Under the pieces are notes generated by a model, which was given only the letters and a program-made list of their open reading frames with translations, was not told the origin of the DNA and did not search any database. Position numbers and translations under genes: made by a program. DNA of 64,000 bases from Isoetes taiwanensis (Eukaryota; Streptophyta; Lycopodiopsida; Isoetales; Isoetaceae): positions 14,115,449 to 14,179,448 of the forward strand of contig JAJEKV010000005.1 of assembly GCA_021234155.1 (NCBI GenBank), given 5' to 3'. Each line of letters opens with the position of its first letter. Within the stretch, counting starts at the first letter, position 1. Shown piece after piece: positions 1 through 64,000 of this stretch.

Positions 1-294
1 AATTACCTTGAGTAGAAATTCCCATATTTGCACGAAGTTCTTGAGGCCAAAGACAATGAAAAACACACTGGTTCGAAGTAGAGACACGGTATGAGAGACA
101 AAGAAGGCAGTAGGGATGTCCACATGATGGCAACACCAAAATACTACTGTCAAGGCATGCATTGCAAGAGCAAAGATGTGTTCTTCACACGAGGATTTGA
201 TGCCTTACTATCTCGCCGCAAGAACAGGATCGATGCAAGGTAATTACATCCGATGTTTCAAGATGTAATATCATGTCCTTTATCCTACTCACTA
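1..294. other. No gene seen
   Basis: I see no open frame with recognisable content and no repeat structure in this short left edge. Confidence 0.4.
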
Positions 295-660
295 ATTTCA
301 TTCATCTCCAAATCCTTGCTGATTTCATGGATGGCAGTGGCTAATGTCTGCAACTCAGAAGTCATGTCTTCGATTGGCTTTGTTAAATTTTTCATCTCCT
401 CCATAAAACTTGATTTTTCCTCTTCAAAGTGACTTGCCAATGTCATTTGCAAATCTATTGGTCGTCCCGCTTTGCCTTTAGTGTCGTAATTTTGGCAAGC
501 CGAGTGTTTATCTTTTCATCAGATTTTTGGACAACCCTACTTAATGTGCTTCTCTCACTCTCTAGCCCGCAAAATCTCGATTCAAGTAGCTTCCTCTTGT
601 CCTTCAACTCCTTCAATCGCTAATCAAGATAGTAGCATCCACAAGTCTACTCTCAACCAA
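295..660 (-). pseudogene. Decayed coiled-coil coding fragment
   Basis: Read on the minus strand, this stretch gives two pieces rich in K, E, L and R with heptad-like spacing (for example ESERSTLSRVVQKSDEKIN, then MEEMKNLTKPIEDMTSEL). The pieces lie in different frames, so the gene is broken or is read across a small intron. No family could be named. It may be the coiled-coil part of a transposon or gag-like protein. Further minus-strand coding-like text at 819-1016 may belong to the same lost gene. Confidence 0.3.
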
Positions 661-2320
661 TTTCTTCAACCCATCCATCCGTATTAAACCGACCAGGGCA
701 GATTTACCTTGCATATTTTTACATTGACGATTTTACTGGTCCCCGCATGTGTAACATCGCACTTTTTTGCTCTTTTTTAGCAGAAATAGCATGCTCCTTT
801 ACCTCATTCCAACAATTTCTATGCCTTTGTAATGAAGTGCAAAGGCCCTTGCAAAGTACAATGGAATGTGATGGTTATTGATCTCCGCCTTGCCGAATAC
901 ATGCTCATATTTCTTAAGAAAATCTGCCATCCAAACCCCTTTGATCCCGCATCTTGGTAACCCCTAACAGCTGGGTGGTTCGAGCCCCAAACATCACGAA
1001 CCACTTGCAAATGCACTGAAAAACCGAATCAAAATTGTAGGTCCTAAGTCGTCTAATGTTAACCTTGAGCAACTCGCCGCAATGAAGATTTTCCGTAAGT
1101 TGTCTTTAGTTTCCTCGGCCGCCGCCGATGGCTTAGGCTCGGGTTGCCATGGGCTTCAAACCCTTGGTTCTTGGCGACTTCCCTCGACTGATCCGACCTT
1201 GCCGCTTCATTGCTTCTTGCTGCTACTAATAGGGCTTGATCAATCACCGATGAATGCACAAAATCACACCCTCCTCAGAAGCCTAAAACCCTAGCGCCGG
1301 GTCTAGGTGATAATGGAGAGTATCGTGGCTTAGGGTCCATGATCGACCTTGCAAAAGTCCGCTATGGCGGGAGCAAAGAGGGTTGGGAATGGGCGGATCA
1401 AAGAATCGAAGGAGGTCTTTTTTTTTTTTTTTTTTTTGAAAATTAGTGCATTAAAGTTTCCCAACCCGCTTGAAAATTAGGTACCCCTAATAAATGAGAC
1501 CTCAAGGGGAATTTGTTTACATTTTGCCAAATGTAAATGTATAAAAGTGTCCCTTTTTTTGCCCACCCTTTCATGCTTCTACCCTCTTACATTTTAGAGC
1601 AACTGTACCTTATCTTGGCTTTCAATTTTTTCTATTTTTTGTTATCATGATTACTTCTATGTACGTGCAACCAATCTAGGTAATACATGATGTATATGAT
1701 TGTCTGTCTCATGTATTTTAATCATCAACTGCTCAGTTCAGTTGTTGCATAGACATCCTTATGACATGATCAAACTCTTCAAATTGGCGACAAATGATGT
1801 TAAATATCGTGGTAGAAATCTAGGGTTTAGGCATCAATGTCTTTCGATTGCGAGATTAGACTATTACCTTGTTTTTCAACGGCCCATTATCTAGTCATTT
1901 AGAAAATACAATATCTAAGCATTTTATCACTCAATTAGGGGTGTCACAATGAAGGTAAATTTAGGGTCCAATAAAAATTAAGTTTTAGGGTACTACTAGA
2001 TGGGTGTAATTTACGTTTTTATTGTTGACACTAATTGGCTTGGCCTTTCTCTTGTGAAGACACATATGCCAATGTTTGGTAATATGTATATTCATTATGT
2101 GCGCATTACGCTTACAACTGTATATGGACATAATAAATATATATTGTAGACCCAAATTTTACTTGAGAAAAAAGTATATATTCCATCACTTGATGGATGA
2201 AAGATTCGCCAAGGTTGTTACAACTCAAATTGAAGCCCGAAACAAAATCGCCAACATAACTAATCGAAAAAAAGCTAAGATTCCTCTCACATTCTAAATT
2301 ACATCTATGAAAATTTGGGC
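661..2320. other. Unassigned, no supported gene
   Basis: Scattered short frames only. There is a poly-T run of about 20 at roughly 1418-1437. The text at 1060-1340 is GC-richer than its surroundings and may be a fragment of an old repeat. Nothing here can be named. Confidence 0.35.
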
Positions 2321-4140
2321 TTAAGAGCTACCCTGGTCTTGGGACCATGGTATAGTCACGGACTTCACGAAGAAACTGTTGACGGCGTGACCGGAGCTTC
2401 TCAGAAGAGAGCGGGGGGTCTTCGGACAGTAATGCACCAAAGAGCAGAAATTGCTGATAGTCATGAAGCCAATGGGGCGTGGCCGTGACCAAGAAGAGTT
2501 GTGCATCAGGAAAGACATCCGAAACACCTGTGGATGGGTCATCCGTTTGAATGCGTGAAAGGTAATCAGGCACAACTTGTGACTTACTAGCCTTATGAAT
2601 GATTTCAAAGGGAGCAAACTCTTGAAGAAGTAGTACCCAATGGGCAATGCGTCCTGTGGGCGTGGTTCTGTTGATCAGATAAAGGAGAGCTTGATGATCA
2701 ACAAAAAACTTGATTTTGCTACCCAACAAATAATAACGGAACCTTTGGACATAGAAGATGAGTCCAAGCGCTTTATGTTCCGTGGCAGAATAATTCTTCT
2801 CAACAGGATTAAGTTTCCTGTTGGCATAACAAATATGCTTGTCAGTGTGAGAATCGTATTCTTGAGAAATAACAACACCGATGGCAAAGACCGAGACATC
2901 AACGTGAACATGAAATTTTTTGTCCCATTGAGGTGGAACAAGAACAGGAGCTGAGTGAGCAGAACCTTCAATTTCTAAAACGCTGCATTCGCTTGGGGAT
3001 TCTAAGCCCAGGAGGATTCATCACCCGTGAGTTTATGAATGGGATCTGCAATGGCAGCGAGCCCTGAAATGAAGGTGGCATAATAATTTACCTTGCCCAA
3101 GAATGAGCATGTCTCCTTGATGTTGGAAGGTGCTTGAGCTTTGTGAACACAACTGATTTTTGCAGGATCCGTAATAATGCCATCTTTGCTCACCACATGG
3201 CCAAGAAGGGCACTTGAAGTGACACATAAAGTGCACTTTTTGGGATTTAAACTGATACCAGATTCATCACATTTTTGGAAAACGAGCTCCAATTTGTCGA
3301 GATGGTCATCCATGGAGCTATAAGCCAAACGCCAAATTCCAAGGGGAATTTGAGATCATCATACTGATATGAAGAAGAGAAGTGACACCTTGAGGTCGTA
3401 TGATGTAACTGTTGGCCAACTTAATGTCACAAGGGGCAGGATAAAGTTGAATGATGCCCAGTTGTCTTCGAAGTTTGTCCGTGATGAGATTGACCGCCAT
3501 CAATCTGCACATGATTGATTTGTTGATTCCCAACAGTAGCATGTACTGTGGAAGTAGAAGTGGCGACTGCTCCGACCAGAATGGTGGGTAGTGGTAACTT
3601 TTCCTTGAATGCAGGACACAACTTGAGAATGGTAGCAAGACTGAGTGAAATCTTAATTTTTGCAAGCTCCTCTTGAAGCTCAAAGGGAACATGAGAAAAA
3701 GGATCAGCAAGGTCCAACGGTGCAGGAGTTCAAGGCATTGATGCAGAGACTTCTTTAAGAAGTTCAAGTTCAGCAGCAATGTTCGGATATGGCTGAGTGC
3801 GAGGGGGAGTTTTTGACATCAGAGGCGCTTCCTGACGTTGTTGGGCACGCGTGGTGGCATGAACATTAGCAAGCGTGCGTTCTTCAGCAGCTTGCATAAG
3901 TTTGAGAATACTTTGGCGTACTTTAGGCATGGCATGAGGCATAAGCTTATCAAGATTTGGGTCGAAATGGACTGTCTTGTGTTCTTCATGAGGAATAGTG
4001 TCCACAGCGAAAGCAAATTGCGGCTGGAAGCTGTAAGGCAAATTGCGGAGTGTACGGCTGGAAGCTGTATATTTAGTAGGGAGCGTCACACTGGCAGTGC
4101 CTTCATTAGTGCCTGAAATCCCGCTAAATTGAGGCTGCAC
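2321..4140 (-). mobile_element. Ty3/gypsy LTR-retrotransposon fossil
   Basis: On the minus strand the parts occur in pol order. A gag/linker-like stretch (about 4140-3730) comes first, then an aspartic-protease-like stretch (about 3717-3427). Reverse-transcriptase text follows (3328-3002; motifs like LDKLELVFQKC, LGHVVSKDG, FLGKVNYY), then an RNase H region (2971-2330; FFVDHQALLYL, DYLSR). The copy is broken and internally shortened, with several breaks. I found no flanking LTRs, so it looks old and truncated at both ends. Confidence 0.75.
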
Positions 4141-4269
4141 TCCTTGGAGGTCGTCATTTGTCCGTTCTGCCTCTCTTCTTTGACAAGGGTGTGGACTTCT
4201 ACGTGGCTTTTGGCAGGGGCGTGGGTCTGCTACCTGACGCTTGACCTGATCCCTTGTTTCTTCCCTGCT

Positions 4270-5010
4270 GCGTGGAACTTAAGAATAGTCATGTGCCTGA
4301 AGGTACAGGACTAACAGCAACACTGCTTCATGAAGTGCCACAAATATCTGGAGCGAAAAGGAAGGATGCCAAAGAGACATTATGTGTTTTTCAGATGACG
4401 CAACATCTCAATTCAAAGCTTCTAGACCATCTTACTTTGTAGGTAGGTACACAAACGACAATGAAGTCTATATGATGTGGAATTTTTTTGGTTCTAACCA
4501 CGGAAAAGGTGAACATGATGGCAAGACTGCTGAGTTGAAGAGATGGTTAAGACAAATGCAATTAAAATACAGCAGCATGAAATTGGGTAATGCTCATGAA
4601 GTGGTAGAAGTTGCTGAAGAGATGTTTACTTGTGGAATATCCGAGTGGATGAACATATTTGAAACCAGCAAGAGGAAAAATATAAAAAGGTTCTTTTGGA
4701 AAGTCAAGGTAGAGGATATAGATAGAAAGAAAGCTTCGGGTATAGAAAGAATTTTGGATACTAGCAAATCCATTGTGTACATGCATTCAATCCTGAATCT
4801 CTATTGCAGTTGCATACGAGGGAACTTTCATGCTTCTGCAGCTATTGCTTGGATGACATGTGGAACAGTTGTGTGAACAAGGACTATGTTGATGATTGGA
4901 AACTTCAAGTTATGGTACCATCCTCCAATGTGCATGCTGACATTGAGGAGGACCGTAAATCTAGCAAGTCCTTGTTCTCCTCCAATTTTGTTATGTTGTT
5001 TAAGGTCCAT
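4270..5010 (+). pseudogene. Transposase-like remnant with SDDATSQFK / HGKGEHDG motifs
   Basis: The plus strand carries SDDATSQFKASRP, then WNFFGSNHGKGEHDG, then a lysine-rich helical stretch and a Cys-rich tail (SCFCSYCLDDMWNSCVNKDY). The same motif pair, an Asp in an 'SD..A.QFK' strand followed by 'F..SHGKG..DG..G..KR', recurs in many uncharacterised animal and plant proteins that I associate with DNA-transposon transposases. The two motifs would supply the later acidic residues of an RNase-H-like triad. The upstream part (ECHKYLERKGRMPKRH-like text) is in another frame, as is the Cys-rich tail, so at least two frame changes interrupt it. The first Asp and the element ends were not found. 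Confidence 0.5.
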
Positions 5011-5029
5011 ACTAGATTAATCTTGTACA

Positions 5030-5240
5030 GACTAGCTAGCTTATTCCACTGCCTTGTGGCAGCCAAAATGGAGGACACGTACATGCTTTTTAAGCTCTAC
5101 CACGTCGGGGATCATCATTGTGTACCCCTAGTAACTAACTCCCAAAGATAAGAGACGTTGGCAAGGTTTGAACCCATGACCATTTGAAAATTTATTTTGG
5201 CATTACTAAGCCTATACCAACTCACCAATTAATCCCACAA
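5030..5240 (-). mobile_element. tRNA-derived SINE candidate
   Basis: On the minus strand, a tRNA-like head begins near 5240. It contains an A-box-like GTGAGTTGGTATAGG and, about 50 bases on, a B-box-like GGGTTCAAACC (complement of 5165-5175). A non-tRNA body follows. This is the usual layout of a Pol III-transcribed SINE. It lies next to a decayed transposase and has no visible function. The 3' end is approximate. Confidence 0.45.
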
Positions 5241-5600
5241 TATTAGCAGAGAGACTTAGAGTTGGTGATAATTTTGCTGTCATTGCTCCGAAAGGCAATG
5301 ATGCGGGTGCTGAATTTTAGATTCTGGTATAGATAGTGGAGAAAGACTTTCAACTCATTGAAACATGGTACCTCGCCGGTGATAATGTCGTAGAAGTATG
5401 TATTACAAGCACCGTGCAAGATCAACCGTCGGCTATGATCTTTGCAGTAAAGACGCTAAGGGCATAGTATTTACAACATAGATCTGTGCAATTAGACTTC
5501 ACATGCCACCAACTAAATGTTAGAACAGGACTATATATAGGCTGGATCCTTCAGATGAGGAGAAAATTTTATAGAAATTACTCGAAGTTCTTTTTGATGA
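5241..5600. other. No gene seen
   Basis: Flank of the large Ty3/gypsy element. It holds only short shadow frames and ends in the target duplication GGATG. Confidence 0.4.
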
Positions 5601-5605
5601 GGATG
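5601..5605. repeat. Target-site duplication GGATG, left copy
   Basis: GGATG lies directly before the left LTR (starting TGTTAGCC) and again directly after the right LTR at 21892-21896. A 5-bp duplication is typical of LTR-element integration and fixes both borders. Confidence 0.85.
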
Positions 5606-8073
5606 TGTTAGCCTAAAACCTGGAATTTTAGTCTAACCTCAAGGGAGCTCAAACAAATTGGTTAGGACCTCCAGATCACTTAGGGTGATCAATCCTCAAC
5701 ATATGAAGCGAGAAAAGTCATTTTGAAACAATGGTTTCTTCAAAATCACTAGAGTCCCTGAAACTGAAAAAACTGTCAGAGCAAAAATTGGTCTTGCAGA
5801 CACACCTTGTGAGATTTTTGAGATGTGATTGATGGTATAGATGATCAACTAGCAGAGGAAACTGATGGTGAAGATTTGACTTGATTTGAATAGGGGAAGG
5901 CTGAGAAAATCTAGGTCAAAGTCGGGTCAAAAAATTGGCCAGTGCCAAAACAGAGAGCCAAATTTTGCAGATGGAGCTTGATAAGGAATTTTGAATTGGG
6001 ATCTGCGGCAAAGTAATTTTAATAGCCCCTAGATCACGGGTATAGGGTTTAAATAGCAAAAGATGTTTTATTTTTCTCTCAGTAAGTAGCTAAAGCCTCG
6101 AAAAAGCATAAACACCGTGAATGTACCATGGAAGGAAAGTTCTTTATATGTTTTCTTTGAATGTATAGGTTTCTAATGTTTTTATGAAGATGGAATGTAA
6201 CTACCTAAAGAGAATATAACTTGGAATAAATATTTTTGGCTTTGCTTTTTTAGTTTTTAGCTTTAAAAGAACAATGCAGAATTACAGAAGATGAATGTGC
6301 AATGATGACAATAATTTTCCAGGCAAAGACTATGCATTATCATAATATAATAATGTAACACAAAAATTTAATAGTGTCAATCAGGACATTACCAAAGTTT
6401 AGGATATAATAGTGCTTGAGGGCAACTTCCAGGTCTGTCTGAGCCTTTAGAGAATCTCAGATCTACCAATGAAGCTAAATGAAAGGATTATTCGAGTTGT
6501 AATTGAAGTGCTTCAATGTCGAACAAGTCACACCGGGACATATCATTCAATTTCGAAAGCGTAATGTAGCAAAATCCGAAAGTAGAGCGTATCAAGATAA
6601 TAATAGTGCGCCAAGATCACGAGGTCTATCTCCGAGGGGACGTGGCCGATTCGACTGCTTTTCTTGGCTTAAAAGTCGCTCTTCCCAAAAGCTAGCTCTG
6701 TTGAGTGATTTGAGGTCCAAATTGAGCAATTTCTACCTAATCAAGTGCCACAAAGGATCCCCATGGTTTCGAAAAGGTTTAGGAGCAAATTTCGGCAAAA
6801 TTGGCGGCTTCAATCGGATTTAGGCACCTAATTGGCCGGATTTAGCGTGTTCCCCTATTTCCTAGGGTTCATCGAAAATTTTTAAGGGTGATATATCCCA
6901 CGTGCAAAACGAAGTCCGAGGCTTCTCAGATATAAGGAATAGTGTTGACCCCACTATTAACTTTTGCGTACACGCAGAGGGGGACAACCAGCCCGTTAAA
7001 CCGGCCCCCCACTGCCGCCACGGAAAAATGGGGGGGTGACCTGGAACTATGCAGAAGTAGATAGGGTAGATAGGCTAGAATAGGTTTTTTTATTTTTTGG
7101 CACGCATCCCAAGAATCCAATTTTGAAGGTCTTCCCAAGGGTTTTTTTTTTTTTTTTTTTTTTTTGAATTTTAAAAGACCAAGTTAGCTCTTTTTTTTCC
7201 AAGCTTTCCATCTAGAGGGTTTTAGGTCAAACCAAAACATTTGAATTTTGGTCCCTTTTGACCCATGATCAATGAATATTGCAACATAGGGATGGTGAAA
7301 AAGTCATAGGAAAAAGATGGGAAAAGGGTGTAAATAGGCTATGCTGGGGTTTAGGAAGATGAAATGAGGATGAAAAAGGAGTTTTCTTGCCTTTGAAGGT
7401 TTTCAAGATCACTAGGGGACAATTCTCAAGTGAAGGTGGGAAAAATAAAAATTAGTAGTGGAATGGTGAGAAAAGGTCTCAAAAGTGGAAACAATGGTGA
7501 AGGAAAAGTTTTGAAGGCTCTTGGGATATAGAAAGGGGACCGTAAGATGAATGGAATGAAGAAGAGATGGGTACCTCTCATAGCACTTGATCTTATCTCA
7601 AATTGTTTCTAGAGCTCAATTCATACCTCCTAGTGAAGATAGGTTTGCTCAAAGCCTAAGGTCTTCCAAACTTCTATAAGGGTCTTCCAAACTTCAAGGC
7701 TAGAATAAGAGCAAATTTCACTTCTAGGGTAGCATCCTCATGTGTGTGACTTCAAACTACTCAAGCAAGCTTCATAAGATTGAGCTTTGGTAAAATGTCT
7801 TGTGCCTCCTTGATAAACTTGCTATAGCCTTTGCCTGGTCTTCAAATCAAAGGAAAAATTTTAAACAAATGGGAATGTGCCTAGAAAGGTGTTTTACCTC
7901 AAGGAAAAGACTAGGCCATAATAGGAGATCCCCAATGTCTTCCAATCTTGGTCAAATGTCTTCCAAACTCTGATGGGATCACAATAGCCTGTAACTTTTC
8001 CTTAAAGGAAATATAAATGAAACAAAGGTTTTGATACATAGATGCTGGTCCATGTTGCCAAAAATGGGTAATA
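5606..8073 (-). repeat. 3' LTR of the Ty3/gypsy element (left side)
   Basis: It starts TGTTAGCCTAAAACC and aligns throughout with 19432-21891. Shared landmarks include a poly-T run (near 7141-7165 here), the text CACGTGCAAAACGA, and a purine-rich stretch. It is unusually long for an LTR. Confidence 0.88.
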
Positions 8074-11000
8074 TCTCCTCAAAGGAAAGAATAGGGGTCC
8101 CCTCAGCCTAACAAATGTAAATTTAGACTCGAGGATCTTCAAATGTCAAAAAGTGACAGAGTGATGTAGAATGATGAAAGAGAGTGGTAATGAGTATGAG
8201 ATGAACTCGCTATGATGGAAATGTGGTGCAAAGCATTGTAGGGAATAAGAATAAAAGAATGGAAGGCTGAAATGGTATGTAGGGCAACTTTATAAGTGCA
8301 TGGAAATGGAAGAGAAAAGAATGAACCTGCATATGACAGTAAATCAAAGTTAGCATGAGTGCTAAGCGAGATGTGGAAAATTATATATGGATAGCACTCT
8401 AGAACTCCAATGGAGAAACAAGGTCTTATGAAGAATAAGCCAGCTTTGAAAGGCGATGAAATGTTTTGACAAATGGCCCTGTCATGACAACATAGAACTC
8501 ATTAATAGGTAATAATCAAAGTCTTTATCCCTTGTGGCCACATTCCTGCAGCTAAACAGAAAACACAATATTAAACCTCAAAGGAAATATGCTTAATCAA
8601 AAGAAATATTAAAACTTCAACTTTGAAATTATAAACTAACCTATTCTAAGCTAGAACAAATGCTTATATAGAGGTGAAGAGGCTCAAGCAGGCATGCTGA
8701 GGCCAATATCTTTTAAGGTGTTGAATATTAATGGGATTTGGCAAATTTTAATCCTCGTATCCAAGATCTGCCAACCTATAAGATGAGCAGCCAAAGATCT
8801 CCTAAAATCTGATAGGGGCCTTCCTGTGGATTTTCAAACTTTGAAAGCTTTCCTTCACCTGCAAAGATTCCACTTTAAAAACTAATTCCATAGGTGCAAA
8901 CTTGTCTTGTAGTTTGTGAGCAGCCTTGAAAGTCAGCCGCACTCTTAGCCTTCTTCAAAGAAAGTTGTAATTCTCTGCAACAAACCTTTCTTCATCTAAT
9001 TTTAACAGAACTTCATACCTGTGCTTCAAGGCTTCAGAAAACTCCAACTCAAGCTTGAGTGCCATCCTTAAAGAAGGTATCTCTAACTCGACTGGAACAA
9101 CTGCCTCTACTCCATATACTAAACTGAAGGGTGAGGCATTAGTGTAGTCGCTTTAGAAGTAATTCTATGAGCCCAAAGAGCATCATATAATTTCAAGTGC
9201 CAATCCCTTTGGTTTTGGCAAACTGTTTTCTGCAAAAATACCCTTAAGCACTTTGTTAGTAGACTCAAATTTGGCCATTTCCTTTGAGGATAATAGGCTG
9301 AAGCTTTTCACATGCTTGATCTTGAGGCTTGAAACAAGGAAATTAATAACTTCATTAATAAAAGTAGAGCCTCTATCACCAAAATTTTAAAAGGAATGCC
9401 AAACCTAGAGCAAATATTCTCATGCAAAAATCTAGCAAAGAGTATGGGCATTTGCTTTCCTTAAAGGTGCCGCTCGACCACTTAGTGAATGATCTGTAGC
9501 CACAACAATGTATTCATGTCAATGAGGATGGGGATTGATAGGGCCAACATAGTCCAATCCCCAAACTTGAAATGGACCAGGGGAGACAATTCCTCAGAAG
9601 AGGAGCAGGATGCAAGATTCTTTTGCCAAAAATCTGCATTGATGACAAGTCTTTATAATATCATAACAATCTTTAAATAAATGAGGCCGAATAACCGTAG
9701 ACCTCAATATTTTCTTGGCAGTTGTGTCCCGCTGCAAAATGACCACCACAAACACCTTTGTGATTTTCAAAGAAGTACCGTGGCAGCTTCATCTTCATCA
9801 ACACATCTTAAGAGTACACCATCTCTATTTACCTTGCACAAGATGTCACCAACCAAAGAGTAAGTCAAACATTTTAACTTAAACTTGTAAGCTTGGCTTT
9901 TGAAAATTCAGAAGGTATCTCCGATCATCAAGGAACCTCCTAATAGGTTGTTGCCAACCTTGAGCTGGTATAGTTGACAAGTCCTGCTCATTTACAACAA
10001 GGTTAGTCATTTCTTCTTCTTGTATCAACTCCTCATGTTCAAAGTAGGCAAAGCAGTAAAGTATAAACTCGGGTTGTTCAATACATGAATAACCTTTACC
10101 TTTAAATCATAAGATTGAAGCCTACAAGCCCACCTATGAAGCTTAGGTTTTTCTAATTTCTTACCATACAAAAAGGGCATGGGGTTCTCACTGCATGTAG
10201 ATAGTGGCTTGGGATTTTTGTAAAGATGACCCCTGCCTCGATCAAAAAGATGAGAGCAAAGAAGACTTTTCTATCTTAGCATACTTCTCTTCAGCTTTGA
10301 GACCATTGTTTGCTTGCAAAAGCAATAGGGTGTCTATCCCGCAAAATGGCAACTCCAAAGAGCCTTTTTAGTGATAGTGATGTAAACTTTAAATGGTAAT
10401 GAAAGGTCCGAGTTTTTTAAAGTGTAGAATGGCAAATAGCCTCTATGATCTGCAAAAAAGCTTTTTCACACTCATCACCCAAACAACAGCCTATATTTAC
10501 TTTCTCTTTTACTAACTTGGCCTACTCTAGTCAACTTAGAGATAGGACTAATAAGGTGAGAGAAATTAGGCACATACACTCTTAAGAAAGAGGTCATTCC
10601 CATAAATCCCTTTGACTTCTTTAATTGTCCTGGGTGTTTGAAGCTTTTTAAAGCTATGATCTTCTTCAGCCTACTTGAAGGCCTTTAGCGTAAAACCTCA
10701 TGGCCTAAGAGCTGGCCTTTGGATGCCAAAAAGATGCACTTCTTTGGGTTTAGATTAACTCCAGTTTGTCTGCACAATGTAAATATCCTTGTTAGCTCTG
10801 AAATATGATCACTTGTACCAGTACCTAAGCATAAATCATCAAGATAAACTCAATTGCTCAGAGTCATGTTTGCAAAGACAAGATTCATAGCTCTCTGAAA
10901 TGTAGCAGGGGGCATTCATTAAGCCAAAAGGCATCCTTTTCATTGCATAAGTTCCCCATGGAGTAATGAAGGATGTCTTTGGCTGATCTTCCTTTTGATG

Positions 11001-12905
11001 CTAATCTGATTAAAACCAGAGAAACCATCCAAAAATGAGTACATAGACTTGCCGACCCAACGCATAAAGTATTTCTTCCAAAAAGGCAAAGGGTAACAAT
11101 CTTTGACAAGAGCTTTATTTAGATCTCTATAATCCACACATATTCTTAGAGAACCATTCTTTTTAGAACTGAACAATACAAGAAACCCAAGAAGGGTTCA
11201 CAATGTCAACTATCAAACCCGACTCCTGCATTTTGAATAATTCCCTTAATAAGATCTAAAAGTGAGGAATTAATTCTTCTCAATCTCCGCATGACAGGGT
11301 TTAGTATCTTTTACTTAACTTTTATCTCAAACTCACAAATGCTCCTATCAACCCCTTTCAATTCTGAATATTCCCATGCAAAAACATCCACCCAATCTTC
11401 AAAGTACTTAATCATTTTACCTTTGCAATCTTCATCATATAGATCTCCCATTTGCAAAGTCCTGGACATACCTCCTTTGTGCACTTCAAGTTCTTTGTGT
11501 GATTCCTCTTGTGCTAGGTTGATGGTCAAGATAGGATGAAACTGAGAGAGTTCATCTTCATCTAGGACATCTTCCTTGATAGCTCCCTCAGAGAGATGCT
11601 CTAAGAGTGTTTTCTCGCACAAAAGAATCAGCCTCAAAGTTTTTAGACCTTGGAATATGATAAATTTCCCAATGATCAAAAAAAGTTAGCAATTCTCGAG
11701 CTTGTGTGTTCAGATCCTCCATATCTTGATGTTTTGTTTGGTATTCTCCCAAAATCTGTTTGCAAACAAGTTGTGAGTCTCCATAGATAACAATATGGGA
11801 AATATTCATGAACCTTGCTTCCTGTAGGCCTGCAATGAGGGCCCTATATTCTGCTGCATTAGAAGAAATATTAGGATGAATTCTCCCTATTTTAGTCATC
11901 ACTTAAGATCTCATCCTTCCGTAATAGCCAGGAAGAAGCAATCCCTAGTTTTTTAGACATACCTCCATCAAACCAAAGGTAGGCCTTGTTTTCTTTTGGA
12001 TCGTGAACTCGCATGAGCAAAGTTGATAACTTCGCATTTTATATCAATATCTAGACCTAAACCGTAAAACTCCTATCTCTTCTTCCCCGCAAAATATCCA
12101 CATCTATGAATCTAATGTTAGCGTATGGGTCAGTTTGGTTTTACCAGTTTTAATGGAAGTTGCTCCATTTGAAATAGTGCAAATACCTTCGCACCATATA
12201 TAGGCCTAGCATCTACTTTGTTTTCATCCACCTTCTTCCCAATAATAAATCATAGATGTTAGCATGATTAACATTCTCAAAATCAACAACCGTAAAATGT
12301 AGCTAAGACAATGATTCCCCCTCAGATAATGCACACATTTCTCACCACCCCTTTGGTACTACCTTAGCATTGGAAAAGGATTTTAGAACAATAGAAGTGT
12401 TGTCTTCTACTTTGAGATTCAAAGGTTTTCATAACATGATAAGGCATGACATTTAGGAGGAACCTCCATCCAACAAAACCTTATCTAAATGGGAGGTACC
12501 TATAGTAGCACTACAAATAAAAGCACCCTGGATCTTCAAGGTGCTCGTAGGGCTACGTAAATGTTGTTGCAAGTTTCTCAAGCAGCAATCTCTTCAACAT
12601 TTTGGGTATTCTTGATGAGCTTGTCCCCTCGTATGATGGTGCAATCCTTAATAAAGTTAGTAAGTCTACAGTAACCTTGGAGTTTTTCATAAGCAATTCA
12701 AATTCATCAAGCTCAAAATCTTTCTGTTTATACCTTTGAACATGGGGAGGAGCTATATCCTGAGGATTTGGCTGAAATGTTACCTTAGGAGCTACACTTG
12801 GTGTGACAGAACTTGCAGATGTACCTGAATGGAGCCTAGCACGTGTTTGCACAACCATAACATCTTGTTCTTCTTGTTCTTCTGCACAAGTCTCAATAAA
12901 ACTAA
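8074..12905 (-). pseudogene. Pol region of the Ty3/gypsy fossil
   Basis: Minus-strand text reads, in order: a gag/protease-like piece (12858-12553); an RNase-H-like domain (11902-11588; AEYRALIAGL, YGDSQLVCKQI, IPRSKNFEAD); an RT N-terminal region (near 11679-11311; DVFAWEYSELKGVD); the RT core (near 11176-10885; VDYRDLNKALVKDCYPLPF); and integrase text (about 9700-9100; a CHQC zinc pair and a VVATDHS strand). It has many breaks and no intact frame. The RNase-H-like domain lying before RT is notable. No finer boundaries are claimed. Confidence 0.75.
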
Positions 12906-12910
12906 TATTG
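12906..12910. repeat. Target-site duplication TATTG of the copia element
   Basis: TATTG lies directly before the 5' LTR and again at 18267-18271 directly after the 3' LTR. Confidence 0.88.
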
Positions 12911-13469
12911 TGTTAGAAAATGATGTCATTGCATAATTGGTTGGTGTGTTCTTCAGTACAAAATCAAGGACATAGTGTCTCAGGAGGAAGAGCCTGCTTT
13001 ACCCTAATTTAATTGTGAAGTTAACAATTGTGAAAGGAGTTTGCTTATTTAGCTGAAACCATTGGAAAAAATTCAAGTCAAACGTCAACGTGCAAGTTTT
13101 TGGGTTACAGGCCTGTGGGATATTTTGTGGTGCAAAATCTCTGAATTGGCAAGTCTATCTTCTCCGGATTTGCAGCCTTGTCGGTCGATTGTACAGGTGA
13201 TAAGGTAGAGCATTTGATGCGGGGTGTAGGTGGGAACGGAATGCATCCATGAGCTAGGGTTGGAGATCAAAGCCAACGCTGTTCCAATCAGTTGAAGTTA
13301 GGAGTATTTTCACCGCAGGTTTTTTCTTTTGGATCTAATAACTATTGCAAAAGTTGAAGGTCTTATTGACAACAAAATTTTGTTTTGTTACTAAAGGGAA
13401 TTTTGTTAATTCCTAGTGCATAAAGGATAAGTGTAAGTTGAGATAAAATCAAGTGCAATAAAACTTTCA
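12911..13469 (+). repeat. 5' LTR of the copia element
   Basis: It begins TGTTAGAAAA and ends ACTTTCA, matching 17712-18266 over its whole length. Confidence 0.92.
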
Positions 13470-13471
13470 TC

Positions 13472-13483
13472 TGGTATCAGAGC
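13472..13483 (+). promoter_or_regulatory. Primer-binding site (initiator tRNA-Met type)
   Basis: TGGTATCAGAGC lies two bases after the 5' LTR. This is the standard plant copia primer-binding site, complementary to the 3' end of initiator methionine tRNA. Confidence 0.88.
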
Positions 13484-13494
13484 AGGTTCAAGAG

Positions 13495-16400
13495 ATGTCT
13501 AGTCGTTTTGGAGCAGGGCTGTTGGCAACAATTGAAGTTTATAAAGGAGGGCCTGGTTTCCAGATCTGGAAAGATGCAGTGAAACATGTATTGGAGGTTG
13601 AGGATTTATGGGATCTTGTTGATCCAACTTATGTTGATACTGGTGCAGGTGCCACAAGATCTGCAAGTTCAAGTGTCAGAGTCGCTTTCCATCGCAGAGC
13701 TGCCGCAGATAATGCCAATCTTTGGTGATGCAACTTCCGTGAAATTAGTGGAGGTAGAGCTCTCGCCCAAATTTAGCCAAAGTAAAAGAAGCACAAGGCA
13801 TCATTGCCTCAAAGGTTAGTCCAACTATTAGGCTAAAGTTGAGAAATAAGAGTCCTAAAGAGATGTGGATGTTTATGCTAAAACATTATGAAGAGAAAAC
13901 CTCATCACAAATAGATTTATTGGACAAGGAGCTCAGAAATCTTAAGTTGCATGAGGAAGATGATGTATCAGATTTTTTTAATAAGCTTGATAATATTGTT
14001 GATCTCGCAATGGAGTAGAGCTCACCGAAAGATACCTGTGTTTTAGCAATTGCTAGAGCAATTGTTGACAATGAACAACCGAGTTTGTTCATAAGAAACA
14101 TTGCTAAGAACAGGGAAGAAGCTGAAACAATTATTAGAACAGAGATTGAACAAAAGAAGGTTACAAAGGGAGTTGAAGAGGAGGCTGAAATTTTGTATGC
14201 TGGTAAAAAGCAAGAGAAAATCATTTGTTATTTCACATGAACCCGGGTCATGTCAAAAGTCACTGTCCTAAGCTCAAGAAAAATGAGTTTTATTGTTATA
14301 CATGTGGTGGTCAAGGGCACTTAGCATCTATGTCCTACTCCAAAGGAATTTGGAAGAGGTAGGGGCAGTTCTAGTAGAGGAAGAGGTGCATCAAGGGGTC
14401 AAGGAGGAGGTAGAAAAATCTGCCTGGTACTTTCATTGCACAAGAGCATGAGGAAAGTGAGCAAATTATTGGTGAAGATGAGGTAAACCCGCTGAATTCT
14501 TGTTCTTGAAAATGAAAATAATACTAACAGATTATCTCATGCTCTTGTAGTTGATAGTGGAGCCGAAAAGATCGGGTGAGTCCACTCCACCATTTGCTCA
14601 AAAATTTGGAACAAGGAGAAGCTAGGAGTGTGCAAGTGGGGAATGGAGCCTTGCAAAAGATTAAGGGAAAGGATTGTTGCAGCTTTTATGATTTGCATGG
14701 AAATGTAGTAAATATTAAAAATGTTTTAGGTGTACACAGATCATCAAAAATCTTATCTCTCAGTAGTCGGGTTGGTTGATTTGGGCTACGAGTGGTGTTT
14801 GATGACATTGGCTGTAATATATGGTTTGGTAATGAAATCAAGTTTTTGCCAAAGCGTGTTGGTAAATTATTTCAATTTGAACATGTCAGTGATTTACCTT
14901 GTCAAATGTTGATGCTTTCTGAATTTGAACTATGGCACAATCGATTAGCACACACTCATGCAAATAATCTGAAAGCATTAGCAAAGAAAGGATTTATCAA
15001 ATATGAAAGTGAAGGAAAAGGGCATATTTGTGAAGGTTGTATGCTAGGCAAAATAAATAGTTTGCCTTTTCACAAATCAAAAAAGAAGACCAAAGAAATC
15101 TTAGAGCTGGTGCACACTGATTTGTGTGGGCCTCTAAATGTCAGAGGAAGGACAAACAAAAGGTATTTTATCACCTTTATTGATGATCATACCAAAAATG
15201 CAAGTGCTACTTGTTGGCTAATAAAGCTCAAGCATTAGTTGCATTCAAGCAGTTTGTTATGGAAGCCGAAAGACAAAACAGCAAGAAGTTAAAATGCATA
15301 AGATCCGATCGAGGAGGAGAATATCTTTCAGCCAAGTTTAAAAGTTTTTGCATAGCAAATGGCATTAAGAGACAATTGACTTGTAGATACACTCCTCAAC
15401 AAAATGGAGGGCGAAAAAGAAGAAATAGAACTTTGATGAATGCAAAGTAGGTCAATGATTAAGAATAGTGGTTTGCCAAACTACTTATGGGAAGAAGCCT
15501 TGCTAACTGCTAATGGTATTCAAAATAAGCTGCCTACATCTAGTCTGCAAGGGAATATCCCAGACATAATGTGGTATGGAGAGCATTTGGAGATTGACTA
15601 TGAAAAATTTAAAGCTTATGGATGTTTAGCTTATGTGCATAAGCCAGATGAGCTAAGGAAAAAGCTTGATGACAAAGCTGAAGTAGGGTATCTAGTGGGC
15701 TATGATAACCAAATAAAAGGTACGTAATTTTGTTCCGCATAATAAAAGCATACTTATTAGCAGAGATGTTGTTTTTTGTGAGGATGTGTTATATAAAAAT
15801 AGACATCATCAAGTCTCAAAAGTCTCAAAGGCAATCACAGTTGAGAAACCATCATCAACATATGATAATCAAGTTGATGATGAAGACGAGGAGGAGGCAG
15901 AAATAAAACAAGCTGAACATACAGCAGAACCTGAGAAGGCAGAGAATGACATCACTGAGCCAGAAGTTGTTGAAGCTGGCCTACCGTGAGAAACAAAGTT
16001 AGAAAAGGAAAACCGGCACAAAGGCTTCTAGGTGAGGTTTAATTTGACAAAGACATTTATGGAAGGAATATAATGGGTAGAAGTAAAAGGCTTGAGCAAG
16101 AAGCAGAAATTGATGTTCAGGAACAAATAATGGCTATAATAGAGAATGAAGAAATACCTAGAACTGTTGAGCAGGCTTTTAAAAGCAGTAATGCCAAGCA
16201 ATGGGAAAATGCCATGAGTGATGAGTTAAACTCATTTGCAGATACTCACACTTATGATGTTGTAGAACAACCAGCTGGACAAAATATAATTGGTAGTAAA
16301 TGGATTTTTAAAATTAAAGATAATGCAGATGGTTCTAAGAAATACAAAGCACGGTTAGTTGCACAGGGGTTTACTCAAAAACAAGGCCAAGATTATGATG

Positions 16401-17640
16401 AAACCTATTCTCCTATTGTCAAACTTACAAGTGTAAGAGTACTCTTAAGTTTGGCAAATGCACTTGGCTTTGAAATACATCATATGGATGTAAAGACAGC
16501 TTTTCTAAATGCTACACTAGAAGAAGATATTTATATGAGACAAGCCCCTGGTTTTGAACAAGGAGAAAATCTTGTTTGGAAACTGAACAGAGCAGTTTGT
16601 GGTCTAAAGCAAGCTCCCAGGGAGTGGTATATTTGCATGGATTCTTTTCTTAGAGAACAAGGGTTTGAAAAGTTGCAAAATGATGGTAACTTGTATAGGT
16701 ACAGTCAGGGGAATGATTTCTGCATACTAGCCTTGTATGTAGATGATCAGATTATGACCGCCAAATTCAACAAATTTTGACTCTCTCCAAGAATATTTTG
16801 AAACATCGATTTAAAATGACTGATTTGGGACCATTGCAAAAATTTCTGGGTATAGAAGTCATAAGAGACAGAAAGAACAAAATTCTGAAGTTAAAACAAA
16901 GGGGCCATATAGAGAACATGATCAGAAAATTCAATATGCAAGATGCTTGCATTGTGAAGACTCCAATTGTTCCAGGGCATACCTTAACTGCAAATACTGA
17001 AGTTGATTCAAAAGAACTTGAATATATGCAACATGTACCATATCGCGGCATTAGTTGGTCGCTTTGTTATACTTGAGTAACAATACTAGGCCGATATCGC
17101 TTATGCGCTTAATATTCTTAGTAGAAGATGCAATAATCCCAGTAAAGTACATTGGCTGGCTGCAAAAAGAGTGTTGAAATACTTGAAAGGCACAAAAGAT
17201 TTTGGAATAACTTTTGACAATGATAATCTTCAAATGTGGGCCTACTCTGATGCTGATTGGGTAGGAGATCAAACTGAAAGAAAATCAACTACGATATGCA
17301 ATCTTTCTTGAGGAGGTGTCATATCTTGGAGAACTAAGAAGCCTCAGAATTGCTTTATCATCTCATTGGTTTAATATGCGCTTCTCACTCTTGACAAGAG
17401 AAGTGGTTTGGTTAAGAAGATTATTAGAAGAGTTAGGGTTTGAAATGATCAATCCAACTAACATTTTCTCGATAGCCAAAGCCGCATTGCAATAGTAAAA
17501 AAATCCAGCTTGATCATGAGCCGAACCAAACATATAGAGTTAAGTATGCACTACATCGTGGATCAAGCCGCAAAGGGCAATATTCAAATGGTGTATATCA
17601 GAACCCAAAAGTGTGATAGCGTATGTCTTTACTAAAGGGC
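13495..17640 (+). pseudogene. gag-pol of the copia fossil
   Basis: The gag text opens at MSSRFGAGLLATIEVY, with the copia-type start 'F.IWK' soon after. The domains are gag, zinc knuckle (CYTCGGQGHLA), integrase core, RT (KARLVAQGFTQKQGQDYDE) and RNase H. The order is that of Ty1/copia (integrase before RT). The reading frame is interrupted in several places. Per-break detail is not given for such fossils. Confidence 0.85.
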
Positions 17641-17711
17641 TTTCGTAAAACAAGTTTACTGTGTTTTCAAAAACAATTGAAGGTTCACGCCTTTATGCAA
17701 TGAAGGAGGAG

Positions 17712-18266
17712 TGTTAGAAAATGATGTCATTGCATAATTGGTTGGTGTGTTCTTCAAGACAAAATCAAGGACATAGTGTCTCGAGGAAGAGCCTCGCTTT
17801 ACCCTAATTTAATTGTGAAGTTAACAATTGTGAAAGGAGTTTGCTTATTTAGCTGAAAACCATTGGAAAAAATTCAAGTCAAACGCCAACGGCAAGTTTT
17901 TGGGTTACAGCCCTGGGGATATTTCGTGGTGCAAAATCTCCGAATTGGCAAGTCTATCTTCTCCTGATTTGCAGCCTTGTCGGCCGACAGGCAGGTGATA
18001 AGGTAGAGCATTTGATGCGGGTGTAGGTGGGAACGGAATGCATCCATGAGCTAGGGTTGGAGATCAAAGCCAACGCTGTTCCAATCAGTTGAAGTTAGGA
18101 GTATTTTCACTGCAGTGTTTTTCTCTTTGGACGAATAACTATTGCAAAAGTTGAAGGTCTTATTGACAACAAAATTTTGTTTTGTTACTAAAGGGAATTT
18201 TGTTAATTCCTAGTGCATAAAGGATAAGTGTAAGTTGAGATAAAATCAAGTGCAATAAAACTTTCA
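17712..18266 (+). repeat. 3' LTR of the copia element
   Basis: A purine tract (TGAAGGAGGAG) precedes TGTTAGAAAATG. It is a full-length partner of 12911-13469 and is followed by TATTG. Confidence 0.92.
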
Positions 18267-18271
18267 TATTG

Positions 18272-19400
18272 GACACCTGTTTACCTTTTTCTTGCTTTGC
18301 AAGGTAATTCTTGACACTGCAGAACTTCTCTTCATGACCTATCTCTTTGCAAAAAGAACAAATAGGACATTCTCTACCAAAATGGCCGCTTTTGTGGCAT
18401 TTAGGACAAGATCTTGCAAAGCAATTTTCAGCCCTATGATAGGGTTTACCACAGTTTGTGCATTCAGGTATGGCAGAGCTAGAAGAAGGAGCATTATTAC
18501 TATTTTTTAACTCCATGAGTTGTTTGGTAACTTCTAAGAGAGCTTCAGATACCTTACTTATCTCGTGATTTTCATTTCAAAACCCGGGGTCTAGCTCTTC
18601 AACTTTTGGCTTCTTTTTTCCTTTCCTTCGAACCGTGATACACAAAAGCAGCATTAGCATAGTGTGACTCGTGGCTCAAGATCATGATGAGGAGGGTAGA
18701 ATGGATCTCTGATTTCATCATCGTGCGATAGCTTAGCATTTCTACTAAATCTACAAAATTTTTACAAATGTCTTATGGATTGAATCTAGCTCACCAAACT
18801 TTTGAAGTTTTAATAACTTTCTATAAATCTTAGGCCCGACATCAAACCTCTAATAAAGGAAGCAACCAGATGCAAAGTTGGGTGGGAAACATGGTTCCTA
18901 TTACACACCAGCAAATAAGAGTTAAATCTTTCCACATACTTGCTTCACACTTTCACCAGATTTAATAGAAAAGGAATTGAGCTCAAAAACAAGGTCCCCG
19001 GGTGAAGTAGTCTTACCAAACCTTGACAGAAACCTTTGTTCCAATTCATCCCACTTAGTACCTATTGACAACGAAATCCAACCAGATCCGCCTCATCACC
19101 TTTCATGCATTTGATAAACTCAAGAAACCTGGTACCTTTCTTCTTCCCATGCTCCTCATAATATTCTTCAAAATTCTTCAAGAAATTGTTAGCATTCATG
19201 GAAGAATCATAACAAGGGGAAGAAATGTATAGTGAGCTCAAATTGGTAAGGAGCTTGTGGAGGAAAAGGCAAAGCGTAAACATTTGTAACATTTGTCGTG
19301 GAACCGTAGCCACTTTCATGCTTACCCCTACTAGATCTGGTTGACCTGTTACCGGGTTGCTCAACAGCTCAACAGCCTTTCTTGGTGCCATGGAGTTCAA
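18272..19400 (-). pseudogene. gag part of the Ty3/gypsy fossil
   Basis: The minus strand opens with MAPRKAVELLSNPVTGQP close to the 5' LTR. Further on it carries Cys-rich zinc-knuckle text (CTNCGKPYHRAENC, CPKCHKSGHFGREC, CSFCKEIGHEEKFC), giving three CCHC-like fingers in a row. It is broken, and the copia insertion cuts it off just after the knuckles. Confidence 0.75.
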
Positions 19401-19431
19401 CTTCCGTGAAAATCTCTAAGGACCTCCATAA

Positions 19432-21891
19432 TGTTAGCCTAAAACCCGGAATTTTAGTCTAACCTCAAGGAGCTCAAACAAATTGGTTAGGACTCCTCCA
19501 GATCACTTAGGGTGATCAATCCTCAACATATGAATCGAGAAAAGTCATTTTGAAACAATGGTTTCTTCAAAATCACTAGAGTCCCCTAAAACCTAAAAAG
19601 CTGCCGAAAGCAAAAATTGGTCTTGCGCATTACACCTTGTGAGATTTTTGAGATGTGATTGATGGTATAGATGATCAACTAGCGAGGAAACCGATGGTGA
19701 AGATTTGACTTGATTTGAATAGGGAAGGCCGAGAAAATCTAGGTCAAAGTCGGGTCAAAAATTGGCCAAAAAAACAGAGAGCCAAATTTTGCGATGGAGC
19801 TTGATAAGAATTTTGAATTGGGATCCGCGGCAAATTTACTTAATAGCCCCCTAGATCACGTATATAGAGTTTAAATAGCAAAAGATGTTTTATTTTTTCT
19901 CCAGAAGTAGCTAAAGCCCCGAGAAAAGCATAAACACCGGTGAATAAATACCATGGAAGGAAAGTTCTTTTATATGTTTTCTTTGAATGTATAGGTTTCT
20001 AATGTTTTTATGAAGATGGAATGTAACTACCTAAAGAGAATATAACTTGAATAAATATTTTTGGCTTTGCTTTTTAGTTTTTAGCTTTAAAAGAACAATG
20101 CAGAATTACATGTAAGATGAATGTGCAATGATGACAATAATTTTCCAGTAAAGACTATGCATTATCATAATATAATAATGTAACACAAAAAAATTAATAG
20201 TGTCAATCAGACATTACCAAAGTTTAGGATATAATAGTGCTTGAGGGCAACTTCCGTGTCTGTCTCGAGCCTTTAGAGAATCTCGATATCTACCAATGAA
20301 GCTAAATGAAAGGATTATTCGAGTTGTAATTGAAGTGCTTCAATGTCGAACAAGTCACACCGGGACATATCATTCAATTTCGAGCAGAACAGAGCAAAAT
20401 CTGAGTAGAGCAGATCAAGATAATAATAGTGCGCCAAGATCACAGAGGTCTATCTCTGAGGGGACGCGGGCCGATTCGACTGCTTTTCTTGGCTTAAAAG
20501 CTGTTCTTCCCAAAAGCTAGCTCGGTTGAGTGATTTGAGGCCCAAATTGAGCAATTTCTACCGAATCAAGTGCCACAAAGGATCCCCATGGTTTCGGAAA
20601 AGGTTTAGGAGCAAATTTCGGGCAAAATTGGCGGGCTTCAATCGGATTTAGGCACGAATTGGCGGATTTAAAGGTGTTCCCCTATTTCCTAGGGTTCATC
20701 GAAAATTCTTAAGGGTGATATATCCCACGTGCAAAAACGAGTCCTGAGGCTTCAGATATAAGAATAGTGTTGACCCCACTATTAACTTTATGCGCCTACC
20801 AGGGGACAACCAGCCCGCAGTTCCGCCCCCCCCCTGGCCACGCGGAAAAATGGGGGTGACTCGAACTATGCGTAAGTAGATAGGGTAGATAGGCTAGAAT
20901 AGGTTTTTTATTTTTGGCACGCATCCCAAGAATCCAATTTTGAAGGTCTTCCCAAGGGTTTTTTTTTTTTTTTTTTTGAATTTTAAAAGACCAAGTTAGC
21001 TCTTTTTTTCCAAGCTTTCCATCTAGAGGGTTTTAGGTCAAACCTGAAACATTTGAATTTTGGTCCCTTTTGACCCATGGTCAATGAATATTGCAACATA
21101 GGGATGGTGAAAAAAAGTCATAGGAAAAAAGATGGGAAAAGGGGTGTAAATAGGCTATGCCCTGGGTTTAGGAAGATGAAATGAGGATGAAAAAGGAGTT
21201 TTCTTGCCTTTGAAGGTTTTCAAGATCACTAGGGACAATTCTCAAGTGAAGGTGGGAAAAATAAAAAATAAGTAGTGGAATGGTGAGAAAAGGTCTCAAA
21301 AGTGGAAACAATGGTGAAGGAAAAGTTTTGAAGGCTCTTGGGATATAGAAAGGGGACTGTAAGATGAATGGAATGAAGAAGAGATGGGTACCTCTCAGAG
21401 CACTTGATCTTATCTCAAATTGTTTCTAGAGCTCAATTCATACCTCCTAGTGAAGATAGGTTTGCTCAAAGCCTAAGGTCTTCCAAACTTCTATAAGGGT
21501 CTTCCAAACTTCAAGGCTAGAATAAGAGCAAATTTCACTTCTAGGTAGCATCCTCATGTGTGTGTGACTTCAAACTACTCAAGCAAGCTTCATAAGATTG
21601 AGCTTTGGTAAAATGTCTTGTGCCTCCTTGATAAACTTGCTATAGCCTTTGCCTGGTCTTCAAATCAAAGGAAAAATGTTAAACAAATGGGAATGTGCCT
21701 AGAAAGGTGTTTTACCTCAAGGAAAAGACTAGGCCATAATAGGAGATCCCCAATGTCTTCCAATCTTGGTCAAATGTCTTCCAAACTCTGATGGGATCAC
21801 AATAGCCTGGAACTTTTCCTTAAAGGAAATATAAATGAAACAAAGGTTTTGATACATAGATGCTGGTCCATGTTGCCAAAAATGGGCAACA
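19432..21891 (-). repeat. 5' LTR of the Ty3/gypsy element (right side)
   Basis: It starts TGTTAGCCTAAAACC and ends GGGCAACA on the plus strand, followed by GGATG. It is a full-length match to 5606-8073. Confidence 0.88.
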
Positions 21892-22312
21892 GGATGAAAT
21901 ATAACACCATTCTGTAATTTTCAGAATTCATCTGAAGTTTTGTGCTTCAGTTGTGAAAATGAATGTCTTGCTTTCTTTTGAAGACTTGAATTCTTTTGAA
22001 CACTGTATGCCTTATTTTGTGACAAAGAACATATAATTGAATATGAATTTTCATTCAAATGAATCGAGGTTACAATAACAATTATGTACATAAAAAAGAT
22101 ATACAGTGATTTGAAAGTACGAGGTGACTCATGCACCCACATACTTCTCAATACATATATTCCTCTCCGTTCCAGCTTTTGTTGCTTCTAATCTTCAAAT
22201 TTCAAGCATGAACACCTATTAACATCAAGTAGATCCTAGTCTGAAATGTCCACAACCTGCAGTTAACTACACTTTGTCAATAATAGAGATTGGTTTGTCT
22301 GCTGCATTTAAG

Positions 22313-25300
22313 TTAACTTGCTAGATTAGGCAAGAATATATTCACTCCTTTCAAGTACCCCTTCACAAATTTGTGCATAAACGAACATAAGACATGGTCA
22401 CAAGAATGACTATCAGTTTGAAGAGGCGTTTTGAAAAATTTCACAACATCTGAGATTGTAAAGCTGAAATTATTGTGTCCAAACAATTCCAGGAACTTGC
22501 ATTCAAAGTTTGTTGTGATTATGTGACAACAGCAAAATGCAATGAACAAGCACTAACCTCTCAATATGTCTGCTTCTGCCATGCAAGTCCATATTATCAA
22601 AGTGATATATTCCTGGTTTATATCTCCGTACGTACCACGGCAAGATTTCCATCAAAAACAACAGTCCAAAGATGTCCATCATAAGCAGAAACAAACATGT
22701 ACTGGCACTTATCCAGATTCACATGTTTCCTTATTGTTTTATAACTATTTGTGTCCTTGGACAATGTCGAGTGAAAAAGAGGATCAAAGAAATGGAAGGG
22801 ATGGCTCATTCCTTGGAGCATCAAGTAATATTCCATGAATCTGCAAACATATGCATATGATGGCACAATCCTAATTATCACAAATCAGAGGAAAGTATCA
22901 CCTTGAGAAAAGGAGGATCAATTGATATCAGCTTCCAAAATTTTGATGTTGGTGGAGCTAATCACGACAGTTTCAGTTCCACTCAGCAACGCTTTCAAAT
23001 GTGTATGTGGCTTTAGATAGACATGGGTTGCCGAAGGTCATCTCTAGTTCTAAACACATATGAGAACATTTGCTCACAATCGATTCAAATATTTTAAATT
23101 GAAAAAGTACAACACATATCATAAAACTTTTTTACTTATATTGACTTTCAAAGAGTTTTACAAGATTCATCTATGAAAATACTTGTCGTGTATTTTCATG
23201 CAGTTGCTCGACTCTTCAGAATCCCACATGTTCCACATTTGATTTTCCTTCACATGAGCAGGCACACTTTCTGAAGTCAGAAGTCCTTCCAGCCATGGTT
23301 TGAGTTGCTCCAAAAGGAAATTGGAATCTAATCTGTCAGGAGCAAAACTATCTGGACATATCATAGTGTTTGGCTGCTTGGCAGAATCCTTATACCTTTG
23401 TGTTGGTGCAATCATCCTGATTCCAAATAAAAAAAAATCTGCCCTTATATTCCTGTAGCAACTTTCTCACCAACAAGTCGACATTAATCTTAGCCATGCT
23501 GGACCACAATGCAATCTCAAATTTTGAAAAACACTATTCTAAGACTCCTATAAACCAGGCCTGAAAACGGCTGCCTTTTGAAGGTTCAATTTCTAGAGGG
23601 TCACTTTTGGCTCGGCCGATGCAGTGATCTTATCTTTCAAGTCATAGAACTTGCCCAAAACCCCATTAAAATCCATGACAAGGAGAATATCAGTTAACCT
23701 CTTGGTTTTTTTTTTTGTTGAGAAGGTATTGGACTTTATGAGCAGGCTGCATCTTGTTCATGATCTGGGGGTTTCTTTGTCAACTTCATCACCTGTATCC
23801 GTCTGTGGCTCATGTTCAGAGCAAAACTTTTGTCTGGTGTAGGATCCCGTGCAGAATGAGTCTCAGGGAAATTAATTTCGCCGTCTAAAACAGATGCATT
23901 GGGAATCTCTTCATGATGGCTCGCAGTAGCATTTATCTCTATGACATAATTGAGATGAGGAAGACCAAAGAAAAATACAAAAAAATAAATCATGTATGTG
24001 GCATTAATACTTACTTGACACGACTGCATTCAGTTCACTATCCAAATTGCATTTTGGATTCTCGCTGATGTCAGCAGCTGGGATTGACTTTGAAGTTTCC
24101 AATGGGGTGAATTCTAGGTGCACCCAGGTGGTATCTTGCAGTCTCATAATTGATCGAGGCATGGATAACTATTGGATATCCTTGGTCTCAAATTTCTCAG
24201 TAGACATGTGACAACATCAGTAAACATTAGTTAAGGTACTTACTTGTGTTTATTGGTTCTTGTGGTACCACTCGAACACCAAAAACCAAAAGCCATGTCT
24301 CCGACATAATGTGGGCACAATTGGGACTACAGCAGGTTCTAGAATGTCTACAAAACAAATCCAATATCAATAAAGCCTGCAAACGAGGTTAGAAATAATA
24401 ATGTTTACCTCAAATGGTATGACAAACATGGAATGCGATACGGATGACTGCATTCTGCTTTCACAACTGGCAACAATTTACCCTTCCATTTTAGACACCA
24501 TCCACAATATGGGCAACCTTCATCACCATCTTCTTCTACCTCAGAAAGCATTGGAAGCGTAGGATCTAAAGGAGTGTCATGGCCACTACGTTCAGAGAAA
24601 ATCTCAAATCTTTGCATTCGAGGTTGCAGCTCCAACAGTAAGGCTTCACATGCCCTTAGCTCAATTTCATTTTTTGCTAGTTCCTTATTCAATTGACTCA
24701 TCCTAGGCAACACTGTACCATTTAACTCTCCATCCTTTAGTTCGCTTACAACCTGAACACCCTCTGCTACTTTCGGGTTTGCCGTCATGATTGACTGCCA
24801 TCTGTGCAAATCAGCTCTAATTTCTGATTGTTTGTGCTTCATCAACTCAATCTTTCATTGCTTGCATCTATCAAACCTAGCTTATGTTGCAGCCAACCAT
24901 TTCTTCACAAGTCTGCCATAGTCTGCAAACAAAATACTCCATATATGTCAGCCTTCTAACATAGTAAGCCACATACTGCTGGACGACAACAATCACACAC
25001 CACACAATACAAGATACTCTTAACACACCACACCAACCAACACAGTACACACCATACAATACACTGCACACACCACATAACATAGGTTGCACTATCACCA
25101 CTATTGACAACACAATAACGTACATCACATCACACACCACACAACACGTTGCATGCACCACACAACATAGGCTGCACTATCACCACTATTGGCGTCACAA
25201 AATCTATACCATACTACACATCACACAACATAGTACAACCCACACAATACACTGCACACACCACACAACATTCACCACTATTGGCAACACAATAACCTAC

Positions 25301-26233
25301 ACCACACAACACAGTACACACCACAGAACACGTTGCATATACCACACAACATAGGCTGCACTATCACCACTATTGGCGGCACAATAACCTACACCATACC
25401 ACACAACAGGTGCATACACTACACAACATAGGTTACACTATCACCAGTATTGGTGGCCCTATAACCTACACCACACCATACTGGTATACCACACCTGACT
25501 TGCTACTACTATCACCCCACATATGCCACGCACCACAATGTGGCAGTACTATTAGCACCATTGGCAGCACAAAATCTCGCTCCACCACGACAAAGATACA
25601 CCACACCACAAATGCTAGTATTATTCTCACCCTAGACTACAAACAACAAGCCAGCAACTCACTATTCACAAGACCACACATACCTCAACTATCATTGTGG
25701 TAGCCATAGCACGAAATGCCTCATATTAGCACAGAACACATGCATAGATGGCATCACAGAGGCACAACATGACAATACAGCCAACATGATGCAAATGGAT
25801 TTGAGGTTACCCTTTTGTGTTGATAGAAACAATCTAGGGTAAGCTTGAGATTCTTTTCTAATGTAATACAACTAATAATTGAACATACCTGCAATGCCAT
25901 ATTTTGGCCTCAAAATATTGCTCTGCTTTTCTATTTTGATTGTGAGTTTAGATTGAATGTGTTTCTTCCCTATCATGGTTTGACTATGTTCTGATTGACA
26001 ATATATCACGATTGTTCTGATTTGGTTTTTTCCCTATCATCTTCATCATCCCTGTCACTTTTACTGTTTTCTTCCTGCTCAGGTTGGATTTGCCTATGCT
26101 TTCTCTTGGGTCTATAAGAACTAGCCTCTACTTTCTCATTGGGAGTTTTGTAATAATCCAAGAAGCTCTTCCAATTAACAGCCTTCCCCTTTATATGTAG
26201 ATAATAAGCCACTAGCCAGGCTCCAGGAGCCAT
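22313..26233 (-). pseudogene. Remnant of a multi-exon gene with a Ulp1-type (C48) cysteine peptidase domain
   Basis: Minus-strand coding-like pieces occur in order. These are 26233-26006 (MAPGAWLVAYYLHIKGK, then an acidic/basic tail), 24845-24405 (a helical coiled-coil-like stretch ending in a Cys pair region CPYCGWCLKWKGK), 24029-23736 in part, 23415-23167, and the peptidase at 22881-22313. The peptidase shows CQYMFVSAYDGHLWTVVF, YHFDNMDLHGRS and TPLQTDSHSCDHVLC. The last holds the candidate catalytic Cys, and GHLW stands where family members have HW. The first two peptidase pieces lie in different frames, and a gt-ag interval near 22559-22500 could be a short intron. Such Ulp1 genes are common cargo of plant DNA transposons. 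No element ends were found. Probably a broken copy. Confidence 0.5.
24940..25640. repeat. AC-rich minisatellite
   Basis: Irregular tandem copies of a unit of roughly 80-95 bases contain ACTATCACCACTATTGGC followed by (CA)-rich text such as CACACCACACAACA. At least five copies of the core are visible (near 25090, 25170, 25265, 25350 and 25431), increasingly diverged to the right. It lies between pieces of the Ulp1-type remnant, probably in an intron. Confidence 0.75.
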
Positions 26234-26506
26234 TCCACCTATTGTATGTGGCTTTCATGTAATTCTTTTGTAAATTTGCACGAACTCTTTATATTGTTCA
26301 TTGCTCAAATTCTTCAACTTGTACAAGAAAACATATGCTTAAGTTTTCAGTTTTAAACGAACATTTGGGGAAAATACCGTAGAGCGTGATTTATTTGGAA
26401 CTTTGTCACCTCAAAGTTTCTTTAGATCATCATGGGACACAATCTCTTGTTTGAGGAGATATTTCATCGTGTAACCAATGGCATTCAATTCTGACTCTAT
26501 TAGGGT

Positions 26507-27891
26507 TCAATCGGCAAGAAGCGGCAAAAAAACAGAAGAAGAGGTGATTATTCTCCTAATTCCAAATGAGGGACAATAACGTGGCATAAAATTCAAAGTA
26601 ACTGACGCCATTAACTCGCAGATTCCTCGCAATCTCCGCTTTAATATACACCACCCAATTCTACCACAAAGAAGGTACAAAAAATGTGGCCCAAAATGCG
26701 ATTTTTGATACACCACACCATGCTTTTTACCCATCTAATCTTGAAATAGATTGTCATGAACCCTCGCATTCTAGCTATTGGACTATTATATGTGTCATGG
26801 AGAATGAGCTTCATGTTTCCGCACACATAATTTATTTCTTATAATAAAGGAGGTTACCTTCCTTCTTATAATGATGAAAGGCTTTATGCTTTTGTCTGTT
26901 TCTAGCATCTTTGGACAAACTTTGCCGTGACTTCCAAAAAATTCAGATCTCACAAGCGTAAACCGCCAATTTTCTTTCCAAACTCGTAGATGGATTACAA
27001 TGCGCAAGCATCATCAAAGAATGTCTAGAAAAGGCATCGGCAAAGAACACTAGGCTTGCTCTCGACTTATAGACAACCTCAAAGTCATCTTCCTCCAAGA
27101 ATTCCATCCGTCGCCGTTGTCGAAGCTTAAAATGGGGTTGCGTGAAAATATATTGGAGGCGCTGATGATCGGTGTCTAACTGGAACCTCCTCCCAAGGAG
27201 ATAATGCCTCCAAATTCGCAAAGCCCACACAACCGCAAGCAACTCTTGCTCATGTGTTGGGAAGCGCTGCTCTGCATCATTCATCTTCTTAGAGTTATAA
27301 GTGATAACCTGGCCCTTTTGCATTAGCACATTTCCAGTAGCTATCTTACTTGCATCGGTGGCAACCCATTTATTCTTCTGAGGATCTGGCAACGTAAGAA
27401 TTGGAGCAGTGGTTAGTGCCTCCTTCAATTGTTGGAACCTTGTCTGTACTTTGTCTTTCCAATGTGTTATTCAATCTCTTACTTTTTTCGGCTTTGTGAA
27501 GTCGGTGAGGGAGCAAAATCCTTAATAAACTTTTTATAATCCCCGCCAAACCTAGAAAACTCCTGATCTCCGAAACATTTGTAGGAGCGGGCCATTTCTT
27601 AAGCACCTCAATCTTAGCTGGATCTATAGAAATGCCATCATCAGAGAAAATGTGCTCTAAATACTCCACCTTAGTGGTCCCAAACTTGCATTTGGAGAAT
27701 TTAGCAAAAAGTTGACGGCGTTGCAGCTTCTGTAGGGCCAGCTGGAGATTGCGTTCATGGTCCTCCAAGGTTTTACGATAAATAAGTATGTTATCAGAGA
27801 AAATGATGACAAACTCATCCAGATATTGACGAAAAACATCATTCATTAGCCTCATAAATGTGGCAGGGGCATTGATTAGCCCAAAGTGCAT
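26507..27891 (-). mobile_element. Ty3/gypsy fossil fragment (RT, RNase H, integrase head)
   Basis: The minus strand reads RT (27891-27500; FGLINAPATF, SKCKFG, FLGLAG), then RNase H (27428-27000; TDASKIATGNVL, EQELLAVVWALRIWRHYL, DTDHQRLQYI), then the integrase zinc region (about 26830-26640; LHDTYNSPIARM). The order is that of a Ty3/gypsy pol. It is truncated at both ends, has no LTRs and is broken in a few places. Confidence 0.85.
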
Positions 27892-27894
27892 GGG

Positions 27895-28090
27895 GGACGA
27901 CGAGAAATGAGGTAGCCAGGGTTAGTAGGGATAATGAGAGAGCAATGGAGGATTGCAATTTACAATGGGGAATTGCAATTTGGAATGGGGGATAAGATTA
28001 GTAACGGTAATGAGGGCCTAATGGGGGAATTGCAATTTAGAATGGGGGATGAGGAGAAATGGGGATTCACATGAAAAGGGAATGAAGGAA
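27895..28090. repeat. Short purine-rich tandem repeat
   Basis: Three diverged copies of a unit like GGGGAATTGCAATTTAGAATG lie directly at the truncated edge of the gypsy fragment. Confidence 0.55.
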
Positions 28091-28669
28091 AGGGAGGATG
28101 AGGATTATATTTAAGTTAATATTTCATTCTTGCTTTAGAAAGTGGATGTTGCTTTAGCCAATTTGAGAACACCACTAATATAACTAATAACATTTAAACC
28201 TTTGCAAGAATCTTATTGATACTTATTATACTAGTCAAAAGATTACATGTTGGTCCGTAAGTGGTTGAATTAGCTCATACCCTAGAATCTTTGTATCATC
28301 GTGATGGCAATGGGATGAACTTTTGAACTAGAGAGTTAATAAACCCGGTCTTTCCAAAGGCTATATCTAAGGAAAGGATCCATGCCTCTCAGAAATGGAT
28401 CTTTGTTACCTCGATAGAAGTAGTTTGCCTTGTAGTAACTCTTTAGCTCTCCAAATGATTCATGAACAAAGATTGTTGATATATTACCCTTTGGGCTCTA
28501 TATGGTTTTCCTCACTTAACTCTTGTGATGACACATAGTCTCCTTCTTTATAGATTGTTCCACGTAAAAGAACCTTCTTAAACTTGTAACTTTGCCTCTT
28601 CATAAGTGTTTGATCATGTAAACCATTCAGCTCCATCACACCCACCAAGTCTATAATCACCCTTTTTGC
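28091..28669. other. No gene seen
   Basis: AT-rich sequence without a supported frame or clear repeat. Confidence 0.35.
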
Positions 28670-29862
28670 TCACTCCTCGGCTGATCCTATAACTATGCCC
28701 TTCTTGGTAATGGCCTCCTTGCAGCCACAATGATTTGGAAGGTATTCGAACTTATCCATAATGCTTTTAGCTACTTCTACTGATGGCACTCGAATGATTC
28801 CTTTCCTATAGTCTCGAATGCCAACTGGTAGCCAAATGTACTTATGTACCTCTTTCAAAGTGTACTCAGCAGGATTGCCTTCTTCGGCTTCAATGAAAGT
28901 TGTGGTGAAAAGGTAACGCGCATGATACCTCATATAGGTAAGTTCAACTTCCAAGTTGTTGGTCTTCACTTGCTTATGGATCTTCACATCTCGCTCTTGA
29001 GGGAAACACCAGGTGCCATCATGAGGTCCATGCCTCAAAATATCATCAATGACTTCACCAACTCCCATAGAGTGAGAATAAAAATTTAAGAATGTTATGC
29101 TACTAAGAATAAAATTTTTGATGAACTCACCAAGATTATGTTGCTTTGGAGATGCATTACATCCAAATTGCTGCTCGGATTTTACCCACCAAGATGCAAG
29201 CACCTTTCTCATCCTATTGAGATCATGCTCTGAGCATCCATGAACTCGACTCCATCCGAAGAAGAAATGGACAAACTTTACAAGTAAAATTCCAATTTGC
29301 TTCACTTCGACTGCAAAGTATATATGAGTAAAAATAAAAATAAAAATCTAGACATATAAATGAGATTAATTACCTGGGATAACATGATCTGGAAATCTCC
29401 TTAGCACTTCTGCTAAACACCACTGAGCAAACTTCTGATAATCCTCACCTTTGAATCCTTTATAGTATTTGCTGGGTTGAGCAGGCCAGTGCCCTTTACG
29501 AAGCTCACTTGGGACAACATAATAAATTTCTTGCACAATTTGATCTAAATTCAAAAGAAGTTGATTGTCTGCTTCGAGGAGAGCCATAAGTTTCTTGATG
29601 AAGAACTTCACTGCTCCTATCAGTAATACATGAAATAAGTCAAAGACGAGATCTTCATGTGGGTGAAACCCATAGAGCCTTTGAAGCTTTCATAAAAAGC
29701 TTTCTCTTTTGAGACCAAAGTTCTCTAGAACATCAACATTTGTTGATCTTTGCCATTGTTGAAGAACGTCCAAGTATTCTGCTAGGGTCTTTTTCGATGT
29801 AGGATCTATGACTTGTTCCATAGCATACACACGCCTGACTCCTCCGAACTCTTGTCTACCTG
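28670..29862 (-). pseudogene. CACTA/EnSpm-like transposase C-terminal remnant
   Basis: On the minus strand, text from about 29862 reads QEFGGVRRVYAMEQVIDPT, then LYGFHPHEDLVFDLFHVLL, then PSKYYKGFKGEDYQKFAQW (29611-29366). After a gap it reads GPHDGTWCFPQERDVKIHKQ and NNLEVELTYMRYHARYLF (29305-28670). The layout 'D..H.L..G..K', 'K.ED..KF', 'W.F..ER....K....N..E..LMR' is that of the region before and inside the DUF4218-type domain of CACTA transposases. One in-frame TGA interrupts the first piece, and a short intron-like gap separates the last two. No CACTA terminal repeats were seen. Confidence 0.45.
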
Positions 29863-30640
29863 AAAGTGAGTTGGAAAGCTTATATTAAGATGCATAAGAT
29901 AAGACAACCATGGTCCACATGATAAAATTGGGCTTAAGGTTTGAAGTGTCTGCCACGCAATAATGCATTTTTATACTTGTTATGCTCAAAATGGCAAACA
30001 TGAAACATTATATGGTCAAGATTAGCCATCTTTATAAAAGGAATAGAATAGAATAGAATGTGAATCCAACATTTTTGCAGACATTATGTTTAACAACAGG
30101 CTGGTATCGTGGTTACAACAATAGAAATATAACTTTGGTTTACAAACTTGACAAAAAAGTTTGAATGTTACTTGCTGATCACAAATTTTTGAAGTTTGAC
30201 TAATACGAGGCATGAAGTCAAATTTTTGGTGCTTTGTATTATAGGGTACGGAGAGGTCTTTTCATGGCACAATTACTGCTTCTAAAAACAATACAAGGTA
30301 TTTTCCTTACAAGTTTTCCTTGCTTTACCGTGTTGGGTGGTTTTTGAAAAATTGTATAAACAGAATCTTATTATGTTTCTATAACATGTATTTTGCTAAG
30401 GTAATAGAATCCTTGATCATAGATTGTGAGTTTTTATTGTGAAGCATATTTGGATATCAAGGAGCTTTTTACATAATATTGATAAAGGACCACGTTTATA
30501 TTCCCCTTAAGGCATGCATTATTCTATTTTTTCAAGGCCCTTTTTGTTAAAAAAAAAAATTTCGCTATGCAATAATCATTATCAAGCAATAATAGGATAA
30601 TATTGTTATAACTTTAGGGTTTACTTCGTTTACCCTAAAA
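29863..30640. other. No gene seen
   Basis: AT-rich. A short GAATA repeat lies near 30040. Nothing else is recognised. Confidence 0.35.
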
Positions 30641-30644
30641 GACA

Positions 30645-32460
30645 GCTACAGAATGGGCGTCGGATTGATCACGGCGCTCTTGATGAAATGGGCATGGCTG
30701 AGATTTACCTAAACGTCCATTTCACCAAGAATAGCTTCGCTAGGTTGGAAAATAGAGGTAAAAGATCTTTTGAACACTACCTTTTCTTGAAATTTCTGGA
30801 TATTTTCACACCAGCAGGCTATAAAGGGCCCTATTTAGATGGATCTGGCTCATACCCTTCTGAATGGCATATTGCATGTAGCCGATCTGCCATTACTGCT
30901 ATTTTTTAGTCTATATGCTAAGACAGAAGGCGCAACCAACAAAGGTCTTACCAGACCCAAGCTCCTGGAATTGATTAAGTGTGCAGGCCTTGATCTCACC
31001 ACGCTCTGCAAAATGGAAGGGGAAGTAGTGGCTCAACCTTCTAAACAGTTTTTAGAAAGGATTGTGGACAGATACCATTTGGCTGGACCAGCAATATTAC
31101 CTGCCTGCAAGAAGAATCCAGGTCCTACCATGTCCATGGATGTCAAAAAATTCTTCACAATTACTGGAGAAGGATCAAGCAAGGAGGCACCAGGTCCGGA
31201 CATCACTAGCCTTGCTGAGGTTGATGTCCCTGAAACTGATGAAACAAATGCTGCCAGTGAGGAAAATGTGGACGAAATTTTTGCCATACAGCCAAACCAG
31301 GTTTATTGAATTCTCATTGAAGCTGGCCCTATGCATGTCTTTCTGATTCTTTTAATTAGTCTGATATTTATCTTTAAGAATTTTTTGTTGGTGAAGGGCG
31401 AAGAGCCGAGTAAAATAACCGCTACCTTGTCGGGCCGCTTTGTATCTTTACCCAGGCTATGGCTAATTGATGCATGGTTTGCTGCAGGTAACCTATTTTA
31501 CTCCTCCAATATCTTAAGATGTTCATACCAGGGCTTGTGCCTTTGACGCTATGTAACAATGTTGCTAAAGGAGTGAAGGCTTCTACCAAACAGCAGTTGA
31601 TGTTGTTACCCCGACTAATTCGATAATTAATGAGGAGGACGATTCTCGATAATAATTCCATCCAAATTCAATCGGGTCCTATACTAATTTAGAATGTCAG
31701 AGTTGTTTATGCTAGTGGGGACTAATTTTATAAGCTATATATTTAGTCGGTTATCTAGGCGAAATTTGATGATAGATTTAATTGCTTAAGTGGCCCCGCA
31801 TACAATTGCTTTCTCAAATTACTGTGATGACATGCTTTTTGTTGCTGCTTGGCTTTTTGGATATGGCTTAGTTGTAGGCATCTTATAACATTGGTCTATG
31901 CATATGCTTCAAGCGTAAACATTTATTTACAACAGAAATTAATAAGGAGCAAGATTATGGCGTAATAAGGAGCAAGATTATGGCGGAAGTCGCAAAGAAG
32001 AACAGGCTTCAACACAACCCCCAGACTTTAGGTATTTTTTCTCTGTCATTTCATGTATTATATGCAAGTTACTAATCAGGATTTATAAATCCAGAGCAAG
32101 AAGAGGACATTGTATCTTCTCAAGAAAGACATGCAGTCCTTGTTAACACGTTGGACTTAAGGTAACATGCATACATTATATTGATATTTTAACATGTATT
32201 GACATTTTCATTTTTCAATGTCAAAGAAAAAGAAGTCGCTTTGTATGTTTCTAATGAAGATCTCAACCCGCCAATGAGATGTACACTCAAATTCCAAAAT
32301 TTGTGGCGTAACAAAACAAAGTTTAGACAAAGGACTTTTAAAGGTATTCGAAACCTCTTTCAATTAGAAAAGCTAGATCTAGTAGTAAAGCACTTACTAG
32401 AGCAAAATTCGAGTTGGTCGCCAAAAAAATGCTCACCAAGTGGGGTTTTGTGTATCTGAT
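30645..32460 (+). pseudogene. Unrecognised spliced coding remnant
   Basis: I do not recognise this gene. Coding-like pieces on the plus strand are 30660-30905 (IYLNVHFTKNSFARLENRGK), 30920-31300 (PKLLELIKCAGLDLTTLCKM, then an acidic tail), about 31950-32030, about 32095-32160 and 32210-32455 (RCTLKFQNLWRNKTKFRQR). Several are bordered by plausible GT and AG sites (for example donors after 32029 and 32160). The frame differs between the first two pieces. The tail of the second piece is Glu/Asp-rich. It may be another transposon-carried gene or a lost host gene. Confidence 0.3.
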
Positions 32461-32739
32461 TTGTTTTTCGATGTCACCATAGTTGGCGTGCTATAAGGAA
32501 TGACTAATGTAATCGATCTTTGATCTCTTAATAGACCGATTTATCGACTTGTTCTTTCTATGTTCATGGTCTTGGTATCAAGAAATTGCATATAATTTTC
32601 AGTTTCTCTTTTTTTTTTTTTTTTTGTATGGAACATAATTTGTTTTATAGAATCCACATCCAATTCGGCCCCATCTCAGATTCAAATCTAAATCTTCATA
32701 TGCTTTATTATCTGATCTAAGTAAACTACAAAATAAAAC

Positions 32740-33240
32740 TACAAAATGAAAAAGGGGGATTGTTGAGAAAAGGGTTAACTAAGTACGGGATATTAAATAC
32801 AAGGTCACAAAAGGGGGATGGTTGAGAAGAGGGGATGAACGGAATAAGGGGATATTAGATACAAAAATCACTTAAGGGGGATTTTGAGAAGAGGGTATTA
32901 ACAAAGATGGGATATTAAATTACAAGGTCACAAAAGGAGGATGGTTGAGAAGAGGGGTATGAACGGAATAAGGGGTATGAACGGAATAAGGGTATATTAA
33001 ACTACAAAATCACAAAGGGGGATTGTTTCTAGAAAGGGGTATGAACATTATTTGTGAGAAAAGGGGTATGACCATTGCATATGGCAATGGGGGATATAAA
33101 AAAAATTCAAATAAGGGGATATTAATCTACAAAATCACAACGGGGGGATTGTGGCCAAATACCCCGTTTCTGAAAATCATGTCCATTCCACGAAAAGGGG
33201 GATTTTAAGGGGTTTTTTATGGGGGATTTTAAGGAGGATA
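32740..33240. repeat. G-rich degenerate tandem repeat
   Basis: Diverged units of about 45-60 bases contain ACAAAATCACAAAGGGGGAT and GAGAAAAGGGGTATGAAC. There are many runs of three to five G on the plus strand and little else, so the stretch has no coding content. Confidence 0.65.
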
Positions 33241-33289
33241 TGGGCATCATTTTTTATGTGTAGATTTCTAGACTGGTTTTCATTCTTGT

Positions 33290-33390
33290 TCGTAGTTCGT
33301 AGGTGTGCGGCTACACGCTATCAACCAATGTAGAAACTCTGTAAAGATGAATGAGAAGCATGAGTTTTTGTCACATTTCAGCAAGCCCAT
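33290..33390 (+). repeat. Partial copy of a dispersed 0.65-kb repeat
   Basis: TGTGCGGCTACACGCTATC through AGATGAATGAGAAGC matches the outer edge of the repeat at 38951-39680 in the same orientation. It also matches the edge at 33955 in reverse. Confidence 0.55.
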
Positions 33391-33930
33391 CACTAGAATG
33401 AAATTCTTTCAATTTAATTTACCTCTTCTTTGAACCTTACGTTCATGCACGAACCAATTTTGTTATTATTTTCCATGTTGGGATTTGATACCATGCTAGA
33501 ATTATATTGATACTATGATTGCATCCCAATCCTTGCTTATACATCAGAGGATCTATGAACATTGGCATGACATTATCACAGATCAGTATGACATGACATT
33601 TCTCCAACATACTCAATGCATGGGAGATGGTATGTTCTTGTCTTCCATATGGATTAAACCTGTATTCAATCAAGTTATTGACAAATTCTTTTGGATGATG
33701 GTCCAACAGGTAGCCCCACATCGAAACGACATTAATGAATATTGATGGACGTACATATGTTGCATTGGTTTATCTTTATACATCTCAGTAGTAATATTTG
33801 ATAGTTGACCGACCACTACCATTGATCACAATAAAGAAGAGGTTTTATTATATATAGGAAAAAGAGTGTTGTCCATGCATTTGATATTGTAATGAAGATT
33901 CTCACGCGTGTATATTGCATTATATGGATA
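33391..33930. other. No gene seen
   Basis: No supported frame. It is flanked by copies of the dispersed repeat. Confidence 0.35.
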
Positions 33931-33939
33931 GGCTTCTCA

Positions 33940-34580
33940 TTCATCTCAGCAGATTTTCTACAATGGTGGACAGTGGGTAGCCGCACACATGTGAACTACC
34001 CACGAAAAATAAAGGGAAAATCCAATTATATCATTTGGACCCCAAAACAAATACAATGCTAATAGATGAGTGGTTGATGTACCGCCAAAAGCTTATCAAC
34101 GGATTAAAAACCTCACCCTTTCGGGTTTTCGAGGAAAAACCCTAGTGATAAGCCTTCTAAGCAAGGGGCTTAGACAAACGTAAGGCATAGAATCGCCCCA
34201 AAACCCCCGCATGGAGAAGTCGAAAATGGATGCCGCCGCCAACCCGCACCTGCACATCACCAACACAACAAACGAGAAACATACCAGAGAATAGCATCAC
34301 CCAGCGGGTGGAAAAACATGATAGACAGAACTTGTACAAAATATAATAAACAAAGAAGGGGGGGAGGGTGGGTTCAAAGAGAATAAGGTATCACTGAGAG
34401 AAGAGGAAGCTACCGATGAGACGTGGATGCGTAAACGCTACCAAATAGCGAACTCCCAACCAAAAACGGGCATGTGCCGCCCGCATGCATGCATGACATG
34501 CATGCTCGCCCCATTCTAGAATGGCGATCCGATGTCTCGGATCGATGCGATTCTAGAATGGGACTCGCAAGAAACCAACA
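33940..34580 (-). repeat. Dispersed repeat, inverted relative to 38951-39680
   Basis: It holds, in reverse order, the landmarks of the copy at 38951-39680: the GGGTAGCC/CTACCCAC outer edge, GGACCCCAAA, TTTCGAGGAAAAACCCTAG, and the CATGCATGCATG / GATCCGATGTCTCGGATCGA palindromic block. The palindrome-rich part is repeated once more at 34725-34895. Confidence 0.7.
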
Positions 34581-34724
34581 AACCGCCCAACTACCAGAGA
34601 ACTTCCTTACAAACTAGGATCGAGGACGAAGGTCACAGGACGAGGCCAAAGGCCTGGAAAGGATAGCAAGAAAGATACGCCAATTGGCTAAACCAGCAGA
34701 AGAAGCCCCCCCCCGCCTCGAAAC

Positions 34725-34895
34725 AATTCAAAGAGAATAAGGTATCACTGAGAGAAGAGGAGCCGGCGAATGCGTAAACGCTACCAAATAGCTTAACTCC
34801 CAACCAAAAATGCATGCGCCGCCCAAGATGCATGCATGACATGCATGCTCGCCCCATTCTAGAATGGCGATCCGATGTCTCTGGATCGATGCGAT
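34725..34895 (-). repeat. Second copy of the palindromic block of the dispersed repeat
   Basis: Near-identical to 34370-34555, from TTCAAAGAGAATAAGGTATC to GATCGATGCGATT, at a spacing of roughly 350-370 bases. This looks like a local tandem duplication. Confidence 0.75.
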
Positions 34896-35085
34896 TATAT
34901 GCATTTGTGAGATTTTCGCATATGGTATGTTAATTCTTCGCATATAACACACCGTAACTTTCTAAACAATATATAGCTCAACTTAATGGCATGTATATTG
35001 GGTACTTGTAGTACATGGATCGCCAAGACGCGGGATCACCTATGCCTACATCGGTGAGGTAAACTCTAAGTTCATGTATGGCGGC

Positions 35086-35159
35086 ATGGAAAGTGGGGAG
35101 AGGGGGTCCCGCGACCGGCCGGAGCCGAGCGGTCCCCGAATCGCCGACCCACTTTCCAT
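35086..35159. repeat. GC-rich inverted repeat upstream of the P450 gene
   Basis: ATGGAAAGTGGG (35086-35097) and its exact complement CCCACTTTCCAT (35148-35159) enclose a 50-base GC-rich loop. A further CACTTTCCAT copy lies near 35228. The function is unknown. It could be a regulatory hairpin or an element end. Confidence 0.5.
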
Positions 35160-35272
35160 CCACCACAAAATGGCAAATCGCGAGCCTACCCTCAAAGGTG
35201 GACCTCGCTGAGCGGAATCATGCGCCACTTTCCATTCGAGAGGCGTAGAACCAAAGAAGCCAGCCCATTTTG

Positions 35273-35284
35273 TGAGGGATAAAA
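35273..35284 (+). promoter_or_regulatory. Possible TATA-like element of the P450 gene
   Basis: GGGATAAAAGGA lies about 130 bases before the chosen ATG, a plausible spacing for a short 5' leader. This is sequence appearance only. No start site can be confirmed. Confidence 0.3.
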
Positions 35285-35407
35285 GGAGCATATTTTTGAA
35301 GGCAAGACGAACTAAAACATGTTGGAGCATATGGCAAATTGTTCTTTGTTTTCTTTTCCTTCTTTTGCTTCTTCTTTTCTGGCCATGTTCATGAGCATGC
35401 AATCGAC

Positions 35408-36892
35408 ATGTCTAGTTGGTTTGCAGCGACGTCGTGTCTGGATGCAGTGTTCATGGTGATAGCCTTTTTGGCATATCATTTTCTGCACTATAGGTCTGTG
35501 CGAGGTCCAAAAGTGTGGCCAGTAGTAGGCATGATGCCCCAACTCTGTAGCAATATAAAAAATGTCTATGATTGGGTTACATTAGAGTTGCAAAAATCAG
35601 GTGGCACCTTCACCTTCATTATCCCAGCCATGCCAAGTATTTCAGTTGTGTTTACATCCAATCCGTCCAATCTAGAGTATATTCTCAAATCCAACGTCCA
35701 CAATTTCCCTAAAGGAGTTGGATTTACGCGAGCTTTTCATGATCTGCTTGGGAATGGCATATTCAATTCCGACGGCCAGCTATGGAGATCTCAACGCCAA
35801 ACTGCTAGCTTTGATATGCACTCTAAATGGTTTAGGGAATTGTCTTTTAATTCTGTCCAAAAGCTTGTCTGCTCTAAGCTTGTCCCTCTTCTCCGATCCG
35901 CCGCTGCAGCACAAACGAAAATTGATTTTCAGGATGTGATGCTTAGGTTTACATTTGACAATATCTGCTTGCTTGGTTTGGGCGTAGATGTGGGTTGCCT
36001 TTCTTCTGACATGCCAGACGTTCCTTTTGCAAAAGCCTTTGATGTTGCAACAGAGAATACCTTCATGAGATTTTTGATGCCCGAGTTTCTGTGGCGAATG
36101 AACCGCCTGTTGGGAAGAAAAAAGGAAAGGGCACTCAGAAATGCATTGAAAATTGTCGACAAATTCGCCGAAGACATCATCAATGAAAGGAAAAGGACGA
36201 GCAAATCAAGCAACCTTCTATCCTGTCTCATGCAATCCGGAGCCCAATATTCTGACAAATTCCTGCGTGATTTTGCAGTTAATTTTATTCTGGCAGGAAG
36301 GGACACGAGCTCTGTGGCACTAACATGGTTCGTATGGTTGCTAGCCCAAAATCCAGCAGTCGAAGAAGCGGTGTATAACGAAATACTAGATTCAACACAG
36401 GGGTGCAACAGCGGCGATGAATTTTCCATAGATCAGCTTAAGCAGATGAATTACCTCCATGCTGCTCTGTGCGAATCCATGCGTCTGTACCCCCCAGTTC
36501 CAATTGATAACAAAGATGTTCTAGAAGATGATACTCTTCCTGATGGCACCAGATTGAAAAAAGGTAGCAGGCTTTTCTATTCAATATATTCTATGGCACG
36601 AATGGAGAGCATATGGGGTTCGGATTGCTTGGAATTTAAGCCTGAGAGATGGCTCAGAAATGGAGCATTTGTGCCAGAGTCTCCTTTCAAATTCCCTGTT
36701 TTTAATGCCGGCCCTCGGCTTTGCCTCGGAAAGGAGCTGGCTTTTGTGCAGATGAAATATGTGGCTGCAGCTGTTGTGAAGAATTTCGTGATTAGGTTGG
36801 TTCCTGGCCATGCTGTGAAAAAAAAACTCTCTCTAACGCTGTTCATGAAGAACGGACTCCTTGTAACAGTCTACCCTAGAGAACCCACCTGA
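35408..36892 (+). CDS. Cytochrome P450, CYP86-clan fatty-acid hydroxylase type
   Basis: An intronless 494-residue protein, near the lower end of the CYP86 family range (about 500-560). The ATG at 35408 is chosen because it begins MSSWFAATSCLDAVFMVIAF, an N-terminal membrane anchor, followed by the proline-rich hinge RGPKVWPVVG. Motifs seen are the I-helix AGRDTS (296-301), ExxR as ESMR (356-359), PERW (412-415), and the haem loop FNAGPRLCLG (432-441) with Cys439. GIFNSDGQLW and LEFKPERW are strongly CYP86/CYP96-like. Such enzymes sit on the ER facing the cytosol and, with a P450 reductase, oxidise fatty acids at the omega end for cutin or suberin. The substrate here is inferred from family only. 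No stop or frame change interrupts it, so it is probably functional. It stands alone among repeats, with decayed copies of its 3' end downstream. Confidence 0.93.
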   Translation: MSSWFAATSCLDAVFMVIAFLAYHFLHYRSVRGPKVWPVVGMMPQLCSNIKNVYDWVTLELQKSGGTFTFIIPAMPSISVVFTSNPSNLEYILKSNVHNFPKGVGFTRAFHDLLGNGIFNSDGQLWRSQRQTASFDMHSKWFRELSFNSVQKLVCSKLVPLLRSAAAAQTKIDFQDVMLRFTFDNICLLGLGVDVGCLSSDMPDVPFAKAFDVATENTFMRFLMPEFLWRMNRLLGRKKERALRNALKIVDKFAEDIINERKRTSKSSNLLSCLMQSGAQYSDKFLRDFAVNFILAGRDTSSVALTWFVWLLAQNPAVEEAVYNEILDSTQGCNSGDEFSIDQLKQMNYLHAALCESMRLYPPVPIDNKDVLEDDTLPDGTRLKKGSRLFYSIYSMARMESIWGSDCLEFKPERWLRNGAFVPESPFKFPVFNAGPRLCLGKELAFVQMKYVAAAVVKNFVIRLVPGHAVKKKLSLTLFMKNGLLVTVYPREPT

Positions 36893-37559
36893 AAGTGACA
36901 TTGTAGCAAATTTTTTAGCACGTTATGTCTTATGCCTTTATGTATAGCAAATTTATAGCACGCTATGCCTTATTTGGGTTCATGTTCCCCCATACTTGTC
37001 TACATGTATTGACCTATTTAGTGCAAATTTCTACATCTGTTGACCTATTTACTAAGAATTTCTAGGGGAGCCCACAACTCTTAACGTCCCCCCATAGGAC
37101 TCTTATGTCATCATATTAAACCACCTGATCAGATCTTTGAAATCAGAACACAACATTTGCTATTGTTTCATTATCTCAAGGCTGGAAAGACAACTGCAAA
37201 TAAAAGTTCATCTTTATCCAATTTCAGACAAATGCAAATAAAAGTACATCTTTCACGAAACCAACTATTTTTAGTCTTGTGAAACAATATGCAATTGCAA
37301 TGCCAAGAATATGTAGGAGAGGTTCTGATTATCGACTACAATAAAGAAGTATATTGGAGTTTCTATTTTATTATGTTCACACAATAGGAGAGGTTCAGAT
37401 TATTGACTACAATAAGAAAGTGATTGGAGTTTTTCAACAGAAAAATGGGTAGAATCTCTAGGGGAGGTTCAGAGTATTGACTACAATAGAGAAGTGATTG
37501 GAGTTTTTCAACGGGCAAGCATGCATGTTAATGTCCACAGATATGTACGTGAAATAATG

Positions 37560-37710
37560 TAATTAAGTCGAATTGAATTAAATTGAATTGAATGGGTTTT
37601 TAGCATCCACGAAGGCCAATAGGCCCAAAGAGAATAGAATAGAATAGACACATTAGATATACTATTGTCCAAAAAAAAAAAAAACCTCGCCCCAAAGTCG
37701 ATGGGGGAAA
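37560..37710 (-). mobile_element. SINE/LINE 3'-tail copy
   Basis: On the minus strand it carries GGCCTATTGGCCTTCGTGGA followed by TAAAAACCC and an (ATTCA)-rich tail. The same tail ends the SINE at 60741-61070 and recurs near 44400-44500, 44915-44965 and 45485-45600. These are probably 5'-truncated copies, inherited with the triplicated unit. Confidence 0.55.
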
Positions 37711-37860
37711 CCTTAGCAATAAACATGCTGATAAAACTGTCAATGGTACATGTCAATGGAGTGTCAAATGACACACAACTGAGTGCGCATATCCATCACC
37801 TCCTAGAGATATGTTCCTAGCATTCACATTGAATTTGTGTGCAACATTACTTTCTGTAAT

Positions 37861-38060
37861 TGACATTCATGATACTGATAGTGATAGTGGCTGGTCATAG
37901 AGATTTCTCATTTATACAAATGAAATGGAGCTATCACTTTGTGATTAGATTAGTTCTTGGCCATGTTGCAAAAGAAAAGAGTGATAGTAAAACCGGATTG
38001 AAGGAAGTCGTCAATCTGGTAGTTCTATACTACATTATGTGTGCTCATTGCATTGACCAT
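37861..38060 (+). pseudogene. P450 3'-end fragment, copy A
   Basis: The frame reads FSFIQMKWSY and HFVIRLVLGHVAKEK. These match LAFVQMKYVA and NFVIRLVPGHAVKKK of the P450 at 35408-36892, just after its haem loop. The haem Cys and everything before it are absent. A relic of a second P450 copy, clearly non-functional. Confidence 0.65.
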
Positions 38061-38950
38061 CAAAGAAGATACTTAAATGCATTGTTGTTGAACATTTATT
38101 GCACCTATACATAGTGGTTGAACATTCATTGCATTCAAATAGATGTATACAAGGGAATGGGACATCCACACGTGATAAGAATTTTGAGTTGGAACATTAC
38201 CAAGGATACCATGTGAACATCTTCGATCTCAATATATGAATAGGTTTTTTCAAGTTATGAGATCTAGCCACTTGCAAGAGTTATAGAAAGGGTATTTTAT
38301 TTCAAAGTAGTCTTCAATCTTTCAAGTGCCTATAAATCCATGGCCTACTAGTACTAGAATCTATATACAGAATAGAATAATATTATTATCTACTTAATAA
38401 CGTCTACTAGAGATCAACTAGTCTACGAAACTCACATACCACACTATATATAGGTCTGTCCCATCCATTCACTTTGCATTGCGTGATGCCTCCATAAGGA
38501 CTCGGAGCCCAATATGGTGTGAGTCAAGTGTGTGAACCAACCACTTGTTTCTCAATCACTGGATAAACATGAACAATGACTTGTCATATGATGCCAAAGA
38601 CTGGAAAATCTTCATTAATGCAAGTTTACTATTGGACCCCTTAGAGAATTCTAGATTGTCGAACAACGATGACAACATATACCATCTTTGTACTTTCACA
38701 GATTGCGCCCTAAATATACTCCGGATCGCTCCAAATTCCCATCCAATGTTCTGAGCCAACCATTTGGACACCTCGCATGATTATGCATCAAAACAATGGG
38801 AAATTTGAGGGAAATTAATTAATTCCAATGATTGAAGTGCATTCATATGGGGATGGCAAGCTCCAACAAGTTATTATTTGCACATGTCTCCTTCCACAAA
38901 CTCTTAACAGTAACCCGATTTCTCAACAGATCAAACTAGTGGTTCGATAT

Positions 38951-39680
38951 CTGTTTTCATGCGAGCCCTTATTTGAGAATGCCATCGATCCGAGCCATCG
39001 GATCAGTATTCTCGAATGGGCGAACATGCCTCTCCCATGCATGCATGCATTGCATGCATTCTCTAGAGCTCTGGTTCATCCGAGGATCGATATTTCTTGC
39101 AGGTTCTTCATCGACTTATCATCTGTGTTTTCTCCTCTCTCAACAGTTCCCTTGACCCCCACCCCACTCTCTCTTAATGTGTATATTATTGTAAATGTTG
39201 TTTTTTGTGGTGTGGCACACGTGACCAGCCCCTCGCTTTTTCGAGGTGTAAATGTTGTGTTTTGTCGCGTGGCGCGTGTAATCAACCCCTCACTTTTTCG
39301 AGGTGTTTTTTTCTATTGGTTTTTTTGATGATGTGCAGGTCTACGGGTGATGCGCGACTTCAATATTCTCTGTGGAGCGTTTTTTTGTGGGAACGTTCAG
39401 TAGCCTTGCGTTATCCAAGCCCCTTGCCGAGATTTTATCGCTAGGGTTTTTCCTCGAAAAACCGAAAGGGCGAGGTTTTTTAATCCTGGCAATCAGCTCT
39501 CGGTGGTACACTAGCCAACATCTGTAGCACACAATTTTATTTGGGGTCCAAGTGTTATAACTGGATATCCCCTATGTTTTTCATTTTTTTGGGTAGCCTG
39601 CGATGTGCAGCTACCCACTCTATACCATTGTAGAAAAACTGTTGAGATGAATAAAAATCCTAGCTAGCGGGAGCTTTTGT
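38951..39680 (+). repeat. Dispersed 0.65-kb repeat bounded by a 30-bp direct repeat
   Basis: It is the inverse of 33940-34580 (landmarks CCTCGAAAAACC, TTTGGGGTCC, GGGTAGCC). It lies between near-identical 30-base repeats, CTGTTTTCATGCGAGCCCTT onward at 38951 and CTATTTTCATGCGAGCCCTT onward at 39681, which differ at three positions, all transitions. AATAAA-like text lies near its right end. Class unknown; a retroposed insertion or a small terminal-repeat element would both fit. Confidence 0.6.
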
Positions 39681-39710
39681 CTATTTTCATGCGAGCCCTT
39701 ATTCAAGAAT

Positions 39711-40679
39711 AGTATGTCAAATAAAACTTCTCGCGCGCGGTGCATGTCAAACTAAATTATCCAATATCACATACACGAAAGGGATTCATTGTATATTGTA
39801 TCGCGCTGTGCACGACTGAAAGCGTCAGCACCACACGTCAAAAGCTAAGACAATTTCATATCTGCTCAAGCATTACAAATACCTCTTCCCTTATTTGCAC
39901 AGTTACTCTTTTCACAATGGGTTATACAACAGGGTTCGTGGAGCTCGATGGTACCAATCTTGCACGTCCATGACAGAGGCTTGGAGCTGATGCTGACCAA
40001 AGTCTGGGACAAGGCATTTCTTTGGAAGTTCCACATCTGTAGCGGCATGTTTTTCAGATGCCCAGATCCATGCTGACAATGTTGAAGTTGTGCTGCATGC
40101 AGCTTCTTCAATGGGCATCAGCTTTATTTTGAGCTTTGTTGGAGCCTCTTAAAAGTTACTATGATGGAATGCTGGAGACTAGAATGAACTGCCTTCTACT
40201 CATGACGAATCTGGATGCAGATAGGTGGATTATTTTGTTCAAAAATAGTAATTGTTGATCCTGCACCATTACTACTAGTCCTATTAGAGCATAAAATAAA
40301 CTCTTTGTAATCAAAATTTCTTTGTAATGAAATATTTCTTTTTTATTCTTGGCTATTTGTTTTTTTACTTTTCGCGTCTAACGCATGTATCTATATATAT
40401 TGCATTAAGTCGTTTCTAGAGTGGATGTTTTGAGACTCTAGTTACTATACATATAAATTTTTCTTAATTTTCTTATTTTTGTTCATATCATGTTATAAAA
40501 TTATATATCTCGCACCCGGCCCGAGTTGGACTTCATATTTAAAGGAAAAAAGCAAATAATAGCTCGTGCCTAGCGCGAGGCAAACAAAGTAATGTGACAA
40601 TAATGCACCTAATATATATTTATGTATAAACCTATTTACTGTTTATATTTAGATTTAGTTAATTACCACATGAAAAGTA
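39711..40679. other. No supported gene
   Basis: Short frames in both directions, none with recognisable content. There is a GC-skewed motif CTCGTGCCTAGCGCGAGG near 40561. Confidence 0.3.
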
Positions 40680-41715
40680 CTACCACTTAATACATACAGT
40701 TACATTGTACTCAATGACGCAACCACTAATTGGTATAATAAACATGCACATATTCTCCAGGGCATAAATAGCAACACAGGGCCTGGCTTGCAGACGGCCC
40801 TTTCTTTGGCATCTACATCCTTGGTCTCTTGATGGCAAGATCTGGACAGGCTTCCTAATCCTGAAAATATTGACTCCATCACATGTCAGATGAATTATGA
40901 AGACTTGGCCAGAGCTTGATAGAGGGATGTTATGCTGGAGGACTGGCTTATTATGGTCGTCATAAATCCTAGAAGACATTCTTCTGATCTCTACAAGGTT
41001 GTGATCTTCCTAGAATGAATTCCTGAGCGTGGGAGATATGAAATCGAGAGGATAGGAGGGCATCTTATTCGTGATGAATAATACTAATTCTGTATGACTT
41101 CCACTACAATGCTATTTTATTACTATATGCAATATGTGTTTATTTTGTTCCTAGAATATTGGATTACTATCTTGAAGCAAGTTCTAGTTATGCATGTGTA
41201 TATTATTAGTAAGACAGCGCATCAATGTATTTATGTCAGCGCAAAACAAAAAAATGGTAAACTATTTTATGTATTGAAATGCTACAGTAGATGCAAGTGG
41301 AATGAATTATTGCAAGTTTTCTTAGCCAAGCCAAGAAACTACCCACTGATTATCCCAATGTCTCTGCTCTTGCATGTGTTCTTGATAGGGGATGAGTTGC
41401 AACGAAGCAGTCTGTAACTCTGATTTAAATGTAACCAGGACCCAGGGGCACTCCATGGCATGCTGTAGTCGGCTCTATATTATCAGCAATCCCCCTGCCA
41501 CTACCATCTTTTCTATTCTCTATTAACAAGCAGCATGCTTCTCCAATTTGCAACCTCAACTCTGTAGATTCCTTTTGTTTTTTATGAATCTGCAAACCTG
41601 TGTTAAAGTGGAGCAGCCAATGAAGGGTACTTGACTTCAATAATGTTGATACAGTAGCTACTTGGGACGTGGATGCTTGATCCAGAGCTTCAGCAAGCTT
41701 TCTTCTTGGCGACAT
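40680..41715 (-). other. Possible coding remnant, unrecognised
   Basis: Two minus-strand pieces look coding-like: 41715-41425 (MSPRRKLAEALDQASTSQV, then a K/E/Q-rich stretch) and 40979-40680 (HNKPVLQHNIPLSSSGQVF, then a basic Cys-containing part). They lie about 0.45 kb apart and could be exons of one lost gene. I cannot name it. Confidence 0.25.
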
Positions 41716-43239
41716 CCAAATTCGCTATTGAAGACACAGAGTTCTTGTGTTTCCTTAGGCGCCAGAAGGAAAACACAAAATTCTGTGAACTAAATGAGCC
41801 AAGAAAGCTATAATTGGTGGGGAAGTTTAAAAAAAGTAGTTAGTACAAGCGAATGATTGAAAGATAGTTGGGGGAAAGGGATAGTCGCGGGTGGGGTAAA
41901 CAGTTTTAAATTTTAAATTAACTTTTTAACGCCCGTCTTAAAGGTATTATTTTCTTGGCAGGCGGGCTGAAAATTATCTTTTATATATATAGGCATCTAA
42001 ATAGCCTACTATGTTTTAATGGCATATGTCCACCATTAATAACTGTACAATACCATAATGAATTCAAATTAATCGACGAACCTTCTCTTTTCCTTCTTAC
42101 ACCAAAAGTTTTCGAGCTCCTTCCTATTCCTATTCCGACAGTATTTAATCACCTTCCGATTTCTTGAGCAATCTTCCTATTCTCGATAGTAATCTCGGTT
42201 GATTCTTCCAATTTCCTATTCTTAAATCGATTTTCGGCCCGCCTGCAAAAATCCCAGAGTGATTTAGGGACCTCCAACTCTCGATACGGTTTTCAAGCTT
42301 CCTGATACAGATTCCAGGTCTAATCAACATGTTTTCTACTCGGGGGGTTCACCTAGATTATGGGGTATGAAACATGTGAGTGCACCAAATGGGTTTTTTT
42401 ATTGCATCTAAAATATAAGGTTTTTATAGTTTGAATATCGTATGGTACCCGAAGGAGTGTGGTTGCGAGAGTGTTCAATTCGTATTCACACTGTAAGGGT
42501 CCATCATTTTTTGTGAGCTTCTACTGTTGGGGATTCTGTGATAATATGATACGACTATGATAATATATATTTATACATATAAATTAATAGAGATATCGTA
42601 TATGTATGGAAGGGGTTGTCAAGTAAAAGTGTTTTGGGCAAGTAGTTATCTGATATGGGTTGCATTCTTTTACAAATAATGTAGTCGTATACAAAGGGGT
42701 TTTCATATGGAACTGTCGTATACAATGGGGTTTTTGGCAACCTAAGGAACGCATATGGCATATATACCTATAATAGAGGTGAATCCCCCGGGGTTTTCTA
42801 AGCATTTTGACTCTAAGAGCTAATAAAGTTAGTGATTTCATGTTTTCCAAGTCTAATCTGCTTGTAGTATCTTTTTCTTTCTAGTGTTTTTAGCTTAGGT
42901 TCTGCAATGATCTTTTTTAATTTAAAGACTGTGCATTTCTTAAATGGAATGGCTCTACTATTATGTTTTAAAAAAGAGTGGAATGCCCTTCGACTCACGC
43001 TATGTGCAAATTATTAGTCATTGTCCTCACACTTACCACTTTTTAATCTTTTTAGTTACCTTGTCGCGCTTAGTGCAAGACGTGTGTGCTTGATGTATAT
43101 TTATTAGACTCATATAATATTGAAATGGCTAACATAAATATTCCTTGTGCAGCTCGCAAGAGATCACTGGTTACGATAACTAGTTCACCAACAGCGCCAT
43201 CAAGAGAGGCAAGAAGTACCCCAAATTGGTGACGGTAGA
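41716..43239. other. No supported gene
   Basis: AT-rich. Repeated TTCCTATTC-like text lies near 42120-42200 and repeated TCGTATAC/GGGGTTTT text near 42600-42740. Nothing is recognised. Confidence 0.3.
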
Positions 43240-43452
43240 TTGATAACATGTGAGCTCAGTCAGGATTTGCCAGAGACAGTTCTGCCCGAGGGAGTTGAAT
43301 GGTATGTAACGGTAAGCAGGGCAGGCTCAAAATATGATGTAGTCCTGCAATCAAGAGAGAACATGGATGGGGCCTTCAAAAGGTGGGGTTGGTTCTCTCA
43401 TGTGAGGAGTTGGACGACTGTATCTGTGTCTTCATGGTGGAGAAGACAGTGA
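43240..43452 (+). other. Short open frame, unrecognised
   Basis: A 70-codon frame contains DLPETVLPEGVEWYVTVSRA. The composition is protein-like, but there is no relative I can name and no support from neighbours. It could be an exon fragment duplicated together with unit B. Confidence 0.25.
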
Positions 43453-43707
43453 AGAAGAACCTGAACATCTGAAAATACAATATGGACATAGACGGATTCA
43501 GGGCAGATAAAACAGATAGCATTACAAAGTATTGCTAGCCTCTAGAAGGCTTGATCCATACAGTTCAGTCTGTCTGTGAGGAAGTTTTGGTGGTTAGAAG
43601 AAGCTTGCAGAAGAAACCATCAAGCTTCTACATATCAGGTTTTGGTGGCGAAGGGCCTTCCAACGATTCTAATCTCCGCACTTGTCACTTTACCAAAAGC
43701 AGTGAAG

Positions 43708-45240
43708 GAACAGTGAGTGAAACTCTCTAACATTGTTCATGAATAACTGACTCCTTGTAATAGTCTATCCTAAAGAACCCACATGGAAGTTACATTGTCT
43801 TATACCTTATGTGTAGCAAATTTATAGCACATTATGCTTTATGTGGGTTCATTATTCCCCATACTTGTCTACATCTATTGACCTATTTACTAACAATTTC
43901 TACATCTATTGACCTATTTACTAAGAATTTCGAGGGGGGGCCACAACTCTTAACATCCCCGCATAGGACTCTATGTCATCACGTTAAACCACTTAATCAG
44001 ATCTTTGAAATCAAAATACAACTTTTGCTATTATTTCATCATCTCAAGGCTAGAAAGACAACTGCAAATAAAAGTATATCTTTCACTGACCCAATTTCAT
44101 ACAAATGCAAAAAAGTACATCTTTCACGAAACCAACTATTTTTAGTCTTGTGAAACAATATGCAATTGCAATGCCAAAAATATGTAGGAGAGGTTCTGAT
44201 TATGGACTATAATAAAGAAGTGATTGGAGTTTCTATTTTATTATGTTCACACAATAGAAGAGGTTCAGATTATTGACTACAATAAAGAAGTAATTGGAGT
44301 TTTTCAACAGATAAACGGACAAAATCTCTAGGAGAGGTTCAGATTATTGACTACAGGCAAGCATGCATATTAATATCCACGGATATATAAGTGAAATAAT
44401 GTAATTGAATTGAATGGGTTTTTAATGTCCATGAAGACCAATAGGCCCAAAGAAAGAGACTATTGTTTAAAAAAACAAAACCTGCTCCAAAAGATTTTCG
44501 AGGTGGGAAATAGCAATAAACATGCTGATAAAACTGTCAATGGAATATCAAATGACACAACTGAATGCGCATATCCATCACCTCCTAAAGATATATTCCT
44601 AGAGTATTCCTGCTGAATTTGTGTGCAACATTACTTTCTGTAATTGACATTCATGATACTGATAGTGATAGTGGCTGGTCATAGTGATTTCACATTTGTA
44701 CAAATGTAATGGAACTATGACTTTGTGATTAGATTAGTTCTTGGCCATGTTGCAAAAGGACAGAGTGATAGTAAAACCGGATTGAAGGGAGTCGTCACTT
44801 TGGTAATCCTATACTATATGTGTGGTCATTGCATTGACCATTAACGAATACTTTAATGCAATGAGCACCTATACATAGTGCTCATTGCATCCAACTAGTT
44901 GTATATAAGGGAATGAATAGAATAGAATAGAATAAATTTTTTAACGTCCACGGAGACCAAAACACACACACACACGTGATAAGAATTTTGAGTTGAAACA
45001 TTACCAAAAATACTATGTGAACATCTTTAATCTCAATATATGAATAGGTTTTTTCAAGTTATGAGATCTAGCCACTTGATAAACGTTAGGACGAGTTATA
45101 GAAAGGGTATTTTATTTCAAAGTAGTCTTTAATCTTTCAAATGCCTATAAATTCATGGCCTACTCGTATCAAAATGTATATACAGAATAGAATAATGTTA
45201 TTAATATCTACCTAATAACATCTACTAGAGACCAACTGGT
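43708..45240 (+). repeat. P450 downstream unit, copy B with P450 3'-end relics
   Basis: It opens with text matching the last 70 coding bases of the P450 (AACTCTCT...GTTCATGAA...CTCCTTGTAA) and then its 3' flank. A further relic near 44690-44780 matches the TTTGTGATTAGATTAGTTCTTGGCC text of copy A. It is non-coding and decayed, evidence that a longer P450 duplicate once lay here. Confidence 0.75.
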
Positions 45241-46560
45241 CAATATGAATTTTGGATACAATAAAGAAGGGCTTGGGAGTTTCTACTTTATTATGTTCAC
45301 ACAGTAGGAGAGCTTCAGATTATTGACTACAATAAAGAAGTGATTGGAGTTTTTCAATAGACAGACGGACAGAATATCTAGGAGAGGTTCAGATTATTGA
45401 CTACAATAAAGAAGTGATTGGAGTTTTCCAACAGACAGGCAGGCAGGCAAGCATGTTAATGTCCACAGATATGTAAGCGAGATAATATAATTGAATTGAA
45501 TGGGTTTTTAGCGTCCAAGAACACCAATAGGCCCAAAGAAAGAGCACAATAGATGTACTATTGTCCAGCATGAAAAAAAAAAAAAAACCCCGCCCCAAAG
45601 GATTTTCGAGGGAAGACCTTAGCAAAGCATGCTGATAAAACTGTCAATGTTACATGTCAATGGAGTGTCAAATGACACAACTGAGTGTGCATATCCATCA
45701 CCTCCTGAAGATGTGATCCTAGTATTCCCACTGAATTCATGTGCAACATCACTTTATGTAATTGACATTTATGATATTGTTCGTGATAATGGCTGGTCAT
45801 AGTGATTTCGCATTTATACAAAGGAAATACTACGACTTTGTGATTAGATTAGTTCTTGGCCATGTTGCAAAAGGAAAGAGTGATACTAAAACTGGATTGA
45901 AGGGAGTCATCACTTTGGTGGTCCTATACTTTATTATGTGTGCTCATTGCATTGACCATCAAAGAACATACCTAAATGCCTAACATTTATTTCACCTATA
46001 CATAGTGGTTGAACATTCAAGACATCCAACTAGATCTATACACGGGAATGGGACATCCACACGTGATAATAATACCATGTGAACATCTTAGATCTCAATA
46101 TATGAGGTTTTTCCAAGTTATGAGATCTAGCCACATGATAAACGTTAGGAAAAGTTAAAGAAATGGTATTTTAAAAGTAGTCTTCAATGTTTCAAGTGCC
46201 TATAAATTCAAGTGCTACTAGTACCAGAATGTATATACAGAATAGAATAATGTATTAATATATACTAGAGACCAACTGGCCTATGAAACTCACATAAACC
46301 ACACACTATATAGGTCTGCCCCCATCCTTTCACTTTGCATTGCATTGCATTGCATGATGCCATCATAAGGACTCGAGCCTGATATGGTGTTAGTTAAAGT
46401 GTGAACCAACCAATTGATTCTCAATCACTGGACAAACATGAACAACGACTTGCCATATGATGCCAAAGACTGAAAAATCATCATTTTCACTGATGCAAGT
46501 TTACTATTGAACCACTTACAGAATTTTAGATTATCAAACAATGCTGACAATATATATAAG
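45241..46560 (+). repeat. P450 downstream unit, copy C, cut by the big transposon
   Basis: It aligns with 37380-38670. A P450 relic at 45762-45960 (FAFIQRKYYDFVIRLVLGH) matches the fragment in copy A. The alignment with copy A fades at about 46555, next to the transposon terminal repeat at 46566. Confidence 0.75.
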
Positions 46561-46565
46561 CTCCA

Positions 46566-46586
46566 TTTCATTAAAATGGGACTCAT
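46566..46586 (+). repeat. Left terminal inverted repeat
   Basis: Exact inverse of 58810-58830. Its inner part AAAATGGGA (46573-46581) is followed ten bases later by the complement TCCCATTTT (46592-46600), so the end can also fold on itself. Confidence 0.85.
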
Positions 46587-46741
46587 GCAATTCCCATTTT
46601 ATGACATTACAGACAATGTTTCTATGTTATAGACTATGTTTCTATGTTACTTACATTAAGTCAACTTAACGTTCATTACAATTTACACCATAAACATAAC
46701 ATAACAAAAACAATCTTGTTTAATAAGAAACAATGCTATGA

Positions 46742-46764
46742 AAATGCCCCTAATAGGGGCATTT
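46742..46764. repeat. Subterminal 23-base palindrome
   Basis: AAATGCCCCTA and TAGGGGCATTT are perfect complements around a single A. TTAGGGGTAT repeats follow nearby (near 46785 and 46812). Subterminal repeats of this kind often bind transposase. Confidence 0.6.
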
Positions 46765-46914
46765 CATGAATTTTCTAAACATTAGGGGTATGTTGTGAAT
46801 TTCGCAAAAAGTTAGGGGTATATTGTAGTTTTTCCCTTAAAAGTAATTGCTACAAAATAACTTTGCTTTCAATAAATTTATAATGAAACAATACATTTAA
46901 ATACATATCTGAAG

Positions 46915-47640
46915 TTATACACCAAGAAAAAGCTTGTCCAAAGCTTTCGTAACATTTGCATTTAGCTTGTCAATTTGTTTGAATTGAGGATGCTTGTCAA
47001 TTATTGGAGCAACCGCTCCACATTCCTCAAGTTCCATAAGAAAAGGGACAATATCACTGAAAAAGTAATCATCTGTCTCATATTCTTCAGGATAATATGA
47101 CTTGACAAATATGCTATTTCTTGTGTTCATATAGCACTTATAAGGACTAGCATCTAACATAATGGTATTGCCTTCATGGTACTTTCCTCCAAAATGTTGG
47201 TATACTGATTCCAATTTTTAAGAAAAATTGGTTTTCCTTCGATACATCACTTGGTAGATCTCATCACACACATACAATCATTTTGAGACCAAGTGAAAGA
47301 AAATTTATGGACATGTTGTTTCAAACCCATATCCTTAAGTGTAGTCTTAATTCTCTTGTATGTTGTCAGAGACCAAATAGCCACATCAAACCTTTCAAGG
47401 CGTAAGCCAATAAACTCTTGTACGCTGGGCCTAGGATAGATGTATTTCACGCCGAAAATGATAGGCTTCCTCGCAATGTCCTTATGGTGGAAGCCCTTTG
47501 CTTAGTTACTACGTGGATGCTAAAACACCACTGATATCCAAAATAAGTAATTTCCTTGGCCTATTATTCAATGAGCGCATTAATTGCCTATCCAGGTTCA
47601 AAGTTGACCGATAACACATCTTCCTCTCGGGGGGGCCACA
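46915..47640 (-). pseudogene. FCP1/NIF-like HAD phosphatase domain carried by the transposon
   Basis: Minus-strand pieces in order are RKLLILDISGVLAST (about 47560-47515; the HAD motif I position, but with D-x-S instead of D-x-D), then IYPRPSVQEFIGLRLERFD and VAIWSLTTYKRIK (47460-47247), then GNTIMLDASPYKCYMN and DDYFFSDIVPFLMELEE (47214-46915). This is the layout of the FCP1/SCP-type domain ('RP...EFL...ERFEVAVWSS...', 'NTLLLDDSPYK'). A stop follows the first piece and a frame change separates the last two. Altered motif I suggests lost phosphatase activity. It could be a separate gene or the 3' part of a longer one; the start was not found. Confidence 0.65.
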
Positions 47641-47951
47641 ACATGACTCGATGTCTTGGTACCGCTTAACATGCAAATCATCGTGTCCGGGAAATTCAAA
47701 ACATCAAAACACATTAAGAGAATAGATGAATATAATGTTTTCCATCAAAATGAAAGACATGCTTCAAACATTATAGACAAATGTCCGAAAAGTACGCGTT
47801 AGGTGAAGAAGACAACCTCCTCTCGCTCCATAGGTTCTTCATGGGGCTTATGTTCCTAAGGGTTGAACATCATCTTCATTCTCATTTGTATTACTTACTG
47901 ATTGCTCATTCTCATTATCACCCCCAGATGGCTACACTATGCTCAGAGTTA

Positions 47952-50900
47952 TTACTGTATGATTTTCTTCCTCCCATCATCATGTGAAACCTCTCGTACT
48001 TTATTCTTTGCTGCCTTTGCAAAATATTCTACGGAATCAAAGTATTTCTGGCAGAACTCTTCCATAAAAGTAGATCTAACAATGGAGACTACCTTTTTTC
48101 CAAAACACAACGCACCTTGTCCAAATGTTCCATGCATGTACCACTCGCAAACCATAGAATTCTCCTCAATGCAAAATGAACTAATCAAATATTTGACAAC
48201 TCTAGATCTTATATGTTTCTTTGAAACTGCACCTTCTCCAAGACACACATTATCTAGCGTGGGATTCTCTTCCATAAAGGGTACGTCTTTCAAATCTGGC
48301 AGATTATCTTGAACTCTCATAAGTAATTGCTGAAACTTAAAGCTATGTGGCCAACAAGTAATAGCAGGTGTCTCATTTTTGCTAATCATTACCGTGACCA
48401 CAATACTAAAAGGAGCCGTAGCAGGTACTCTTTCAGCAGATTGTTCAGAATGTTCATAAAAGCCATATATCACCTTTTTTTCACCCACGATGCCCTCAGC
48501 ACTTTGAATAACATTTGCAGACTGAATACCCAGTCTAACAAAAATAACAATGGTATACTTATCGAGTGTTGTCATCTGCCTGCAATTTTTCCAAAATTGT
48601 TGGAGATCATGGTCATCAAAATGATCCATGTCTTCCTCCATCAAATTCAAGACAAAAAGACTTATTGGGGCATTCGTCAAGGCATCTCCACAATATCCCT
48701 TACTGCCTATGCTGATCAAATAGCTCTTCTCATTTGTGACTGGGTCAAACTTGACAACAGGAAAACCTAAGCGTTCCTTCAAGAAGTCTTTCACTCGCAC
48801 TGGAAGATCTATAGTCTTAACATTCTTCCTTGTTGCACTATCTAAGTACTGTGAGCTCCACACCAAGAGATTTTTCATATCGCCATCAGTAATATTACAT
48901 TTCTGCTTGAAAAACTCATAGTCACCTCTATGAATGGAAATATCAGTGCAAAATTTTACAATCCCATCTTCCATGGCCCTTGCTAACTTCAATTGTTTTG
49001 CATACTCCTTCACATCCTTCATCCCTAAAGTTGTTTTGTCCACACTAGAAGGCTTGCCTTTTCCAAGTGCTTTACTAGACTGCTTTTCAGAGTAAAACTT
49101 CACCATTTAATATTTTTTGACTGATCTCTAACATGTCCTTCATGCCAAGCCCCTTGAAATGGTCGCATGTAAAGTACCTACAAAATATCAGTGCCGGGCT
49201 TGCAGGAGGCTTCCCTTTGGAGTCAAGAAGTTTCAAACCCTTCCAAGCTTCCCATATTCGTGTCCAATTTTCCCAAACTTGGTCAGGACACATTATCAGG
49301 TCATAGTGCTCGGTCATTCTTGGAAGTGATTTTGAAGATCCATCAGACTGTTTTGGCTTCTCTATAATAGTGTATTTACAGAAGTCTTCAAATCTCTAAG
49401 CATATAAAAATAAAATAAGTGAATTCTATGAACAACCATGCCATCATTCAAAGCTATGATTTTGATTCTACATGTAAATACCTGCCAAACTGTGTCCTTG
49501 GAGCTGCACGTCACTGGCCTTGGTGGCCTACCTAATGCTATCCATTGAGCCCTTGCATGGGAAACTTGGTCTGTATAAGGGCTGTAACATTAAATGTAAG
49601 CAATTAGCAAGAAAAGAGATGCACTACATATAGAATTCTGCTAAGATACAAAATAATCAACAGCGCACATATCTGACTTACTGACATTCGTCTGAAACTA
49701 GTAAAGCTATAGAACTACCTATGTATTTGAAAGATGATTGGTAACATTGAACATTCTATATAAAAGCCATCTTCCATAAATTAGTCTGTAAGTAATGTCA
49801 TGTCTAGATGCGCATCAAAACCCCTACATAAAATCAGACATTAAATTGCTTTTCTTCTTTTTAGACTGATGCTTGAAACTACAACTTCAAATTAAACTAA
49901 ACGTTAATTACAGACATATGTCTGAAAGACTACCATTGAGCTAGCATCATCAAACAATCATGAAAAAGACATACCTTTCATACTTGAAAAGCTCGTTTAT
50001 GCTATTTTGCGCATGACTTATCATTGATAGTTGAATATCTGGAGTGTCGCCATGCAAAACTCTACACATTCTTTTTTTATGTAATACAGAGAGCTCTGGA
50101 GGTAAAGTATTATTAGCTATAATTTCTTGAGCCGCTCGTACTGAGTGTTGCCCCTCAATTACATAAAATTTCACATTTGGATCATTTAAATCCTGTATGT
50201 TTTTCCATTTCAGAGGTTCTCCTGTTCGTGCATCAAATGGTAGCACATCTGCTGGAGATGGATTTCTACAAGGTAACTTTAGCATACTGTTATAGATGCT
50301 TTTCATGTGTCCATCATTATAAACCCTATGATTGTATAATACTGCTTTGCCAGTGCATAAAACCAATCTGCTGATATCTATATTAACGGTATGCTGCAAG
50401 CCCAAAGGATAGTATCTCTGAAAGCTCTCCATCCGCTTTGTACTTTCTTGCACAATTTTCGCTTGCTCCTCAGGACTGAATCTATAAGTAGACCTCCCTT
50501 CCCCTTCTTTACCAATACCCTCATCAACACAATCTTCCACGATGATGTCTACATCAACATTAGCTCCTGCCTTTGTATTTTCACTGCCCTCTTTAAGCGC
50601 TGCTCTAGGAGAGTGAACCATGGCATTGAATTTTGCATTTTTCAATATTGAAGATGCATAAGTACCTTTATTGAATAATTGTTCTCTAACACGTGAAATT
50701 GCCTTTCCAAGATCATTTGAAGACAAAAGACCTGCTAATCCTTTTGCAGTTGAATCTTCAACATTCCATCCAAGGGATAAACACGTCATTCCTTCACCTT
50801 TTAATTTCTTCTCCATTGAATTAAAGCTATACTCTTTGACAAATAACGGATCAGTTTGCATTGCTTTTCTTAACCTACATTCCTCCACAATCAAAATAAT

Positions 50901-51387
50901 ACTATCATCTGTAGGACACATCACAGAGATGACTACTCCAAATCTTTTAAACTTTGCCATGCTTGATTCTTTGTAAAAGAAACCCAAATCGACATTTTTT
51001 CCTGACTTACACACTTCTACATACCATTTTGAACATGCTGGGATATTCAATGTTTCAATGCCATTAACCTCAACTTGAAATAACGGACTCTTGCTTTTTA
51101 TGATATATTCTGTTTTCTGAGTTTTCTGAGAGCCTGCAACTAAAAGACAACTACTTACTAAACAAACACACTTATGAAAGAAAAAAAAACAAAGAAAATA
51201 TCACTAACCTTTTGTTGTTCGAGGTCTTTTGCACGGTCGAACATCCACATCTGGAGGAGCAATACATAAGGGAGTGACGTCCACATTTGGAGGAGCAGTA
51301 CATAGGGGAGTGACGTCCATTGTAGTTGGCCGCAAATTGCTTGGAGTTGATGCGTCTTTTCGTGCTGGTAACGCCAATGCTAATGCA
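47952..51387 (-). CDS. ParB-like domain fused to a beta-class DNA methyltransferase fold
   Basis: Four exons fit on the minus strand with agreeing phases: 51387-51209, 51139-49975, 49581-49482 and 49395-47952. Exon 1 has a duplicated motif (VDVTPLC.APP) and a basic KRPRTTK, a possible nuclear signal. Exon 2 ends in a ParB/sulfiredoxin-like domain with FYVIEGQHSVRAAQEI. Exon 4 holds a methyltransferase fold in beta-class order. The motif IV position (GDALTNAPISLFVL) has NAPI where DPPY is expected. Then come FWKNCRQMTT and YTIVIFV, and near the end motif I as VCEWYMHGTFGQGALCFG. ParB-methyltransferase fusions are known from phages and bacteria; here the gene has introns. A one-base frame offset lies near 49110, and the 5' exon with the start codon was not found. 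Probably DNA-binding and catalytically weak or dead. Confidence 0.68.
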
Positions 51388-51612
51388 CTATAGAATTAAA
51401 AAGATTGATTAGTTAATCTTGTCAAGAACTTCTAAAATTTCCTTGTAATCATTAACTAAGATTTCGAATTTAAATTTTGAAATTCAGTTGCCCGCTCATT
51501 TTAATTTAACTTTTATGGAAGACACATCTTGATGTAATTTTCTTGTCTAATATTGATGCTAAGCGGAAGAAGAGCATTAAGCGCCCATTCACTCTACAAT
51601 CAATTCCAAAAG
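51388..51612. promoter_or_regulatory. Shared divergent promoter region
   Basis: The minus-strand ParB-methyltransferase gene and the plus-strand transposase gene point away from this AT-rich gap of about 225 bases. It must hold the promoters or first exons of both. No clear TATA box was singled out. Confidence 0.45.
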
Positions 51613-54600
51613 ATGAGCGATTTTCATGGCGATTCCGAGGATTTTGATAGCGCTCACGTAGACGCTCACACAGGTTAGTCTTACTCTTGAATTTTTGACA
51701 GATCATGGCGAATTAAACATATTAAATTATATCTCTCGCTTAAAAACAGATAAAGTTTCAAAATGTGCGCATTTTGATAAGAATGGAGATGAAGCAGCAA
51801 CTCCCAATTCTAATGGTAAGCAAACGGCAAACTTTATGGTTATGGCTATACAGTTACTTATTTTATTGGGATGATGCCATAGAAGTGGCAATTCTTTTGG
51901 ACGGAAACACTATTGGAGCTGGTATTTTGCTACCACTGAGTGCTTCAATTCACTGTCAACAAATGGAAACTGGATGGGTCAAAATTGCAGTGACAAAGGC
52001 GTTTATGCCAGACGTGTCTCTTCTCAAAATTACTCCAGATGCAAATACCTTGGGAGAAGCCATTGGTTCTATCATACAATGGCCGGAAAAGGGAATCCGC
52101 AATTGCTCTCAGGTAGCACTCATATCTTTATTCTATTTTTCTCTGCATGTCTCATGATGAAGATGAATAGTCTAAATAGGGTATAAGGTACAAATAAAGG
52201 CTGCATTTCTCATGATGCTTCCAACTTGTGTCTGTAAGCAATTATCCTTTGTGCTACAACTGCCTAACTATTATAGACAAGGGCTAGAAGCAATTATTAG
52301 AATGCAACTTTCTTAGAGCATAAAGATGCAGCCATGTAGAGCAGGCTTACAGACTTGTGTCTGTAAGCAATTATCCTTTGTGCTACAAAAGCCTAAATAT
52401 TATAGACAAGGGCTAGAAGCAATTATTAGAATGCAACTTTCTTAGAGCATAAAGATGCAGCCATGTAGGGCAGGCTTACAGACTTGTGTCTGTAAGCAAT
52501 TATCCTTTGTGCTACAAAAGCCTAACTATTATAGACAAGGGCTAGAAGCAATTATTAGAATGCAACTTTCTTAGTGTGTAAAGATGCAGCCATGTAGGGC
52601 AGGCTTACAGACTTGTGTCTGTAAGCAATTATCCTTTGTGCTACAACTGCCTAACTATTATAGACAAGAGCTAGAAGCAATTATTAGAATGCAACTTTCT
52701 TAGAGCATAAAGATGCAGCCATGTAGGGCAGGCTTACAGACTTGTGTCTGTAAGCAATTATCCTTTGTGCTACAACTGCTTAACTACTATAGACATGGGC
52801 TAGAAGCAATTATTAGAATGCAACTTTCTTAGAGCATAAAGATGCAGCCATGTAGAGCAGGCTTACAGACTTGTGTCTGTAAGCAATTATCCTTTGTGCT
52901 ACAAAAGCCTAACTATTATAGACAAGGGCTAGAAGCAATTATTAGAATGCAACTTTCTTAGTGTGTAAAGATGCAGCCATGTAGGGCAGGCTTACAGACT
53001 TGTGTCTGTAAGCAATTATCCTTTGTGCTACAACTGCCTAACTATTATAGACAAGAGCTAGAAGCAATTATTAGAATGCAACTTTCTTAGAGCATAAAGA
53101 TGCAGCCATGTAGGGCAGGCTTACAGACTTGTGTCTGTAAGCAATTATCCTTTGTGCTACAACTGCTTAACTGGCTAGAAGCAATTATTAGAATGCAACT
53201 TTCTTAGAGCATAAAGATGCAGCCATGTAGAGCAGGCTTACAGACTTGTGTCTGTAAGCAATTATCCTTTGTGCTACAAAAGCCTAACTATTATAGACAA
53301 GGGCTAGAAGCAATTATTAGAATGCAACTTTCTTAGAGCATAAAGATGCAGCCATGTAGGACAGGCTTACAGACTTGTGTCTGTAAGCAACTATCCTTTG
53401 TGCTACAACTGCCTAACTATTATAGACAAGGGCTAGAAGCAATTATTGGAACTTTCTTAGAGCATAAAGATGCAGCCATGTAGGGCAGGCTTACAGACTT
53501 GTGTCTGTAAGCAATTATCCTTTGTGCTACAACTGCCTAACTATTGTAGACAAGGGCTAGAAGCAATTATTGGAATGCTTGCTAAGAGAAGTAAGATCAT
53601 TACAGACAAGTGTGAAAAATTTGCAGCCAAAATTGCTAAGAGGCATATAGAGGTCTATGAGATCTGTAAGCAGGCATTTACATGGAGTCTCTCAGCACTT
53701 ATGGACGTTTTCTCTAGAACTGCTACCTTCCATCGAAAATTATATTCTTAGGATTACAAGCAAATATCTGAAAGTATATGTCCTTGTTTCATGCAGAAAC
53801 AATGCCCATGCCAGATTGATGTGCAAAATCAGCCTTATAGATCAAACCTCACTGCATGATGGATTTGCCTTTGCCTGTATAATCATTCTTACCTGATTTA
53901 TGTATAAATTCTGCAAGACACTGGCCAGCATTTCACCTCTGATGTCAGCAGCATTTTTTACCTAAGGTTTCATTGCCAACTACATAGCTTAAAATGCTTA
54001 TGTGGATATCTGCAATTATTGATTCTCAAAAATGATCTGAAACTAATGATGATAAGACATTCACAAAACTAAGAAATCTGATACAGCAGTCATATTTGAG
54101 ACTTCATTGCTCCAACAATTGCCTACCATGGATTGTTTCTTTCTTTAGTTCTCTCTTATAATCATGAGACAAATTGCCCTTGCAAAGAAACCTTGCATTG
54201 CAGATCCATGAAATAAACAAAAAAAAACAGGATAATACGATTCCGGAAAACTATCTTGATCTTTAAGTTATTTTCTACGTAAAATACCTGGATTGGATGT
54301 CGGATTGGATGTCGTTGCCAGAAATCGCATCCAGGTCCATTTTGCCGCTTCGAAGCTCCAGAGCCGTTTACGAAATGATGCAGATTGGCGGCAACTACTA
54401 TTTCTGCCATAATTACTCGTTACCAATTTAGTTACTACTAGTAAACGGGTGCCCGGCGTTGCCGGGCATAAGTAGCAGCGCGTATTTCTATAGAGCTTCA
54501 ATGTAAAATTGATCTTTTATAGGAGTTACAACAATTCTTGACTTAAATATCAGTACATTCAGACACCAACACATACCCCCAATACATATTACAATATCTT

Positions 54601-57600
54601 CAACACATATTACATCACAATATCTTCAACACATATTACATCGTAGATGGGAGGGATATAGCAATTATGACAAAGTTTGAAGGGAAAAAGGTGGATGCTA
54701 AATCCGTGTATGATACAGAAGTGACTAAACATGAGGCAAGTATAGAAAAATGCTAACACATTTTTGTAAAAAGATCAGTCCATAACATTAAACACCATCA
54801 ACTTTGAAAATCACAATACAGTTGATCATATCATTAATTTTAACTGCCCTAGATGCAAAATTGTTGTATCCATCAGAATACTTAAAAAGGATCATGCATA
54901 GATTAGTTCTTTTATTTCTTAGTACCATTCCATTTCATGTGATTCTTCTAGTGCTCGCACTGGCAATCCATATAAGCCCTAGTAATGTATATTGACAATT
55001 GATGTCATTACGTCTTCTTATTTCTTATGTGTTCCCGCGTTGGGAAAAAACCATACCTTTTGTCTTTTGCAAACATAGTTTTGGCCTTTTGCAAATCGTG
55101 CTCCCGCAATGAGAAAATAAAAACATACATTTTGCCTTTTGCAAACATACTTTTGCACATCATGCTCCCGCAATGAGAAAAATAAAAGCATACCTTTTGC
55201 CTTTTGCACACCGTGGAAGGTGGAAGGTAATATGCAACATAAATATCTTCTTAATGTTTGCAAGATGTACTTTCTTTTTTATTGGCATCTTAACAACTCA
55301 AAGCTTATTTGCAAGGTCCCTAAAGACATGTACTTTTCTTTCTTATTCGCATCTTAACAACTCAAAGCTTATTTGCAAGGTTCCTAGAGACACGTGAATC
55401 AATTACATTCATAAACATCACTTCCATTATATTACAAAGGTATCTTATGCAAAAACTTATTGATACCAATCTCAACTTATGGGCCAAGTACGCATTTATT
55501 TTTAGAGCCTAGATATTAATACCCTTTAACAACTAAGTCAACATGTCTATTAGTGGAAGTGACAAATAGCCTAGGTTTATATTAACGCTATAAGGTAATA
55601 TATGTGTATATATATCGAAATCTATAGTAATTACGATTCAACTATATAATTTATCTCTTATATCTATAATTTTTATTATATTAATATTTTTCTTCTTCAT
55701 CTTAGCAGGTTATTGTCGAAGAAAAAAATGGATTGTTTAGTGGTGATCAAAGTCGATTGATATGGAGGCGAATGAAGTGTAAAATCATACATCCTTGCAC
55801 AAATGAGACATATGCACTTGGGATCATAATATCCATTGATCCATCAGACTCTGTAAATGACGAGTATTTGGGTGATGATCATATTGGTGTGGGAGTAGAT
55901 GAAATTCTTCCAAACAACACAATCATTCTCCCATATGCCTCTTCTTCATGTATCATGTGCTCGGGTCGAGTTGAGAGATTAATCTGGCTTAGATGGCCAA
56001 TACGGCATCTTAGAACATTGAATGGTGATGAACTTATACCTATTAAGGACAAGAGAGGATGTGAGCCTGAAGTTGAGTTTCATGATGAAGTTAGTAAAGA
56101 TCATGTATTATCTATTCGAAAACGCAGGTATAATTTCTACATTCGCAAGCCGGCAAAGAAGCAAAAGTTAAGTGGCAAAAGAAAGACAAAGAAATATAGG
56201 GAACCTACAATTGCAAATATGGAGAGAGTGAGAGGAAGACCATGTTGTAGCTTGTGGTGTACAACGAAGTATTCAATAAAAGAGCTACAGAATGTTAGGA
56301 TGCAACATTGGGGAGTAAAGCAGTCTGACAGATTGAATACAGTGTATTCTACATTTGGGTCCTCGCATTATGATAAAGATACTGGAATTCTAATATTTCA
56401 GTTGCGTGGTAATTGGGTATGCACCAAAGCACTAATATGGATAACCGGTATGGGGAAGACATCATTCTATCGATATTGGGAAAAGTATCAAGCAGGGGCT
56501 CGAATTGCATCTCATGGTAATACAGGTAGTTTGAAGACACGTGACAACACACTAATGGCCATATCAGTGTTTGAGAATTTTGTAAGATACATGTCACAAT
56601 CAATGCCACATAAAAGTAAAGTAAACAAGGATGGTGTGAGAGAGGTAATGCGAGTATTACCTCATCAATATATCTGAAAAAGAATGTCTTGTTGAAGTAA
56701 ATTCAGTACTCGAGGGTATTGGAGGTCGTCCCCTTTCCCAAAGTTGTTTTAGTAGACTATGGTCAAAGCATTTCAGTGATGTTGTAGTGGCACAGAGCAT
56801 GCCATTCTCCAAATGTAACATTTGTATTGAGTTACGAGATGCGCTAACCTCTACAATTATAGAGAGCCAGAGAATGCGCATAAGACAACAGATAGCAGAC
56901 CATCATAATGAGCAAAAAGTCGTGTAGATCTCTATATTGGCAATGGCGTACATTTTCTTCCATGCAACCAGACAAGTATCTATGCATCATACATGATAAG
57001 ATGGACCAACATAAAACATTTCTTCCTAGATTGGAACCAATCCCCAAAAGTTGTGGAAATGCACACCAACTGAAGGTGTCATTAGCAGGAATGTTAACAC
57101 ATGGTCATGGTGCTGGAACATATGGGCATTTTACATTGGAGCTCTGGGAAGATGGACCTAATTTCCATGTTGGATCTCTCTTCAAATGTCTAAGGAACAT
57201 TGAACGTGGAACTGACAGCACTTCCATCAAAGATAGGTCAAGTGAACTACTTGAAGCTTTGATGGATAGAAATGCATTTGAGGCTCATAAAAAAGAGATT
57301 GCTTCTAGATCTTCCCATATCACAGAGAAGACATGGATAGCTCAACCATTGCAGTCTAAGAAGTTACCACCTGAGTTATACCTCCAACTAGATAATTGCT
57401 TCAAAGAGAACAAGAACAGGTGGATGTTTCAAGCTTGTTCATACCTAACAGCAATGGGTGTATTTCAGTGTGTGAAGGTAGGCTTCATGATGGTTGGACA
57501 TACACATGATGATATCGATGCATTTTTTGGTAACTTTTCAAGTCGGTTGAGAAGGGAATCAGTCGCCACTTTGCCAGAGTTGATGGACATATTTGAGAAC

Positions 57601-58578
57601 ACTATCTCACCTTCACCAGTTGCATTTTTAATAGATGAAGTACCTGATTGGAAAGGTTTTGTGGACGGGTACATGATTGATGGTAAACAGACACTCACTG
57701 GGCATTCTAAACCACTACAGTTCAAGTTCTCTGTGAGGGATGTTCGGCCATCAGATCAGTCATGGGAACCAATTCATGGTATAGAAATGTGGAAGAAAGA
57801 TGAACAAGGGCGACCTATCCTTCCTCCAGGTCAACCGAAGCCTATGGCACCATTTGAGTCAGTAAAGGATGCTAAGGAATTGCAAAAAGGTATACAATCA
57901 TATATAGTACATTGGAAACGTATGCAAGAGCGAGATAACATGTCTGAAATGAAAAGAAGATCATTGTCTACCTTGATTGCATATTGGGAGAATATAGCTA
58001 GTAAACTCACAAAGACTTCAAGTGAGGTTTCTACTTTGATGGATGGTTTTCTACCCTCGAGTAGGTGGAAAGATTCCCTAGACCCCCAAATTGGAGGTCC
58101 AGGTGGAAGACTACTAAATAATGAAAATTGGTATGTTGGCAATAAAAGTGCACGACCAAGATGGCATGGCCTACCAGAATGGACACCTTTTGATGATATC
58201 CACAAGGGTTGCTTTGTGCTTGTTAGGCCTGATCAAGAGATCTACCCAGTTTGGCTAGGACAAGCACTAACTGACCCATGTACTAATGTGGATAGCAATG
58301 AACGCCCATGGTTCATGATTCAGTATTGGGCGCCAGTGAGCAAGAAGAAAAGTTTGGATGATAAGGAGTTGTATAAGGATTGTTGGAACAAGCGATGGCG
58401 TATGAATCCCTCTGATGCACCTAGACGGGAGATAGTAGATTGTGTGGTATGGTCTTATCCAAACCCTCATGATCGTAACATTTCAAACAAGAGGGATATA
58501 AGGTCGATTACACATAAGATACCAAAAAAGGAAATGCAGAAGGCACTATGCAACTTGAATATGCATGGCACATCATAG
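51613..58578 (+). CDS. Transposase-like protein with DUF8039-like and DUF7869-like regions
   Basis: Exons fit as 51613-51673, 51750-51815, 51883-52112 and 55709-58578, with phases 1, 1 and 0 agreeing at each join. The start MSDFHGDSEDFDSAHVD is acidic. Exon 3 (LGEAIGSIIQWPEKG) and the start of exon 4 (NNTIILPYASS) resemble the DUF8039 region of plant transposon proteins. Further on come a Cys-containing region (FSKCNIC) and the core (56908-58578). The core has candidate acidic residues in HDKMDQHK, LQLDNCFKENK and VGHTHDDIDAFF, an RNase-H-like triad as in proteins I recall as DUF7869. Single-base frame offsets lie near 56670 and 56915 (in a run of A). No classical superfamily can be named with confidence. 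Likely the mobilising enzyme, acting in the nucleus on the element ends. Confidence 0.68.
52226..53580 (+). repeat. 129-bp tandem array with a three-unit higher-order period
   Basis: About ten and a half copies. The landmark TAAAGATGCAGCCATG falls at 52321, 52450, 52579, 52708, 52837, 52966, 53095, 53212, 53341 and 53465, so the period is 129 except for one unit of 117 and one of 124. Variant markers (TAGAGC/AAAAGCC, GACAAGAG, CTGCTTAAC) repeat every three units, a 387-base period. Each unit holds the hairpin GCTTACAGAC-TTGT-GTCTGTAAGC. The array lies in the long intron of the transposase gene. Confidence 0.92.
53581..54430. other. Intron sequence after the array
   Basis: The last array unit runs into an open frame to 53751 (MLAKRSKIITDKCEKFAAK), possibly the source sequence from which the array grew. 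The minus-strand text near 54410-54270 (AEIVVAANLHHFVNGSG) is coding-like but unrecognised. No supported gene. Confidence 0.3.
54437..54468 (-). mobile_element. Possible Helitron 3' end
   Basis: On the minus strand a perfect GC-rich hairpin (TGCCCGGC, loop AAC, GCCGGGCA; complement of 54450-54468) is followed eight bases later by CTAG and then T. A short hairpin before CTRR inserted at a T is the Helitron 3' signature. The matching 5' TC end, expected at higher coordinates, was not identified. Confidence 0.4.
55016..55215. repeat. Short tandem repeat in the transposase intron
   Basis: Two to three diverged units of about 65-75 bases contain GCTCCCGCAATGAGAAAA and TACCTTTTGCCTTTTGCA. Confidence 0.6.
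55255..55395. repeat. Tandem duplication of about 64 bases
   Basis: GCATCTTAACAACTCAAAGC through TTATTTGCAAGG occurs twice, near 55287 and 55349, just before the acceptor of the long intron. Confidence 0.65.
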
Positions 58579-58809
58579 GATATCAAACAATTATTTTTTG
58601 TACTTCTCATGTGTATTGAATGGCGTCATGTTATTAACATAAGTAATATAGAAACTTAAAATGTAGAGCCGCCATTGTGGGCTCTTGCACTCTAATGCAA
58701 AGATGTTAGTTATTATGTTACTTCACATGTACTATGTACCTTTTTGCCAATCAAATTGACAGATGGGTTAATGTGATATGTAAGAGTGTTTGTTTTCCCA
58801 AATTGATGA

Positions 58810-58830
58810 ATGAGTCCCATTTTAATGAAA
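58810..58830 (-). repeat. Right terminal inverted repeat
   Basis: Reads ATGAGTCCCATTTTAATGAA plus one A on the plus strand, the exact inverse of 46566-46586. Confidence 0.85.
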
Positions 58831-59049
58831 AACCCCATTTTCCACCTTAGTGCATGGTTTTCAAAATTTTACCAAAAGTCAATGGACACTATACAATACC
58901 ATCTACTCTACATAAGGGGCATAAAATTGATCTTGGGTAGCAGAAATCACCGTCCGGACGTCGCTTAAAAGTGCTTAAGCAAATATTTTTCATTTTATAA
59001 TAAGCATTTAGCGTCTTGGTGCAAGCACGATGAAATATTTTTGGTTGAT
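58831..59049. other. Right flank of the transposon
   Basis: It does not visibly continue the P450-downstream unit found on the left side, so the flanks may have been rearranged. Confidence 0.4.
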
Positions 59050-59510
59050 TCACAATAATTCTTCACGAAAGTGACTCAAATTTGATCTCCTAATACGTTT
59101 TTGCATCTCCAATCTAATGGAAGAGGCATTAGATTTTATGAAGCCATTTGTGAGATATAAGCTTTTCCCTTATAGATGCACGGAAATCGTTTTTAGCTTT
59201 TTTCACTATCAATCCTCTATGAAATGATCTGAAAACTTGACCTCAAAAGACGTTTTTGCATCATGAATCCAATGGAAACAGGCGGCATCAAATTCGTATT
59301 GTAGTTTGTAAGATATTAGGCTTTTACGGTAAAATATCAGAAATCGTTTTTTGGCCTCTTACTTGGTGAAAATACTCAATGGATTTACGCGAAACTTGGT
59401 GTCCTAGAACGTTTTGTACTCACGAATCCATAGGCCAGCGGCAATCCATTTAGTCAAGTAGTTTATGAGATATTGGCTTCTACTCTATGGCAACCTTGAT
59501 GAATTTTTTC
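59050..59510. repeat. Three diverged tandem units of about 160 bases
   Basis: Each unit has ACGTTTTTGCAT-like text, then AATCCAATGGAA-like text, then GTTTGTGAGATAT...GGCTTTT and GAAATCGTTTTT. Copies begin near 59090, 59250 and 59410. Confidence 0.55.
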
Positions 59511-60740
59511 ATGATTGTGCTCAAAATATGCACCGATTAGAAGCCGCAATTTCATAAGGATCCTTAGTTTTGGATCGATTCCAATGAGCCATAACTTGTT
59601 GCGTATTTGGTGAAGTAGATCAAATGCCACAAATGGAGTGCCCTAACATTCTGAAGCATCGGGCTCATATCAAGAAATTTTAGCCGTTGATTGATTGATT
59701 TTTGACGGTCCTAATGGTCAGTCTTCTCATAGTGTCCATTTATTTCGTGCTTAATATGTGCTTCGCCAAAAAGTGTACCCCACTAGCAATTTTGTACCCA
59801 TAATACATACCATGGAAAAATGAATAAAGCTGACAAGTACACAGATGTAGCACAACAATAGCATACAAACAACATGACTTCCCTGAAATCACTGCATGCA
59901 TGTTAAAGCAACAGTTAAATAGCAATGCAGTTATCCACACAAAGAATATCATGCACATTCTGCAAAACAATTGAGGATTGAACCCCCACATGAGAAGTAC
60001 AATGCTTTTTCATGAAGCAATCAACATTACTGCAAATCCTAAAATCATCACTATGCAATAACAGAATATGTATTGACTACTGCGGCAAAAAAAAATTGGA
60101 AAGAAAACGGCTGCATTACCCTGCTCAAATCTGTGTGGCCTTGCTTATCTAATGCTCATCTGAATCACAGAAGATGCAAGAAGAATAACGCAACAATCCC
60201 GCGAAAGATTCAAAAACTTGCTTGAAGATCCAAAAGCTTCCTTCCGGCGACTATGGCAACTTCAAAGCTTAACGTGGTTCTTTTTTGCACCACACACGCA
60301 AAGCTTATCCAACACCGCGGGTCGCATTGCTCCCTCCTCTCCTCCATAGCATCCATGCGCCGACCGTCTGCCGCGAACATCCTCTTTAAAACAAAGCGCC
60401 TCCAACAAAATAACCCAACCTTAGAAATCTCATACCTATTTGTCGACATCGAAAAGTATGTTTTGGACATACGAATACCACCCCTATCCATTAGAAATCT
60501 TATGTTATAACTATCTTCGGCAACAATTGCACAAGATAATCTTGTTCAAGTTAATTTGCATGAATTTGTCCAAAGCATGTTCTTGTTCAAGTTAATGTAG
60601 TAGAAAGAGCTTTTGTGCTCTTTGCAATCATGGGAAAAAAAAAGCAAAACGCTATAGGCTAAAGCCAAAACACGTGACAATCACGCTTTGTGAATAAATT
60701 AACCACAAAGTTGACAATGATTACCAGATTCAATCATTTA
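59511..60740. other. No supported gene
   Basis: Frames at 60210-60510 overlap on both strands and carry no recognisable motif. The rest is AT-rich. Confidence 0.3.
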
Positions 60741-61070
60741 AAGAAAGGAAGGTTCTTTTATCGTCCACGGAGGCCAATCGGCCTATGGGACCCAAATTAC
60801 ACGGGTGCAGCAAGCACGTTGCTACCCGGATTAAAAAACCCCTCCTTAGGAGGGAAAAATAAATCAACGACAAACTGGCCAGCGGTTTGTGCAAATATAC
60901 ATATACACATGAATTCAGGCACCTCAGGGTAGGGGGCATAGGTAAGTCCCATAGATCCAAAACCTCACGGAGGTAGGAGCCAAGGGATCGAACCGGCGAC
61001 GCGTCTTGGTAGTTCGTCTGCGAGGCGGACCCATGTCGCACCAAGAGAATAGCGAGCCGAATCACGACTA
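60741..61070 (-). mobile_element. tRNA-derived SINE with a LINE-like 3' tail
   Basis: On the minus strand, a tRNA-like head near 61060 has an A-box-like TTGGTGCGACATGGG and, about 50 bases on, the B-box GGTTCGATCCC (complement of 60984-60994). The body ends in GGCCGATTGGCCTCCGTGGA and TAAAAGAACC. The tail recurs around the P450 copies near 37.6, 44.4, 44.9 and 45.5 kb. Confidence 0.55.
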
Positions 61071-61084
61071 TATAAATTTGGACG

Positions 61085-61853
61085 GCTCACGAAGGCATGG
61101 CTTTCATCCTCAACAACCCCGGTAGGCAACACCGACAAAGCACGCCCCGGCGCGGCTCTCAACCCACCGACCCGTCTCAAGCCGGAAGATGGTGGGCCCA
61201 TGTTCGAATGGACCCGCGGCGATCCTGGCAGCTTTTTTTCATGGCACCTGAGAGCTTGAGGTAGAGTGGGGCCTCGAACCAGGTGGGGTTTATGTGTTGT
61301 TTGTAGTGTGCCACCTTTACTGCTTCGAGCATGGTGGTCCCGGCTTCCCGGAAACAAGAGTCCAAGTACCCCCTCGACCTATCCCGTACGGCGTGCATTA
61401 TGCACTGGGCGCACCTATGTCGCGTCCTACGTTCAGCCCAGCGCCCGATAGCAGGCTCTCTTGTCCCTTTCAACAAGCCCCGAGTCGTTGGGGCTTATCG
61501 CCCAGCGTAAATGAAGTCACGGGGGCCCAGAGTGTCGCCCATCGCGGCCGCCTTCTAGAAATAAACAATGTGTCTATCGAGGGGCCGCATCTTTGCGGGG
61601 CATGAATCACATCTCTTGCAACAAGATCGATATGGGCCGAGGGGCTTGACCCCAAGTGCCGCGTAAAAATGCCTTCTGGACCTGCTCTAAGTGGTTCCAA
61701 GTTGCAAAAGACACCACTTGGGCCCCACACCTCGACCCCATCTGGAAGAACTGGCTCTACCAATGCCCGGAACAAATGTGGTAGGCCCTGATCATACTGG
61801 GATAGGTTCAATCGTATGGTTTTATACGTAATACATATTTTTAGTTTGATCAC
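61085..61853 (-). pseudogene. LINE (non-LTR) C-terminal remnant
   Basis: The minus strand reads LPHLFRALVEPVLPDGVEVW and FTRHLG (61853-61640), the region directly after the RT core of plant and animal LINEs ('F..LV.PVL.YG.EVW', 'FL...LG'). Further on comes EDESHAFVSRPNLYS (about 61110-61065), like the 'EDE.H....CP.Y' motif near LINE C-termini. Several frame changes break it. The SINE follows directly, so a SINE may have inserted here or shares the LINE tail. Confidence 0.5.
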
Positions 61854-61914
61854 GGCACAAATTTGGCGTTTAATACGTCAAAAATACGCCTAAAAAATTT
61901 ATTCGAAAAATTTT

Positions 61915-62100
61915 GGCGAAAGCGAAACCATTGTTTTAAACTTACGTGAAGTTTCTTTTTTCGTAAGCGAAAACACTTGTTTTAAACTACGCTGAACCAA
62001 AAATTTTTTTAAACCGGAACTGTTTAAACTACTTGTGCGAAAAAATCCGATAAGCGAAACAGTTGTTTTAAACCGGGCATTTTGCTAAGGAAAAAACTTT
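61915..62100. repeat. Short degenerate repeat
   Basis: Three to four copies of a unit like AAGCGAAACAGTTGTTTTAAAC, spaced about 50-60 bases apart. Confidence 0.55.
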
Positions 62101-62860
62101 TTGCGCCTTGTTTGGTCTATTTTGTGCGGTGAAATATTATATATAAGAAAAACGTGTTTAGCTCTAGAATTAAGCCTCGGCCAGATTTGACTACCCGGTC
62201 GAGTCCACATACTCCTTGGGGAAGCGGTTGACCTTTGAGGTGTGGGTTTTTTTTTTTCGTCAGGGCCGATCTTGGGAATTGTGAAGGAGATTCCTCCTTC
62301 CGCGAGTTTTCCGACCTTGGGTTCCTACCCTGTTCCTTAGAGATCTATAGGTTCTTGTCCTTTACTCCTTACGTTCGAACGGGACGTCGATGTAACATAT
62401 GCGTAGTGAGCTTGCTCCTTCGCGTATATAGACGTCGGCCTTTAGTTTGGACGATTAAGGAGTCTTTACCCTTTAGCATACCGAAAGCGAGACGGTAATT
62501 TTAGATAGCGGCCCCGGGGATGGCGGTCATGCATCTACATCCGGCGCCGCCGGCGGTCATGCGTCATCGTCTAGGGGTGCGCGGCCATGTAGCGATGATC
62601 ATGGCAGGAACGCGGGGGTTGGAACAAAGACGTGGAAGAATTATATGTTGAAATACTAGAGAGGGTCACGAGTGGGGTTTGTGAAGGAATTTGAGTGAGA
62701 ATGAGTGGCAATGTGTATTTTGTGGGTACCGTCAATAAATGGATCGCGCGACAAGAATACGAGCTCATCTTTTACGGGATCCTAAAATTGGGGTGCAAAC
62801 ATGTGCGGCATCCGGGCGACATATGACAAGATGCACTTGAAGTGTTGGGTTAAAAAGAAT
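62101..62860. other. No supported gene
   Basis: GC-richer sequence with short frames only. Confidence 0.3.
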
Positions 62861-64000
62861 AGCGGCGAAGAACCACGGCCAAAAGGGATAGCCAAAAGGA
62901 CCTTCACCATGCCAAGAAGAAGAGATCAATTACACCACCCCTCTGCCCGGTAATGTACCAACCCGGAGGGTGGACTAGGGTCGATAGAAGGGGTTAAGTA
63001 CAGGCCGAAAAAAGAATGGCGAGAGACAATTGAGATAGTGGAAAACCAGGACTAAAGCAACAGGAGGGTTGACCCGATTAGCCCAACATCGAGCAAAACC
63101 GAAGAAGCAATTGTTGAAGGTTGTAGAGGCATTTTTATATGTCGGGTTGTCTCCACATATTTTGGAGCACAAAGCAATGAAAGAAGCCTTCTAGGAAGTT
63201 GCCAAAGCGGGGGCGGCTTTTAGATTGCCTTCATACAAAAATGCCAATAACAAAATGGTGGATGAAATTCAGGGAAAATAGTCGAGAGGGTGGAAATGAA
63301 GTTAAATGGTATTATTCTTGAAGCCGGGGCCGGCCTCACTAGTGACCCGATGGTTGGAGCAATGTAAACAAGGACCATCTTATAAATTTCATGATCGTGT
63401 ATCCGAGTGGCTAAGTATTCTTGAAAATGCTGAGAAACCAAAAGCTGACCAAGTCACGGAGATTGGATTTTCAAAAAAAAGGTGATAGAGAGTTTGGACC
63501 CAGAAGAATATTTCAGGTCGTAATGGACAACATCTAATTGTAAGTTAAGCGGGTGAATTGTTGGAGTCGAATTTCGAGTTGCTGCGCGACCCGGCTATGA
63601 ATGCCATTGCCTAAACTTATTGCTGAAGGACTGGTTTTCCAGTACACTTGGTTCAAAGATCCCATTCAAGGCCCGTTATCTCGTGAAATTCATCACAAAG
63701 AAGCCCGGCAATTTCACGCCATATACAAGTCATTCGTCGGGAAGGCCCTAGCACTCATGAATCCCGGCGGACTTCGGTTTGGTTCCAATTACATTCATTT
63801 GTCTTGAAAGAGTGCTTAGGTGTCGCGACTCGATTATCTCGACCTTCAACCATACGAGTTCTTTGAATGGGAGAGGAGGCGAAGGAAAAAATGCTTCAAA
63901 ACCGCCGTGACAAAGCGCCGCCCTTCAGAAAATGCTTGGGCGGGGAGACATTCGAGAGGCGAAAGAATGTTGTCAAGTGCATGCAACCCGTTTGTCATGC
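62861..64000 (+). pseudogene. Decayed coding-like sequence, unrecognised
   Basis: Plus-strand pieces such as EIQGKIVERVEMKLNGIILE (about 63266), HDRVSEWLSILENAEKPK (about 63390) and LPKLIAEGLVFQYTWFKDP (63604) look like protein but sit in different frames with stops between. I cannot name a family. The sequence runs off the right edge. Confidence 0.25.

Follow-up and report, generated by a model that had tools for sequence, protein, structure and literature searches.

A worn copy of a large DNA transposon family in Isoetes taiwanensis, with a DUF7869 transposase gene and a divergent cargo gene

The window analysed here, 64,000 nucleotides of Isoetes taiwanensis contig JAJEKV010000005.1, contains a worn, degraded member of a large multi-gene family of DNA transposons. 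Its two genes are divergent and both are frameshifted in this copy, and related copies of the element are many in the genome. Its outer inverted repeats (46566-46589 and 58807-58830; 24 nt, 96% complementary, spacing 12,217 nt) match fully over their 21 outermost bases, and the perfect 21-base ends described in an earlier note, made from the sequence alone, are thereby confirmed. Sister copies reveal that the full terminal inverted repeat is 32 nt long (AAGCTCCATTTCATTAAAATGGGACTCATGCA), extending on the left from 46558 to 46589 (+ strand), and that the right repeat of the window copy (58807-58830, - strand) has lost its final 8 nt. The flanks are ATAT and AACC, and because of those 8 missing nucleotides the target duplication of this copy is unreadable.

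Do the modules between these ends travel together? The earlier note had proposed that they do, and had held that the lack of any other copy with the same ends would count against it. Such copies exist, both ends and the gene set recurring in them, so that objection falls away. Copies B and C are two further loci of the 1.66-Gb genome, with DNA identity to the window copy of mostly 84-99% and with left and right terminal repeats identical at 31 of 32 positions in each. Family H is very diverged (56% amino acid identity to the window element in the DUF7869 half of the transposase, 39% in the exon preceding it, 36% in the cargo), and its modules, their order and orientation and the type of end, which resembles the 32-nt repeats of B and C, are all as in the window. 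All three copies with both ends identified are flanked by 4-bp target duplications, GGAT and CCAT for B and C and ATTA for H. Duplications of 4 bp and terminal inverted repeats are what is found in the Sola superfamily (Sola-1).

The transposase gene, at the right of the element on the + strand, is spliced and divergent from the cargo gene, as had been read from the sequence beforehand. Its N-terminal exon (51861-52112) is conserved, at 70% in copy G and 39% in H, and a large intron follows which holds a tandem array of a 129-nt unit in 10.7 copies (52217-53578, + strand). The exon for the N-terminal half (55706-56927) has a frameshift near 56678, and the C-terminal half (56896-58578) gives a Pfam match to DUF7869 with an E-value of 4.3e-44 and carries the motifs HDKMDQ, LDNC..ENKNR and GHTHDDID. 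A search of a 5.8-billion-protein database with the transposase found five homologues. Inspected for a DDD/E transposase, as Sola-1 elements have, the alignment shows HDKMDQ in all seven transposase rows, LDNC in six (copy B has LNNC), and GHTH[DE]D[IV]D likewise in six, homologue P0006 diverging there. A Pfam scan of the open reading frame of the N-terminal exon gave no match; blastp of that exon against the five homologues gives E 1.3e-6 (41% over 44 aa) with P0004, a protein bearing PF26133, and E 0.004 with P0003. Solved-structure searches gave nothing credible.

The cargo gene lies on the - strand. A possible first exon (51208-51395), placed by inspection, is uncertain. Then come an exon with a ParB-like region (49974-51140; motifs GQHSVRAA and HAQN), a small exon, ex3 (49488-49589), that is conserved in G, H and L043-L045, a middle part (47952-49395) with one frameshift near 49100, and a HAD part of NIF/FCP1 type (46915-47703) that is split over three frames. 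The order ParB, ex3, middle, HAD recurs in all three of the further cargo loci L043-L045. The phosphatase-like part is, by profile match, the sole part of the cargo gene to be confirmed, and the FCP1-like domain proposed in the earlier note holds. One window exon gives E 1.2e-5 and 25.5 bits against a curated Pfam cut-off of 21.8, another 17.2 bits, and in copy B the part is a single 259-aa open reading frame with E 8.6e-14 and 52 bits. The catalytic motif of NIF/FCP1 proteins is DxDx(T/V); in its place stand LDISG in the window copy, B and C, LDCNG in H and L045, and FDVNG in L043 and L044, so that in all three variants the first aspartate is present and the second replaced.

The fusion of ParB and methyltransferase that had been proposed for the rest of the cargo gene is weakly supported in its first half and, by the searches made here, unsupported in its second. 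A ParB-like DNA-binding region is possible, and weakly supported by PHROG 1033, the top PHROG match in two scans (E 0.022, and at best 0.0069 with four of five members); in a third scan PHROG 13000 (0.044) and PHROG 35186 (0.065) rank above it (0.084). Unrelated families score as well, Pfam DUF6371 at 0.019 and DUF6551 at 0.12, each in two of five members, and NCBIfam protoporphyrinogen oxidase matches the cargo at 0.043 in one of three. Pfam, NCBIfam and solved structures contain no ParB family match to the cargo, the solved-structure library gave nothing significant at all, nor did the 5.8-billion-protein database with single sequence or alignment queries, and AlphaFold models, each predicted from one window sequence, have pLDDT values (37.2 and 33.8) too low for use. 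For the middle part, no methyltransferase profile in the libraries gave a match, the nearest being MmeI_N, a restriction enzyme N-terminal domain, at E 0.16 in one of three members. N4/N6 DNA methyltransferases are marked by a DPPY-type catalytic motif and an FxGxG-type cofactor motif; inspection of the middle-part alignment found neither, nor is [DNS]PP[YFW] present in the four aligned members, H having TPPG. A CEWYM motif is conserved there and is kept in the window copy.

That the cargo is phage-like, as had also been suggested, was not borne out. A viral-contig scan and one phage tblastn run with the cargo found no relatives, and another tblastn returned 24 records (23 of them Bacillus phages), all at E 3e-3 or worse, the ten listed matches falling in stretches labelled tail, tail-fibre or hypothetical or bearing no annotation. 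The viral, phage and plasmid searches gave no usable match and do not support a phage origin.

Short palindromes accompany the genes. The pattern RGACNNNNGTCY occurs 12 times in the window copy, 9 in B, 5 in C, 8 in G and 7 in H, where 0.22-0.38 are expected, and 0, 0, 0, 1, 0 and 2 times in six control stretches. None of the 27 sites of the window copy, G and H falls in a listed coding stretch, all being within or between genes; two in the window copy are TTATAGACAAATGTCCGAAA at 47771-47790 and TTACAGACATATGTCTGAAA at 49908-49927, neither assigned a strand. Ten of the twelve window sites are inside the 129-nt tandem array and are therefore not independent. Of 11 element regions, 8 are above all ten controls; by a strict palindrome test, copy C (one good palindrome) and H (two) have no more than the best control. 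Another cargo family (L043/L044) has a palindrome of different sequence, and TTNCRGACNNNTGTCYGNAA and TCTCGACTCGCGAGTCGAGA are palindromes each with a matching element family. Repeated palindromic sites near the gene, as in ParB/parS, are present, which hints at a protein that binds DNA at candidate sites of its own.

Is the cargo a regular companion of the transposase? Of 103 places with the ParB exon, 18, the window, B and G among them, have one of the 78 DUF7869 places no more than 20 kb away, against a random expectation of about 0.19, and 19 of 20 such pairs within 30 kb are divergent. Between the window copy and G, dN/dS is 0.131 for the ParB exon, 0.092 for the middle part and 0.079 for the transposase; over comparisons of the window copy with G, L037, L039 or L040 the cargo ranges from 0.055 to 0.146, and with G, L026 or L028 the transposase ranges from 0.079 to 0.092. 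Between families, purifying selection on the cargo almost equals that on the transposase, and the cargo is therefore no random passenger. The recent pair L045/H has dN/dS of 0.68-0.77, which means that individual copies decay.

Once one looks beyond plants, the supposed lack of a known comparable family does not hold. Sola1-1_Ec32 of the brown alga Ectocarpus is a 21.5-kb Sola-1 transposon whose accessory protein, ParB-like plus DNA methyltransferase and 1104 aa long, is encoded opposite the transposase (PMC12477816), and for transposons of green and red algae that have accessory proteins like it, Iyer et al. 2011 and Petroll et al. 2025 are cited there. Both it and the window element are large DNA transposons whose accessory gene is on the other strand from the transposase, and the accessory protein of the window element has about 950 aa ahead of its HAD part. 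A gene for ParB plus methyltransferase that runs against the transposase is already published for the brown alga. What is new relative to the accessible description of Sola1-1_Ec32 is the phosphatase-like part, which that description leaves unmentioned, the palindromes, absent from the main text of PMC12477816, and the lack of readable methyltransferase motifs where the alga is described as having the enzyme, a comparison by description only. A ParB-like accessory gene, known from algal transposons on that account, can be an old and selected transposon component, here accompanied by a phosphatase-like part and candidate sites for binding.

The earlier interpretation is then partly supported, and on balance we lean towards a cut-and-paste transposon family with a DUF7869 transposase and a selected cargo whose protein would bind the palindromes of the element. 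The transposase would act by a DDD/E mechanism, and the cargo protein may bind with its ParB-like region, in the manner of ParB on parS. Such binding would help the element; the likeliest ways are that it counters silencing where the two genes diverge, or that it draws the ends together. The middle part would no longer methylate DNA, as its usual catalytic and cofactor motifs are unrecognisable, though CEWYM is kept.

A lesser yet appreciable chance is that the palindromes are bound by the N-terminal part of the transposase and that the cargo has another role. Transposases of some other families bind subterminal repeats, and the window copy and H both have half-site-like words at a left-end offset of 49, with one mismatch allowed; in the window copy the words are TTACAGACA (offset 49) and TTATAGACT (offset 69), in a 20-nt subterminal repeat of 2.2 copies (46607-46650, + strand). 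However, no word of comparable strength is near the right ends of these two, and the palindromes of the window copy, G and H are in or between genes. L043/L044, with their other palindrome, also differ in cargo, the ParB exon being about 40% identical, a comparison that covers the cargo side and does not separate the two readings. An active N4/N6 DNA methyltransferase in the middle part, marking the element as proposed for Sola1-1_Ec32, seems unlikely. Gene position and ParB-like N-terminus are as in the published gene (PMC12477816), the middle part is strongly constrained and, by inspection, a strand region and a glycine-containing motif are ordered much as in such enzymes, but there are the missing profile matches and the missing [DNS]PP[YFW] to set against this. 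The cargo as a passive passenger, captured gene pieces of no benefit to the element, is quite improbable. The decay of L045/H would fit it, and capture of host pieces by transposons is common, but the cargo is almost as constrained as the transposase and the four-part layout is common to the window copy, H and L043-L045. Two unrelated mobile elements that lie next to each other within chance repeats, a reading for which nothing speaks except the composite look of the window, can be dismissed, ruled out by the joined layout and end type that B, C and H share.

For the favoured reading, of a cargo protein binding sites in its own element, there are partial parallels. In bacteria and phages ParB goes with a short palindrome repeated near its gene, and the likeness here is in a ParB-like region with such a repeated palindrome; the differences are weak similarity, another palindrome sequence and an intron-bearing gene in a large genome. 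VANDAL elements of Arabidopsis encode VANC, an anti-silencing protein that is not a transposase and whose targets are short motifs recurring within its own family. That pairing is similar, with candidate sites here; the transposase group is unrelated, and the protein and the motif are not known to be related. It is a tentative thought, which we would sooner doubt than back, that these transposons carry both the gene of a ParB-like protein and family-specific parS-like palindromes, on which the protein might load to protect, fold or pair the element DNA; if true, an eroded methyltransferase and a pseudo-phosphatase would be the building blocks of this ParB/parS-like eukaryotic transposon system. 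With the palindromes, what had been a vague accessory protein poses a question for the test tube, namely site binding and family-specific preference. Sola2-Fanzor elements of social amoebae (PMC3627910) are described as having short terminal repeats, 4-bp target duplications and an extra gene, as the element family here does, that gene being Fanzor1, unlike the cargo here.

A 12.3-kb DNA transposon had been proposed from the sequence only, and a search of the host genome with one of its ends has now found further copies. The query was the left 235 bases of the element, the genome being 1,658,258,908 bases in 1,110 contigs with the window on C1056, and the best 40 of 195 candidates were scored, giving 46 match rows. 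Those listed were the window itself, three long matches (84–88% over ~160 bases) and some shorter ones, besides many that covered no more than a small inserted piece. Six loci, A to F, were fetched and aligned to the window element (W): B and C align over nearly its whole length, both ends included, mostly at 84–99% identity (76% in a single 79-base repeat piece), and A, D, E and F give partial matches only. B (14,629 bases) and C (17,196) are longer than the window copy (12,273), and the alignment gaps look like insertions. Some 93 bases of the window copy (46744–46837) interrupt its alignment to B and C, and query bases 174–235 (46739–46800) on their own gave 33 further places, with another five beside them in opposite sense, among the matches listed; the piece is probably a small hairpin element that inserted later. 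The two left ends of D and E (L015–L018; C1056, ~11.50 and 11.53 Mb) have an identical 40-base outer flank, suggesting segmental duplication of a single insertion.

The inverted repeats lie where the earlier note put them (24 nt, 96%), and the full terminal repeat is 32 nt, from 46558, with 31/32 matching between the ends of B and likewise of C. The window copy has lost 8 nt of its right end, so that its own target duplication is unreadable. Duplications are to be seen elsewhere: B is flanked by GGAT, C by CCAT and H, a distant family (C1065) with the related ends AAGCATTATTTCGTTAATTTGAGA and AAGCACTATTTCATTAATTTGAGA, by ATTA, i.e., 4 bp in all three copies with both ends identified. For G, a close relative (C1030), the right end alone was located.

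Do the modules travel together, as had been supposed? A common layout, cargo order and linkage all say that they do. H has every module in the order and orientation of W, G lacks only the HAD part and the last stretch of the middle part, and three further diverged cargo loci (L043–L045, chosen for fetching by their ParB-exon match) each have ParB-like exon, small exon, middle part and HAD part in order. Genome searches scored the best 78 of 15,379 first-look candidates for the transposase (92 match rows) and the best 106 of 4,141 for the ParB exon (109 rows); with second fragments of the same place omitted, 78 and 103 places respectively were compared. Of the 103 ParB-exon places, 18 have a transposase place from the list no more than 20 kb away (the window, B and G are three of these), where random placement would give 0.19. 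Within 30 kb the number is 20 among the matches listed, 19 of them divergent, and the other 83 are without a partner at that distance among the transposase matches listed; some ParB exons may be without a transposase, though the listed matches say little about how many. Where the HAD part is missing from G, at ~4500–5530 of its own coordinates (L031–L032; minus strand), there is beyond the cargo a 342-aa ORF that by inspection looks like a retrotransposon gag.

The right-hand gene bears DUF7869 (E 4.3e-44). Copy B is open through the stretch that is frameshifted in the window, before meeting one stop, and the window gene is thus broken. Five homologues (33–40% identity) all have DUF7869 and two have PF26133, which we take to be DUF8039; against one of these two, P0004, the window N-terminal exon scores E 1.3e-6, the comparison set being the five homologues only. 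The aligned conserved blocks HDKMDQ, LDNC..ENKNR and GHTHEDID look, by inspection, like a DDD/E triad, and in B the D of LDNC is replaced by N. Open frames of 934 aa in G, after a shift near the exon start, and 983 aa in H were found.

The cargo, on the strand opposite the transposase, runs ParB-like exon, small exon, middle part, NIF/FCP1 part, and from their constant place the HAD exons would belong to the same gene. The FCP1-like HAD call holds, NIF scoring over the Pfam cut-off, and its second catalytic Asp is substituted in all copies read (W, B, C, H, L043–L045). The proposed ParB–methyltransferase fusion fares less well. For its ParB-like part PHROG 1033 (ParB-like) gave E 0.022, 0.084 in 2/3 members after two unnamed PHROGs, and at best 0.0069 in 4/5 domain-alignment members; Pfam offered DUF6371 (0.019) and DUF6551 (0.12), each in 2/5 members, and no ParB family, and NCBIfam an oxidase (0.043, 1/3 members). 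Given the searches made none of these scores is significant, and solved structures gave no significant match to this region. The middle part matched no methyltransferase profile (nearest MmeI_N, 0.16 in 1/3 members) and inspection of its alignment found no DPPY-type motif, so that it is not classed as a methyltransferase. CEWYM is conserved in 4/4 aligned members and also in L043 and L045; a degenerate methyltransferase is our guess.

Whatever its identity, the cargo has been under constraint. By NG86, dN/dS for W versus G is 0.131 for ParB (384 codons), 0.092 for the middle part (313) and 0.079 for the transposase (554). ParB of W versus L037, L039 and L040 gives 0.140, 0.144 and 0.146, the middle part versus L037 0.055 (146 codons; L039 yielded no dS from 54 codons and L040 no codons), and the transposase versus L026 and L028 0.092 and 0.082; cargo dS of 1.3–2.9 in W versus G, L037, L039 and L040 makes the ratios rough. 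On these estimates cargo constraint between families is nearly as strong as that of the transposase. W versus H (0.204, 0.229 and 0.099 for ParB, middle and transposase) is saturated at dS > 3. W versus B gives 0.201, 0.271 and 0.368 for the same parts. Ratios of closer pairs are 0.189 for L037/G, 0.29–0.35 for L043/L044, 0.447 for L037/L040 and 0.68–0.77 for L045/H, as expected of decaying copies. Between W and G dS is ~1.4 for cargo and 0.44 for transposase, and by this gap the two halves seem to have had different histories, as if swapped between families.

TTACAGACttgtGTCTGTAA is found in the tandem array (129-nt unit) of the large transposase intron; palindromes within that array are not independent. 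Counted over entire elements, with G taken from the first part of its cargo that could be read, the pattern RGACNNNNGTCY occurs 12, 9, 5, 8 and 7 times in W, B, C, G and H, with 0.22–0.38 expected from 50 random sequences of the same dinucleotide chain, and 0, 0, 0, 1, 0 and 2 times in six control stretches. In W, G and H none of the 27 sites falls within the hand-listed coding stretches. Six loci around related ParB exons have 30 sites over their 24,174 bases (7, 5, 8, 1, 6, 3), five around transposase ORFs have 0, 1, 0, 1 and 1, and L043–L045 have none. L043 and L044, which are one family, have groups of 7 and 9 of a different palindrome, TCTCGACTCGCGAGTCGAGA. A pattern-free test took the largest family of similar palindromes in 11 element regions, three of the six ParB-exon loci included, and in ten control stretches: W 11, B 7, C 1, G 7, H 2, L043 7, L044 9, L045 1, L037 7, L039 6 and L041 6, with a control maximum of 2. 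Eight of the 11 exceed every control, the exceptions being C, H and L045. W and H alike have a half-site-like word at offset 49 from the left end, which may be chance.

This is a mobile unit with conserved cargo, and sites are enriched within the elements. How might it work? Transposition would be by DDD/E cut-and-paste, the cargo protein would bind the element's palindromes, and the element would gain by resisting silencing or by aided synapsis. Among published cases the nearest is the brown-algal Sola1-1_Ec32; its authors suggest for proteins of this kind a possible role in binding the transposon that encodes them and modifying it epigenetically (PMC12477816). The layout itself, with a ParB-like accessory gene on the opposite strand from the transposase, was already known. 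Absent from the accessible part of that account are three features found here: a phosphatase-like part, methyltransferase motifs that can no longer be read and palindromes that differ by family. With its 4-bp duplications the element acts like a Sola-type transposon and may be one. Within openly licensed literature DUF7869 gave no match, and titles and abstract starts of the papers listed gave no other case of ParB plus methyltransferase in DNA transposons.

Elsewhere in the window, a 45-base repeat is present directly outside the element (59078–59436) in three spaced copies, 64–100% identical to the reference copy, and 25001–26000 is strongly skewed in GC (-0.416) and includes CACACC-rich tandem repeats (25029–25478).
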